This document shows, piece by piece, positions 1 to 64,000 of a stretch of DNA of 64,000 bases (positions are counted from its first letter, which is position 1; each line of letters begins with the position of its first letter). This DNA comes from Liolophura sinensis (lineage: Eukaryota; Mollusca; Polyplacophora; Chitonida; Chitonidae), in assembly GCF_032854445.1 (NCBI RefSeq), contig NC_088298.1, positions 5,390,160 to 5,454,159 on the forward strand, read 5' to 3'. The notes below the pieces were generated by a model. That model saw only the letters and a program-made list of their open reading frames with translations. It searched no databases and was not told the origin of the DNA. The position numbers and the translations under genes were made by a program.

Positions 1-287
1 CCAATATTTTACACACATACTTTCTCTTTACTTGAAGTATGCTAATTCTAAAAAAAAAACTGAAAAAATTTTATTGATGAATGCTGTTTAAATAGTTTCA
101 TGTCGGTACACCTGTGGTGAGACTAAGCCTAAACAAGTGTATGTGCGGCACACAGGCTCCAAAGGTCAAGTCTGTCTAGTGGTGGCAGTGAGGTAAGGTG
201 AGTGTGGAGAATGGCGCTTGCGCTGTAAGGAGAACACATATGCTGCTTAACACTCCTGTATAAACTTCAGTCAGCCACATGCTCACA

Positions 288-528
288 GGGGGCCTCCGTG
301 GCTTAGGTGGTTAGGGCGCTACCGCAGCGTCACGACCCAGGAGCCTCCCACCAATGTGGTCATGAGTTCAGATCATGCTGGTTTCCTCTCCGGCTGTAAG
401 TGGGAAGCTCTGCCAGCAGTCTGCAGATGGTCTGCTCGGTTTCCTCTCATCATAATGCTAGTCACTGTCATTTAAGTGAAATATTCTTGAGTATGGCGTA
501 AAACACCAATCAAATAAATAAAATAAAT
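288..528 (+). repeat. tRNA-derived SINE (family 1), near full length
   Basis: It begins with a tRNA-like head: an A box inside CCGTGGCTTAGGTGG and a B box inside TGAGTTCAGATC. The shared body follows (TGCTGG, TCCTCTCC, CATAATGCT, AAATATTCTTGAG) and the AAATAAAT tail. Other copies have the same body on either strand. The pol III promoter boxes and lack of coding capacity identify a SINE. It lies in the intron downstream of ZC3H15 exon 9. Confidence 0.85.
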
Positions 529-715
529 CACGTTCACAGATTTTAGAATGGAAACACAGATGATCTTGTGTGTGAGGGTTTTTTGCCTCTCTAAAGATGA
601 CACAAGAACATTTGCATGAATGCTTCTTGGAAGTATAGTAGTGTAGTATAGAAAACAGTATTAACTATGTTATTAATTTATTTATTAGATTGTAGATGTG
701 CATCACACTCTAAAT

Positions 716-790
716 TATTACATTTATACGATGGTGGTCAGTTTTATGGGTAGAGGAAACCGGACTGCCCAGAGAAAACCATCAACCTTT
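716..790 (-). repeat. SINE family 1, short degenerate fragment
   Basis: Only the section CATTTATACGATGGTGG and the following GGAAACCGG remain recognisable. Confidence 0.5.
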
Positions 791-889
791 GGCAATTTAA
801 TGAATCAATTTAATGAACTCTCCCACATGTGACCTACAAATATGCACACACTATTGATCTCCAACAAATATTAGACAGTATAAACTGCC

Positions 890-1050
890 ACATGAGGTTG
901 GCTGACCACTTCTTGTCCCCAAGGCTCCACACCAAGCAGTGAGAGTTCAGTCATCTACAAAACTGCCTGTCCACGACCAGGTTTGACTCCACACCTTATG
1001 TGTCTTAGCAACTGAAATGTAAGCGCCTCTAGCCACTAGACCAAAGTCTG
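890..1050 (-). repeat. tRNA-like SINE head, different family from SINE 1
   Basis: On the minus strand TGGTCTAGTGGCTAGAG resembles an A box and GGAGTCAAACCTGG a B box at tRNA-like spacing. The downstream body does not match SINE family 1. It may be related to the second SINE family near 40 kb, which has a similar head. Confidence 0.5.
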
Positions 1051-1095
1051 TTTCCCATGGAAGCTATTCTGAAAACTGCTTGTAATTCTAATTTA

Positions 1096-1141
1096 TCAAT
1101 TTATTTGACTGGGGTTTTACGCCTTACTCAAGAATATTCTT
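1096..1141 (-). repeat. SINE family 1 tail fragment
   Basis: It contains TTATTTGACTGGGGTTTTAC and CTCAAGAATATTC, the 3' tail of the SINE in reverse orientation, and nothing else. Confidence 0.6.
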
Positions 1142-1291
1142 GTAGTTCCCCTTAAACCCCAAGTTTGCGTCGCCTGTACAGTCCTCACTGTTGCACCAAT
1201 ACTGCCATATTGTACCAGTCAACACTTTTCTCCTCTGTCCACCCTATCCAGTTACTGTATGTAGAAAGCACAAAAGTACATATGCACTTAC

Positions 1292-1369
1292 ACCAAGTGT
1301 TTTCCCAGCTTTAAATTCGGCCTTTTTCCGGTCTGTTTCAGACTTCAGATTTGCTAATTTCTCTTTTTT
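1292..1369 (-). CDS. ZC3H15: ZC3H15 exon 9 (last exon inside the window)
   Basis: The acceptor is TTTGTACAG and the donor GGT|GTAAGT. It encodes [20 protein letters not shown] then AGKTLG, the coiled-coil just before the conserved SGRE-type segment. I found no further exon between here and base 1, so the remainder is off the left edge. Confidence 0.9.
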
Positions 1370-4300
1370 CTGTACAAAAAGAACAAAGGCATCTTAATAT
1401 CTTTGGATATATGTATATATGTAATTATTCTTGGTAACTGGTCTCTTCATCTTTGATATTTTAATAGTTGCTACCCAACATATTTTCCAGGTTTTTAAAT
1501 CATGGAAACAAAAGTAACTGTATTTCTAATTTAAAAATTCACCCTTTCTTTGCAATTTGGATTCAATTTAGAAAGTTCAGAACACCATCTAACAATACAT
1601 GTTCTTCATACTACACCATACAAACAACAGTAAAAACAACTACTGTAAATGCCTTTTTATTCACATCGTACTAACATTCGCAGATTTCGCGGCTAACACA
1701 TTTCCGCGAAAATAAGTGCCATCAAATGTGAAACTCATGTAAGCAATTTATTAATGTAACATGCATTACAGTTATAAATTCATTAACAAGCACTACAGTT
1801 CTAATACTTTTTCAAACACGCTTTCACAAATTCAACTTATTTGATCGTCAGTTAATCTTGCTTTCTTTTAAGGAGGCTTAGCTCCGTCTAAGTATCGCCT
1901 CTCTGCGACGTTATTGTTGTTGTTGATTTATTGCCGCGGTCAGAGACATACAAATCGATAATCTGTACTGGGCGTGTGTACATGATACGATATACACACA
2001 ATGAGAGAGGTTGTTTTTTTATCGACTGTACTTGCCTTCCACTCAGATCACCTTTCCGACGCACCTGATACATCGCTCGAAGGCTTTCCCACGTCAAACT
2101 TCCTTTTCATAATAAGGATTTCTGAGAAATTTACTCAAATCTAACTCAGTTTACTCACAGTTTCACTCACAATGCTGATGCATGAGAATTAAAGTGGGAT
2201 TTATTTATATCACATTTAATCCTTCGTCATCTCCCAGAGTAAGTGACATGAATATTTGCTCACAGAGCAGGTAAGGGCTTCGTCTTATAAAGATTAACAG
2301 TCTTCAAAAGATTAAAAGCTTAGGAGGATTAACTTCCTTTGTCTGATCAAGTCACTGTATTGTATAGAATTTTGATTCCTGTGAATGTGTCTTCTTACCA
2401 AATCTGCGAAAGTTTATACCCGCGAATAAGAAGGCATTTACAGTAACTGAATTTCAAATAAAACTGAATACGCTCTTGGCATTTCTTTCCTTTTTAACAC
2501 AGGTAGAAATTATTACAAACACAAGCTCTCTTACAACCATTCCTTTCTTTGATTACATGTACCTTGCTTTTCTTAGCTTATAACCCTTCAGATATTTGGT
2601 ATGATTACCTTCCCATCCTTAGCTTACAACCCTTCAGATATTTGGTACGATTACCTTCCTGTCCTTAGCTTACAAGCCTTCAGATATTTGGTATGATTAC
2701 CTTCCCGTCCTTAGCTTACAAGCCTTCACATATCTGGTACGATTACCTACCCATCCTTAGCTTACAAGCCTTCAGATATCTGGTATGATTACCTACCCAT
2801 CCTTAGCTTACAACTCTTCACACATCTGGTATGATTACCTACCTGTTATTAGCTTACAAGCCTTCAGATATCTGGTATGAATACCTTCCAATCCTTAGCT
2901 TACAACTCCTCAGATATTTGATACGATTACCTTCCTGTCCTTAGCTTACAACCCTTCAGATATCTGGTACGATTACCTTCCTGTCCTTAGCTTACAACCC
3001 TTCAGATAGTTGGTACGATTACCTTTCTGTCCTTACCTTACAACCCTTCAGATACTTGGTATGATTACCTTTCTGTCCTTAGCTTACAACCTTTCAGATA
3101 TCTGGTACGATTACCTTCCTGTCCTTAGCTTACAAGCCTTCAGATATCTGGTATGATTACCTTCCTGTCCTTAGCTTACAAGCCTTCAGATATCTGGTGC
3201 GATTACCTTCCCGTCCTTAGCTTACAAGCCTTCACATATCTGGTACGATTACCTTCCTGTCCTTAGCTTACAAGCCTTCAGATATCTGGTGCGATTACCT
3301 TCCTGTCCTTAGCTTACAAGCCTTCAGACATCTGGTGCGATTACATTCCTGTCCTTAGCTTACAACCCTTCAGATATCTGGTATGATTACCCTCTCATCC
3401 TTAGCTTACAACTCTTCAGACATCTGGTATGATTACCTACCTGTTATTTGCTTACAACCCTTCAGATATCTGGTACAATTATCTTCCTGTTCTTAGCTTA
3501 CAAACCTTCAGATATTTTGCAAAATTACCTTCCTTTCCTTCCATTTCAGAAAAGTTTCCAGGGTGACCCGCGTTGTGTTAGGTCCTAAAGCCGCTCTCTG
3601 AAAAAAAAAAAGAAGAAAAAAAAAAAAAAAAACAGGACAAAGGTCACAAACATTTCAATTACAGTTTTTCATGACCTCAAGATTATTACAGATGAACTGA
3701 GTTGTGAACATTTCAGAGCCAAATACAGCTTTTCAATTTGGGCACCCTTTCAGCAGGCCTTCCTTGGCATGCTTGGGCTACAATATTTTCAGACATTCAG
3801 AAACTGTCACTTAATGTGTTTAAATTCATAACACAGTCAACTTTTTTGTATATATTTGTACAGCCAGTACCCAGGGATATAAGTTTATGTTTTCAAACAT
3901 ACTAAAGCTAAATGTATCAAGCATTATTCTCCATAATTTGGGCTTTTCATGACAACACAGCATTTGACATCTAATCATTTTTGTTTTCAAACGAATTTTG
4001 TTTGTTTTCGACGAATTTTGGAGGAAAATTATTATCTGGTAATAAATACACATCCCACACCTCCTTCTCAATAAGCTCCTCTATTGAGATCTCATCTTCT
4101 TTATTCTCCTTCTTCTGGTCTTTCTTCAGTACAAATCCTGTGAAATGGAGATGAGAGGCTGTAAATGTAGGCCAAAAGTTGAGAATTGTTTTTGTTTATG
4201 TGATTGTTTTTTTACAACGCAATCAAGAATCAAGTTCCAGCTCATGCTGGCTTCCCGTTCGGCCGTACGTGGGAAGGTCTGCCAGTAACCTGCAGATGGT

Positions 4301-7300
4301 CGTGGGTTTCCTCCCACAATAATGCTGGCCGCCATCGTATAAGTCAAATATTCTTGAGTATGGCGTAAAACACCAATCAAATAAATAAGTAAGAATCAAG
4401 AAGAGAGACACTGGGCAGAGGCTGGGAAAACCCACAGCCATCCAAAGATTGCTGATTATAAAAACATAACTCAGCGGTTGTAGATGTAGGTTATGTTGTA
4501 TAGGGCGTAGATATAACATTGGTCAAAAATTATAAATATACGACATTGTTGTATATACAGGACAAATGTAGCAAATATAGGACAACTGTTGTAAATATAG
4601 GACACATGTTGTCATATAATGGTGTTATATGCACCAAGAAACAAACTTTGTGTTTGAAACAAACTGCAGTCATGACGACACACATGTACACATGCCGTGA
4701 GTTAGTAAAAAGAGTTCAGTTACTTTTATGGACCGATCTTTGTTGTGATTCATTATCAACAACAAGACAGATGTTGTAAATATAGGGCCAATACTGTATA
4801 TACAGGAAAAAAGTTGTAAACATGAGACAGCTGTCACAAATACAGGACAGTTGTTGTAAATATGGGACCAATGTTGTAAATACCGGAAAAAAGTTGTAAA
4901 CATAAGACAGATGTCGTAAATAAAGGACAGACGTTGTAAATATAGGACCAATGCTGTAAATACGGGAAAAATGTTGTAAACATAAGACAGCTGTTGTAAA
5001 TAAAGGACAGTTGTTATAAATATAGGACCAATGTTGTAAATATAGGACAGACGTTGTAAATATAGTACCAATGCTGTAAATACTGGAAAAATGTTGCAAA
5101 CATAAGACACCTGTCGCAAATACAGGACAGTTGTTGTAAATATAGGACAAGTGTTATAAATATAGGACCAATGTTGTAAATATACGACAGTTGTTGTAAA
5201 TGTAGGACCAATGCTGTAAATATAGGGCCAATGTTGTAAATATGAGACGAATGTTGTAAATATAAGAAAAATGTTGTAAATATAGGATGTATGTTGCAAA
5301 ACATAGTTCAGGGAATGACAGAAGTTGTTACCATAAATCAGATTCACCTGAATTTAAAAATCTTACCTGGTGGCAATGAATGTTTATAAATACATTTCTC
5401 TCCATTTGGACATTCCCAGAACCATCCGTATTTACTATTTTCAACGGCGTCCAGGAAAAATTTGCATATCTGGAAAAAAAAACCTAACAGTTTTAAATTT
5501 TCAAGAATTAAATTTATAAATAAAACATTAGCAGGGTATGACAATAGGAACTGCTATTCTTTGATGAAGACACAAAAAAAGAAGTATGTCATGCCCAGAC
5601 AAAAACATGTCTTTGCTGCAAATAATTGCCTCATGCTATCTGAACTGATAATTACATGAAGACAGGGCACATTTCAGCTCATCTGACATCAAAAGGTTAC
5701 TTCTAATTTTAGGACAGATATTGGCTGACTTTCACTTTATTTATTTGTTTATTTCACTGGTGTTAAACGCCGCACACAAGAATATTTCACTTAGACGACG
5801 GGGGCAAACATTATGGTGGGACGAAATCGGGTAGAGCCTGGAGGAAACCCACGACTTCCTGCAGGTTGCTTGCAGATCTTCTCATGTACTCCCTGACTTT
5901 TGTGTACATATAGAATGGTTAATCTGACATGCGCTATTAGGTACGCAGTTTGATACTCATTGACAGTGGTATATTTGCCTTGTCCAATGTGACAGTTACA
6001 GACACCATATACTGTATTTCTGTATCCTTCCAGAGAAACCGTGTAACAAATTTATCCTTCAAAAGACTCATTATTTCACAGCTGAAGGCCAATATATCGG
6101 AAAATTGCTTCAGTGTTGTAACTGTTTTCAAATCCAAACCGAGTTAAACCTAGTCAACAGACACGTATGGTATTTGTACAGGTCAAATTGCCTCAGAATT
6201 GTCACTAGCTTCAAAGCAGAACAAAGAGAGATAACCAGGCCACAGACACGTGTGGTATTTGTACAGGTCAAATTGCCTCAGAATTGTCACTAGCTTCAAA
6301 GCAGAACAAAGAGAGATAACCACGCCACAGACACGTGTGGCATTAGTTTCAGAATCATACTCCTCACAGTGCATTACATTATTGCATTATTATAATGGAA
6401 ATCTGACTTTGGGAATATACACATAGATGTGAATATGCTGTCTAATGGTAATCTGACTGGGAATATACACATAGATGTGAACATGGCTGTCTAATGGTAA
6501 TCTGACTGGGAATATACACATAGATGTGAACATGGCTGTCTAATGGAAATCTGACTGGGAATATACACATAGATGTGAACATGGCTGTCTAATGGAAATC
6601 TGACTGGGAATATACACATATATGTGAACATGGCTGTCTAATGGAAATCTGACTATGGGAATATACACATAGATGTGAACATGGCTGTCTAATGGAAATC
6701 TGAATACTTCGTCTGAGGTGGGATAAAATAGCTTATTAGACTCACAATGGCTGTTTTGGGTTTTGCCTTATTTGTCTCTCCATGTTTCTGGTTGACAACA
6801 TCTTCCAGCTTGTCAGTGTCCCAGTTATCCATTGTATCTTCTGTAAGGCAACAATAACAAAACAATCAAATTCAGTTAAATGACTGAATTATTTCACGAA
6901 AAACCTTCTCCAGATTAATGGATTAATTGCTCACGTATGAAGCCACAATCAAGAAGAAATCAATTCCACCATGGCTGTATTTATTTCTTTCTTTATTTAT
7001 TTGATTGCTTTATTTATTTATTTATTTGATTGGTGTTTTATGCCGTACTCAAGAATATTTCACTTATACGACAGTGGCCAGCATTATGGTGCGTATAAAC
7101 CGGGCACAGCGTAAGGGAAACCCACGACCATCCGCAACTTGCTGCAAGACCTTCCCACTTAAATGGAGGATATTAGACAATGAAGGTTGAACATCATTAA
7201 TATTTTTATTGCGAGGGGTGGAAATGATAACCCACGAGACCCGAGGTTGAGTACACTTATACTGTGATTTCATCCCACTGAGATCTTATTGGAACGACAC

Positions 7301-10300
7301 AAAACAAAATGTTTCTTTTTTTTTTGGCTTCATGGCACCTGGTTGTGAAAAATCCAAATTTAACAATAAAGTGACGTCTAAATGAGTGAAATATCAATTC
7401 TATCACTTAAGGAAATTCTGACAATTCACCTTCACATAAATAATTAATCAAATTCTTTGGCTCAATACCACACATGGCACCCTGTGAGTGCGGCTCTAAT
7501 TCTGCTGACTCAGCACATTACCTGCATCACCAGCATCAGCGTACACACTACGCTTCTCTCCCTTGCGGCCGAGGTTCATGTCATGGGAAAACTTGCACTT
7601 ATCTCCTTTTTTACACTGGCCTTGCTTGAAGAACGCACATAACACAGACTTAGGATCAACACCTACAAGAAAAGGAAGTTTCTTTTTTAAACAGTTACAT
7701 CATATCCATATCCCTTCGTAGACCTGGTTGTTAAGCTTGGATTGGGTTCCTGCCACCATAATGCTGGCCGCTGTGGTACACATTTATTTATTTATTTCAT
7801 TGGTGTTTTACGACATACTCAAGAATATTTCATTTATACGATGGAGGCCAGCATTACGGTGGGTGGAAACCGGACAGAGCCCCTGGGGAACCCATGACAT
7901 CCACAAGCCGCCGGCAAATCCTCTCAAGTACAGTCAGAGAGGATGTCTTTTTTATGTCGCGCTGGCATCCTACAGCATGAAGTGACCAGGATACACAACC
8001 AAACTTTGCCAATTTTTATGATGAACTTTCCCATGTAAAGAACACGCACACCACATGAGTGGAAGGCATCATCGAAAGCTAGACTGCACAAACCAGGACA
8101 CAAGCATCAGTGATCACTTAATAGAGATTTTGGTAATTTTGGTAATAATATTTCCAGCTATTTGCTACTTTTGATTTCTCTGGTTATTAATATGATCGCA
8201 CAGAGTTGGTTTGATTTGTCTGATTGCTGTTTTACACCATATAATGCTGGCTGGCGTTGTGTAAGTTAGATGTACAGGTATACCTTTGCCGACAGTCTGC
8301 GCGACAGGCTTAAACAGCATGTTCAGCTGCTCCTGCTCCTTTTTCTTCTCCTCTTTCTTTTTGTTGGCGGGTTCCTCAGTCGCTGCCTGTCATTACAAGA
8401 AGAAACATGTCCGTGATTCCAAGACATGGAAAGTCTACGATTACAAGAAGAAATATGTCTGTGATTCCAAGACTTGGAAAGTCTACGATTACAAGAAGAA
8501 ATATGTCTGTGATTACAAGACATGGAAAGTCTACGATTACAAGAAGAAATATGTCTGTGATTCCAAGACTTGGAAAGTCTACGATTACAAGAAGAAATAT
8601 GTCTGTGATTACAAGACATGGAAAGTCTACGATTACAACAAGAAACATGTCTGTGATTACAAGACATGGAAAGTCTACGATTACAAGAAGAAACATGTCT
8701 GTGGTTCCAAGACATGGAAAGTCTACAATTACAAAAAGAATTCACAGCAAATATGTAGTCATAAAATAGACAGGGTCAGGTTTCACAAAGTAACGTCCCA
8801 CATTTATTTGTCGTACACTTGTACGATATCTTGTACATCACTATTACTATAACATTGTCTTATACGTGCGACTATCAACGTGTACAACATCTTTGTGAAA
8901 CTGGGCCCAGGTTATTAACAAAGACAAACCATGCCTCAAAAAAAAAAAAAATTGCTTTCATCATTACCTTTAAAACCAAAACCTTCACTTTTAAATAGAG
9001 TCTCTTTCATGTATCCTTTAAGTTCCTTTTAAATTGTTGCTGGACACCGTAAATTCTGGGTAAGTTACTGCACAACAAATTTCAGCTAAAATAACGGCAA
9101 GAAACATTTTGACTTAAGTCAAAGATCCCTTCATAACCCCAGGGCCAGGGTTTGCACACTTTTCATATAACATCCAAGGGCTTCAAAGGAGCTTTCCTAA
9201 TATTATGAAAAAAATCAAGGATTTTTCAAGGCTAACATGTCACCTTTTACTTTTATACATGTTCTGTATAAACTACATATTCCTTTGCCATATTAAATGA
9301 ACCAGAGGGCAGTTTATGGAAATAACTGACTCAAAAGGAATACTGGTTACTGTGATTCTGTAACCTTTTCGGATGTTTGCAAGGTGTTTATTTAAGCTTA
9401 TTCAGAAGGCACTGTTCTGTGTAAAATTATACTTTTTGTAAAGCCATGAAATCAGCCAACCCAACTAGTGTAGTTTTGTCTTCAAAACAAATGAAAAAGG
9501 TGTATAAACTGTCACTATGAAAGTCGCTATTTCATATACAAAAAGGCTGGGGAATGAAGGTAACTAGCAACTGCTCACCCAGTTAAACTAACTTTTTGCA
9601 AGCTCAAGCATACATATATACTTCTGTTTTTTAAATGGATTGATTTCAAGTCAGGGTTATTACAATATCTGCCGTAAGTTCTAATTAGAAAATTCAGACT
9701 ATTAATGTTCATCCTCTTACCTTTTTGGGATTATTCCCGAATTTGACCTGTTGGGTGACAGTCTTGATGAATTTCTGCTGCTTCCCACCTTTCTTGTTTT
9801 TGAGTCCAAAAGTCTTGTCCTGAAAACGACGGTAAAGAAATATACAAAACACTTAAACTGTGGCTCGTAGTAAATTTTCTGAATTCTTTACACTTTTTAC
9901 TAAATGAGTGGGTTGTTGTAAAGACTAGGTTGCTGAACATGGTAGAGTAATGTTAATTTATTGAAGAATCTCCGGCCGCAAGCTGTAGCAAGCAAGCTCT
10001 AGCTGTAGCCTTTACAGTCTAGCCTTACCACCTCGCTAGGCTTTAACCTAGCTGTAGGTGAGATCAAAATGAAAGGCTGTCAGTGTTCCCACATGTACTC
10101 TCAGTAAAACCCACATGCTGTTTGGTCATTTGTTTACCTTGTTAGAAAGACCGCCGAAGGTAAACATCGAAACATTTTTCGGGTTTTCGATGCACCCTAG
10201 TTGTGGCGTGGTTCAACATGGCTGTTGTAGGATGCTTTTCGAAGCTTTGGCGGTTAATATGTCAAGAAAACTTTGATGTATCCCATGAACTGGTGTGGAT

Positions 10301-10850
10301 AGAGAGTTAAGAAGTTAGTCTTCAAGATTAAAACCCACAATCTGCCAGGGAATGACATTTGAAGGCGAGTTGGAGGGCAACCAGTGCCCATAGAAATGGA
10401 GTGAGCAGATGTGCGGCGATTAGTTGAGAGGTGGCGACAGACTCAGTGTTACGATGAATGTCAGACTTTTAAAATAGCACGCTGAGTCCATCTAAATCGA
10501 CTTATTAGACTTTAACGGCTAGCCCTAGAATTGGGCTATATCCGTCAAAAACGGTTGCGATTAATGAATCTCCTTCTCACAACCAACAATTGAGAAGAGA
10601 ATCAGCGAACAACCTTGTCTTAACAACCAGACAACTCTCAATGAATCACGTCATTAATGATGAAGTGGTAGTTAGTCTACCGGCTGCATATGTGCCGTTG
10701 CAAGTTCCATTCAAAGCATTATGCAGTGTTCAGATTTCGCTATTTTTATGCCCACACAACGCGGGCTCTACATACCTCGATAACCTTTTCCTTCTTCTTC
10801 TCCACGGTCTTTTTGTTTGGACCGCCTTCCGCCTTCTTTTTAGGAGGCAT
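1292..10850 (-). CDS. ZC3H15: Zinc finger CCCH domain-containing protein 15 (DRG family regulatory protein 1), partial gene, exons 1-9
   Basis: Nine exons join in frame to about 280 residues from the initiator Met. The family is usually about 400-430 residues, so the acidic C-terminal part is missing beyond the left edge. The N-terminus starts [10 protein letters not shown] and is very lysine-rich. Two CCCH zinc fingers follow: the first around residues 101-120 (C-x7-C-x5-C-x3-H, in exon 4), the second in exon 6, ending [11 protein letters not shown]. The linker [10 protein letters not shown] and the stretch around LIEKERAALGPN are family hallmarks. In known animals this protein binds and stabilises the GTPase DRG1 and associates with ribosomes in the cytoplasm; that role comes from the family. 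Every junction has GT-AG ends and consistent phase. The start is the first ATG of the conserved N-terminus. Introns 2, 5, 6 and 8 contain minisatellites, two of which run into splice sites. Confidence 0.95.
1641..2446. mobile_element. Non-autonomous DNA transposon (MITE-like), about 806 bp
   Basis: Terminal inverted repeats are visible. The left end reads TACTGTAAATGCCTTTTTAT and the right end, reverse-complemented, TACTGTAAATGCCTTCTTAT. Both continue into CGCAGATTT-containing sub-terminal segments. The ends carry TA, consistent with a TA target duplication. No transposase is encoded. It sits in ZC3H15 intron 8. Confidence 0.75.
2570..3528. repeat. 46-bp minisatellite in ZC3H15 intron 8, about 21 units
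   Basis: The plus-strand unit contains CTTAGCTTACAA, CCTTCAGATAT and GATTACCTTCC. The motif TTACCT (or a one-base variant) recurs at exact 46-base spacing from 2605 to 3525. On the gene strand each unit has GGAAGGTAAT, a 5' splice-site-like motif. The last unit on the exon side contains the true donor of exon 8. Confidence 0.93.
3529..3597 (-). CDS. ZC3H15: ZC3H15 exon 8
   Basis: The acceptor follows a very long pyrimidine tract (the A/G-rich run at 3601-3632 on the plus strand); the donor is GGAAG|GTAATT. It encodes [19 protein letters not shown] then KERK. The donor is the first unit of the 46-bp array in intron 8. Confidence 0.94.
4061..4137 (-). CDS. ZC3H15: ZC3H15 exon 7
   Basis: The acceptor is TTTCACAG. 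The donor is GAG|GTGTGG, weaker than the others but required by phase and protein continuity. It encodes [20 protein letters not shown] then LIEKE, the charged helix after the second finger. Confidence 0.92.
4227..4392 (+). repeat. SINE family 1, 5'-truncated
   Basis: It starts within the body at CCAGCTCATGCTGGC, lacks the tRNA head and ends in AATAAATAAG. It lies in ZC3H15 intron 6, close to the exon 7 acceptor. Confidence 0.85.
4540..5300. repeat. 20-bp minisatellite in ZC3H15 intron 6
   Basis: The plus-strand unit is close to GTTGTAAATATAGGACCAAT. The array is continuous from about 4765 to 5300, with an outlying block at 4540-4620 separated by non-repetitive sequence. Because 20 is not a multiple of three, all three frames of the minus strand show the same Tyr/Ile/Phe/Thr-rich 20-residue period. 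That explains the long spurious reading frames here. Confidence 0.9.
5367..5469 (-). CDS. ZC3H15: ZC3H15 exon 6 (second CCCH zinc finger)
   Basis: The acceptor is a run of T then CCAG; the donor is CCACCAG|GTAAGA (phase 1). It encodes [20 protein letters not shown] and then the finger end [14 protein letters not shown]. Confidence 0.96.
5738..5896 (-). repeat. SINE family 1, truncated, in ZC3H15 intron 5
   Basis: It reads in reverse from the TTTATTTATTTG tail through CAAGAATATTTCACTTA to the central AACCCACGAC segment. The tRNA head is missing. Confidence 0.8.
6156..6345. repeat. 85-bp tandem duplication in ZC3H15 intron 5
   Basis: GGTCAAATTGCCTCAGAATT occurs at 6181 and again at 6266, with nearly identical sequence for the whole 85-base period and a partial third copy. 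The high identity suggests a recent duplication. Confidence 0.85.
6390..6715. repeat. 49-bp minisatellite in ZC3H15 intron 5, about 6-7 units
   Basis: The unit contains GGGAATATACACATAGATGT and CATGGCTGTCTAATGG. The array starts about 30 bases inside the intron from the exon 5 donor. Confidence 0.9.
6746..6840 (-). CDS. ZC3H15: ZC3H15 exon 5 (inter-finger linker)
   Basis: The acceptor is CTTACAG and the donor GCCATT|GTGAGT. It encodes [20 protein letters not shown] and ends KPKTAI, matching the linker between the two fingers in the family. Confidence 0.95.
7008..7162 (-). repeat. SINE family 1, truncated, in ZC3H15 intron 4
   Basis: The tail TTATTTATTTGATTGG, then CGTACTCAAGAATATTTC and the body are intact as far as CCTTCCCACTTA. 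The head is absent. Confidence 0.85.
7522..7662 (-). CDS. ZC3H15: ZC3H15 exon 4 (first CCCH zinc finger)
   Basis: The acceptor is TTCTTGTAG and the donor GCAG|GTAATG. It encodes [16 protein letters not shown] followed by [11 protein letters not shown]: a full CCCH finger with spacing 7, 5 and 3. It ends in [11 protein letters not shown]. Confidence 0.96.
7781..7935 (-). repeat. SINE family 1, truncated, in ZC3H15 intron 3
   Basis: Reverse-oriented tail and body through GGAAACCGGACAGAGCCC, ending near AATCCTCTCAAG. Confidence 0.85.
8221..8270. repeat. Possible SINE family 1 relic
   Basis: TGATTGCTGTTTTACACCAT and TAATGCTGGCTGGCGTTGTG recall two parts of the SINE in scrambled form. The match is weak. 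Confidence 0.3.
8284..8386 (-). CDS. ZC3H15: ZC3H15 exon 3 (residues 59-92 plus one base)
   Basis: The acceptor is AATGACAG and the donor GGCAAAG|GTATAC (phase 1). It encodes [16 protein letters not shown], then [14 protein letters not shown]. Its acceptor lies inside the terminal unit of the 48-bp array that fills the adjacent end of intron 2. Confidence 0.94.
8389..8750. repeat. 48-bp minisatellite abutting the exon 3 acceptor in ZC3H15 intron 2
   Basis: The plus-strand unit contains GATTACAAGAAGAAATATGT and TGGAAAGTCTAC. Occurrences of this motif start at 8391, 8439, 8487, 8535, 8583, 8631, 8679 and 8727: exactly 48 bases apart. The first is the true 3' splice site. Because 48 is divisible by three and the unit lacks stops in several frames, it yields long open frames on both strands; these are by-products. 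Confidence 0.95.
8771..8910. mobile_element. Short MITE, about 140 bp, in ZC3H15 intron 2
   Basis: The left end CAGGGTCAGGTTTCACAAAG and the reverse complement of the right end, CTGGGCCCAGTTTCACAAAG, form a terminal inverted repeat with a few mismatches. No coding capacity. No clear target duplication was seen. Confidence 0.65.
9721..9819 (-). CDS. ZC3H15: ZC3H15 exon 2 (residues 26-58)
   Basis: The acceptor is TTTTCAG and the donor AAG|GTAAG, both phase 0. It encodes [19 protein letters not shown] and on to FGNNPKK, the most conserved part of the family N-terminus. Confidence 0.95.
10776..10850 (-). CDS. ZC3H15: ZC3H15 exon 1 (residues 1-25)
   Basis: The exon runs from ATG to GAG|GTATG with no phase shift and encodes the basic N-terminus [14 protein letters not shown] onward to KVIE. 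A stretch of alternating Lys and Glu is typical of the family start. Confidence 0.93.
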
Positions 10851-12587
10851 TTTTACTGTGGAAGACAAAACCTGTCGCAAGTAAAAGCAAAAATTTCCAA
10901 TTTCAGTGTTGAAGTTGCACCACCAACACGTTTTCGGAATTCCTTTTCCGTATCCGCTTCCGTTTATGTAGACTCGTACCTTGCCGCGAAGAAAAGCCGC
11001 GATTTGTTTTTGTTTTTTATTCCTTGTTTATTTTCCTCAGTTTACATCTTCGAGTTTAAAATGTATATGATACTGGTTATTTTAAGAGTCTAAATAAAAC
11101 ATTTTTCTTTTTACATCAGCTTGTTTAATTGTCTCTTTATTCAGCTTATTTCTTTTTTCTATGAATTTCACCGGTCGGCCAGCACCACAACCTTAGCCTC
11201 TCAGCCTGATATACATGTAGGCCCCAAGCTTAAGTAAGTCAAAATTTCAAATCGCGTTAAAATTGTTATTTCTTTCTTAACAAGGTCAGAATATTGCTTC
11301 ACAACGTAATTTTAGAGTAATCTATTGTAGCCGGAACAAATTCACCAAAACATCAAAGCAAAAAAGCCAGGAAGCTCTGAAGGAGCTATATAGCCTTAGA
11401 GGCGATTTGCCGTATCTTATATATGCCAATCGAGGTGTTATTGACCATTTAAACCTGTGACGCTTTTGCCTGGAGAAGCACGGGTCAACGAAGAACATTG
11501 TAACAATTTGTCTGGAATTCAACATTAAATTTATGTATGTGGGAGAGAGGTTGGTGTAGATTGACTAATACAAGCATTTAACTCGTGTGGAGGAGGATCG
11601 GTGGAAAGAAACATCTGTGTTTTTACCGGGCATTGGTGGTAAACTTGCCGGCCTATTCGAGCAGGCTTGCTTTCGATTAAAATCAATGTCATTCGCATGT
11701 ATACATACACTTTTTGATCAGGTCTTTCTATGGCTCAGAAAACAGGCGTGCGTCTGATTTAGAGGAATTGTCAGTAACGCGCCAAATTCGGTAGTTACCC
11801 CCTCCCCCCTCCTTCCCCCGTTCACTACGCCCCTGTGTATACAGTAAAGTAGGCATGCACTGTTATTAGCTTACCCGGTACTACATAGGCCTAAGCGCGC
11901 CTTCTATGGTTCTGGTATGAATTTCGAATTTCTCGAGGAATAAAATAACAGTTATTGTGAAGGGGATTAAAGGGGAAGAAGTAAATAAATACGAAACATC
12001 TCGAAAATGACAGTGTGTTGATGTAAATTCCCAGGTTATTTAGGCCATTTTTGAAGTCACCCACTGAGCTGTACAGGGCAGCCAGTTGGAGGTCGGCTAT
12101 GGCAGTAAATCCATTTTGTTTGGTTTATATAAAGTCATTATTACGCTTGTCAGAAGCCCTCCCGGTAATATACTGTTTAAACAGGTAGACCGGCGTGACT
12201 TTTTTTTATTTTATTTTAAAGCTCATAATATTCCACCTGTCTTACTCTGACCAATCAGTCAATGACTGACAATCCTGATAGACACATCTACTTTTAGGCC
12301 AAATATATCACGTAGTTCATAATGTTGTGTGGGCAGAGCCACCCCGTCATGGGGAGACTTTGCCCGTCGTATAGTTTTAAGGCTAACAATGACCACAAGA
12401 AGAAACTAGGTTGGTTTTGTCTTTTTATTAAGGTTTTTTAAAATGCAAAATGAAAAGTGTTTTAAATGAAATACGAACATCCGGCCCTTCTCTTGAAGAA
12501 ATTTGGATAACTAATGCTCACAAAATAAAACTTAACTTTGTGCTGCATGAAACTATCAGTGGTCACTTTAAAATGTCATCTGAACAA
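10851..12587. other. ZC3H15 upstream region and intergenic sequence
   Basis: The first bases upstream of the ZC3H15 ATG are presumably 5' UTR and promoter; no clear TATA box is visible. The rest is AT-rich with short open frames that match nothing I recognise. A C-rich tract lies at about 11,800-11,820. Confidence 0.5.
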
Positions 12588-13520
12588 TTAGCTTGCTGAT
12601 GCATGTCCGTAAAATCTACAGCCCATATGCAGATATGTCCATACTAAATGAAAATCTTTCCAGCGGCATTTAACATCTGCCAAATCAATTTTATCCGGAA
12701 AAGTGAGCTTCCCTCCTTTGCTGGGACACAGGAAAGAGATTTCTGCTTCACTGGAGCCTTGCATTCGAACCACTTTCCCGATGAAGTGTTTGACCGCCTT
12801 TTTTGTTGCAAATGCGACTACAGTGCACTCACCAGGCGACAGCTCACCAGGTTTTGATTTTATCAGCAACGCTGGGTCATTACTATTATCAGCTTGGTTA
12901 TCATTTTCATCTCGGTCATCATTTTCATCACCAGCCTCATTTTCATCAATAGCCTCGTTGTCATCATGACCATTATCAATCTCATTTCCTTCATGGCCAC
13001 CGTTAATGTTTTCCTGCATGCCCTCTAATGAGATGACTTGCCATCTGGGACATCAAGGTTCCTCCACTTTGGAGCTGCGTCTTTGCCATGACCATGCCTA
13101 CAAGCCTTAAAATAGTCAAGAACATTAATAACAGACGGCATTAGTTCGTCATCTTCTTCTTGGGCTCGTCCGTTTGGAAGTCTTTTCTTGACTTGTTGAG
13201 GATCAAATTGAAACCCTACCGTTATGTTCTGTGATACCTTCATTCCACACATTTCAAGGAGCTTTTTAAGGTTACTTAGAAATACAGCTTTCTGCATACC
13301 GGTGCTTGAAATATTTTTCAACTTATATTCTCCTTAGATCAACCGCCATGCCCTTAGCGGTTGCCATCGGCGTGTTGAATTCTTAGGCAGAAACACGAAG
13401 CGTATTTCATTCTTCTCACAGACCTGGATGACTTTTTCACTATGTAAGACCGTTACCACAGATTACCACCCTGGGACCCTGATGTCTTTTGCCTCACGGT
13501 ATAATACTTGTCTCAAACCA
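12588..13520 (-). pseudogene. Decayed DDE-type transposase C-terminal part (pogo/CENP-B-like)
   Basis: Reading down from 13,500 on the minus strand, fragments resemble the end of the DDE catalytic core (IRFVFLPKNSTRRWQP). Next come the segment TGMQKAVFLSNLKKLLE, a FDPQQVKKRLP helix, an acidic Asn/Asp/Glu linker, and a terminal domain containing AVKHFIGKVV and KLTFPDKIDL. The order fits the C-terminal half of CENP-B/pogo-type transposases found in aquatic invertebrates. Stops near 13,330 and 13,025 and a frame change near 13,020 show it is dead. No N-terminal DNA-binding half and no terminal repeats were found. Confidence 0.6.
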
Positions 13521-14009
13521 GTCTTGAAAACTCCAAATCTCCAAAATATGGCATGTGGAGATATCACAAACGAAAGTACCGCGTTCCAAAATATGTCCGG
13601 ACATCATGTATTGCGTTGCTTAATTTCACAGAGCTATTATTCGTGAGAATTGCAAATAGGCTTAGGTCTATAAACCATACGAAGAAAGGAATATCGGAAA
13701 TGTTTTAAAATTGAAAAGTACATTATACTAGTAAATGATATGACGTATTTGTAAAGTTATTTCCTTCCCAAAATTTTCATTCTTTCATATCTTCAGTTAA
13801 GTTCACCGTTGTGATTAAAGTCGTAGAAGACCTATAAACGCGTCGGTGGTCTAACTATATAGCTGACCTGCACATCACCACAGCATTTATCACGAGTTCA
13901 TTTAATTTAATGATTTATTTCATTAACTTACCGGATAACTCTCATAGTCTTTCAAGGTTAGCTTACACGAGTCAACCTTCAAAGTTCCAATTCCAGATTG
14001 GATTGCTCT
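13521..14009. other. Intergenic, nothing recognised
   Basis: AT-rich sequence with short open frames only. The upstream half of the transposase relic may once have lain here, but I cannot read it. Confidence 0.4.
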
Positions 14010-14205
14010 GAGTTATAGTCCAGCACATGCTGGAGTTCTGTACGGTAGAACATTGGGCAGATCTGTTAGCAACCTCCGAATGGTCGTGGAATTCCCCCGG
14101 GCCCACCCGATTTGTTCCCACCATAATGCTGGCCGCCCTCTTCTAAGTGAAATATTCTTGAGTACGGCGTAAAACACCACTCACATAAATAAAATAAATC
14201 TATCC
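14010..14205 (+). repeat. SINE family 1, degenerate head, intact tail
   Basis: TAGTCCAGCACATGCTGG marks the end of the tRNA head, and CATAATGCTGGCCGCC and AAATATTCTTGAGTACGG mark the body and tail. The middle carries a C-rich insertion. Confidence 0.8.
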
Positions 14206-16529
14206 GAAACTATGTTATCTTGGTTCAACTCATTGAATCATTTTCACATGTTGATTTATTGCCAGTCTCGGACAATGAATTTTCGTCCTTTCACTGCCTC
14301 CATTGTCCTCCCGGGCCTTGGTGTAGAAAAGTGGCCGACAGAGATCTTATAGGCATTTTTTTATATAAATGATAAGTTTTGTGGGGATCAGTTGCCTTCC
14401 TACAAGATGGCTTGTGAACTCCGGTCAGTTGCCTTTTGAATGAAAAAAAGACAGGCGATTTTCTCTGAGTATACCGACTATAGCCACCGTTGTGTCAATG
14501 ATATATTAATGAGTACATATACGGCGTTTCATGCCAACCTTTCAAACAATTACTCAGATAATCAATGGATAAATCGCGGGATATTACTGCTTTCTGCTTG
14601 AGAGTTAAAATGAAGAGACAACAAGTGTTCTAACCTTGGTTATTTTAGAAGTGGAATGAACCGAGACTTGTACAGTGACAGCCATTTTTTGTCACAAGTT
14701 TTAGACAACTCTATGAATCATGCTTTAATCTCGAATTCGTACGAAACCATGGGATATGCCATGGTAAAACAACCGATGTCGCGTCACTCCTACTCCACGC
14801 ACTTATGCCTAATAGGCGAAACAGTGTCCTTGTGACGTCAGTCGAAGCAGCTGCCATCTTGAGTTAGAGAAATTTCTCCTGCCTGCTTGGTTAAAATTGA
14901 TAACATGGTAGAGCGTTGCACGATCACAAATATTAAAACAGTGTGTTTTTTTCACACCTAATATGGGATATTTCATTGATGCAAAATATACTATATACAA
15001 CATTTGGTTAGGGTTGTCTTTTCTTAACCAGGTACCTGCAGTGACAAACCTCTTGAGTTAAAGCCGCAATCGATACAACCAGAACTGGATTTGAACCTGC
15101 GACCTATTTTCCCAGAGCTGAACAAGGATCGCTCAGTCATTCGCGGGTTAAAGTCTTAAACTTTTTGTATTTTTAAAAACGTGGGACATATACTAGCAAG
15201 GATAGCATAAAATAAAAAATTGCTTAGTTCTCTGACTTTCAAAAACAGAATTTATTACAACAAAGGACTTAGAAACATTTTAGCCAAGATACTACCACAT
15301 GTAAAAGCAAAATCCACGACAGTATATAATATATACACACACACATACATATTTTCCAAAACCCTCACTTAATAAAAGAGCGCGACGACATTTTTCCTCC
15401 AGTGTTTCCCTATACATGCAGCCGTCGACATGATTGATGTGATTAGCGACATCATCACTAGGACAACCGTAATTCAGATGTGGATTTGAACTCCGACCTC
15501 CTGATCAGAAATCCTCTACTCGACAAATTCACCCAAAGTGACATTCCCACTAGCTGTTACTATTATATGCGCTGAAGGGCTGTCCCCATTGGTACAGGTG
15601 GTAACATGGTGCACTAGTACGTTCCCATATGGAAATGGTATAAAGGTGCTTTGTCTATCAATCGCTAGGACACACAGTCCAGCTTTGAACTGAGAATATG
15701 TTGATTTCCCCTCTTACTGTTTGCACTGCCGTCGTGACAATAAGCGTTCGACAAGACTTACACGACGATTGCTCGGGAAATTCCGTCAATAACGTGCTAA
15801 ATGACTGTGGTTTAAAAGTGGTGTTCTCCACACATAAAACTGACACCCGTTGTATATGCAAACAATTCTTAAGTACCGAATGACATTAAATAACAATAGA
15901 ATAAATAAATAAATTTAAAAAATAAATAAATAAGTAAAGAAAAGGATAAAAAACGATGCAGACAAAACGACCAGTGTCCCAGTGACAAATTAACAGAGTA
16001 CTAAATGTAAACAGCATGTAGACTATATTGTGTTTAAGACACCATCTAGCATATAAAATAACAACGATTTTAGTAGAAAAATCTGTTGTTCATTGTTTCA
16101 TGTGTCTTAGCGGTTTACTGATGAGGATTTCAGGGTATACCCTTAACACGTAGAGCGGAGCGTCAGTTGAACCAACACGACGTTGCATGTATGCTGTAGC
16201 AATGGGAGCCTGTCAAATGCTTGGCAGCAGAACCTTGACGTCATTTCATTGACGTAAAACGTTCCTTTCCCAGCTCAGCATGATGACGTCACAAGAAAGA
16301 CAGTACGACGTTACAATAGAAACTAATACATTGTAACATTGTAGAAGTTGTGCTACAAACCATTTTTGACGAAACAATGGCTCAATGTTCTGCTTCACAT
16401 TAGCGCCACCTCACAGGATTAAGACATATGCCGCCTACTCATTACACCTGAGCAATGTTCGACTTAAATTGGACCGGTGTCCCAGTTACATTGAAAAAGG
16501 CATAAAGCGTCCTTTTAGTTCATCTAGAC
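14206..16529. other. Intergenic sequence 3' of the single-exon GPCR
   Basis: No convincing exon. A TA/CA microsatellite lies at 15,323-15,352 and an (AAATA)-type run at 15,897-15,935. On the minus strand at about 14,860 a CAAGATGGCAGC motif with a nearby TGACGTCA looks like a start-site signature, but its frame is only 48 codons and was not called. The last few hundred bases before 16,530 are presumably the 3' UTR of the GPCR. Confidence 0.4.
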
Positions 16530-17612
16530 TCAGACGCTTTGGTACGTGATCACACTGACGCTCGTCGTCCCGCTCTTGTCGTCAGTTGCCGCAGTCCTCC
16601 ACGTGCACGTTATTATCCGGTAAATGGTTTTTCGATTGTCTGGCTTCAGGAGACAGTAGACGTACGGGTTTATGGCGCTGGATGCCACTACGATGGTCGA
16701 TCTCATTCTCTGTAGGGCGTAACTGATCTCAAATCCTCCCACGGCAATCACCACAGTAGGCATGACAGTCACCATCAAGGTCACGACGAGAATCACGTGG
16801 GTTATCACGTGACTCACCTGACGCTTGAGGAAGGCTTTCATGGCGGCGCTCTCCATGCCGTTGTTTCCCGCGTTCGATTTGAACTCTCCGAAAGCTTTAA
16901 GCAGTTTGTAGCAACTGAGTACGTAGCAGACTGCAACCATAAGTAAAGTCAGCCCCATGGTATATATTAACAAAGGAACGGACACGCCGTGATCGCCGAC
17001 AACTGTTTTCCCATCGGAGCTGGAGTTGTCTTTCGGATTTAAGTCCCAAACAGGCGCGACTGTATTATTCGGTAGAAAGAAACTCTCAATGTCACTGGAT
17101 GTGGAATTAAGGGTGGAGCTGTTGTCGGGGATAACGAAGTACATGCCAGGGATTGGTGTGACGCAGTTCAAGGCGATGATAACGAGGTCGAATATTAGCA
17201 AAAAGGCCACAAACTTTGATTTGTCGGGACGTCTAAATGGGTTACAAATCACCCAGCATCGAAGATAAGCAATCGCACCTAATGTGACATAGGACGCAAA
17301 AGAAGACATGAAAAACACCCTGAGGCTTATTTGCTTGTTGAGGAACCACAGTATACCGTAGCGCTCGGTCACGTTGTTGTAAAGACTGAAGAATCCGCAA
17401 GATTCCAGATATATTCCAATTGGAACGTGAGTGCAGCAGATAAGCAAATCCACACAGGCGAGATGTAAATATGCAATGCCGTTCAAGCGATTTTGTCGGA
17501 AGGACCGACCGTTTAGAAGAATCGCGAAGGTGTTTCCAGAAACGCCGAAGATAAAGATCAGCACAAGAAGACAGAGTCTTATCCAAACTAGTTCGGGGTC
17601 TTCGAACTTCAT
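16530..17612 (-). CDS. Atypical class A (rhodopsin-like) GPCR, single coding exon, orphan
   Basis: 360 residues with seven hydrophobic segments. TM1 has GVSGNTFAILL. TM2 has LHLACVDLL with the conserved Asp. TM7 has SSAINPYVYCLL, an intact NPxxY. TM6 keeps the Pro (VTVMPTVV) but lacks the CW of CWxP. The DRY position reads YLRCWVICNP, so the Asp and Tyr are replaced while Arg remains. TM4 (FLLIFDLVIIAL) lacks the usual Trp, and no Cys is obvious at the top of TM3. Extracellular loop 2 is long and carries several N-glycosylation sequons (NSS, NST, NNT, NSS). The C-tail is short and Ser/Thr-rich. A cell-surface receptor is a safe call; the ligand is unknown. A TTTGCAG acceptor at about 17,690, upstream of the ATG, suggests an intron in the 5' UTR. 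Confidence 0.85.
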   Translation of the reverse strand: MKFEDPELVWIRLCLLVLIFIFGVSGNTFAILLNGRSFRQNRLNGIAYLHLACVDLLICCTHVPIGIYLESCGFFSLYNNVTERYGILWFLNKQISLRVFFMSSFASYVTLGAIAYLRCWVICNPFRRPDKSKFVAFLLIFDLVIIALNCVTPIPGMYFVIPDNSSTLNSTSSDIESFFLPNNTVAPVWDLNPKDNSSSDGKTVVGDHGVSVPLLIYTMGLTLLMVAVCYVLSCYKLLKAFGEFKSNAGNNGMESAAMKAFLKRQVSHVITHVILVVTLMVTVMPTVVIAVGGFEISYALQRMRSTIVVASSAINPYVYCLLKPDNRKTIYRIITCTWRTAATDDKSGTTSVSVITYQSV

Positions 17613-17984
17613 TGCTTCTTTCTTTAGCGGTGAATTCAGCTTTGTTGTCTTGTCTGATTCGTCTATCTATCGATTTCTTAGGTAGACCTGCAAATGATAA
17701 TGATAATATTAATAACTATAATAATGATAAAAATCATTAACATATAGCACACACATCACATACGTATAGCAGAATAAACACTCAAAAAATCAATCTGTTC
17801 ATTTTAACAGAAAACCTGTTGTCTGAGTGATGCTAGAATGTATACTGTTATTATAACATAATACTATGTCGTATTCAACATAACATCCTGTTAGACTAAT
17901 TTTTATGTTGAATTAATGGAATACGTGCGTTATATTTGACAGAATAATCTGCTGCAACAGTAGAATACATTCTAACATTCTAGA
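17613..17984. other. Upstream region of the single-exon GPCR
   Basis: Contains the probable 5' UTR with a candidate splice acceptor near 17,691, a short ATAATGATAA-type run, and otherwise AT-rich sequence. No TATA box could be assigned with confidence. Confidence 0.4.
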
Positions 17985-18145
17985 AAGTCTGTCAGCAGCC
18001 TGCGGTTGGTCGTAGGTTCCCTCGGGCTCTGCCTGCAACCGTGGGTCGTGGGTTTAGAGCCCGGTGTCCTCCAACCATGATGCTCGCCGCCGTCGACTAT
18101 GGTGGCAGGAAACCGGTCAGAGCCCTGCCTTCGACCATCCGATAA
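17985..18145 (+). repeat. SINE family 1, rearranged fragment
   Basis: CTGTCAGCAGCCTGCGGTTG and TGATGCTCGCCGCCGTCG match the body, but a piece of opposite orientation (GGTGGCAGGAAACCGG) follows, so two fragments are joined head to head. Confidence 0.65.
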
Positions 18146-18221
18146 CCAAACATTGTTGTATGGTGGGTAGTTGGAACCACCTATTGGCATAGATTGTCTT
18201 TGCATTATAATGTTCTAAATA

Positions 18222-18480
18222 AGGATGTGATGCATGTCTAATAAAATTATTTGAATGTAAATTTGTTGTTACTATACAGACATATGTGTTTAATCTGAAT
18301 TATGATAATATTTCTAAATATATAAGAAAAATATAAATATGATCAAAATTCAGGTTGAACACATTTGTTAACCGAAACGACAAAATTCTAATGGAAATAT
18401 ATTTATAAACATGGGTTACATCTTTATTTATAACATTATTACGAAAAGAAAATGTGTACCAAGAAGTAGCCCCAAATACT
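18222..18480. repeat. Dispersed repeat, copy 1 (paralogous to 42,222-42,480)
   Basis: GATGCATGTCTAATAAA, TTTAATCTGAATTATGAT, TTGAACACATTTGTTA and CCCCAAATAC occur in the same order at both places over about 260 bases, with scattered substitutions. No coding potential. The BEL element begins 50 bases downstream. Confidence 0.8.
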
Positions 18481-18530
18481 CAACATACAAACACTCTTCT
18501 CGAATGTGTTTTTGTAATATTTAAGACCAT

Positions 18531-19107
18531 TGTTACTGTAGTCAATACAGATAGGGAGTTGTCGCCCCTTTGCGACTTCCTCGTTGAGTGACGTAGGTGC
18601 CATGAAAACGACATTGAGTGTCTTTCGGTTGTCATGGCAGCTCAGAACTTGCGATGTTGCGAGGTTTTGAGGATCCATGGTGGTATGTATTTCTCTGAAT
18701 TAGCTCAGATAATGTTTTTAAGATGTAAACATGTTTATTTTATGTTACCTAAGTGTACAATGAGTGTGAATCTGTGTAGGAGTTGAAGCTATCGATAACT
18801 GACAGGAGATGTCACAGTTTGTCCACTTTTCGTGACTTTAATGACGTAAATTCAGATGTACGATTGTGCGCTAAATATAATATCGTTCTTTGTTTTTAGT
18901 TTCACGTTTAAGGAGCTTTTTGAACTGGATTGATGTATGGTTTTGGGGAGCGTGCGAATTTGCTCAAAGGGTGTACCTACACAACGAGTAACAGTTCTAA
19001 TAAAGCAGCAGTAATCAACCCATGGATTGACTTTGTCATTTCCTCATTGCGAACTCACAGCAGCACTCGTCGCACACCGATGCGGTAGCGGCTGTCATAG
19101 TGAAACA
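18531..19107 (+). repeat. 5' LTR of the BEL/Pao element
   Basis: Begins TGTTACTGTAGTCAATAC and shares almost all of its sequence with 25,720-26,183. Near the 3' end it has AATAAAG, a likely polyadenylation signal. If the two LTRs are aligned to end in AACA, the TGTT...AACA termini are mirror images; the exact 3' boundary is uncertain by a few bases. It carries about 115 bases (roughly 18,587-18,700) absent from the 3' LTR. Confidence 0.88.
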
Positions 19108-19489
19108 CCGCACTCCTCACCAGAGTGTAACTACCAGAGTGTAACCACCAGGCTGACTGAGGACGCCGTTTTGAGGGATCTTGGAGACATTCGTGAGAGA
19201 AACAAGACTTTCCAGTGACCTGGACACTGTGTGAATAAATTAAGGTGTAGACTTTATAAGCTTTACAGACAGCACAGGACTGCATTATAGCCGATTGTGT
19301 GAACAGTTCTCAAGTGACAGCCATGTGAGTGGTTCGTTGATTATGGTGTTATTGATAACTGAATGTGTTTCATTGTTTGTATACTTAAGCAGCATTTGCT
19401 GAAGATTTGTAGTTCGTAATTAGTTGCATTGTCAGGTACTTTGTATACATATTTGTTTGTGTTACATGTGTGATATATTCTGTATCAGT

Positions 19490-20593
19490 ATGAGTGAATT
19501 TGATGCATTTCACGAAGTTGTAAACATGGATAGTGTTACTGATGGTGTGCAGAGTAATCAGGCTCATCATGGGGAGGTAGAACCTGACGACAGACGTCGA
19601 GCCAAGCCTACCGAGATATTTGGTAGTTGGCAGACGAGCCAACGTGAGCACAGTTTTAAGACATCAGTATCAGCTTGGAGAAAATGTGCTAATAAGGTGC
19701 AAATTTGTATGTGTCATACAAAGGATGTGTCAGTATTAAGAAAAGAAGGTGACTCTCTGAATAATGTTATGGAGCGTGTGACTAAAGATTATGAGCAGCT
19801 GAAGTTATCTCTTGGTCCTTTTGACATTTGTAATGAAGCCTATGCAAAGTTTGATAAGACTGAGCCAAACAATTTCCAACTTGTTAAAGAGATTACTGAA
19901 TGTATTCGTAACCTTGAATCAGATAAGTTAGAAGGTACATCTAGAAAAGGATCTGTATTATCTAAGAGTTTGTCTAAAGGATCCAGTGCCTCAAAGCGGG
20001 TTGAAACAGCAACCCAGGCAGCCATGTTGAAATCAAAACTTAAGTTCATTGATTCAGAAGCTCAAAAACGGTTAGAGCTAGACAGAATCACAACCCTTAA
20101 GGAGTTAGATATGGCTCATGGCAAAGTTGAAGTTATTGCTGAAGCAGAAGCAGGTGTTTGTGATTTTGAATCTCGTGGAGATATTGATGTGTCATGTGTA
20201 CCTAAGTTTGACTTAGTGCAAGAGTACTTAAGTTCTCAACAGGTTCCGTCTGAAAATGTAAAGCAGCCTGACTGGTATACGTACTGTGGAGATTCACCTG
20301 CAGTTACCAGTTCGCCCCCACTGCAGGGTGCCCTTACTGTGGTGGACATGTTTAGAGTGCCAAGGCCTGTTTTGAACACACATGCACCGTCATTTACACC
20401 GCATGCTTCTACTCAACCGACATGGGTTTACCAGCAGACTCAGAATACCCCGCATGCGGTTATGTGTGATTCTACTACTAATCGCCAGAACACTCAGTTT
20501 TCCACACCAATCGTCACTCAGCTGGACTCCGCATTATATGGGAGACAATCTCAGCTTGGAAATCTTGCCGAAATCATTTGCACAACAAGTTAG
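19490..20593 (+). pseudogene. BEL/Pao gag, N-terminal part
   Basis: An open stretch from the ATG at 19,490 (an upstream ATG at 19,424 is in frame but gives an odd Cys-rich leader) encodes a charged, probably coiled-coil region. It includes a Ser/Lys-rich patch (RKGSVLSKSLSKGSSASK) and a Pro/Thr-rich part. The frame ends at 20,593 just as the conserved gag domain begins in the next frame, so a frameshift lies near 20,540-20,590. Confidence 0.75.
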
Positions 20594-21656
20594 TTTGGGA
20601 CGATTACCAGCTCCAGAGCCAGGTGTGCTTACTGGAGATCATTTGAAATTTCCGGCTTGGAAGAGTGCATTTAGTACTCTGACTGAGCATACAGGCATTG
20701 CACCTGCTGAAAGAATATATTACTTGCAAAAGTACTTAGGAGGCCAAGCGAAAGAAGCGGTGGAAGGATTTTTCTTTCTGACAAGCGACACTGCTTATGA
20801 AGAAGCTAAACGTCTTTTGGAAGAAAGGTATGGTAATTCCTTTATAGTGGCCAGTGCCTTCAGAGACAAACTACGGGATTGGCCCAAGATAGCATCTAGA
20901 GATGGTACCGCTTTACGCAAATACGCAGATTTCTTGCGACAGTGCCAGTCAGCTATGCGGACAGTTCCGAGTTTGAATGTTCTGAATGACGACCGAGAGA
21001 ATCAGAAATTGCTGTCAAAACTTCCATAGTGGTTAATACTGCGCTGGATTAGAGTGGTCGCTGAGTACAGGGACAGGTTTAAGTCGTTTCCCCCATTCGG
21101 CGACTTTGTTGCGTTTGTAGCCAGAGAAGCGGAAATCGCTTGTGATCCGCTATTGCAACTGCACAAAGGAACTACGGAAGGTGCAGCTGGGAAGTCTCAG
21201 GGTAATTACAGTAAGAATAAACCACTTGGTGCACGTACTCTTTCTGCTGGTACGAATGAATGCCGTGACGATGTGAAGGTGGACAAAGGGGCGATGCGAA
21301 AACGACATCATCTGAACGATTGTAGAGCCTTCTTACAACGATCTTTGGCTGATAAGAAGGAGTTTACTAAGGACAAAAGGCTTTGTTTTGGTTGTCTTGG
21401 ATCCGATCACAGAGCTAAGTTTTGTAAACAAAGAATTACATGCAAGGCGTGTGGTAAGCGACATCCTACTTCGCTGGCTGGAGATTACAATAGAAGCAAT
21501 AACAAGGCTAATAAGGATGAGCCCATTGTGACAAAACCAGTTTGTTCCACATCTTCTCACACAAGAGGTACCCACATGAATCACAGTGGTAGCGCAAGTA
21601 AATGTGCGATGATAGTTCCAGTTTGGCTTTCCCATCTTGATAATCTTTATTTTTGA
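20550..21656 (+). pseudogene. BEL/Pao gag, DUF1759 domain and zinc knuckles
   Basis: This frame carries LPAPEPGVLTGDHLKFPAWK, the hallmark start of the DUF1759 gag domain of BEL elements. A nucleic-acid-binding region with a CCHC knuckle (CFGCLGSDHRAKFC) and a partial second one (CKACGKRH) follow. An in-frame TAG at 21,027-21,029 interrupts the domain. The frame ends at 21,656, at the beginning of what should be the protease. Confidence 0.88.
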
Positions 21657-23424
21657 TAAAACGAGGGAAGAACTTGGACTACTGGGAGTAGATGTGAAGT
21701 TACTGTTGTCGACTATGTCTGCAGATAAGCAGTTGGTGGAAAGCAGCAGAATAGATGGATTAACCGTCAGAGGATTGGATAGTTCACAGAAGATTCCGCT
21801 TCCCTCAGTATATTCTAGAGAGATTATGCCGGCAAACAGATCACAAATACCGACACCAGAAATTGCGTTGAGATGGCCTCATCTTCACAAGATTGCAGAC
21901 AAGATTTTGCCCCTTATTGACGTGGAGGTGGGTTTCCTCATTGGATACAATTGCCCTCGCGCACTGGTACCGCGAGATGTAATTCCGCCAAATGAAGATC
22001 ATGAACCTTATGGGCAGAAGACCGACTTAGGATGGGGTATACTCGGCATAGTTGACTCAAGTTTCAGTGAATCTGGAGCTGATGCCATCGGTCTTAGCCA
22101 CAGGATTCTGACATACGAAGTTCCGGCAGATTTGTGTGTGGACGACAGTGAAGGAAAAGGATGTCCGTCTGTTGTGATCCATTCCGTACGGTCAGCGGTT
22201 AAGGAGACAATTAATCCCAATACAGTCGCTAGAATGATGGAGATAGATTTAAGCGAACACAAGGACGCCGTAGGGTACTCTTCTGACGATCGTTTGTTCC
22301 TGAAGAAGGTAGAAAGCGGCATTAGATTTTGTGATGATAAGCATTATAAAATGCCCCTGCCTTTCAAGCAATCAGATCCCAAGCTACCGAACAACCGGAG
22401 CCAGGCGCTACATCGTCTGTACCGGCTGAAGCAGCGTTTTACGCGTGACAAGAAATATCGAGATGACTACATCAAGTTCATGCGTAATACCATTCACAAG
22501 GGGTTTGCTGAGCCAGTTCCAGAGAGCGAGTTGGAACTTAACAATGGCACAGTGTGGTATATCCCACACCATGGAGTATACCACTGGAAAAGGCCGAACA
22601 AAATTCGCGTAGTTTTTGACTGCAGCGCGAACTACAAAGGCCAATCATTGAATGATCGTCTATTGCAAGGTCCAGATCTTACAAATTTACTGACAGGCGT
22701 TCTGTGCAGATTCAGACAAGACTCAGTCGCATTTATCTGCGATATTGAACAAATGCTCTTCCAGTTCAGGGTCAACTCAGAACATCGCAACTTTCTGAGA
22801 TTTCTTTGGTGGAGTGACGATAACCTCAGCGGTGATCCCATCGTGATGGGGATGACGGTGCACCTTTTTGGAGCTGTCTCTTCTCCTTCCTGTGCGAGCT
22901 TTGGTCTGAAGGAAACGGCCAATAGGAACGAAGAGAAGTATGGAAAGGATGCCGCAGATTTTATCAGGCATGACTTCTATGTCGATGATGGGCTGAAATC
23001 GATAGCTTCCGCTATGAAAGCCATCGACCGGATTGACAGAAGCATGGCCATGTGTGCTGAAGGAGGTTTGCGTCTCCACAAGTTTGTCTCCAGTTCAAGA
23101 GAAGTCTTAGCTGCAGTCCCTTCGGGAAGTCAGGCAAAGGGCATACAGAGCCTGGATCTTATGTTTGAACCTCTACCGGTTGAAACAGCACTTGGGGTAC
23201 AGTGGTGTATCGAATCGGATGCTTTCCGGTTCAGGATTACCTTGCAGGATAAGCCCCTTACAAGAGGTGGTATCTTATCTACTGTATCTTCCATCTACGA
23301 CCCCCTAGGATTTGCCGCCTCAGTTATTCTATTAGGGAAGCAGATACTACAAGAGTTATGTCGAGATGGTCTAGATTGGGACAGTCCGTTGCCATACTCT
23401 GTGCGTCCAAAATTTCTAAAATGA
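21637..23424 (+). pseudogene. BEL/Pao protease remnant and reverse transcriptase
   Basis: It opens with only the distal part of the DUF1758/pepsin-like protease; the catalytic Asp segment is not present in any frame at the junction. The reverse transcriptase follows, with IRVVFDCSANYKG, FICDIEQMLFQF (first catalytic Asp region) and the RHDFYVDDGL box holding the YVDD active site. The frame stops at 23,422-23,424 between RT and RNase H. Confidence 0.92.
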
Positions 23425-23425
23425 T

Positions 23426-24640
23426 TTGTTTCTTCTAGAGAAAGTTAGCGTGCAGCGCTGTGTGAAACCAGCTAACTTTGGTCAAGTTCGTTCGGCAGAG
23501 CTCCACAGTTTTTCAGATGCCAGTAATAGTGGGTACGGCCAGTGTACCTACTTGCGGCTCACAGATGATAGACAACAAGTGCATTGCTCGTTTATGATGG
23601 GTAAAGCCAGGGTTACCCCTATGAAGCACGTTGCCATCCCCAGACTCGAGTTGACTGCTGCTCTCGTGTCAGCTAAGATTAGTGCCTTCTTGAAGCGGGA
23701 GCTGGAGTTTGAGGATATCCAGGAATACTTCTGGACTGACAGCAAAGTAGCACTGGGGTATGTTACGAACGATGCTCGAAGATTCCATGTGTTCGTCGCG
23801 AATCGTGTACAACAGATAAAGGAATTAAGCGAAGGAGCACAATGGCGGCACATACCCACAGACAAGAATTCAGCTGACGAAGCATCGCGAGGGTTGAGTG
23901 CTAAACAGTTCGTAGAGTCATCTAGGTGGATATGTGGCCCAGCCTTTCTCAGGGAGATGAGGATTCCAGACTTGGATATTGAGACTCAGGAGATCTTATG
24001 TGACGAGAACGACCCAGAAGTTAAGAGAGCCACGACGGGGGCCATACGGGCTAGGACGTCTCATGAACGGTTCCAATACTTTTCCGATTGGTATCGTCTG
24101 AAGAGAGAAGTGGCTGTTTTTCTTAGACTCAAGTCTTTTTTACAAGATCGCAAGGTGAAGATTAACCGATGCCAATGTCCGGCGAAGTCCATTGATGAGT
24201 ATGAGCCAGTAAAGAGCGAGGATCTTGAGAAGGCTGAAAATGTTATTCTGAAGTTGGTGCAAAGAGAATCGTTTTCGTCGGATATCAAAGTCCTTGAATC
24301 GGTGCATAAGAGCGGGAAGTCGACGAGGCAAACGGAGAAAGATCTCAAGAGAGTTTTAAAAGGCACAAGTTCGATTCATCGACTGGATCCCTTCCTTGAT
24401 GATAACGGCATTCCACGAGTGGGTGGCCGATTACAACGGGCAGAATTCACTTCGAATGTAAGACACCCTGCTGTGCCGAGGACTCACCATATCACCACAT
24501 TAGTGATTCGACACTTTCATCAGAAGACAGGACATCAAGGCCGTGGAATGACGACTAACCAGTTGAGGGCGAACGGTTTTTGGGTCACTGGTTGCAGTTC
24601 AGCCGTTTTGCAATACATCAGTAAGTGTGTGGAATGCTGA
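23426..24640 (+). pseudogene. BEL/Pao RNase H and integrase zinc-binding domain
   Basis: RNase H acidic residues are visible in HSFSDASNSGYG, IPRLELTAAL, FWTDSKVALGY and NSADEASRG. Downstream the HHCC-type integrase domain shows DNGIPRVGGRL, the paired His of the FHQKTGHQGRG region and a final CVEC. A TGA at 24,638-24,640 interrupts the reading just after this finger. The frame differs from the RT frame, so there is a frameshift near 23,424. Confidence 0.9.
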
Positions 24641-25219
24641 AGTCTACGTCATGACGTTCAAGAGCAGAAGATGGCAGATTTGCCTGGAGATAGAATTACA
24701 GAAGCTCCTCCTTTCACTTACTGCGGAGTGGACCTATTTGGACCCTGGGTTGTGAAGAATGGACGGAAGAGCGTCAAACGGTATGGGGTCTTATTTACCT
24801 GCATGGCTTGTCGAGCGATCCGTATGGAAACAGCCGATTCTCCCGACACAGATTCGTACATTAACTCGCTTCGTCGTTTCTTAAGTATTCGTGGTCCTAT
24901 TCGGCAGTTGAGATTGGATCGGGGAACGAATTTTGTGGGCGCAGAACGAGAACTCCGGAAGGCTGTCGCAGAAATGGACCAGACTCGAGTCCATACGTTT
25001 CTATCGGAGAAAGGCTGCGATTTCTTTGAGTTCAACATGAATGTTCCCAGCGCTATTCACGCAGGCGGAGTGTGGGAGCGACAGATAAGGACCGTGCGAA
25101 GTGTAATTTCTGGTCTCCTCAGGAAGGAAGGTTCGCAGCCTGATGACGACACCTTACGTACTCTGCTGTACGAAGTCACTGCTATTGTTAACAGCAGACC
25201 GCTTACGGCCGAAAATTGA
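24641..25219 (+). pseudogene. BEL/Pao integrase catalytic core
   Basis: In the same frame as the zinc-binding part, beyond its stop. Core motifs are YCGVDLFGPW (first Asp), LRLDRGTNFVGA (second Asp) and GGVWERQIRTVRS (Glu), so the DDE triad is intact. The frame ends at 25,219, where the next domain continues in another frame. Confidence 0.92.
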
Positions 25220-25668
25220 ATGATCCTATGTCTTTGGAGCCTTTAACTCCAAATCATTTGTTGACCATGAAGTCTAGTGTTATTCTCTCCCCGCCAGGCG
25301 CTTTCCAGCATGCAGATCTGTACTCTCGAAAACGCTGGCGTAGAGTACAGCATCTGACTAACGAGTTTTGGCGCCATTGGAAACAAAAGTATTTGCAGAC
25401 CTTACATACTCGCTCCAAGTGGAATCGTCCACGGCGGAATGTCGAAGTAGGAGATGTAGTCTTATTAAAAGAGGATCTGCCGCGCAACCAGTGGAGGATA
25501 GTGCGAGTTAAGGAAACCATTGTTGATAAAGATAATTATGTAGGCAAGGTTACCCTTGCAGTTGGTACTCAGAATCTAGATAAGAAGGGAAAACGAGTTC
25601 AATCTGTAACCATTCTGGAACGTCCAGTCCAGAAATTAGTTGTGTTGGTTAAGAGCCCAAATGACTGA
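25216..25668 (+). pseudogene. BEL/Pao pol C-terminal domain (DUF5641-like)
   Basis: LTPNHLLTMKS, WRRVQHLTNEFWRHW and VEVGDVVLLKEDLPRNQW follow the order of the domain that ends BEL/Pao polyproteins. A short frame overlap with the integrase core shows a frameshift near 25,215. It ends 51 bases before the 3' LTR. Confidence 0.88.
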
Positions 25669-25719
25669 ATATATTTCTGTATTTTGGTTTGGAAATAAGA
25701 AGTCTTATTTAGGGAGGTA

Positions 25720-26183
25720 TGTTACTGTAGTCAATACAGATAGGGAGTTGTCGCCCCTTTGCGACTTAGCTCAGATAATGTTTTTACGATGTAAACATGT
25801 TTATTTTATGTTACCTAAGTGCAGAATTTATAACTGTTTACAATGAATGTGAATCTGCGTAGGAGTTGAAGGTATCGACAACTGACAGGAGATGTCACAG
25901 TTTGCCCACTTTTCGTGACTTTAATGACGTAAATTCAGATATACGATTGTGCGCTAAATATAATATCGTTCTTTGTTTTTAGTTTCACGTGTAAGGAGCT
26001 TTTTGAACTGGATTGATGTATGGTTTTGGGGAGCGTGCGAATTTGCTCAAAGGGTGTACCTACACGAGTAACAGTTCTAATAAAGCAGCAGTGATCAACC
26101 CATGGATTGACTTTGTCATTTCCTCATTGCGAACTCACAGCAGCATTCGTCGCACACCGATGCGGTAGCTGCTGTTATAAACA
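25720..26183 (+). repeat. 3' LTR of the BEL/Pao element
   Basis: Begins TGTTACTGTAGTCAATAC right after a purine tract. It lacks the block present in the 5' LTR and has about 15 extra bases near 25,825. The indels and substitutions indicate an old insertion, or an LTR replaced by recombination. Confidence 0.88.
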
Positions 26184-26245
26184 TAATGATTATTACAACA
26201 GACTTTTTCCACTCCTTCATCTGAATCTTATTCTATATGTTTTCT

Positions 26246-26500
26246 GGGGGCCTCCGTGGCTCAGTCGGTTAAAGCGCTAGCGCAGCGTAATGTCCCAGGA
26301 GTCTCTCACCAATGCGGTCGCTGTGAGTTCAAGTCCAGCTCATGCTGGCTTCCTCTCCGGCCGCACGTGGAAAGGTCTGTCAGCAACCTGCGGATGGTCG
26401 TGGGTTTCTCCCACAATAATGCTGGCCGCCGTCGTGTAAGTGAAATATTCTTGAGTACGGCGTAAAACACCAATCAAATAAATAAATAAATAAATATATT
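26246..26500 (+). repeat. SINE family 1, full length
   Basis: The best-preserved forward copy. A box in CCGTGGCTCAGTCGGTTA, B box in GTGAGTTCAAGTCC, body through CCACAATAATGCTGGCC, and a tail of repeated AATA. It inserted just 3' of the BEL element. Confidence 0.92.
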
Positions 26501-27057
26501 TTCTCCACCATTAACGCACACACTCGATTTCTTTATTCAAAATGCATACACATACAGATTTGAATCTGCCTTCCTGTGCGGTCGTCGCGAAAGTCTTGAG
26601 GGCACCATGGCTGTGGAGGGCGAGGGGGCACAAAGGTTGCAGTTTTTTTTAAAATCAAGCACGTTTCAATGCACGGTTTGCTTGCTCCGGAGAAAAACAG
26701 ACAATTTCACAGTTTGTTGTGTCCTCTGGACGATTTTTCTTTATCTTTCTTTTACATTTTAGTTACAGAATGACCTGAAATATACAGATTTTGTTGGCGC
26801 GCATACAGTTTTGGTGTAAACCAGTACCATGGAGGGATTGGCACACGTCAATATCCCAAAGACCAACCGATCGCTAAGGTCGAGATCTAGATGGCCGCAA
26901 TCAGCCATCATGGCCCTATTCAGAGGCTTCGTATGGGAGGGTTGAGCAATTGTTGGTGACTTCACAATTTTTGGAGGCTAAAAATTCCATGTCCGAAGCC
27001 GGTTTTGAACCTGGAGTGTTATTGTAACCTGAAAGACAATCCGGATTACCATAGTTT
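26501..27057. other. Intergenic, nothing recognised
   Basis: No exon or RNA gene could be supported. A short TTTTGAACCTGGAG segment at about 27,002 resembles a B box, but no matching A box was found. Confidence 0.4.
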
Positions 27058-27321
27058 ATTTCTATTATTTATTTCATTGGTGTTTTATGTCGTACTCAAG
27101 AATATTTCATTTATACGATGGCGACCAGCATTATAGTGGGAGGAAACCCTATGGAACCCATGCACGACCATCCGCGTAGACTGCTGGCAAACCTTCCCAC
27201 GTACGGCCGGAGAGGAAGCCACCATGAGCTGGAATGGAACTCACAGCGACCGCATTGGTGAGAGGTCCCTGGTTCATTGCGCCGCGGAGGCCCCTAAGCC
27301 CCTTGGCCACGGAGGCCACCG
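27058..27321 (-). repeat. SINE family 1, nearly full length
   Basis: Reverse orientation, with body and degraded tRNA head (GGCCACGGAGGCC at the far end). Confidence 0.88.
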
Positions 27322-28508
27322 GATTACCATAACAAACAGGGACTTATTACTATATTACGATTGCTCTAATTTTGACGCATTTTGACTCGAAGGCAATTAT
27401 TATTAGTATTATCAGTCTTATTGCAGACTCAAGTCCATAGAATATGCATGATAGTAAATAAATACTGAGATTACATATAACGACAGCTTACAGCCATACA
27501 ATGTAATAATACAGAGTATGACTACACTTTACACATACAACTGAATGAACACGGACATACAGTCGCTATGGTTTGATTGTTACAGGAGCCAAGTCTTGTT
27601 AACAAGAAGTTTGGTGTTTTGCGCACTATTTCTCCCAAAGACATTACCTTTGCATGAAAACATGTCACTAGCACAACAGCTGCAGTTGGATTAAACTGAA
27701 CACAAACGATCTCACGAACTCGTTCTCATTCAAAGCGTTGGGCAAAACTGTTTCCAAAACTGTTTCCAAAACTGTTTTTCCAGAATTTTTATTGCGCCGT
27801 AAAAAAAGACTTAAGTAAGATTTTATACAATGTCGGACCACATCTAAGTGATGTGACGCAAGATCACTTTCTACATAAAACAATATCTTATTTGTCTTAT
27901 TTTGAAAAGATATTTTCCCTGAATTAACTTCTGAACTACCTATAATTTTAATAGCTCTTTAATGATTTTAGGTATTCAAAGTACTGTGAAAAAACTTCTT
28001 TAGGTATTCAAAGTATTGTGAAAAACCTTTTTAGGTATTCAAAGTACTGTGAAAAACCTTTTTAGGTATTCAAAGTACTGTGAAAAACCTTTTTTAGGTA
28101 TTCAAATTACGTTAAAAAACCTGGGGAAAATACAGTTTGAAACCTCCACCTTCGGAAATGATCGGTTTTGAGGATAAAAATGTAAAAATAATGACATAAA
28201 TTTTATTTCTGGACACAGTTCTCAGCTGCCTTTCATTTGAGGTATGCATTATTTTTTACTTTATATATACTTAATATAAGGTAACTTGTATTTCACGTGA
28301 AGTTCGTTAAACGTGAACTTTCATATGCTAATAAAGGCATTGAAATGATGCGCCGGATACCTACTCCTGAGTATCGCTAACAGCAAAATCAAACTTCACA
28401 CAAAACTCTTAACAGGGAGTATATGGTGGGTGGACCAGTCCGAAGTAAAACAAAATGTGTCACTTGAAATATACTCAACTTTAGATGAAATTTTGTACTC
28501 ACAATATT
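27322..28508. other. Intergenic with two small tandem repeats
   Basis: A 15-base repeat (AAAACTGTTTCC) occurs about three times at 27,745-27,780. A roughly 33-base repeat containing TAGGTATTCAAAGTACTGTG occurs about five times at 27,965-28,125. No coding exon seen. Confidence 0.6.
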
Positions 28509-28702
28509 TTATTTATTTATTTATTTGATTGGTGTTTTACGCCGTACTCAAGAATATTTCACTTATACGACGGCGGCCAGCATTATGGTGGGAGGAAACC
28601 GGGCATTGTCCAGAGAGAAACCCACGGCCATCCAACGACGTTGCTGGAAGACCTTCCCTTGTACGGCCGAAGAGAAACTCACTTGAACTCACAGCAACCG
28701 CA
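28509..28702 (-). repeat. SINE family 1, tRNA head partly lost
   Basis: The tail and body are clear (GTACTCAAGAATATTTCACT, GGCGGCCAGCATTATGG); the head end is truncated after ACTCACAGCAACCGC. Confidence 0.88.
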
Positions 28703-28859
28703 CAGTGCTCACAATAACTGTATCACACAAGCATGTGTATCATTGTGGTTCAGAAGAACATATAAAGTACAATCAATTCAGAAATACAAACATATTGTTA
28801 AACATATTGTCCATACATGGAGGCCCGGGACTTGTAATAAGTTTGGCGTTAAGCCATAA

Positions 28860-28882
28860 TCATTCATTCATTCATTCATTCT
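28860..28882. repeat. (ATTC)n microsatellite
   Basis: About five ATTC units, immediately after GGCGTTAAGCCATAA, which looks like the tail of another, unidentified short interspersed element. Confidence 0.6.
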
Positions 28883-29059
28883 AATAAGTTATAAGCCCGG
28901 AACTTCTTATAAGTTCATAAAATTGCATAAGTTGGTAGTTTTCTTGCCCTAAGCCCACCAAGAGGTATATTTCTTGAAAAAGTCAAACATTACACGAAAA
29001 TTGCTTTGATATGCATGGTAAAGATGTTACATAAGTAAAACACCTTTGCTTAATCAGTA

Positions 29060-29170
29060 TCTTGTTCGTTAGTGTGTTGCCAAAGGTTGGTGGTTTACTC
29101 CCAGGCAATCCGATTTTGCCCACATATATTGAAAAGGCCACCATTGTATGGGTGAAAACTTCTCCATTAT
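29060..29170. repeat. Low-copy dispersed repeat (related to about 57,270-57,365)
   Basis: TTGCCAAAGGTTGGTGGTTTA followed by GGCCACCATTGTATGGGTGA has a close counterpart at 57,278-57,365 in the same order. Possibly an old SINE relic. Confidence 0.45.
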
Positions 29171-29341
29171 GTGAAACAAGGATCAAATAAAAAAAATGCT
29201 CCACGATCTAGACGTTTGTATCCTATTTGTGATTCAATGCTCTCATTCCAGTAAATAAAGTAAATTTCACACAATTCGGCAGTAAACAACAGAAAAAGAA
29301 AATATTCGATGTCCAACGAAGTGAAAACAGTATGAACTTAC

Positions 29342-29407
29342 CTTCTCATGCAGCCCAAGAATTCGTGTCTGGATTCGTACGATACCGCGAGTAATGCACC
29401 TGGCCAT
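29342..29407 (-). CDS. Candidate first coding exon of an unidentified gene
   Basis: On the minus strand an ATG opens 22 codons (MARCITRGIVRIQTRILGLH, then two more) and runs directly into GAGAAG|GTAAGT, a consensus 5' splice site. The upstream region is comparatively GC-rich and has GTCCAATCAC, a CCAAT-box motif. I could not find the following exon and do not recognise the peptide, so chance is a serious alternative. Confidence 0.3.
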
Positions 29408-29409
29408 AA

Positions 29410-30868
29410 ATACGGGGTAAATTTATCGACGTACTTCGTGTGTTACGTGATCACTCTATTACCATCAAGCAAGGTGTTTATTGCGTGTTTAGTAGTCAGT
29501 CTCGCGTTGTGCTTCACACATCGAGTTTGTGATTGGACGGAATAAACGACCAATGAGATCAAACACATCCGGCCGCTTCTCTCCGCCGGTTTGCCTCATT
29601 CTTTGTCACTCGCTCCTATGCACCTGGTAAATTGTTGACCTGCTCTCGTGAGACTAAAATGCTAAGCGAAACTTTGATAATGTTAAATCAAACATTTTGC
29701 ATGGCAGCGGTGGGGGATGGAAAGCATTTATAATGCTAGGTTCACAGTTTCTTAAGTGTCAGAAATTTAACAATTGGAAAATATTGTAATTTAACATTGT
29801 GCTATGTCAAATTAACGTTTTAAGAAAGCAGAAGCACGCGCGAAAATCCCATTGATAGAGACTTAAAGACAAACAAAAAACGTGAAGTATATACCAAATT
29901 TATTTTTTTAGAACTTTTTCAACTTGGTGAAATGCATTTGACACTTTCGATTTAAACTGGCCTTTTCTGACTATATTGGGACCATTGTCGGTTTTCTTGC
30001 CACTTAACACAGGTTGCTGGATTTCATCGTTCAAAACGAATATACATTTAGATCTATGAATGCATTCGCCGAATGGACATTTAAAGGAAATAATTCAAGG
30101 TATAAATACGGATGAGATGCCAATGATCCACTCTGCATGGGTCACTACTTACCAGCGCACAATCGTCTGATGTCTTAAACTATTTTACACCTTGGAAAAA
30201 TTCGAGAAAAAAATTAAACCAAATATTTTGCTTGACAGTGTTTAATAGTCTTTCATCTAAAGGATACTTCAGTTTTTTTTTCGCCTTTAAGATTTAACCA
30301 ACGTGTCAATGACTTTACAGTTCAGTCTGCGTGACGTACAGATCTGAACGTCATATTACAATAAAACAAATGCTTTTCAAAACATTCCCGTGTTTGGGCA
30401 ACGAACACATCATCGATTAGGGAAGGTAATAAGGAAAGCACGTAGGCGTTTAACAGGCTTGCAGATGAATGTAAATCCAGTTTGCCGGCACCTTGTCCAG
30501 CTTTGTTATATCAGGATTCAAATTAGTGTGGAATAAATCCCACATGTTGCATCTAATCTGCCGCTGATTAGCTATGGGGGTGAGGGTGGGGGTTGGGGGG
30601 GGGGGGGGGTGTTTGGGGCGTGATGGGGTAAGGGGTGGGATGCATGGATTTTGCAGGTCTGGTCTATTCACAGTTAAATTGTCCCAGTGATCTACAGCAG
30701 AATTACTATCCTTCAAAAACAAAAATCCACCTCCACAATTCTCAAGAACTCTTGATTGAACTTAACACTGCAGGTATTTGGACGGTGTTTATTATTACAG
30801 GATAACAGGTTTTCCAGTCGACAAATCATGGAAGAATGAGCAACTCACAAATGTAATGTTTGTTTCAA
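29410..30868. other. Intergenic; one G-rich tract
   Basis: No exon recognised. On the plus strand 30,575-30,640 is a dense G-rich run (GGGTGGGGGTTGGGG followed by 15 or more G), a strong G-quadruplex candidate. It produces a spurious proline-rich frame on the minus strand. Confidence 0.55.
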
Positions 30869-31122
30869 TTTTATTTATTTAGTTAGTTATTTAATTGGTG
30901 TTTTACGCCGTACTCAAGAATATTTCACTTATACGACGGCGGCCAGCATTATGGTGGGAGGAAACGGGACAGAGCCCGGGGGAAACCAACGACCATCCGC
31001 AGGTTGCTGACAGACCTTCCCACTTACGGCCGGAGAGGAAGCCAGCATGAGCTGGACTTGAACTCACAGCGACCGCATTGGTGAAAGCTTCTGGGTCATT
31101 ACGCTGCGCTAGCGCGCTAAAC
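30869..31122 (-). repeat. SINE family 1, full body and partial head
   Basis: Reverse orientation; ends at the head with CATTACGCTGCGCTAGCGCG. Confidence 0.9.
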
Positions 31123-31263
31123 TTGTTTTAATTTTTTGGTCTGCCTTAATTATATAAAAACAAATTACCATCTTCTGTGATATGTGTTCGCAATGCCTTA
31201 CACTGTAATATGTGAATATGTAAGAATTTTTCGGAACAGGTAGAATAAAACCATAACTTAGGT

Positions 31264-31395
31264 AAATTGAAAAGAGGCTGTATTTCACAGGTTACGTTCG
31301 ACAATTCGCCAGCTATCAATCAAACTGTCGTCGCTACTCTATAGTTTAACCCTCTATGCTGTATGTCTTTAATTATAGTATATGATTTTCAATTC
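31264..31395 (+). repeat. Dispersed repeat R1, copy a
   Basis: Contains GTATTTCACAGGTTACG, then AACTGTCGTCGCTACTCTA and CCCTCTATGCTGTATGTC. The last two parts are the unit that is tandemly amplified at 33.6-35.3 kb. Confidence 0.6.
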
Positions 31396-33339
31396 ATTTA
31401 CGTTAAGTAATGCTCGGCGCTGCTGAATTGTCCTCAAATCAACAAACCCAAGCACCCTTGTAATATAAAAGACTGTAAACTGCAGACTTCAGCTATTCGT
31501 ATATCAAATGTGCGATGAATATTTAGCCTCTTGCCCCGGGGTACGCGGAATTCGAACTTATACGCCCTCTAGCTACATTGCTTAGGCAGAATTAGGTACG
31601 AAAATGTAGTGATGGTGAGAGCAATGTGATAGACGTCACGTGTCTAGATTTACTTAAAATACTGTCGTCACATGTGAAAAAATAAATCGCTGGAAGACGT
31701 ACAGATTTACTTCTATGTATTCGTCCTCAATCCCACCCCGGTGATTCCGCCAAGAATGCGTTTTGTATCTGTTGACCTTGTGCAAGCATATCTGGACTTG
31801 ATATAAGTGTTAAACGGATCACTGACCGAAAGACGAATGAGATTGCTGAGGCACTCCCGATAAGGTTCAGCGGGGCAGTTCCGTGTTGTGCCATAAAGGG
31901 AGATAACTCCTTTATGCTTGTCTAATGTTATGCACTAGTATACCTATAATTTGATATTTATATAAATAAATAAAATTTGGATATTGGAAACATATATTAG
32001 AAATAGAAAGTATTTATTTTCTGCTAAACAATATAAACTATTTTGTTAAAACTTTAAAAAACATTTTAATAACACCCAAATATTTTAGATGTATTGGAGG
32101 TCCCGTATTTTGTATTAGGATGTCTCTCTATATATTCGCGCACACCCCCTGAACCGAGTACTTAGAACTGAGTAAAATCAGTCAATCAATCAATTAATCA
32201 ATCAAAAATTTTTGCCCCCATGTTCCCAAAGGAACTGGGGTATAAGAGGAAGAACAAGGCGACATAAGATTAGTTCCAAGCGCTAGCGGTGAGGCAGGCC
32301 GAATTTGAAGTACGTGAAAATCGCTAGTACCTTGAGCTAAATCCACGCAGCTGTGTGATGACAACACGACTTTTGGGTCCGGACGGTCAACGTCGAAGTT
32401 TCAGCATTGACAGTTAGTTGGGGCTAGCTGACGGTAAGAAATCACATGTGAGTCGAAGTATGCAAAGTTGGGCATGACACGACAGAGGCAAGGTGAACAA
32501 TAAAAAGATATTAAATACAGCGTGAACAAAAGGGAATGTGTCCAGCTCAGGTTTCATTGTGAGCAGTGAACTGACTGGTGTTGAAAAACATAAAATGTCA
32601 TCTATAATCTGGCATTTTCATTCAGACACTCAAACATATAAGTTAATCTTCAAGCTGCATCCCATGTGAGGCTGGGAATATAATTAAGACGTAGAGAATG
32701 GAGAGTAAAACCAGAGCTGACACTACAGTGTGATAGCTGACAAGTGGTCACCGGTGAAAAAAACACCAAAATTCAGTCAATTTACAAGCCCCCCCTCCCC
32801 TTCCCCGCCAAATTACCTGCACTCGTGTTAACTTAAACTGCAATTTATTAGACGTCACTGGTATAGAATTACTCAAAATACTATGTTGTCATCACATTTA
32901 ACATACCCTAGTATTATGTTAAACTCTTAATGCTTGATGATATTCAACTTGATCGATGCTGATATACAAACCGAATCAAAGTCCGTGTGATGTCTCCCTG
33001 AGGCCAAGCCGTATCATTGAGATGCAGTACCGGCCATTCTAGTTTAATCACTATCTGTAGTCAATGAATGTGCTATCCCGGCTTGTGAATGTACGGCGTC
33101 AAACATCTTTCACTCGCAACTGTGCACGAACGTTGAAGACGTAAGTCGAAAATAAATGGATCTTGCGATTATCGACGTGGAACGCCCTTTACTACGAATG
33201 GTATACGAATGGTGTACGAATGTCGGACATGACGCTCATTTGTATATGACGCTACATGTTTGCCTAGTTCTGCTTAAGCTATGGTGCTAGGGAGTGTGTA
33301 ATTTGCTACTATTTATTCATTCACTCGATAAAACCCTAT
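31396..33339. other. Intergenic, with a minus-strand copy of repeat R1
   Basis: Apart from 32,680-32,760, which carries GGAGAGTAAAACCAGAG and GTCACCGGTGAAA (R1 reversed), I see no gene or element. Confidence 0.5.
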
Positions 33340-33600
33340 AACTGAGGTAAATTGACGAGTACATGTGACAATTTGCCAACTGTTACACTCCCGTCGCTGC
33401 TCTCCATGCTGTAGCCTTTTATATTACAAACCCCGTCAGTAAGCCTGCTTTAGTCATGGCGTTAGGCTCCTACTTTTTAAAGTTATACATGAACGGTGGG
33501 AAAAAAACACTGGCTGAGGTAAATGTAATAAAGGCCGCATTTCATCAGTTATACGTCGTGTTACAATTTGCCTGTCATAACACTGTCGTCACTGCTCTAG
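33340..33600 (+). repeat. Dispersed repeat R1, two copies upstream of the array
   Basis: GAGGTAAATTGACGAG then CCCGTCGCTGCTCTCCATGC at 33,340-33,415, and a second similar block at 33,514-33,600 that passes directly into the 48-bp array. Confidence 0.6.
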
Positions 33601-35335
33601 TTTTACTCTCCATGCTGTACGTCTATCACACTATCGTCGCTGCTCTGGTTTTACTCTCCATGCTGTACGTCTATCACATTGTCGTCGCTGCTCTGATTTT
33701 ACTCTCCATACTGTGCGTCTATCACACTGTCGCCGCTGCTCTAGTTCTACTCTTCATGCTGCACATCTATCACACTGTCGCCGCTGCTCTAGTTCTACTC
33801 TCCATGGTGCACATCTATCACACTGTCGCCGCTGCTCTAGTTCTACTCTCCATGCTGCACATCTATCACACTATCGTCGCTGCTCTAGTTCTACTCTCCA
33901 TGCTGCACATCTATCACACTGTCGCCGCTGCTTTAGTTCTACTCTCCATGATGCACATCTATCATACTGTCGTTGCTGCTCTGATTTTACTCACTTGCTA
34001 TACGTGTGTCAGACTGTATGTCTGTCACACTGTCGTCGCTGCTCTAGTTTTACTCTCCATGCTGTACGTCTATCAAACTATCGTCGCTGCTCTAGTAGTT
34101 TTACGCTCCACGCTGTACGTCTATCACACTGTCGCCGCTGCTCTAGTTCTACTCTCCATGCTGCACATCTATCACACTGTCGCCGCTGCTCTAGTTCTAC
34201 TCTCCATGGTGCACATCTATCATACTGTCGCCGCTGCTCTAGTTCTACTCTCCATGTTGCACATCTATCATACTATCGTCGCTGCTCTGATTTTACTCTC
34301 CATGCTATACGTGTGTCAGACTGTCGTCGCTGCCCTGATTTTACTCTCCATACTGTACGTCTGTCACACTGTCGTCGCTGCTCTGATTTTACTCTTCATA
34401 CTGTATGTCTATCACACTGTCGTTGCTGCTCTAGGTTTACTCTGCATACTGCACATATATCACACTAACGTCGCTGCTCTAGTTTTACTCTCCATGCTGT
34501 ATATCTATTACACTGTCGTCGCTGCTCTGATTTTACTCCCCACATTGTACGTCTATCACGCTGTCGTCGATGCTCTAGTTTTACTCTCCATGCTGCACAC
34601 CTATCACACTATCGTCGCTGCTCTAGTTTTACTGTCCATGCTATACGTGTGTCAGACTGTCGTCGCTGCTCTGATTTTACTCTCCATACTGTACGTCTGT
34701 CACACAGTCGTCGCTGCTGTAGTAGTTTTACTCTCCATGCTGTACGTGTATCACACACTCGTCGCCACTCTGGTTTTACTCTTCATGCTGTACGTCTATC
34801 ACACTGTCATCGTTGCTCTGGTTTTACTCTCCATGCTGTAACCTGTATCACACTGTCGTCGCTGCTCTGGTTTTACTCTCTATGCTGTATGTCTATCACA
34901 CTGTCCTCGCTGCTCTGGCTTTACTCTCTATGGTGTACGTCTATCATACCGTCGTCGCCGTTCTGGTTTTACTCTACATGCTGTATTTCTCTCACACTGT
35001 CGACGCTGCTCTAGTTTTACTCTTCATGCTGTACGTCTACCACACTGTCGTCGCTGCTCTGGTTTTACTCTCTATGCTGTATGTCTATCACACTTTCGTC
35101 ACTGGTCTGGTTTTACTGTCCATGCTGTACGTCTATCACACTGTCGTCGCCACTCTGGTTTTACTCTTCATGCTGTACGTCTATCACACTGTCCTCGCTG
35201 CTCTGGCTTTACTCTCTATGGTGTACGTCTATCATACTGTCGTCGCCACTCTGGTTTTACTCTCCATGCTGTATTTCTATCACACTGTCGACGCTGCTCT
35301 AGTTTTACATTCCATGCTGTACGTCAAGCTTTTTT
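33580..35335 (+). repeat. 48-bp satellite, about 36 units, reading as a hydrophobic frame
   Basis: The unit contains GTCGTCGCTGCTCTAGTTTT and ACTCTCCATGCTGTACGTC. Because 48 is a multiple of three and the unit has no stop in the main frame, the array gives a 461-codon frame (33,456-34,841) of repeated VAALVLLSMLYVYHT-like blocks, and further frames downstream to 35,385. Near-perfect periodicity, open alternative frames and relatedness to the non-coding repeat R1 argue against a gene. Confidence 0.9.
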
Positions 35336-35413
35336 ATTACGTACCATTGCCATTCCACAGCAGCCGTATTGTAACGCGAGACTAAATTTTGACCTTTAGA
35401 TAAGTAATTATTT

Positions 35414-35616
35414 GATAAAAAATATTTCACTTTTACGACGGCGGCCTGCATTGTGGTGGGAGGAAACCCAACAGAGCCCGAGGGAAACCCACGACCATCC
35501 GCAGGTCCTTGGCAGGCCTTCCGATGTACGACCAGAGAAGAAAACAGCATGAATGAGAGGCTATTGGGTCATTGCGCCGCCCTGGCATCCTAACCACCTC
35601 GGCCATGGAGGCCTCG
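35414..35616 (-). repeat. SINE family 1, degraded
   Basis: The tail is missing; the body from AAATATTTCACTTTTACGAC runs to the head GGCCATGGAGGCCTC. Confidence 0.85.
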
Positions 35617-37280
35617 GTTCGATTTTGAGGCGTGAAGTATACGAAAGGTGGAACCAGTCCTGTTGAAATAGTTATGTCGCAACAGTGGCAACTGTCTTTA
35701 AAACGTCATAATGTACAAAAACATTCCGGGCTTGAGCCAGTGAGTGTCGCACTGTCCAGAGATCTTAAATTGTATTAAAAGGTTTAGGGCCTAAAGCGTA
35801 TGGAGTAAAACTAAAGCAACGACGACAGTGTGTTATAAGTAGCATATGGTTACACGTAACCGGTGAAATACGGTCTCTTTAAACTCGATGTTTTCTTCTG
35901 TTTAGGTATAATAGCCCAGCGTATATATTTGACGGAAGTCACCGAAGCTGTTTGTTGTACTTGTAAAAGCATTTCATTAAAGGATTTTAAACTTTTCCTC
36001 CTATTAGCTTAAAACTACACAACTCTTATCATTATCTTTTCAAATCAGAGTTCAGATATGTGTTGATTGAAGGCAGAAACATGTTTCATTCTTCTGAGCT
36101 TAGCTTTCAGAAATACAAATCTATACTTTTCCATTCATGAACCTGGAGCTCGGTCTTTTCGTGTTTTCTGTTTTCAATGTACCAAAGCTATACGCTACAA
36201 AACCACGTTTTCTCTAATATTGCTGTAATTATGATTTCTCATCACATAATTATTCATGGATAATAAAGACTATAACGTCACAATCATCGGCAGCAAGCCG
36301 AACTTGGCTAACCTCTATTTTCAATTCGAGTCGGCAGCAATCTGCATCGTCCGGAAAAGATAAACTCGATAAACGAATAAAATTAGACCAACAAATTAAC
36401 AAATTGTTCAGGAGTCTTAACTTTAATTTGTGTGTTGATGATGAACAAAAAGAGACTACATGTATAATCCACTACTGTGAAAGAAGAGGATCTTAATTTT
36501 GGGAAGAACCTAGCGACAGAGTCACGTGATTTGAAAATGGCGGCTTGCGAAGTTCTGGTGTTGCCGGAGTGGGTGCGTCGGTTACATTTGTATTATTTGC
36601 GATGTTATAGTCTTTATTATTCCCATATAATGAGGTGATATGAATTCAGAATTACTTTAACATCATGGAACACTTCTTTGTGTCGCGTAAAACGTTGGGG
36701 CTACAAGGACAGCGCAGATGACAGGACCGGAGTTCCAGGGTAGTCAGTGTGACGATTTGGAGCGTTTGATGTGGAAGCTAAGCCAGGAACATGGCCAACC
36801 GATGTCAGGGCTATACATATATACACACATACGTAGCACCGCGAATTAAGTACGATTCTGTGACGTGGATGGGTGTTAAATAGGGGTATAGTTAGCGGGT
36901 ATTTATTTGAACTGTCTTTTTTTCTGGTGAAAACAAAATTCATTTAAATAGTGGAGAACATACGGAAAAAATCAGTGTCTGTGCGGAGCGCTCCTCTCTT
37001 CTCGATATTTCTAAGTTGCCTGTATTCTGGACGGATGTGTGGTGACTAACAAGTGAACAGTTATCCTCTGGGTATAATTACCATTACTTTGCACCTTCCA
37101 TTTCCCACCTAGTGAGGGTGTTTAAGTTGCTAACAACATTTCATAATGCAGACTAGTGGAAAGAACAGACGTGAATGCTGAATCACAGCATTGTGTGAAT
37201 CACTGATTATATAATTTTGTTTATTGTATGTATGGTTACAATTAACATCAATGTCATTAAAATTTGACAAATACACGAAA
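35617..37280. other. Intergenic, with a reversed R1 copy and a possible promoter
   Basis: 35,800-35,880 is an R1 copy on the minus strand (GGAGTAAAACTAAAGC, then GTAACCGGTGAAATAC). The promoter-like site at 36,523 is listed separately. No other gene evidence. Confidence 0.5.
36523..36640 (+). promoter_or_regulatory. Promoter-like site with E-box palindrome and ATGGCGGC start context
   Basis: A perfect TCACGTGA palindrome (36,523-36,530) sits 8 bases before AAAATGGCGGC. That pairing resembles animal housekeeping start regions. The ATG at 36,538 opens only 33 codons (MAACEVLVLPEW and on) before a stop. A GTGCGT after codon 12 could act as a donor. No following exon was found. Confidence 0.3.
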
Positions 37281-37500
37281 AGTTTATTTATTTATTTTAT
37301 TGGTGTTATACGCCGCATCCAGCAATATTTCACTTGTTTCATTGGGGCCAGTATTGTGGTGGGCGAAAACCGCGTAGAGTAAAAACCCACGACCACCCGC
37401 AGGTCGCTGATAGACCTTCCCACATATGACCAGAGAGGAAGAGGGCCTGAACTGCATATACTTGTACTCACAGCTAACCACAAAGCCATGGAGGCCCCAG
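37281..37500 (-). repeat. SINE family 1, degraded
   Basis: The tail GTTTATTTATTTATTTTATT leads to a diverged body, ending in the head sequence AGCCATGGAGGCCCC. Confidence 0.85.
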
Positions 37501-39754
37501 TTCTGGTTTTAGCAGAGACAAGGGCTTTACATATAAAAGATGTACATAAAAAGATATCATTCTTTATATGTCTACAAAACTTGCATACATTCGACAAAAT
37601 ACAAGACTGACACAATACAAAGGCTGAGCGGTCGGAAGGATACAACATCGATAAACTACACAGGACAACACTTTGATTTTGCCGACAAAATCTTTCCCAT
37701 CACTCTTAGCCGCGATATCACCAGACACCAGACATAAAAAGCTTTTTTAATGTTGGGTTCAAGATTTTTTTCTGCAGGCTATTAAAGTTTCTACTTAAAA
37801 GTATGCTAAGAGATCTAACACCATTTTCTACCACTTTTAAGTGAAAGTGATTTGGGGGAAAACGAGAGCGTTCGCTCATGTTAATTTTGCTCCCATATAG
37901 GCTTAAAAAAAGATAAATTTTTTTAACTTTTTTCTTGGGACGTAAAAAAGTCTTTAAAGCACAGTTTTCCTCAGGGCATCAGTGGTCAGTCCGGAAATTA
38001 CGTAGCCTGTTGCGGTGATGTCAGCAGTGTTAACTCAAAATAACTTTGTTAGGGGGAAGAGCCCGATTTGGGGGTTCTAAGCTGTTCCCGGTATGTTCAT
38101 CAGTGATGTCATTTTCGAATATTTCCGACCATTGACGGAAAATACGCATAAAATGCATTAAAAATATAAATATGTCTTAAAATAATTTTTATTCTAAAAT
38201 TGTTGCCATATGTGAGCGTGAAAGTAGAATCATTGGCAAAGGAAATTCCTCCAACACAAAGGACAGCGTTGGCGAACATCTGTTTGGTTAGCGAACCAAT
38301 TTAAAGAGATACATAACACATTCATCAGATACATAGCACATTCATCAGATACATAGCACATTCATCAGATATATAGCACATTCATCAGTTTCAAAATATT
38401 TCATGATGTTTGGCTGTAACAAGTTACTTCCCTTTGACCGCTAATAGAGGAAAACGCAAGGTTTTTGTTGTAAAACTCAAGGAAGTCAGTTCTAGCAGAA
38501 TTCCTATAAGCGCATCGAATGTCGATTGTTTTAAATTTATAATGATGTAAGTCTTTTTTAAATTTCCTTGTGAGATTTTAATCGTCGCTCTACACGTTTG
38601 GCATGCAGAAGTACACACATAAACTAGCTGCAAGAAAGATCTGAAACCGATTTGATTTTTTGTCAAAATTTTAAACTTCATAAGGAAGCCGCGGAAGTTC
38701 AAAATGGGACAGATTTGGCGTAGAATAAGTTTTTACACGTCTGATAATTTAACTTATGATCCATAACTAAGCATTTAAATTTTATGTTAGATTCGGAAAG
38801 ACTTAATTTGTGAAAACGAAAGCGGAATATCTTACAAAACAAGCGGTACCATTAACCCGTGTTACAACGACGTAAATAAGCATGGTGCAAATAGTGAAAT
38901 TAGAAAACATAACATGTGTGAAACAGATCAAGTTATAAATGGTGGTAGATGACACGTATCAGTTTTACATGTAAGTTAACAAATTGACGACATCATTAAA
39001 AAGAGAAACCAGTTATAGCCGAATTGGCAAATTCAAGTGTCTCGTGAACTCAAACAGGTTTGGACGAGACAAGATTTAGGCTTTCACACGAAATAACGCG
39101 ACTAAAAGGCGTGATTGTACCGTAGTAGCTAGAATGAATATACATATGGATAAAACTGGGTTTAAGTTCTCAGCTTTCTTTTCAAAATGGTTATAGACTA
39201 CAGTTTTACTTACGTCTTAGCCCTCAGTCCAGAAATTAATTAAGGTGTTGCAGTGACGTCAATGGTGATGGCTGTCGAGAAGGGAAGAGCCCGAATTGTC
39301 GGGCGCTACGCTGGTTCCGCGTTCCCAGTTTGTTCATTGATGACGACATTTCCGAATATTCACGAGGTTATTAAGCAATATAAAATATAGTATGCCGCAA
39401 AAATGAAAGTTTCTTCCCTCATTTTTTTTTTTTGGCATAACTTTTCTTATTGTCCTATTGTTCTATACTGTCCTTTTTATAGTACGATTTCATCTATCCT
39501 TAAATGATTGGCCTTACCTAGCGCAATCCAGCCTAATACATTACCGTCGACGAGAGTTCGCTTTTCACAAAGACAACATAATGAACGTGTGTCTCGCCTT
39601 TATCTTGTGTCGACTCACGGTTATTTATTTTTTTAGTTTAATTTTAGTTGGTCGTTATGTCTGGGGTCCTAAACGCATGGCGTTCCGATGGGGGAAATGG
39701 TAGCAACGAGAGACAAGTCTCTTTAAAAGTCTTTTAAAAGAAAGCACCTTTATC
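37501..39754. other. Intergenic, one short tandem repeat
   Basis: A roughly 20-base unit (ACATAGCACATTCATCAGAT) occurs four times at 38,310-38,392. An open frame on the minus strand at 38,424-38,702 (92 codons) matches nothing I know and has no supporting signals. Confidence 0.5.
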
Positions 39755-40003
39755 AGTCATATGACGACGAAGAGTCATTTGGTGTACATATACTGTGTCT
39801 TCTTTTGACAGGGTGAGCCCATGTTGCTAAATTGCTGCCGCCACCGAAGTATGAGGCATGACACCTCACCTAGTCACATTACACTGGCAGCTTATTAACT
39901 AGCCCTTTTTCCATGCTCTAACCTCTCAGAGCTGAGCACGGAGCAAGGCAGCAACTATTACCATCTTTAAGGTCTTTGATATGAGCCGACTGGGTTTTGA
40001 TCC
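39755..40003 (-). repeat. SINE family 2, copy lacking the tRNA head
   Basis: Shares TGTACATATACTGTGTCTTC, GAAGTA, GACACC and GTCTTTGATATGA with the adjacent copy at 40,010-40,330, in the same order and orientation. It ends just short of the head. Confidence 0.7.
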
Positions 40004-40009
40004 ACAGTT

Positions 40010-40330
40010 TTCCAATCATTTGACGACGAGAGTCATTTGGTTTGTGTACATATACTGTGTCTTCTTGTGGTAGGGCGATTCCATGAGGCCAAAGTTCTGC
40101 CTTCACTGAAGTAGCATGCCGACGACACCAGACATGACACCCTACCCACTCACAAACTGACACGGACCATCCAGTCATGTTTCCTTGCTCGAACCTCTTA
40201 CTGATGAGCGCCAAGCGGGCAGCAGCAAGTACCATTTTTAAAGTCTTTGGTATGACCCGACCCAGGTTTGATCCCCCAAGGTCTCCAGACTTCGAGGCGG
40301 ACGTTCTAGCCATTAGGCCAACGAAGCGGT
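40010..40330 (-). repeat. SINE family 2, full length, tRNA-derived
   Basis: On the minus strand it begins CGTTGGCCTAATGGCTAGAA (A box) and has GGGGGATCAAACCTGGGTC (B box) at tRNA-like spacing. The rest of the body is shared with the neighbouring copy. It shares no body sequence with SINE family 1. Confidence 0.75.
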
Positions 40331-40526
40331 ACCCAGAAAAATGCATTTGGAACTTTGGATTCTGTGGATACCTTGTCTGACCAGCTGATGCCACATCAGG
40401 TTTTTTCTACTCAGCAAACATACAACGCTTGATTTCATCATTTGGGTTGCATATACATATAAATCTATGAATCCACTCGCCACACGAACTTTGAAACGAA
40501 CTGAAACGAACAAGAAAAAAATGGAT

Positions 40527-40830
40527 ATGACGTCACTGATACACTCTGGGTCACGAATGACCACTGTAGATCTTGGATATGACGTCACTGAAACCATCTG
40601 GGTAACCAATGACCACTGTAGATCCTGCATGTGACGTCACCGATACCCTCTGGGTCACGAAAGACCACCGTAGATTCTAGATGTGACGTCACTAATACCC
40701 TGTGGGTCACGAATGACCACCGTAGATTCTGGATGTGACGTCACTAATACCCTGTGGGTAAGCAATGACCACTGTAGATCCTGGATGTGACGTCACTGAA
40801 CCATCTGGGTAACCAATGACCACCGTAGAT
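40527..40830. repeat. About 51-bp tandem array carrying CRE palindromes, 6 units
   Basis: Each unit contains ATGACGTCACT or GTGACGTCACT, then a CTGGGTMAC-type stretch and AATGACCACTGTAGAT. TGACGTCA is the full cAMP response element palindrome, so six consensus CREs lie at regular spacing. Whether any gene uses them is unknown. Confidence 0.85.
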
Positions 40831-40889
40831 GTTTTAAATGTTTTAAAACCATTCTACTGTGTTGGAAAGATTCTGAAAATAAATCGAAC

Positions 40890-40915
40890 TATAATATAAT
40901 ATAATATAATATAAT
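40890..40915. repeat. (ATAAT)n microsatellite
   Basis: Five-base units repeated about five times. Confidence 0.8.
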
Positions 40916-41368
40916 CCTTATTTCACAAACTTATCGTAGATTTTAGGTAGTTTTTACATCTACTACAACCATGACAGAACTGGTCTAAAAATTGTGTCTG
41001 ATTGTGGTATGCACGGCATCGTCGTGTTGAGGGGAAAATGGTTCCGTCGGGGCGGCTTACTTGCCTTCGGTAGGTCGTCTCATTGAAGCAGCACTAGATT
41101 AATCCGTCCTACAACAAGAAGGCACATTACATGCACTCTAAGGGCTCCTTCGTCGTCATGTGACTGAAAAATGGCTAAGTACGAGGTTATACCCCAACAC
41201 TCACTCAGTCACTCACTCATACTGATGTTCTAGAAAAGAGATAGGCTCCGAAATATGCAAGTTTTATTTTCAAAGCTGTGGGAAATTATTTATGTAGGAT
41301 CCATAGAGTTTAAGCCACATCATTGCGGCAATAGTCCCCTGTGAATTGATCATCGTTGATTAGAATAG

Positions 41369-42175
41369 CCTGAAACAGCTCTCATTGCCTTGGCGCAAAT
41401 CGTTCACAAGAGTCTGAAACAGCTCTCATTGCCTTGGCGCAAATCGTTCACAATAGCCTGAAACAGCTTTCATTGCCTTGGCGCAAATCGTTCACAAGAA
41501 ACAGCTCTCACTGCCTTGGCGCAAATCGTTCACAATAGCCTGAAACAGCTCTCAATGCCTTGGCGCAAATCGTTCACAAGAGTCTGAAACAGCTCTCACT
41601 GCCTTGGCGCAAATCGTTCACAAGAGTCTGAAACAGCTCTCATTGCCTTGGCGCAAATCGTTCACAATAGCCTGAAACAGCTCTCATTGCCTTGGCGCAA
41701 ATCGTTCACAAGAGTCTGAAACAGCTCTCATTGCCTTGGCGCAAATCGTTCACAATAGCCTGAAACAGCTCTCATTGCCTTGGCGCAAATCGTTCACAAG
41801 AGTCTGAAACAGCTCTCATTGCCTTGGCGCAAATCGTTCACAATAGCCTGAAACAGCTTTCATTGCCTTGGCGCAAATCGTTCACAAGAAACAGCTCTCA
41901 CTGCCTTGGCGCAAATCGTTCACAATAGCCTGAAACAGCTCTCAATGCCTTGGCGCAAATCGTTCACAAGAGTCTGAAACAGCTCTCATTGCCTTGGTGC
42001 AAATCGTTCACAAGAGTCTGAAACAGCTCTCATTGCCTTGGCGCAAATCGTTCACAATAGTCTGAAACAGCTCTCATTGCCTTGGCGCAAATCGTTCACA
42101 ATAGCCTGAAACAGCTCTCATTGCCTTGGCGCAAATCGTTCACAAGAAACAGCTCTCACTGCCTTGGCGCATATC
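41369..42175. repeat. 44-bp satellite, about 19 units with higher-order structure
   Basis: The unit contains CTGAAACAGCTCTCATTGCC and TTGGCGCAAATCGTTCACAA. Most units are 44 bases; several shortened units begin CAAGAAACAGCTCTCACTGCC, and the long and short types recur in blocks, which indicates duplication of multi-unit segments. Confidence 0.95.
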
Positions 42176-42221
42176 GTTCCATGGGATGGAGTAGCCATTT
42201 AAATTAATTTTGTGTGTATGT

Positions 42222-42480
42222 AATGATGCGATGCATGTCTAATAAATTTATTTCAATGTAAATTCGTTGTTTATATCCAAACATATGCATTTAATCTGAA
42301 TTATGATGATATTTATGAATATATTAAAATGTAAATATGATCCAATTCCATGTTGAACACATTTGTTAGCGGAGAAAAAAATTCTAGTGCCAATATGTTT
42401 ATTAACCATGTGTTATTTCCTGATTTATAATACTATTACTCCCAGACAGGATATACGCCAAGAGATGACCCCAAATACAG
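42222..42480. repeat. Dispersed repeat, copy 2 (paralogous to 18,222-18,480)
   Basis: GATGCATGTCTAATAAA, TTTAATCTGAATTATGATG, TTGAACACATTTGTTAGC and CCCCAAATAC in the same order as copy 1. It starts directly after the 44-bp satellite. Confidence 0.8.
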
Positions 42481-43340
42481 ATGTGTGAAGCAGATCAATG
42501 ATATTTTTTTCGTTAAGTCAGGGAACGGGTCCTGTCTTCAGGGGATGAAAGGCGCTTCCTTTAGACCCAAACGACATCGTGGAATATTGAACAGGCTGTG
42601 CATATAAGAAGGCGTCTGACAGGATACATAAAATTTCAATGGCGAACGAGGAATATATGAAGCCAGCTTCTGAGTTCACGCATTTATTTATGCTTGCTCG
42701 GGCTTTTACGTCGTGCTAACGTATTTTTCAGTCTATATTTACAGAAAAAGACCAGACACTTGCCACCCACTATACAGAGGCTCAATATCAAACTGTAACC
42801 CCATTAGATCCCCATTAGTAGTCACCACGCATGCTCTTAATCCAATGACGAATGGCTTGGTCGAAAACCGGAAGAAAGGTAGAAAAACCGGAACGGACTT
42901 TGAGAAACTTTGTAAGCATGGTGTGAGTGTGCGTGAGAAGAATAGCTCACGTTTGTAAAAGGGTTGTTTGATTTGGAAGAAACAAAGCTCTAGAAATCCC
43001 AACGCTAATGTATAGGGTCTGTTGTTTGCGCGATTGTTTTTATTGTTTACGTGTCAGTGTAAATGCAGTGATGTAAAGCGAGTGTAAAGGGCTGCAGCGC
43101 TTTACGAAGTAGGGTCCATTTCTGAACTTCAGCGATTTTTAAAAAAAATTTCACTAACACCGTGAGTAACCATGGGGGATTACATGGTCTGTTGAATCCT
43201 GACCGTCGAACAAAATATTAGGACGTTTATTTAGCTCAGTGTACTTGTTGGGGCGAAGTTTTAGCAATACACAGTATGTGGTTATCTCCTATGGTGTCGT
43301 TCACTCTAAGATGAAAGTCATCAGCTTTGGGTTGTTCTCT
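42481..43340. other. Intergenic, nothing recognised
   Basis: Overlapping short frames on both strands at 42,713-43,002 have no family resemblance. Confidence 0.4.
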
Positions 43341-43568
43341 TGATTTATTTATGTATTTATTTGATTGGGGTTTTACGCCGTGCTCAAGAATATTTTACTT
43401 ATACGACGGCGCCCAGCATTATGGTGGGAGGAAACCTGGCAGGAGAAAACCTACGACCATCTGTAGGTTTCTGGCAGACCATCCCACGTGAGCTGGACTC
43501 ACAGAGAACGCATTAGTGAGAGGCTTTTGGATCATTGCGCCGCGCTGGCTCGCTAACAACCCGGCCAC
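43341..43568 (-). repeat. SINE family 1, internally deleted
   Basis: Tail and body intact; a short gap precedes the head. Confidence 0.87.
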
Positions 43569-44026
43569 TTGCTCTTGATTCACGGGGGAAAGTAATAACA
43601 CTGCCACTGGCTATTTAGGTTGTTGATACACTATAAATTCCTGCACTGCTTCATTGCAACTAGTTAGGTGCAATTACATCAAAATTTTGTCGGTTTTGGA
43701 TAGAATTGAAAACTTTCTGCCCAGGGTTACTACCCACCCCGCACCAGGATAACCACATGCTATATCTTCACTTACAGCAATCATGGCTCAACAAATGGCG
43801 GTCCTGCTTGGTTGATTCTTTTTTTATATGTTGGAGAGGCAAGTGAAAGCTGCATGTGGTGGTATGACATGGCACCATGTGAATTTTAGCATCAGGAGAC
43901 TTTTAATCGCCATAAATGTGCTCTTTTGGTACAGGCTTTTGTTCAAATTCACACAGCCGAACAATGGCAGAGACGGATACAAGCAGTTCCTGCGTCATGG
44001 GGAACGTGGTTAACAGAAGCTCGTGG

Positions 44027-44296
44027 GTTATTATTTATTTTATTCGACTGGTGTTTTACGCCGTACTCAAGAATATTTCACTTATACGACGGCGGCAAGC
44101 ATTATGGTGGGTGGAAACCGGGTAGAGCCCGGGGGAAACCCACGACCATCCGCAGGTTGCTGACAGACCTTCTCACTTACGGTCGGAGAGGAAGCCAGCA
44201 TGAGTTGGACTTGAACTCACAGCGACCGCATTGGTAAGAGACTCCTGGGTCATTACGCTGCGCTAGCGCTATCAACTGAGCCACGGAGGAGGCCCC
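44027..44296 (-). repeat. SINE family 1, full length
   Basis: Well preserved in reverse; the head ends ATCAACTGAGCCACGGAGG. Confidence 0.92.
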
Positions 44297-45515
44297 TATA
44301 GAAGCTCATGGGAGCCGTGTATGTTCACGTGGTGGATTAAGTCTGCACGAAGGAAGGTATATGCGTCTGTCGCCTAGGGGTGGGAACTCTTTACAGCGCA
44401 TGTGTCGCTCTCTACGTTCGCTTTATATCCCTACCATCACTAGACAAGCTTGAACTTTGAAATCTGTGCAACGCACGTAGGCTCATTAAGGCTTAACCTC
44501 TTCACTGGTTGTCCTTGCGCGAACGTATGGTCAACATTCATTTATCAATAAAACTGTGTCAGGCGATCGTTCGAAAAAAGTTGAACATACTTTATATAAA
44601 GGGAATGGACGTTTATCTAGTATTAATAGAAACGAAAGTTGAGACAGGGACTTTATATTTTCTGACATCGCTTCCCGCCTCATCGCTGTGCTATGAGTGA
44701 CCTTAGCGTTGTTAGAGATTTTTGTACAAAATTTGTTATTGGTGGCAGGGATGTAAAGCGAACGTCGGGAGCGACGCATACTCAGTAAGAAGTGTGCTGT
44801 GGCATCGGGAATTAGCATACATCTGAACCGGCAATTGCCATTTTGCGTTTACACAGTCAAAAATGGTGGACTAAGCTGAGCCGTCAGTTAGGTCACTAAA
44901 ACTGACGGATCAAAGAAAGCTGTCCTAAATGGAGTCGGCCTGGTTTAGGTCACCTTTTCACGTTAGTATAATCATTCGAGCCGGTTATTCCATCAAATGC
45001 CTTCACTTTACAATTTGAAGTTTTACAATTCTCTTGTAAGTAAACATGAACGGAGCGATTTGCGTCTAATTCCACAGCACAATGGCGTCTAATTTCACTT
45101 GACCGGGCTGTGGGAAGGGTGTTCATCGTGTTGAATTAGATCACCACGTTGGGTATATATTGCAAATCAAAGAGCAATCGAGATACACATCGGCAACAAG
45201 CCACATTGTTTTGTAGCAAATGAACATCCGAATGGAGCGAAAATCACGATCATCTTCACACCAAATTCTTTACGACTTCCGTCATCCCTTAATCCGGACC
45301 TAAGAAGTCCAAAACTGAATTAAATTCATCGAAATTTACATTGGGTCATTTTCAGTTGGCGATAACATCTGTAATGGTAAGAAACATGACACTTTGATAC
45401 AAGCAAACGCACACGCAGAGGTTTCATGTTTTAAAGTTGTAGAAATATAAAAAGGTAAGGGAATATGTTTAGATCGATTTAATAAACCCGCCTTACATCT
45501 TTCGCTGACTTCTAG
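44297..45515. other. Intergenic, nothing recognised
   Basis: No exon, RNA gene or known element could be supported. Confidence 0.4.
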
Positions 45516-45716
45516 AGCCTATGAGAGATACGAGTTCTCGGAAATTCCGCGTGGGGGCGCTCGCGGATATACCGGAAGTTGGGATTAGAACCCTGTCCAT
45601 ACTTGGTATTCGCGCATGAACGTTGGGCGAAAGAAGCGTTTTCTAACCCCAACTTCCCGTATATGCGCGAGCGCCCACACGCGGAACTCCCGAGAGCTCA
45701 TTGATGTCATAGGCCC
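45516..45716. repeat. Imperfect inverted repeat, about 75-base arms, 50-base loop
   Basis: The left arm includes TTCCGCGTGGGGGCGCTCGC and GGAAGTTGGGATTAGAA. The reverse complement of the right arm includes TTCCGCGTGTGGGCGCTCGC and GGAAGTTGGGGTTAGAA. The outermost bases CCTATGA...TCATAGG are also inverted. The arms are GC-rich against AT-rich surroundings. It could be a foldback transposon or MITE. Confidence 0.75.
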
Positions 45717-46429
45717 TATAGCCATCACCTTACAGGCATGGATTGAAGTTGAACACGCTACTCAGTTACATGATGCTTAATGGACCTTGGTGTATATACC
45801 ACGGGTATATATGGGGCAGATTCCCCCACCCCTCGCCACCAATAAGGAGTGCATTATTTTTGGAAAACGCCGGACACTCTCGTTTACTCTACCCGTTAAG
45901 TTGACCGCCATTGTATCAGTGAAAACAATTTAAAGCGTATGGCGTTAACAACAACAAAATAAGTAAATAAATGACTCTACACAGGTGTCATATGGACATA
46001 ATTTGACACTTACAACAGAAACAAATAATGTTTTGAAATAATTCCATTTTAATTTTAATTTACACATATGTTTTGTATATAGGATATAATTTCTGCAGGC
46101 ACAGGTTATCTGCCTCCGTCCCGTGGAAAGGGACAACATGCAAAGGTACGTACAGCATAGTATATATCATTAAGTCTTAACTTGTAACAGGTATTCCGAA
46201 CACCCAATTACCCATTCTTAGAATTAAACAACACAAAGCAATATATACAGACTGACTATGGTTTTGTTCGAAGTTATATTAATTTCTTGCTCCTCTTTAA
46301 TCGCGGCAGTCAAAGCGGCTTTTCTAAAATGGCTTCTAAACAAATATTGAAACATTTTTGATAATCTGAGGAGATAACTCAAAAACATTGCATTTCTTTA
46401 CTTGTTGCCTATGGTGTGAGTGTAAGTTA
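45717..46429. other. Intergenic, nothing recognised
   Basis: A weak SINE-like scrap at about 45,905-45,970 (GACCGCCATTGTATC, GTATGGCGTTAAC) is all I can see. Confidence 0.4.
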
Positions 46430-46537
46430 GCAATGGAATATTTCACTTCTAAGTACCCGGTGAACATTATGGTAGGATGAAACAGGGCAGAGCCAGGGGA
46501 ACTCCGGCCACCATCTGTAGGTTGGTGGCAGACCCAT
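46430..46537 (-). repeat. SINE family 1, heavily degraded fragment
   Basis: GGAATATTTCACTTCTAAG and GAACATTATGGTAGGATGAA are recognisable remnants of the body. Confidence 0.6.
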
Positions 46538-48066
46538 TTTAATTGTATATTCAGGGCCAATCTCAGCACATACTCTGTTACCAAAAACCTTTACAGAGAA
46601 CAAGGGCTACATCCGAAAAGTTGGTTAGTCTGCTTTTTAAGTTTTCCTAGAAACTATGTTCCATTAATGAAATGAAGAGCCCTGCATTGTTTTCCAGTTG
46701 CTGTAGACATGACGTAACTCATTCACGTATTCAGCATCTCAAAAGTGAAGTCGAACCAATTTAAAGGCGACCAACAAAATGAAGGCTCATTCCGACACAT
46801 GTGCACTGTAGATTGTTAAGCGCATAAAATTGCAATGGATATGTGTGAAGAATAAGATCTCCTTGTGAAGTACCAGTCATGCATGAAGGCCTGACTGAGG
46901 TAGAATGCTAAGCGAATGTGGTTCACTGGTTCACCAAAGAAAACCACACTGCATACACACAATGAATAGTAGTAGTTACGGACTTATTGCGAAAATGGCC
47001 CTTCTGAGTTGTTGTTAGATGCAGTTGGCATATTTCTTATTGATCGTACCCGTAGATCTTAGTTTCCGAACCAATAACCATAAGTTTTTGACCAATAACT
47101 GTAAATGCCCAGGGATGAATGTCCTATATATATGACCGTATGGCTTTGTTTTCTTAAGAAGCTTACTTATATTTACATTCTACGTGGACAAGATACGAGT
47201 TTAAGTGCAAATAGACGGACAGCTTGCATGTATGAGAGAGTCTGATTGGCTGGTAACTTTTAAACCCTATTTATAGGGTTGATGCACGCCACAAACAGGC
47301 CTTACGGCCATTCAACAAAAACTACAAAACGTTTTCCCGCCCGAAAATAAAGACAGATTTAGAATCTCCTAGTATTCACAATAAACTTTGCTATTTACTC
47401 GAATACTTTGATTTTGTTCTGACATGGCTTTTAATATGTACTATAAAATGTCGTGTGGAATTAGCCTCACAAACAACTTTAACTGCGCAACAGTGTATAG
47501 GGGATATTGTAGAAGAACGTACAGCTCAGTTTGCTTTATCATCACAGAGATCACACCGTCCAGTAGTTGCCGGTTAATGTTAAAGAGACGTCAGTTTAAA
47601 GGCTTAACGCAGGACATGACTCTGAACAGCAAGACGCCCTTACATTGTCAATATAGCCTTACATATCTGTTGAAAACAGAGGTCTGGAAATGATACAGGA
47701 ACTATCGTCAATTCATTCTGCAAAGTGGATAAAAAATCTGACTTGAATTCATGAAAAATTTCTCTAGAAGACAAGGTATACGATACAGATATATTAGAGA
47801 ATAGTACAGCTTGGTTAGAAACTGTTGATGAAAAAACATTGTAATTTTCCTTTAAACCGCAATATACTGCAGTTGTGACTGCAACAACGTCCTAGACTTC
47901 AAAAGTTTACAAGAAAGCAAAGGGTTGTTCTCAAACAGAATCGATTTGCAACAACAACTATAAATTTCTAATCCACAGAAAATCCTCAAAATACGCTTGA
48001 TCTTTGAAGTTTGCCAAAACCATATCTGTAAACGATTGGCGTTTTTACTTGCTTCCTAACAATGTT
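46538..48066. other. Intergenic, nothing recognised
   Basis: Short open frames only, including one of 89 codons at 47,424 with no recognisable motif. Confidence 0.4.
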
Positions 48067-48208
48067 ATATTTTATTTATTTATTTGATTAGTGTTTTACG
48101 CCGTACTCAAGAATATTTCACTTATACGACGGCGGCCAGCGTTATGGTGGGAGGAACCCGGGGAACCCACGACCATCCGCAGGTTGCTGGCCGTCACTCT
48201 CACGTCTG
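48067..48208 (-). repeat. SINE family 1, truncated
   Basis: Tail and first half of the body are nearly perfect; it stops after GCAGGTTGCTGGC. Confidence 0.88.
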
Positions 48209-48949
48209 GCAACAATGTTATACAATTTGAAACTAGCAGCGTGATGGCATGGATTAAAGAGCATTATCTAACAATCCGTCAAGGTAAAGCAGAAATTCAG
48301 ACATCATGTACAAACTCTGGATAATCCAGTTCAACATTTCATAACTCCAAGTCCAAGAATATCCAAGAAGATACAGATTTCCATACACGGACAATAAATT
48401 TGTATGAAAACTTTTAATTACTTCTACGTCCAGGTAGATATCTTCCTTTAAGCTAATACATCTTTTTAAGGAATTTTCATGCCAATTCTATTCACGAAAC
48501 TTGTCTTGAGGAATTTGATTTTTCGCTTGGATACTTCTCTTGGTGCCTCTTGGCCACTTATATACTGACGACTACTAGTTATCAAACGAAACTTCCTCCA
48601 TTAGGTTCCCAGTCACGCTTCAGACGTCATTAAATTGTCACGCCCAAGGCGCATGGCAACTAACGACATTCGAAATCGCCCTGGTTGTTTCTTCGCCACA
48701 CTGGAAGTGATGCCAAAACACATGACAAGTAACATCACGTAAAAGACCTGTAATTATTGCGTCTACAAAACCTTATACGACCAAAACGCAATGGAAGTGG
48801 CGTTTTACATAACAACTGTACTTCTTGCGTGCACATAGCGGAAGTACAAAGAAGACGCATGACAAATAACGTTCGTATCTCAGTACGTAAATTTTTATAT
48901 CTCATCTCAATTCATTTTATGTATAGATGACAACCCTGTACTTGTAGAA
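48209..48949. other. Intergenic, nothing recognised
   Basis: AT-rich; no supported feature. Confidence 0.4.
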
Positions 48950-50160
48950 GACCGTCGTTCTGCTCATATCGAAGACAGATCATACATAGACTACAGGCCT
49001 GCTGAGATCCAAGACAGTTCTGGTATACTTCGCAGTTCTGGTAAGATAGAAGGAAATTCTTGTGAAGACCACAGTTCTAGTGAGATCGAAGACAATTATT
49101 ATAAAGATTACAGTTCTGGTAAGATCGAGGATTGTTGAATTAGTAAACCGCTGTTATTTGTAGACACCACAATACTGCTCAGGTCGAAGACAGTCCATTG
49201 TAGAAACCACAGCTCTGTTCTGATCGAATATATTTCATTGTACAGGCAAATGTTATGTTCTAATCGAAAACTATTGATTGTAAAGACCACAGTTTTGTTC
49301 CGATCGAAGGTATTTCATTGTATAGACAAACGGTATGTTCAGATCGAACCCAGTTCATGTATAAACCACAGTTCTGTTCAGCTGAATGTAAAACAGTCCA
49401 TGTATAAACGCCAGTTCTGTTCAGATCGAAAACTATTCATTTCACAGACCACAGTTGTGTCCTGGTCGAAATCTACTCATTGTAAAGACCACAGTTCTGT
49501 TTTGATCAAAGGCATTTCATTGAATAGACAAATGTTATGTTCAGATCTAACACAGTTCACATCTAGACCACAGTTCTATTCAGCTGGATGTAAAACAATT
49601 TAAGTTTAGACGCCAGTTCTGTACACATCGGCGGCTGTTCATTGTAGAGATCACGGTTCTGTTCTGGTCGAAGGTACTTCATTGCGCAGACAAGTGTTAT
49701 GTTTAGATCAAACACAGTTCATGTCTAAACCAGTTCTGTTCAGCTGGATGTAAAACAGTCTAGACTGTATAGACGCCAGTTCTGTACACATAGGAGGTTG
49801 TTCATTGTAGAGACCAAATTTATGTACAAATCGAAGTCATTTCATTGAACAATGTATAGACAAAAGTTGTGTTCACATCGAAGGCAGTTCACGTCTAGAT
49901 CACAACTCTGCTCAGCTGGCTCTAAACCAGTTCATGACTGAAAACTGTTCATTTACAGACAACAGTTCTGTTCAGCTGGATATAAGCCAGCACATGACTG
50001 AAAACTGTTTATGTAAGGACAACAGCTCTGTTAAGCTGGATATAAGAAAGTCCATGACTGAAAGCTGTTTGCGTATTGATGTTGAGATCGACGACATTTT
50101 CTATTTAGGCCAAATTTCTGATCAAATCAAATACGGTTCTTCAGAATTCTGGTAAGAATC
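48950..50160. repeat. Degenerate satellite with ACCACAGTTCTGTTCAGATCGAA-like units
   Basis: Variants of GACCACAGTTCTGTTC, followed by GATCGAA, a TTCATTG-type stretch and TGTATAGACAAA, recur every 50 bases or so. Several units share a longer block that includes CAGCTGGATGTAAAACA. The units are diverged, so the array is old. Its reading frames have no biological resemblance. Confidence 0.75.
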
Positions 50161-51730
50161 CCCGTTCTGTTCAAATCCCACTCAGTTCATGTATAGACAA
50201 TCATTATGTCAATAATCAAAGCAGAAGAAAGACAGTTAATGTATGACTGTCAGTTGTGTCTGCATACTATACCGTTCATTTCATGATCATTATTCTGTTA
50301 AGATTGCGAGATTCCGGAACAACCCTAAGCATTGAAGAACAAAGCACAGATTTGTTGGTAGCTTGTACCTATCAGGCACACAATACTGTTCAATCAAAAA
50401 AATTAATGAATGTTCACATTACAAAGGTAACCTTGTTTTCAAGTTACTTGGTTGAAAACTATCAATAAAACCCCCACAACACTACCGTTTATACAGTTTC
50501 CCTACGCACGTAAAGTCTTTTCACCTTTTATAGCTTTCCATGAGGAATTGTGTGCATAATACAGACACGTTTTCACAGTTCCATATTTTGTTTGTGTTTC
50601 ATGCTAAACATACTGTTAAATGTGCATGTAAATAATACAGCTCTGTTCAGTTTTGGTCTTCGTGGAAAGAAATAATATATTTTTTCCCAGGTTGTGGATT
50701 CTTCTTGATGGTTCACGTACATTTTTGTTTTAAATGATTAGAGAAATCCATTTTTAAAATTCACAAAAACAAAACAAATCTTTCTCAGTTTTCTTTTCGT
50801 CTCAAGAAAAGTTTTTCAGATGTCCGATTATATTTTTAAAGGCAGTCCATTTAAGGATACTCGGTGCGTCGACACAATTCATGACAAGACTACATGTATA
50901 TTCAGATCCAAAGTGCTTTACGACAGATACTACTGTAGAAAGATTCTGGATTCTTTATTACAAGTCCACACAGACGTCCGTTGTTTCTTCACGCACATGT
51001 ACTAGATCCTGTAACAAGAGACGATATAAATTCTGACACTTTTCCAGATGCCGTACCCCAGTCCGTATTAAACGCAACTTATATTCCAGATGTTACACGT
51101 AAGTTTATATAGAGCTGACACACAAGCACCGTTTTGTCAAGCACTGTTTTATGACTTTCCGGTGTCGAGCAATTTTACGTCCACACGATAACGTCAAGAT
51201 TCCAGCGGTTGTAAAACAGATCATCCAGATCATCCAGATCATCCAGATCATAATTTTCAAGAGTTGTTTTGTTTTTCCAGATTCATATACGATGGGTCAA
51301 CACTTCTGTCAAACACTGTTTAGATTTCAGATGTTGAACAGGTTCACAATCACACAACGACGCCAACATTTCGGTGGCTTTAAAACGAGCTTCCCAAACT
51401 ACACAACGTTGTACTGAAGTCGATACGGTTGAACAATAGTCCGTGCAAACACGTCTAAAATTATACACCACTTGGATTTTAGATATTTAATTATGCACTA
51501 GTCCATTCAAAGCACGCCTTGTTTTTCAGATGGTAAGTCTTAGTTCATATTAAAAGACGGTTTAAACTCTAGATGACTATGTACCTTAGTTTGTATGAAA
51601 ACAGAAAAGACAAGTCCAAGCAAGAAGAGCCTGTATTCCATATAGCTGTCATCAGCCCGTATGTACAAAGTTTAGAAACAGTAATTGCCATGGTTACACA
51701 TGACACTTTACGTCAAGTTCAGTAACCCTT
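50161..51730. other. Region 3' of the neuropeptide receptor gene
   Basis: Holds the probable 3' UTR of the receptor just below 51,731. A four-unit (ATCCAGATC) repeat lies at 51,220-51,252. No other gene is recognised. Confidence 0.45.
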
Positions 51731-51972
51731 TCATATCCCTGTTACCACGGTTGGCGAGGATCCTGACGGTAAGTAAGAGCCTCGTTTTGACCCCACCGCT
51801 CGGCAGATCTTAGTGTTGAACAGTGTGTAGATAACCGGATTGGCGGCGCTGTTTAAAGGGGCTAAACTCTGTATGAATGTGGATATGGCGACTTTTTCCT
51901 GACTCATGGGAATGTGGCCATACACATCGAGAAGGTCGAAAACGAAAAACGGGCTCCAGCAACAGATGAAAA
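51731..51972 (-). CDS. Neuropeptide receptor exon E (TM6, TM7, C-terminus)
   Basis: The acceptor is CCGTTTCAG. It encodes [18 protein letters not shown] and [19 protein letters not shown]. The tail after helix 8 is short for the family, finishing [11 protein letters not shown] before TGA at 51,731-51,733. Confidence 0.92.
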
Positions 51973-54900
51973 CTGAAACGGTAGAATTTACGAAAAAGTG
52001 TTAAGATGTCAGCAGTCTGAATTCGACAGATTCTCCCACTAATCGGGGGCATTTGGCGGGAACAAGCGCTCCACAACTTTCTTAGTGCAAATTTGATGGT
52101 TGGGGGCCTTCTTGCATAAACCGGGATTCTTCTGATAGGCTAATTATTGCCCGGGCCTGACCCTTTTGCATTGTTTTAATACTATTGTTTATTAAATGTG
52201 ATGACAACACAGCAATTTAAGTAATTCTAGACCCGTGATGTCTAATTAATTGCAATTAACCTTACTGCATTGTCTTACCTACCTCTACTTAAAGGCAAAG
52301 GCCACTCCAATATGAAGTATATATCAGCTGAAGGATCATTAAAAACTGTCCAGGAAATTAGCTGGATTTATTTTTTTTATAGATTTTTTTTTCTAACCGA
52401 TTAAAATTGTGTTAAAAGATCAGATTCTGCGGTGGCCTGTAATGACCCAGTAGGTATCAATTACGTCACATCTATACTTTTAGCCTGAAATAGCCTGAAA
52501 GGTCAAATGGGTGAATGCATTCATAGATCTATATTTATATGCATTTTGAATGATGAAATATAGCAGTCTAATGTGTGTTAAGTAGCAAAAGCCTCATGTG
52601 ACGTCACTGGTCAGATTTTGGTCAGTAATAGCAACTATAGATAAAAATATTAAAATGCATTTTACAAGGTTAAACAAACTGTAAAAAAAATAAATCAAAC
52701 TATTTTCCTGGGCAGTTCTTAATGGCCCTTGATGTTATACACACTTCATTTTCGAGTGGTCTTTGTCTTCAAGCCATAAGCTACTAATTTGCTACTATTT
52801 AAGCACTTACATGAAGAGTTAGGTAAACTGACAAGCGACCGTATTTCACAGATTAGGTGTGACCATTGGCCACTTATCACACTGTGGTCACCACCCTGGT
52901 TTTACTGTTTATGTTGTTTTGTTTTAAATTACACAGACTTATTTAGGTTCATTTACTTTCCACAAGTATAAGCTCTACACCAGGCTGACCAGTTTGAATA
53001 TAAGACATATACTATAGCCAATATATTTATTTATTTTTTTGATTAGTATTTTGACAAGAATGTTTCATTTATACGACGGTGGCCAGCATTATGGTGGAAG
53101 GAAAGTGTGCACAGCCCGGGGGGGGGGGGGACACAAGAACATCCACAGGTTTCTGCAAAACCGTCGCACATACGGCCGGAGACGAAGCCAGCATGAACTG
53201 GACTTAAACTCACAGCGGAAGCATCCGTGAGACGTTCTTCAGCTATTGTGCCGGGATGGCACGCTAACGACCTCGGCAACGGGGGCCCCCTACAGCCACT
53301 ATAAAGACTTTAAGCAGATTGATGTAAAACTTCTGACTCACCCGTAACTATTGTTAATGTCATCTTTATCGTTTTAATCTTGGCCTTTGGAATAACTCCC
53401 CGACTACTTGAGGCCTGTTTAAGTTCAATATTTCCATTCCTGCAGCTCTCACAACTGTCTCCTGGAGGAAGAGGTATAAAACAACCAGTGAGACGCAAAC
53501 GTAACTAAATTTATAACAACCAGTCAGATGCAAACATTACTAAATGTATAACAACCTGTCAAATGTAAACGTAACTAAAGGTATAACAGCCAGGCAGACG
53601 TAATCGTAACCAAATAAACAATAATCGGTCAGACGTAAACGTAACTAAATGTATAACAACCAGTCAGACGTAAACGTAACTAAATGTATAACAACCTGTC
53701 AGACGTAAACGTAACTAAATGTATAATAACCAGGCAGACGTAATCGTAACCAAATAAACAATAATCGGTCAGACGTAAACGTAACTAAATGTATAACAAC
53801 CTGTCAGATGTAAACATAGCTAAATGTACAACAACCAGGCAGACGTAAACGTAACTAAATGTATAACAACCAGGCAGACGTAATCGTAACCAAATAAACA
53901 ATAATCGGTCAGACGTAAACGTAACTAAATGTATAACAACCAGTCAGACGTAAACGTAAGTAAATTTATAACAACCAGTCAGGCGTAAACGAAACTAAAT
54001 GTATAACAACCAATCAGGCGTAAACGAAACTAAATGTATAACAACCAGTCAGACGTAAACGAAACTAAATGTATAATAACCAGGCAGACGTAATCGTAAC
54101 CAAATAAACAATAATCGGTCAGACGTAAACGTAACTAAATGTATAACAACCAGTCAGACGTAAACGTAAGTAAATGTATAACAACCAGTCAGGCGTAAAC
54201 GAAACTAAATGTATAACAACCAGTCAGGCGTAAACGAAACTAAATGTATAACAACCTGTCAGTTGTAAACATAGCTAAATGTATACCAACCTGTCAGATG
54301 TAAACGTAACTAAATGTATAACAACCTTTCAGACGTAAACGAAACTCAATGTATAACAACCAGTCAGTCGTAAACGTAGCTAAATGTATACCAACTTGTC
54401 AGATGTAAACGAAACTAAATGTATAACTACCAGTCAGGCGTAAACGAAACTAAATGTATAACAACCTGTCAGATGTAAACATAGCTAAATGTATACCAAC
54501 CTGTCAGATGTAAACGTAACTAAATGTATAACAACCTTTCAGACGTAAACGTAACTCAATGTATAACAACCAGTCAGTCGTAAACGTAGCTAAATGTATA
54601 ACAATCAGTCAGACGTAATAGTAACCAAATATACAATAATCGGTCAGACGTAAACGTCATCAAATGTAGAGCAACTGTTCAGACGTAAACGTCAAGAAAT
54701 ATAGAAAATCTGGGCAGTTGTAAACGTAACCAAATGCAGAACAACTGGTCAGACGTAATCGTAGCTAAATATATGCATTACAATGTCACTGATGCTTTTA
54801 CTACTCCTAAAGTAATTTATAACCACAGGTATTGTTGTCAGTAAGTGTAACTGATTATGAAAAAAATTTTATGGCAAAACAAAACAAAAGCAAAACAAAC

Positions 54901-57900
54901 AAAACAAACAAACAAACAAAAAAAAAATGGGAAAAGATTCTGGTGATTTCCTCGCTAGATACTGACCTCGGGGCAATAGTCTCTTCCTGGCAAACCTTGC
55001 TCCGCCGTCACTGACAGTGCCATGGTTCCAGATGATTAGCACGATGACGATGTAACAGATGGCGATGAAAATAGCAGGTAAGATGAAGAGAACGATTGCA
55101 ATAAGTGTGATGTAAAGCTGCAGAAGAAAAAAGGAAAGGACAGATTTAATATAAATGGTGGAATTAGGCATTTGACTGGGTCACTTGGGGGTTGGGTTTG
55201 TAAATTGACATACATAATCTTAAGTTGAATTTATAAGAAAAGAACTATACACTTTCGCGATTTTTTTTAGGAAATTGTTCCACACATTTAAAGAAAAATA
55301 CGCGTTTGAGAGAGTATTAACTTTCTAAAAAGGGCCGATTTTCTAAAGCGAGCAGCTGAATTTAAAGACGCATTTGTATCCATTATTTGAACTCTTTTTA
55401 ACGACACTAAAATTCTGTCGATTCTATTTACACTGTTGCCCAAAATGACGGAATAAAATAAATTCAGGTTACATTTCTGGAAAATACAAGTATTTGGTCC
55501 TCTCTGCAATACACTTGGCTCTTCCTAGCTGTTATACGAAGGACCCTTTATGTAAGTGGAAGCCAAAAATTTAGTTACGTGAAAGGGCTTTTGGTTGAGA
55601 GCCATGTAAAGCGACACAATTTAAGTTTCGTACTATCTCTCCGGCTGCATCCCTATATAAACAGGTCTTCTGTTTAGGCCATCCCTGATTTCATGGACGC
55701 AAATTTTGGCATAGCAGTTCACAGTGTCATGTCTGCTCCTACGCCACTAGCGATTCGACGGAGGGTGGTTGCCCTAAGACAGGAAGGGTTTAAACAGGCC
55801 GATATCGCCACTTTCGCAGGGATATCACAAAGTGCAGTCTCTAAGATTCTGAAACACGTCAGAGAGGTACATCAGTTAACGCCAGGAAAGCCAACAGGGC
55901 GTCCACGTTCGACCACAAGACGACAGGATAGGAGACTCGTACACCTGTGTCGAACAAACCGGAGAATGCCAACCAGCCGTCTCAGTCTCTTGTGGAGGCA
56001 ACACTATGGGGTTCGTGTTTCACGCCAAACCGTGAATGGTCGACTTACTGATCAGGGCATCGAGCAAGACGGATGGTCAGATGTCCACGTCTGATTGCTC
56101 CGCATCGTGTTGCACGATTCCTTTGGGCTAGGGGGCACCGGCGTTACAGGTCGGCCACTGGCGTCACGTCGTCTTCACTGACGAAAGCAGATACATCCTT
56201 GACCGACAAGATGGGCGACAAAGGGTTCGGAGACTGCGTGGTGAGAACCTCCATGATGACTGTGTCCGGGAGTCCCGTCAAGGTGGCGGTTCAGTGATGG
56301 TGAGGAGTGGCATTCATCATGGTGGCAAAACAGAGCTTTTCGTGGCGGAAAGAAACGTCAACGCCGCCGTGTATCTGAATATTTTACAGGAACACTGCTT
56401 GCCACATGCAAGACAAGTCTAAGGCAACAACTTTCGGCTTCAAGACGACAACGCCAGGCCACACAGGGCCAACGTCGTCAGACAATTTCTTTGGGATGAG
56501 GGTGTGGAGCAGCTCCCATGGCCAGCCTGTTCGCCTGACATGAACCCCATCGAGCATGCCTGGGATGTCCTTGGCCGTGCGATCAAGGACCGGGACAATG
56601 CACCTCAAACCCTGCAAAATTAGCATAGGCTCTGAGGGAAGAGTGGGACGCTATGCACGTTGACGTCATCAACAACCTCGTTGATAGCATGCCGCGGCGT
56701 CTCCTTGCCCTCATTCGTGCCAGAGGTGGTCACACACGTTACTAGAAACTTTTAATCTTTTGCTGAGACTTTAATTGTGCATTCCCATTTGTCAATCTCA
56801 TCGATTCATCTGTTTTCATTTGAATCTTATGGTGACATTAAATCTCAACAATTGAAACTAAATCTTCTGGTTTTGTATTCCTTTCACCAGTTTGCATTCT
56901 CTGGACGTTTGAAGATTGCAAATGGTTCCACCTTTTAACCGAAGATGGTAAATCTGTCTACAGTTTTCTGGGTAGATTTGGGCAAATTTGGAAAAAATCT
57001 GGCACAAAATAATTTATTCCATCATTTTGGGCAACAGTGTATCTGACCGTGTGAATTTGCAAAACCATGTTCAAATTGTTTATGATGAGTTTCATTATAT
57101 TTGGTAGAACATCATTCATTCATTCCCCTAGAGCAATCCTTGCATCTTTCCAACAATATTGACCAGTGGTCATTGATTGGCCGTTTCTCATTGCACGATT
57201 TCGTCCTAATTTCGCCTTTTGAGACCTTTTTCTCCCACCATTACGATGTGTTTATCTGTACGTCACACGTGAGAAAGTTCGTCAGTAACTTGCCAAAGGC
57301 TGGTGGTTTACCCCGACCACTCCCATTTGTTTTATCCTTACACATGACCGCCATCGTATGAAGGACGACAATCGACTGTAAAGCCTTCTATCGACGTTAC
57401 AATCCATTGAAAATATAAGTTACGCAGCTTGCAGAAGGAATTGTTATGTAATTGAAAATTTTCCGAGTTACGACATAGGCCTGCATAAACAGGCAATGTA
57501 GCCATCAGTTACATTTCTTGCCTTCCTTTACGAATGCATTTGCACACAATAATGGTTCAGCAGCTAACAACATGTGAAAAATTTCCGTTACATCTTTTTG
57601 ACACAATTAATTTGCACATGTTTGCAAACAGAGTCGAAACTTACTAGATGCCATTCAACGTAGAGCAACTATGTGCACTTAGCGTAAACTTTGGAGCGAT
57701 CTTAAATATTTTACAACAGGCTGTAATTGTTTTGTCGTAAGCTTTAATACTATCCATTTGCAAGTGGTCCCAGGCTGTTTGATTTCCATTACCTTCCAGT
57801 GCCAGTGCTCGGGGAAGTTAATCCAGCATTGCCAAATTCCGTCTTTAAACACCAACTCGTTGATGGAAGTCATCGGCAAAGCGAACAGGAAAGAAATCGT

Positions 57901-60900
57901 CCAGGCTGTACCAATTAGCCATTTAGATCGAGCTCCTGTGAAAAGAGATATTTATTTTCTGATTGATTCAGTGATTGAGTGATCAGTTTATATATTCGTG
58001 ATTTTATGATTATAGGCATGATTATCTAGGTAAGGTTAAACATCCTGATAAATATAATAAAAGTCTTACAGCGCAGAGAGTAAAACTAGTACAGCGCTGA
58101 CCGTGTAATAATTGGCAAATCTAACTGCCAATATTTACATATATACACGGCCTCTTGTCAATTTAAGTCCGTTAATATTTTACTCTATCTGATCATGACA
58201 AGCTTGAAAAGTAGCAATGCCTATTGAATTGTTTTAAGTTTTGCGCGTATTCAAGAATATTTCTCTTACGCCAAGGCGACTGTATCAAGTAGATATAAAA
58301 AGGCTTACAACATGGAGAGTAAACCAGAGGAGCAACTACGGCGTGGTAATTGGCAAATCTCACACGTAACAGGTGAAATACCCAGCTGAGGTACAGCAGT
58401 ACCTCAGCAAAGGCTAAGAAACATTAAAAGAGTTCCACTCAGCAGGACTGAAAGGGTTTATAGAAAAAGAGTTATGCTCGAGTATTAGAAGCATAAATAA
58501 ACTGTTTTTCAGATTTTTTAAAAACAAGGTACAGGTGATTAAAATTATTGACTGGCGGTTGACATTACGGCCCCATGCCACGGGTGCTGGGCGAATGCTG
58601 ACATCACAGCCCCACGCCAAGGGTGCTTGGCGAATGTCGACATTACAGTCCCATGCTATGGGTGCTGGGCGAATGTTGACATTACGGCTCTATGGCTTTA
58701 GTGCTGGGAGAATGTTGACATGGCCCCATGCCATGGGTGCTGGGCGAATGTTGACATTACGGCTCTATGGCTTTAGTGTTGGGCGAATGTTGACATTACG
58801 GCCCCATTTCATGGGTGCTTGGCTAATGTTGACTTTACGGTCCCATGCCATGGGTGCTGGGCGAATGTTGACATTACGGCCCCATGCCACAGGTGCTGGG
58901 CGAATGTTGACATTACGACCCCACGCCAAGGGCGCTTGGCGAATGTTGACATTACAGTTCCATGCCATGGGTGCTTGGCGAATGTTGACATTACGGCCCC
59001 ATGCCACAGGTGCTGGGAGAATGTTGACATTACGGCCCCATGCCACGGGTGCTGGGAGCATATGGAGCCCAAACACTCGAGATTCAACAGTATTTCTTTG
59101 TAAACAGTGGCTAGATAGCTCTGGAATACGTGTAGAAAGGCTCATGCCGTGACATTTTACATCCGCGTTGTGCAAAATGCCTTAACATGGCATTAGATGT
59201 CTTTACATGGTGTTAAATGTCTTTATATGGTGTCAAAAGTCTTAACGTCGTATAAAACCGTAATATGGTGTAAAAAATTTACCTTTCACAAAATGTCTCC
59301 AAACTGCAGAGAAAGGTTTTATGCCTCTGGAGACTTTTTGTAATGCTCCAATGTTTTATGTCGTTTTCACCTTTTTCACTGATTGCCTGGAAGTTTCTTC
59401 CCGTTGTTTTTACCTTCTTTACTTGTGGTTGCACTATTCATTACAACATTGGAAGCCATAAGATGAGAGTAAACTAAAAGCTAAATCTCTAAAGAAAGGT
59501 ATGGTTGTCATACAGAATAATATGCCGTTGTCACGCTCCTAAATTTACGATCCATAGAAGCCAAGTAATTGTTAAATTTTCGTGGTCATCCTTGCCCAAG
59601 TGACCTGTTTTTTTTTTGTTTTTTTTTTATTGGTGTTTTACGCCGTACTCAAGAATATTTCACTTATACGATGGCGGCCAGCATTATGGTGGGTGGAAAC
59701 CGGGCAGAACCCGGGGGAAACCCACGACCATCCGCAGGTAGCTGACAGACCTTCTCACATACGGCCGGAGAGAAAGCCAGCATGAGCTGGACTTGAACTC
59801 ACAGCGACCGCATTGGTGAGAGACTCCTGGGTCATTACGCTGCGGTAGCGCGCTAACCAACTGAGCCACGAAGGCCCCGCACAATGAACCATAGCTCTCC
59901 TGTTTCAGAAACCCATCTGCAGCATCATCATCATCAGCATTTTATCCTTCTATTTTTATGCCATGGACGTATATCACCTATTGTTAGCAGGAGTGAAAGG
60001 AACATCGGCATGGCGTAAAACACCTGATAAATGTTTATTTTTTGTATATTGTCTGAGTGCCCAACTTACAAATTAAGCGTCTTTTTCTGACTGGAGTCTG
60101 CGTTACGAAGCAGTCGCAAATTACATCTGGCGTATTTTCCATAACAACATGTAGAACAGAGATGCTTCCACATAGTAAATGCGATTGGCGTAGTGCTGCG
60201 ACATCTTTGAAAAACAGGCCCTTAGCGTCAACCGTGCAAGGCACCCAACAGACTGTCAAGCGCCCGTATACCTGACGATAATTTTATCTGTTTGGGAAGC
60301 CAATATGTAAATTACTTGTACACTGGAAAAGAAGTTTCCTTTCATTATTCCAGTCCACACTTGTAGTTTATTTAGGGATTAGACGGTCTTCCGCTCTCAA
60401 GCCTTTTGCCAACAGTCTTACCGGGTCAAGTGATTCCAACAACGTCGCAGTGTTACAGAGTCGGTTTTGAGGTTAAATCAATGAAGCTGGCGGCGCCTTA
60501 GATCCATTGGACCGAAACATTGATTAAGGACAGATTTCCTTAAATCAAATAACAGGATTTTGTTAATGTCCCGGTTTTTTTAGGGATGTAATTAAATCAC
60601 CGCGCTGTTGGGAGACAGCAGGATATAGAAAGTGGGATCTGGCCGAGACGGCATCCGGCTTATACATCACAGTTCTGAGTACACCCTGTGCGTTCTAAAG
60701 GCTCAAGAATTTGGTAAATATTGAATACCGAAATCTAAATAATCAAACCCTTCTTAACAAAACCCGATAGTGGCAGCAAATCTGATTGCAGTTTAGATTA
60801 AAATTAATTCACTGAGAAGTGGATGAAGGGACCCAGCGCTATACCAACTTGACCCCTGCTGAAAGAGAGACATTCAATCTGCTTCAAATGAAAAAATAAT

Positions 60901-61563
60901 CCTCCTAGGGAGTTTTAATTATTCGACTCAACAAATCAATGACTTCCAATGATTTTTTTGTTTGCTTTAGGTTTTAAATGCGTTTCCAGGTCACCTAGTT
61001 GTCTTTTTTTCATCGGTACTACTTAAGACAGCCCTTAAGGAGATAAAATAAAAAACATAAGTAAATCCCGGGGAAAAAAGCGCTGAAATGAAGGTTCAAA
61101 ACTACCGTGACTTTGTTTTTCAGTTTTTCTTTTTGAGGGAATTCAGCACAGTCAAATCCTTGAACAGTTTGATTTGTTTTTTACAGCCAGGATTCTGATG
61201 GTGATAATCCTTATCCAAGACATTGTTTTCATGTGAATGTTTATTAAATATGGCTATCACAAGCATTGATTGATTGATTGATTAATTAGCTGATTGGTTG
61301 ATTAATTCACTGATTGTTTCGACTTGTACGGGATTGTTTGATTTAATTCACTGTAACTGAGTTACCTGCTCTAGTAAAGTACATGGGTCTAGCTATGACG
61401 TCTAGTCTGTCTATACTCAGAGCCACCAGGACGTAAGTAGATGCGTATGTGACGACGCCTTGCATGTAGCGAACAGTTCGACAGACTGCGTCACCTGCCA
61501 TGAATTCCACCGTGATCTTCCATATCGTGTCCGGTAGAACATTCAAAAGGCCGACGCTCAAGT
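51731..61563 (-). CDS. Neuropeptide GPCR, CCAP receptor / neuropeptide S receptor type, partial gene (five exons, TM2 to C-terminus)
   Basis: The five exons join in phase with GT-AG ends and cover TM2 through the C-terminus. TM2 has [14 protein letters not shown]. The TM3 region has [12 protein letters not shown], then [22 protein letters not shown]4 has [17 protein letters not shown], and loop 2 has GIWQCWINF with the conserved Cys. TM5 follows, then the third-loop end [19 protein letters not shown]6 [18 protein letters not shown] and TM7 [14 protein letters not shown]. The SSRG-IPKAKIK stretch and the GLLNVL..IW motif are typical of the arthropod/lophotrochozoan CCAP receptor and vertebrate NPS receptor group. 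The family is Gq/Gs-coupled at the plasma membrane and responds to an amidated or cyclic peptide; the ligand here is inferred. DRY reads DRL. The exon(s) for the N-terminus and TM1 were not found and probably lie beyond 64,000. Confidence 0.9.
51973..53021. other. Intron between receptor exons D and E, first part
   Basis: Contains an R1 repeat copy at about 52,800-52,930 (ATTTCACAGATTAGG, then CACACTGTGGTCACCACCC). No other exon seen. Confidence 0.55.
53022..53290 (-). repeat. SINE family 1 in the receptor intron
   Basis: Body and head are recognisable; a run of about 12 G interrupts the middle (53,119-53,130). It ends only about 50 bases from the exon D donor. Confidence 0.87.
53342..53461 (-). 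CDS. Neuropeptide receptor exon D (loop 3, start of TM6)
   Basis: The acceptor is CCTCTTCCTCCAG and the donor ACGG|GTGAGT. It encodes [16 protein letters not shown] and [21 protein letters not shown] 35-bp array reaches almost to its acceptor. Confidence 0.93.
53472..54770. repeat. 35-bp satellite abutting the exon D acceptor, about 36 units, higher-order structure
   Basis: The plus-strand unit contains AACAACCAGTCAGACGTAAAC and GTAACTAAATGTAT. ACAAC(C) starts at 53,481, 53,516 and 53,551: exactly 35 bases apart. A variant block (CAGGCAGACGTAATCGTAAC, then AATAAACAATAATCGG) recurs near 53,588, 53,735, 53,871 and 54,079, showing multi-unit duplications. Confidence 0.93.
54967..55117 (-). CDS. 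Neuropeptide receptor exon C (TM5)
   Basis: The acceptor is TTCTTCTGCAG and the donor CCCCGAG|GTCAGT (phase 1). It encodes [20 protein letters not shown], then [10 protein letters not shown] and a basic start of loop 3 ([11 protein letters not shown]). Confidence 0.92.
55118..55430. other. Receptor intron between exon C and the Tc1 element
   Basis: AT-rich; nothing recognised. Confidence 0.4.
55431..57039 (+). mobile_element. Tc1/mariner-type transposon, about 1.6 kb, inside the receptor intron
   Basis: The left end CACTGTTGCCCAAAATGACG and the reverse complement of the right end, CACTGTTGCCCAAAATGATG, form 27-base terminal inverted repeats with one mismatch, bounded by TA at 55,429-55,430 and 57,040-57,041. 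The element runs opposite to the receptor gene. The ends are well preserved while the transposase is broken. Confidence 0.92.
55693..56745 (+). pseudogene. Tc1-type transposase, disrupted
   Basis: The N-terminal 133 codons are intact: a helix-turn-helix pair ([20 protein letters not shown], then [11 protein letters not shown]) and the GRPRS linker. The catalytic domain follows in another frame: first Asp in FTDESRY, second in DDNARPH, and Glu in [10 protein letters not shown], so the DDE triad can be read. In-frame stops (near 56,419 and 56,621) and at least two frame changes make it non-functional. A TATATAAAC box at 55,654 could be its old promoter. Confidence 0.9.
57042..57792. other. Receptor intron between the Tc1 element and exon B
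   Basis: 57,270-57,365 carries the TTGCCAAAGGCTGGTGGTTTA repeat also seen at 29,060. Nothing else is recognised. Confidence 0.45.
57793..57935 (-). CDS. Neuropeptide receptor exon B (TM4, loop 2)
   Basis: The acceptor is CTTTTCACAG and the donor TGGAAG|GTAATG. It encodes [19 protein letters not shown] and on to [16 protein letters not shown]. Confidence 0.93.
57936..58554. other. Receptor intron, two reversed R1 repeat copies
   Basis: 58,060-58,140 (GAGAGTAAAACTAGTACAGC) and 58,300-58,390 (GGAGAGTAAACCAGAGG, then GTAACAGGTGAAATAC) are R1 on the minus strand. Confidence 0.55.
58555..59060. repeat. 39-bp satellite, about 13 units, in the receptor intron
   Basis: The unit contains CGAATGTTGACATTACGGCC and CCATGCCACGGGTGCTGGG. 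Its length is a multiple of three, so long frames appear on both strands; these are by-products. Confidence 0.92.
59061..59616. other. Receptor intron, nothing else recognised
   Basis: A few diverged ATGGTGT(A/C)AAA repeats at 59,180-59,280; otherwise no feature. Confidence 0.4.
59617..59878 (-). repeat. SINE family 1, full length, in the receptor intron
   Basis: Reverse orientation, with a T-rich tail and a head ending CCAACTGAGCCACGAAGGCC. One of the best preserved copies. Confidence 0.92.
59879..61365. other. Receptor intron upstream of exon B side, nothing recognised
   Basis: No exon with receptor similarity was found. A short (ATTG/ATTA) run occurs at 61,265-61,315. Confidence 0.4.
61366..61563 (-). 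CDS. Neuropeptide receptor exon A (TM2-TM3)
   Basis: The acceptor is TTTTTCCAG and the donor AGAGCAG|GTAAC. It encodes [17 protein letters not shown] through [15 protein letters not shown]. The first two bases complete a codon begun in an upstream exon. Confidence 0.92.
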
Positions 61564-61859
61564 CTGGAAAAACAATGAAACAGATTTAATTGAATGCAAA
61601 TCATGGAAAACACCATAATACAAGTATATCTGACTGCTGCAAATCTGGAATACATTCAGTTGGTTTTAATTGATGCCAATCTGGAAATCACTTGAGTTGA
61701 TCTAATTGATGTAAATCTTGAAATCTTTGGAGAAGGTCTCAATCATCCAGAACGGTTACATCTGATCCAGACACCAGTTACATCTGATAGCCTGAAATCT
61801 GAGACACATCTGAATTGATCTGTTGGAAGGATTGGCTGGTGCAAATCTGGAAGGTGCTT

Positions 61860-63310
61860 TAATATACTTGTTATAGTCTGTATACAGTGTACAGGAAATG
61901 ATTTAAATGTGGAAAACAATGTACAGGGTGCGAATGATTTAAACGTGAAAAGCAGTGTGCAGGGTATGAATGATTTAAACCTGGAAACAATGTACAGGAT
62001 GTGAATGATTTAAACGTGGAAAACAGTGTGCAGTGTGTGAATGATTTAAACGTGAAAACAATGTACAAGATGTGAATGATTTACACGTGGAAACAGTGTA
62101 AAGGGTGTGAATGATTTAAATGTGGAAACAATGTACAAGATGTGAATGATTTAAACGTGGAAACAATGTACAAGATGTGAATGATTTACACGTGGAAACA
62201 GTGTACAGGATGTGAATGATTTAAATGTGCAAACAATGTACAAGATGTGAATGCTTTAAACGTGAAAACAATGTACAAGATGTGAATGATTTACACGTGG
62301 AAACAGTGTACAGGATGTGAATGATTTAAATGTGCAAACAATGTACAAGATGTGAATGCTTTAAACGTGGAAACAATGTACAGGAGGTGAATGATTTAAA
62401 CGTGAAAAACAATGTACAGGGTGTGAATGATTTAAACGTGGAAAAAATGTACAGGATGTGAATGATTTAAATGTGGAAGCAATGTACAGGGCATGAATGA
62501 TTTAAACGTGGAAAACAATGTACAGGACATGAATGATGTAAACGTGGAAACAATGTACAGGATGTAAATGATTTAAAAGTGGAAAAAATGTGCAAGGTGT
62601 GAATGATTTAAACGTGAAAACAATGTACAGGATGTGAATGATTTAGACGTGAAAACAATGTGCAGGGTGTGAATGATTTATACGTGGAAAACAGTGTACA
62701 GAGTGCGAATGATTTAAACGTGGAAAAGAGTGTACAGGCTATGAATGCTTTTAACGTGGAAAACAATGTGCAGGGTTTGAATGATTTAAACGTGGAAACA
62801 ATGTGCAGGGTGTGAATGATTTAAAAGTGGAAAACAATGTGAAAGGTGTGAATGATTTAAACGTGAAAACAATGTACAGGATGTGAATGATTTACACGTG
62901 AAAACAATGTGCAGGGTGTGAATGATTTATACGTGGAAAACAGTGTACAGAGTGTGAATGATTTAAACGTGGAAAAGAGTGTACAGGCTATGAATGCTTT
63001 TAACGTGGAAAACAATGTGCAGGGTTTGAATGATTTAAATGTGGAAACAATGTACAGGGTGTGAATGATTTAAACGTAGAAAACAATGTACAGAGTGTGA
63101 ATGATTTAAACGTGGAAAAGAGTGTACAGGCTATGAATGCTTTTAACGTGGAAAACAATGTGCAGGGTTTGAATGATTTAAACGTGGAAACAATGTGCAG
63201 GGTGTGAATGATTTAAACGTGGAAAACAATGTGAAAGGTGTGAATGATTTAAACGTGGAAAACAATGTACAGGATATAAATGATTTAAACGTGGAAAACA
63301 ATGAATAGGA
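61860..63310. repeat. 35-36-bp satellite, about 40 units, upstream of receptor exon A
   Basis: The unit contains GTGAATGATTTAAACGTGG and AAACAATGTACAGG. Longer blocks of several units recur almost identically (for example 62,690-62,800 and 62,930-63,040), so it has higher-order structure. Confidence 0.93.
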
Positions 63311-64000
63311 TGTGAATGACCTCACTCATTGAATTACATTCACGCTTCACTGGGAAAGTCGAAATGAAGTGTGACCGGTTGAGCTGTCAGTAAGGAATCA
63401 GACATTTGAGCGTTTCAGTTTGCAATCTGATACCAGTGATTTTTCTGTGAATTTCTTCTTCAGATTTTCACCTTCGATAACTGCTGTTTTTCTATAATCA
63501 GCAACTTATTTGTTTAACTTTAAGGGTGATATTAATGTCATAGTGACCTGTGAATGCCATTAAAAGAACAGTTTGTTAAGATCATCTTCCGCTCTGATGA
63601 CTAAAATGTAAAATTTACATCTCCACATCGTCGCAAAAACTTGGTTATAAACTCATACTCATTAATCTTAATGATTCCTACCTCGCTGTAATGGCAAATC
63701 TGGAAGAAAAAATACACATCTTGAGACAGTAATGTACATACTTTCGCACTTGATAGGCCTGGATCAGTATGATACATTATTCCGAGCCATTTTAGAAAAA
63801 CCAAAAACACGCATTAAGAAAATGAAACGTCCGCGTAATCGCCAAGCCTGGTAAAGTACATCATTGCGGTTCTAAAGTCACAGCACATACAAAATACAAA
63901 AGAGTGAAATGAAATATGATATTGTGATATAAAATCAAAGACTGCGATTAGAGTGAGACAGAGTGATGTGATTGGCCGAGAAAGGGAAATGCACCATGCC
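63311..64000. other. Right-edge sequence, probably intron of the receptor gene
   Basis: No TM1-type exon could be read on the minus strand. An 18-base segment with good flanking splice signals at 63,682-63,699 was considered and set aside. Confidence 0.4.

Follow-up and report, generated by a model that had tools for sequence, protein, structure and literature searches.

A minisatellite at the exon 3 acceptor of ZC3H15 in the chiton Liolophura sinensis, probably expanded from the splice site itself

In the chiton Liolophura sinensis, the 3' splice site of exon 3 of the ZC3H15 gene is the terminal unit of a 48-bp minisatellite at the end of intron 2. Probably the segment around the intron's own 3' splice site was multiplied in tandem to give the array, which would work like the minisatellites known as mirages in lancelets, with the exon-proximal copy remaining the acceptor. 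It lies in a 64,000-nucleotide stretch (the window) of a genome published as Liolophura japonica (PMC11068029), a name later corrected to L. sinensis (PMC12441733). The preliminary description of this DNA, which had recognised the exon 3 acceptor as the last repeat unit, is supported: the array is real and was correctly read, and it represents a single case within a wider pattern in this genome.

The nine joined exons of the gene, located on the minus strand, encode 279 aa. The product carries both DFRP_C and a CCCH zinc finger and aligns with yeast Tma46 (E 1.5e-61, residues 1-260), which identifies the gene as ZC3H15/DFRP1. The exons on either side of intron 2 (1334 bp) join in phase 0. Gene, intron and phase had all been named correctly beforehand.

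Table 1. Features of ZC3H15 and its surroundings in the window, and arrays at splice sites of sampled genes. A slash marks the exon-intron junction; sampled arrays are given under their working names.
Feature	Position	Strand	Remarks
Exon 2 of ZC3H15	9721-9819	-	ends AAAAAG/GTAAGA, phase 0
48-bp minisatellite, 3' end of ZC3H15 intron 2	8392-8740	-	TRF period 48, 7.3 copies, score 607
Upstream units (six full, one partial)	8435-8742	-	13 decoy AGs in register, 24 nt apart, -48 to -336
Terminal unit, 3' splice site of exon 3	8387-8434	-	43/48 to consensus; -24 AG lost (GG)
Exon 3 of ZC3H15	8284-8386	-	continues phase 0 from ACAG/GCAGCG
20-bp array, intron 6	4766-5287	-	unit recurs, worn, across exon 7 acceptor
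Worn 20-bp units across exon 7 acceptor	4128-4186	-	score 24; reached by 2/3000 random window stretches
Exon 7 of ZC3H15	4061-4137	-	
Exon 8 of ZC3H15	3529-3597	-	
46-bp array at exon 8 5' splice site	2560-3540	-	21 copies; first unit is the real donor, including 12 exon bases
Acceptor of presumed GPCR-like exon (first base 61563)	61559-61613	-	resembles 36-bp array 61638-61723; score 30, reached by 0/3000 random stretches
Exon-containing donor arrays, samples 1 and 2			CCTa 5471 (109-bp unit), CCTe 5473, CCTe 6884, CCTh 3122, P13b 1890
Exon-containing donor arrays, exon windows			L032, L046, L061, L083, L086, L123, L143, L158
Acceptor array, kinesin exon L036			64-bp unit; AG in 4/5 copies
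Acceptor array, myosin exon L134			32-bp unit; AG in 9/9 copies
Acceptor array without exon bases, CCTe	1-449		41-bp unit, 11 copies; AG in 10/11
Acceptor array without exon bases, CCTi	7698-8154		unit extends into the polypyrimidine tract

The exon 3 acceptor reads GTTTCTTCTTGTAATGACAG/GCAGCG on the minus strand, and its last intron base is 8387. In the register of this acceptor, the consensus 48-bp unit is ACTTTCCATGTCTTGGAATCACAG ACATATTTCTTCTTGTAATCGTAG, also on the minus strand, and the 3' end of the terminal unit is TGTAATGACAG/GCAGCG. Units 1-6 match the consensus at 45-47 of 48 positions, and the eighth, partial unit at 22/48. The acceptor AG is kept in register in all eight detected copies. 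The terminal unit departs from the consensus at three bases beside the AG and at two others, one of which removes the AG at -24. The exon bases GCAGCG lie outside the unit: homology stops at TAAT, and the unit end falls 3-5 nt short of exon 3. The likeness is not confined to the pyrimidine tract, since the whole unit up to TAAT matches, three bases are skipped, and the AG is kept. In a chance test, 40 intron and 20 exon bases at the acceptor scored 31 against the unit; the top score among 1104 other 60-nt windows from the gene was 15. The unit starts given in the preliminary description miss the junction by about 4 bases, an immaterial difference.

Two features extend that description, namely an inner AG spacing of 24 nt and the fact that the terminal unit alone lacks the AG at -24. 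Each 48-mer consists of two related 24-mers, both ending in AG, and AG is present at 13 of the 14 positions taken at 24-nt steps from -24 to -336. The stretch before the real site is therefore AG-free for 48 nt. An extra off-register AG occurs in each of units 1 and 3. A 24-bp duplication was probably the starting point of the array, because the two halves agree at 14/24 positions, a value reached at that offset by 0.1% of shuffles. An origin from a dispersed repeat was rejected: a search of the assembly (609,464,459 bases, 632 contigs), by a method that skips very common words, matched the 349-bp array itself and no other copy.

The real exon 3 site scores 10.9 bits, at the 64th percentile of 78 acceptors sampled from this genome. 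These 78 acceptors, selected by means of a rough consensus, also supplied the score matrix. A wrong exon 4 acceptor entered this analysis, which leaves the claims unaffected. The 13 decoys score 4.2-9.4 bits (at or below the 45th percentile), all below the real site. The AG context of the real site is ACAG/G, against GTAG/A or ACAG/A in the decoys. Only the exon-proximal copy has the most favourable AG context together with an AG-free run of 48 nt and a position next to the exon, which is why it would remain the acceptor. The loss of the AG at -24 is not strictly needed for this, since the AG-free stretch is 24 nt or shorter in 21/78 sampled acceptors. Judged by its score of 9.4 bits, the decoy at -336 could compete with the real acceptor. 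Another candidate acceptor is the in-phase AG 12 nt inside exon 3 (ACTGAG/GAA).

TAA and TGA are present just upstream of exon 3 in its frame, as had been reported, and the expectation that upstream acceptors would introduce stops holds for 13/13 in-register decoys, each of which meets an in-frame stop within 14 codons. The start of a single exon is likewise contested by several AGs in NAGNAG and other tandem acceptors. The chiton array differs from these in that its AGs are spaced at 24 and 48 nt and none form the 3-nt pair, each AG has its own upstream tract, and use of the upstream AGs adds stops.

The expansion probably proceeded in two stages, in which a segment of about 24 bp was duplicated first and the resulting 48-bp dimer was then multiplied. 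The acceptor segment would have seeded the array, with the copies accumulating upstream, inside the intron, and, to judge from the sequence, only the terminal copy being spliced. The upstream copies would be latent decoys whose use would lead to a stop and probably to mRNA decay. Such expansions would be tolerated because the exon-proximal copy still works. Comparable arrays at the acceptors of CCTe, L134 and L036, and at the exon 8 donor of ZC3H15, support this origin by recurrence. With a 48-bp unit free of exon bases, either direction may apply: the splice site may have been copied into the array, or, less probably, the array may have grown to the exon.

That splice-site segments do get copied follows from arrays that contain exon bases, such as the 46-bp array in intron 8 of the same gene. 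The end of exon 8 is AAGGAAAGGAAG/GTAAT, compared with GGACAGGAAG/GTAAT in the 46-bp unit, and the GT is kept in 17/18 detected copies. The unit of the 20-bp array and that of the 36-bp array in Table 1 resemble the sequence across neighbouring acceptors; the latter belongs to a gene with exons at about 51.7-61.6 kb on the minus strand, which we take to be GPCR-like from its motifs. Two further candidates were dropped: the 49-bp array of intron 5 as a derivative of the exon 5 donor, where the junction proved unexceptional (P 0.08), and a link between the 85-bp repeat of intron 5 (6157-6344) and a junction (best P 0.08). In the alignments of junctions against units, the exon 1 and exon 8 donor positions were 6 and 1 bases off, respectively, and the claims are unaffected.

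Mirages are minisatellites at exon-intron boundaries of lancelet genes, reported for Adh3, globin, troponin C and PGBD5 in the accessible parts of two papers (PMC3087553; PMC3902484). In the text available from the first of these, RT-PCR suggested that mirages leave splicing undisturbed, and they were used as an argument for intron gain via splice-site duplication (PMC3087553). As far as these texts go, the arrays of lancelets and the chiton have in common that short units are repeated in tandem at a 5' or 3' splice site, that many units retain AG or GT, and that both boundaries can be involved. In both ZC3H15 arrays, 8392-8740 and 2560-3540, the real splice site lies in the edge unit, and the signal is kept (8/8 at the exon 3 acceptor, 17/18 at the exon 8 donor). 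Exon sequence within the unit is found in the 46-bp array (12 exon bases) but not in the 48-bp array. The 48-bp array is thus mirage-like, yet it is not classed as a mirage because its unit lacks exon sequence; it is a relative of mirages that sits on the acceptor side and is free of exon bases. The chiton differs from the lancelets in being a mollusc host and in this exon-free unit; exon bases are present, on the other hand, in the 46-bp array and in those arrays of sampled genes that reach into exons. The lancelet papers, in their accessible parts, treat single genes or one gene family, while the chiton samples allow donors (13) to be set against acceptors (2).

Junction repeats are not confined to lancelets, as variable tandem repeats occur at an exon-intron boundary in human segmental duplications, where the accessible text proposes that they form new introns (PMC2812944). 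According to the same text, these minisatellite units (30 bp on average) lie, as in the chiton, at the exon-intron boundary and can alter splicing; however, they are exon repeats in recent primate paralogues, whereas the chiton arrays are intronic, lie in conserved genes and have the splice site as their edge unit (PMC2812944). The Caenorhabditis elegans repeat CeRep25B is an intronic minisatellite with a 24-bp unit that has been linked to alternative splicing, and it shares with the chiton array an intronic location and a possible effect on splicing. It is, however, one repeat family near alternative exons, and its unit is not described as a splice site in the part of the paper available (PMC4039745). 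In the open literature, with subscription papers mostly outside reach, no report of splice-site minisatellites in any mollusc was found (accessible parts of PMC3862624 among the sources), and the sole mention of minisatellites in a cone-snail paper is in its reference list. The new part is the frequency of splice-site minisatellites in a mollusc genome; the closest published cases found are the lancelet genes.

This frequency was assessed in conserved families chosen without regard to repeats. Samples 1 and 2 comprised nine chaperonin genes (of 11 loci) and 14 proteasome plus 4 ATPase loci; samples 3 and 4 comprised 128 exon windows, from 80/132 kinesin and 48/81 myosin exon matches. Across the four samples, 13 arrays hold an exon end with its donor, and two (L036 and L134) hold an acceptor with its exon start. 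The 128 exon windows account for eight of the donor arrays (about 6%) and for both acceptor arrays. The survey, though small, points to splice-site repeats being common in the chiton genome. Copies frequently lack the signal: GT is retained in 9/20 (CCTh 3122), 2/4 (P13b) and 1/2 (L032); in the donor array CCTe 5473 it is present in 5/6. Array CCTh 2189 begins at a donor that is not itself repeated, arrays L139, L128 and L146 end 10-46 nt upstream of acceptors, and many are clear of any known junction, for example CCTa 4584, CCTd 9677 and P6a 499.

The counts were compared with even seeding, in which array starts are uniform over a stretch made up of one unit-length at the exon end and 300 bases of adjoining intron (alternatively 250 or 200). 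In samples 3 and 4 an array had to reach a TRF score of at least 80, and the arrays of ZC3H15 itself were excluded. Some assignments were made by eye: L032 entered the count as a donor case once its donor had been moved, L083 had its donor reassigned, and the donors of CCTe 5473, CCTh 3122 and P13b 1890 were placed in this way. By hand, L056 was shifted from overlap to downstream and L129, whose unit carries a donor, was counted as downstream; two arrays were removed before counting, L077 as a simple repeat and L157 for its low score. On the donor side, 13/38 arrays overlap the exon, against 5.7, 6.7 and 7.9 expected for 300, 250 and 200 nt (P 0.002, 0.009 and 0.035), P values that are soft because the lists were compiled by hand after the arrays had been seen. 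The excess is about twofold, in a hand-compiled, post hoc comparison. The 38 include CCTe 8782 and A6 4692, without which the count is 13/36 and P somewhat lower. By subset, P is 0.018-0.10 in samples 3 and 4 and 0.045-0.14 in samples 1 and 2. On the acceptor side, 2/15 arrays in samples 3 and 4 overlap the exon, compared with 1.7 expected for 300 nt. The ratio of donors to acceptors is 13:2 in all samples (P 0.007) and 8:2 in samples 3 and 4 (P 0.11). Even seeding combined with tolerance explains the acceptor side, and the donor side less well.

These counts bear on an alternative in which the splice site was the taker rather than the source: an ordinary intronic minisatellite would have been seeded elsewhere and spread to the exon, and its end would have been co-opted as the polypyrimidine tract. 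The exon-free unit that ends 3-5 nt before the exon fits this account, as do the arrays of L139, L128 and L146 that stop short of their acceptors, and exon overlap on the acceptor side in samples 3 and 4 is at the even-seeding level. We nevertheless consider it unlikely, as the AG stands in exact register in every detected unit, both inner 24-mers end like two acceptors in a row, and the 46-bp array of the same gene, with its exon bases, demonstrates that splice-site copying occurs.

A regulated device is less probable still. Choice of an upstream unit would add a stop and lower the amount of ZC3H15 protein, and the number of units would tune the level; both 24 and 48 are divisible by 3, and every in-register decoy leads to an early stop, as a poison acceptor should. 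However, every decoy scores below the real site, and similar arrays of many unit lengths occur in unrelated genes, which suggests a general mutational process. That the array is an artefact of assembly or annotation is hardly credible: tandem arrays are prone to mis-assembly, and HiFi coverage is given as 14X in the accessible text of the genome paper (PMC11068029), but the units are not identical, many genes carry arrays whose sequences are unrelated, and the 349-bp array is far below the average read of 8,347 bp stated in the same text (PMC11068029). Tandem expansion of the splice-site segment itself is the origin that we favour.

For the genome as a whole, a tentative and rather doubtful extension is that minisatellites in this chiton lineage arise preferentially at splice junctions, and especially at donors, that the order of splice-site choice sets the surviving side, and that the chiton arrays form a second, independent lineage of mirages. 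Duplicated junctions would be cheap when the real site remains at the edge. In donor arrays, the real donor would come first in the transcript and the copies would land in the intron, so that extra donors downstream of a working donor would be harmless. Extra exon-bearing acceptors upstream of the real one would not be, as these copies precede it and could be spliced in, and such arrays would be expected to be rarer. An exon-free acceptor array, as at exon 3, would be safe while the last copy wins. With donor arrays in 8/128 exon windows, thousands of introns would hold spare rows of splice sites. If this extension is true, the rows would continually give rise to new introns, to longer ones and to shifted exons. 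Mirages have so far been described gene by gene in lancelets, in the accessible literature (PMC3087553); frequent mirages in a mollusc would supply many independent cases together with a comparison of donors and acceptors. They would also make splice-site choice among near-identical neighbours, and intron growth, testable with RNA and long-read data that already exist.

Several side observations were made in the assembly and the window. Chaperonin matches in long single frames at C5:5566404-5568116 and C6:7942446-7943372 (622 and 392 aa), unlike the intron-rich CCT genes, are either distant paralogues or foreign DNA. Eight mollusc haemocyanin domains stand in a row on C8. A dispersed repeat with GGTGTTTTACGCCATACTCAAGAATATTT, presumably common in molluscs, has several copies in the window, for example at 4190-4400 and 7000-7160 (minus strand); a literature search with a 13-base piece of it returned nothing useful. 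Long frames at about 19.4-25.7 kb (plus strand) resemble, by their motifs, a BEL/Pao-type retrotransposon, pieces of frame at 55678-56500 (plus strand) are presumably from a Tc1/mariner-like transposase, and a single 378-aa frame at 16533-17666 (minus strand) is one that we take to resemble a GPCR. The window is rich in minisatellites, with 55 TRF rows and arrays longer than 1 kb at 33580-35325, 53480-54774 and 61897-63319.
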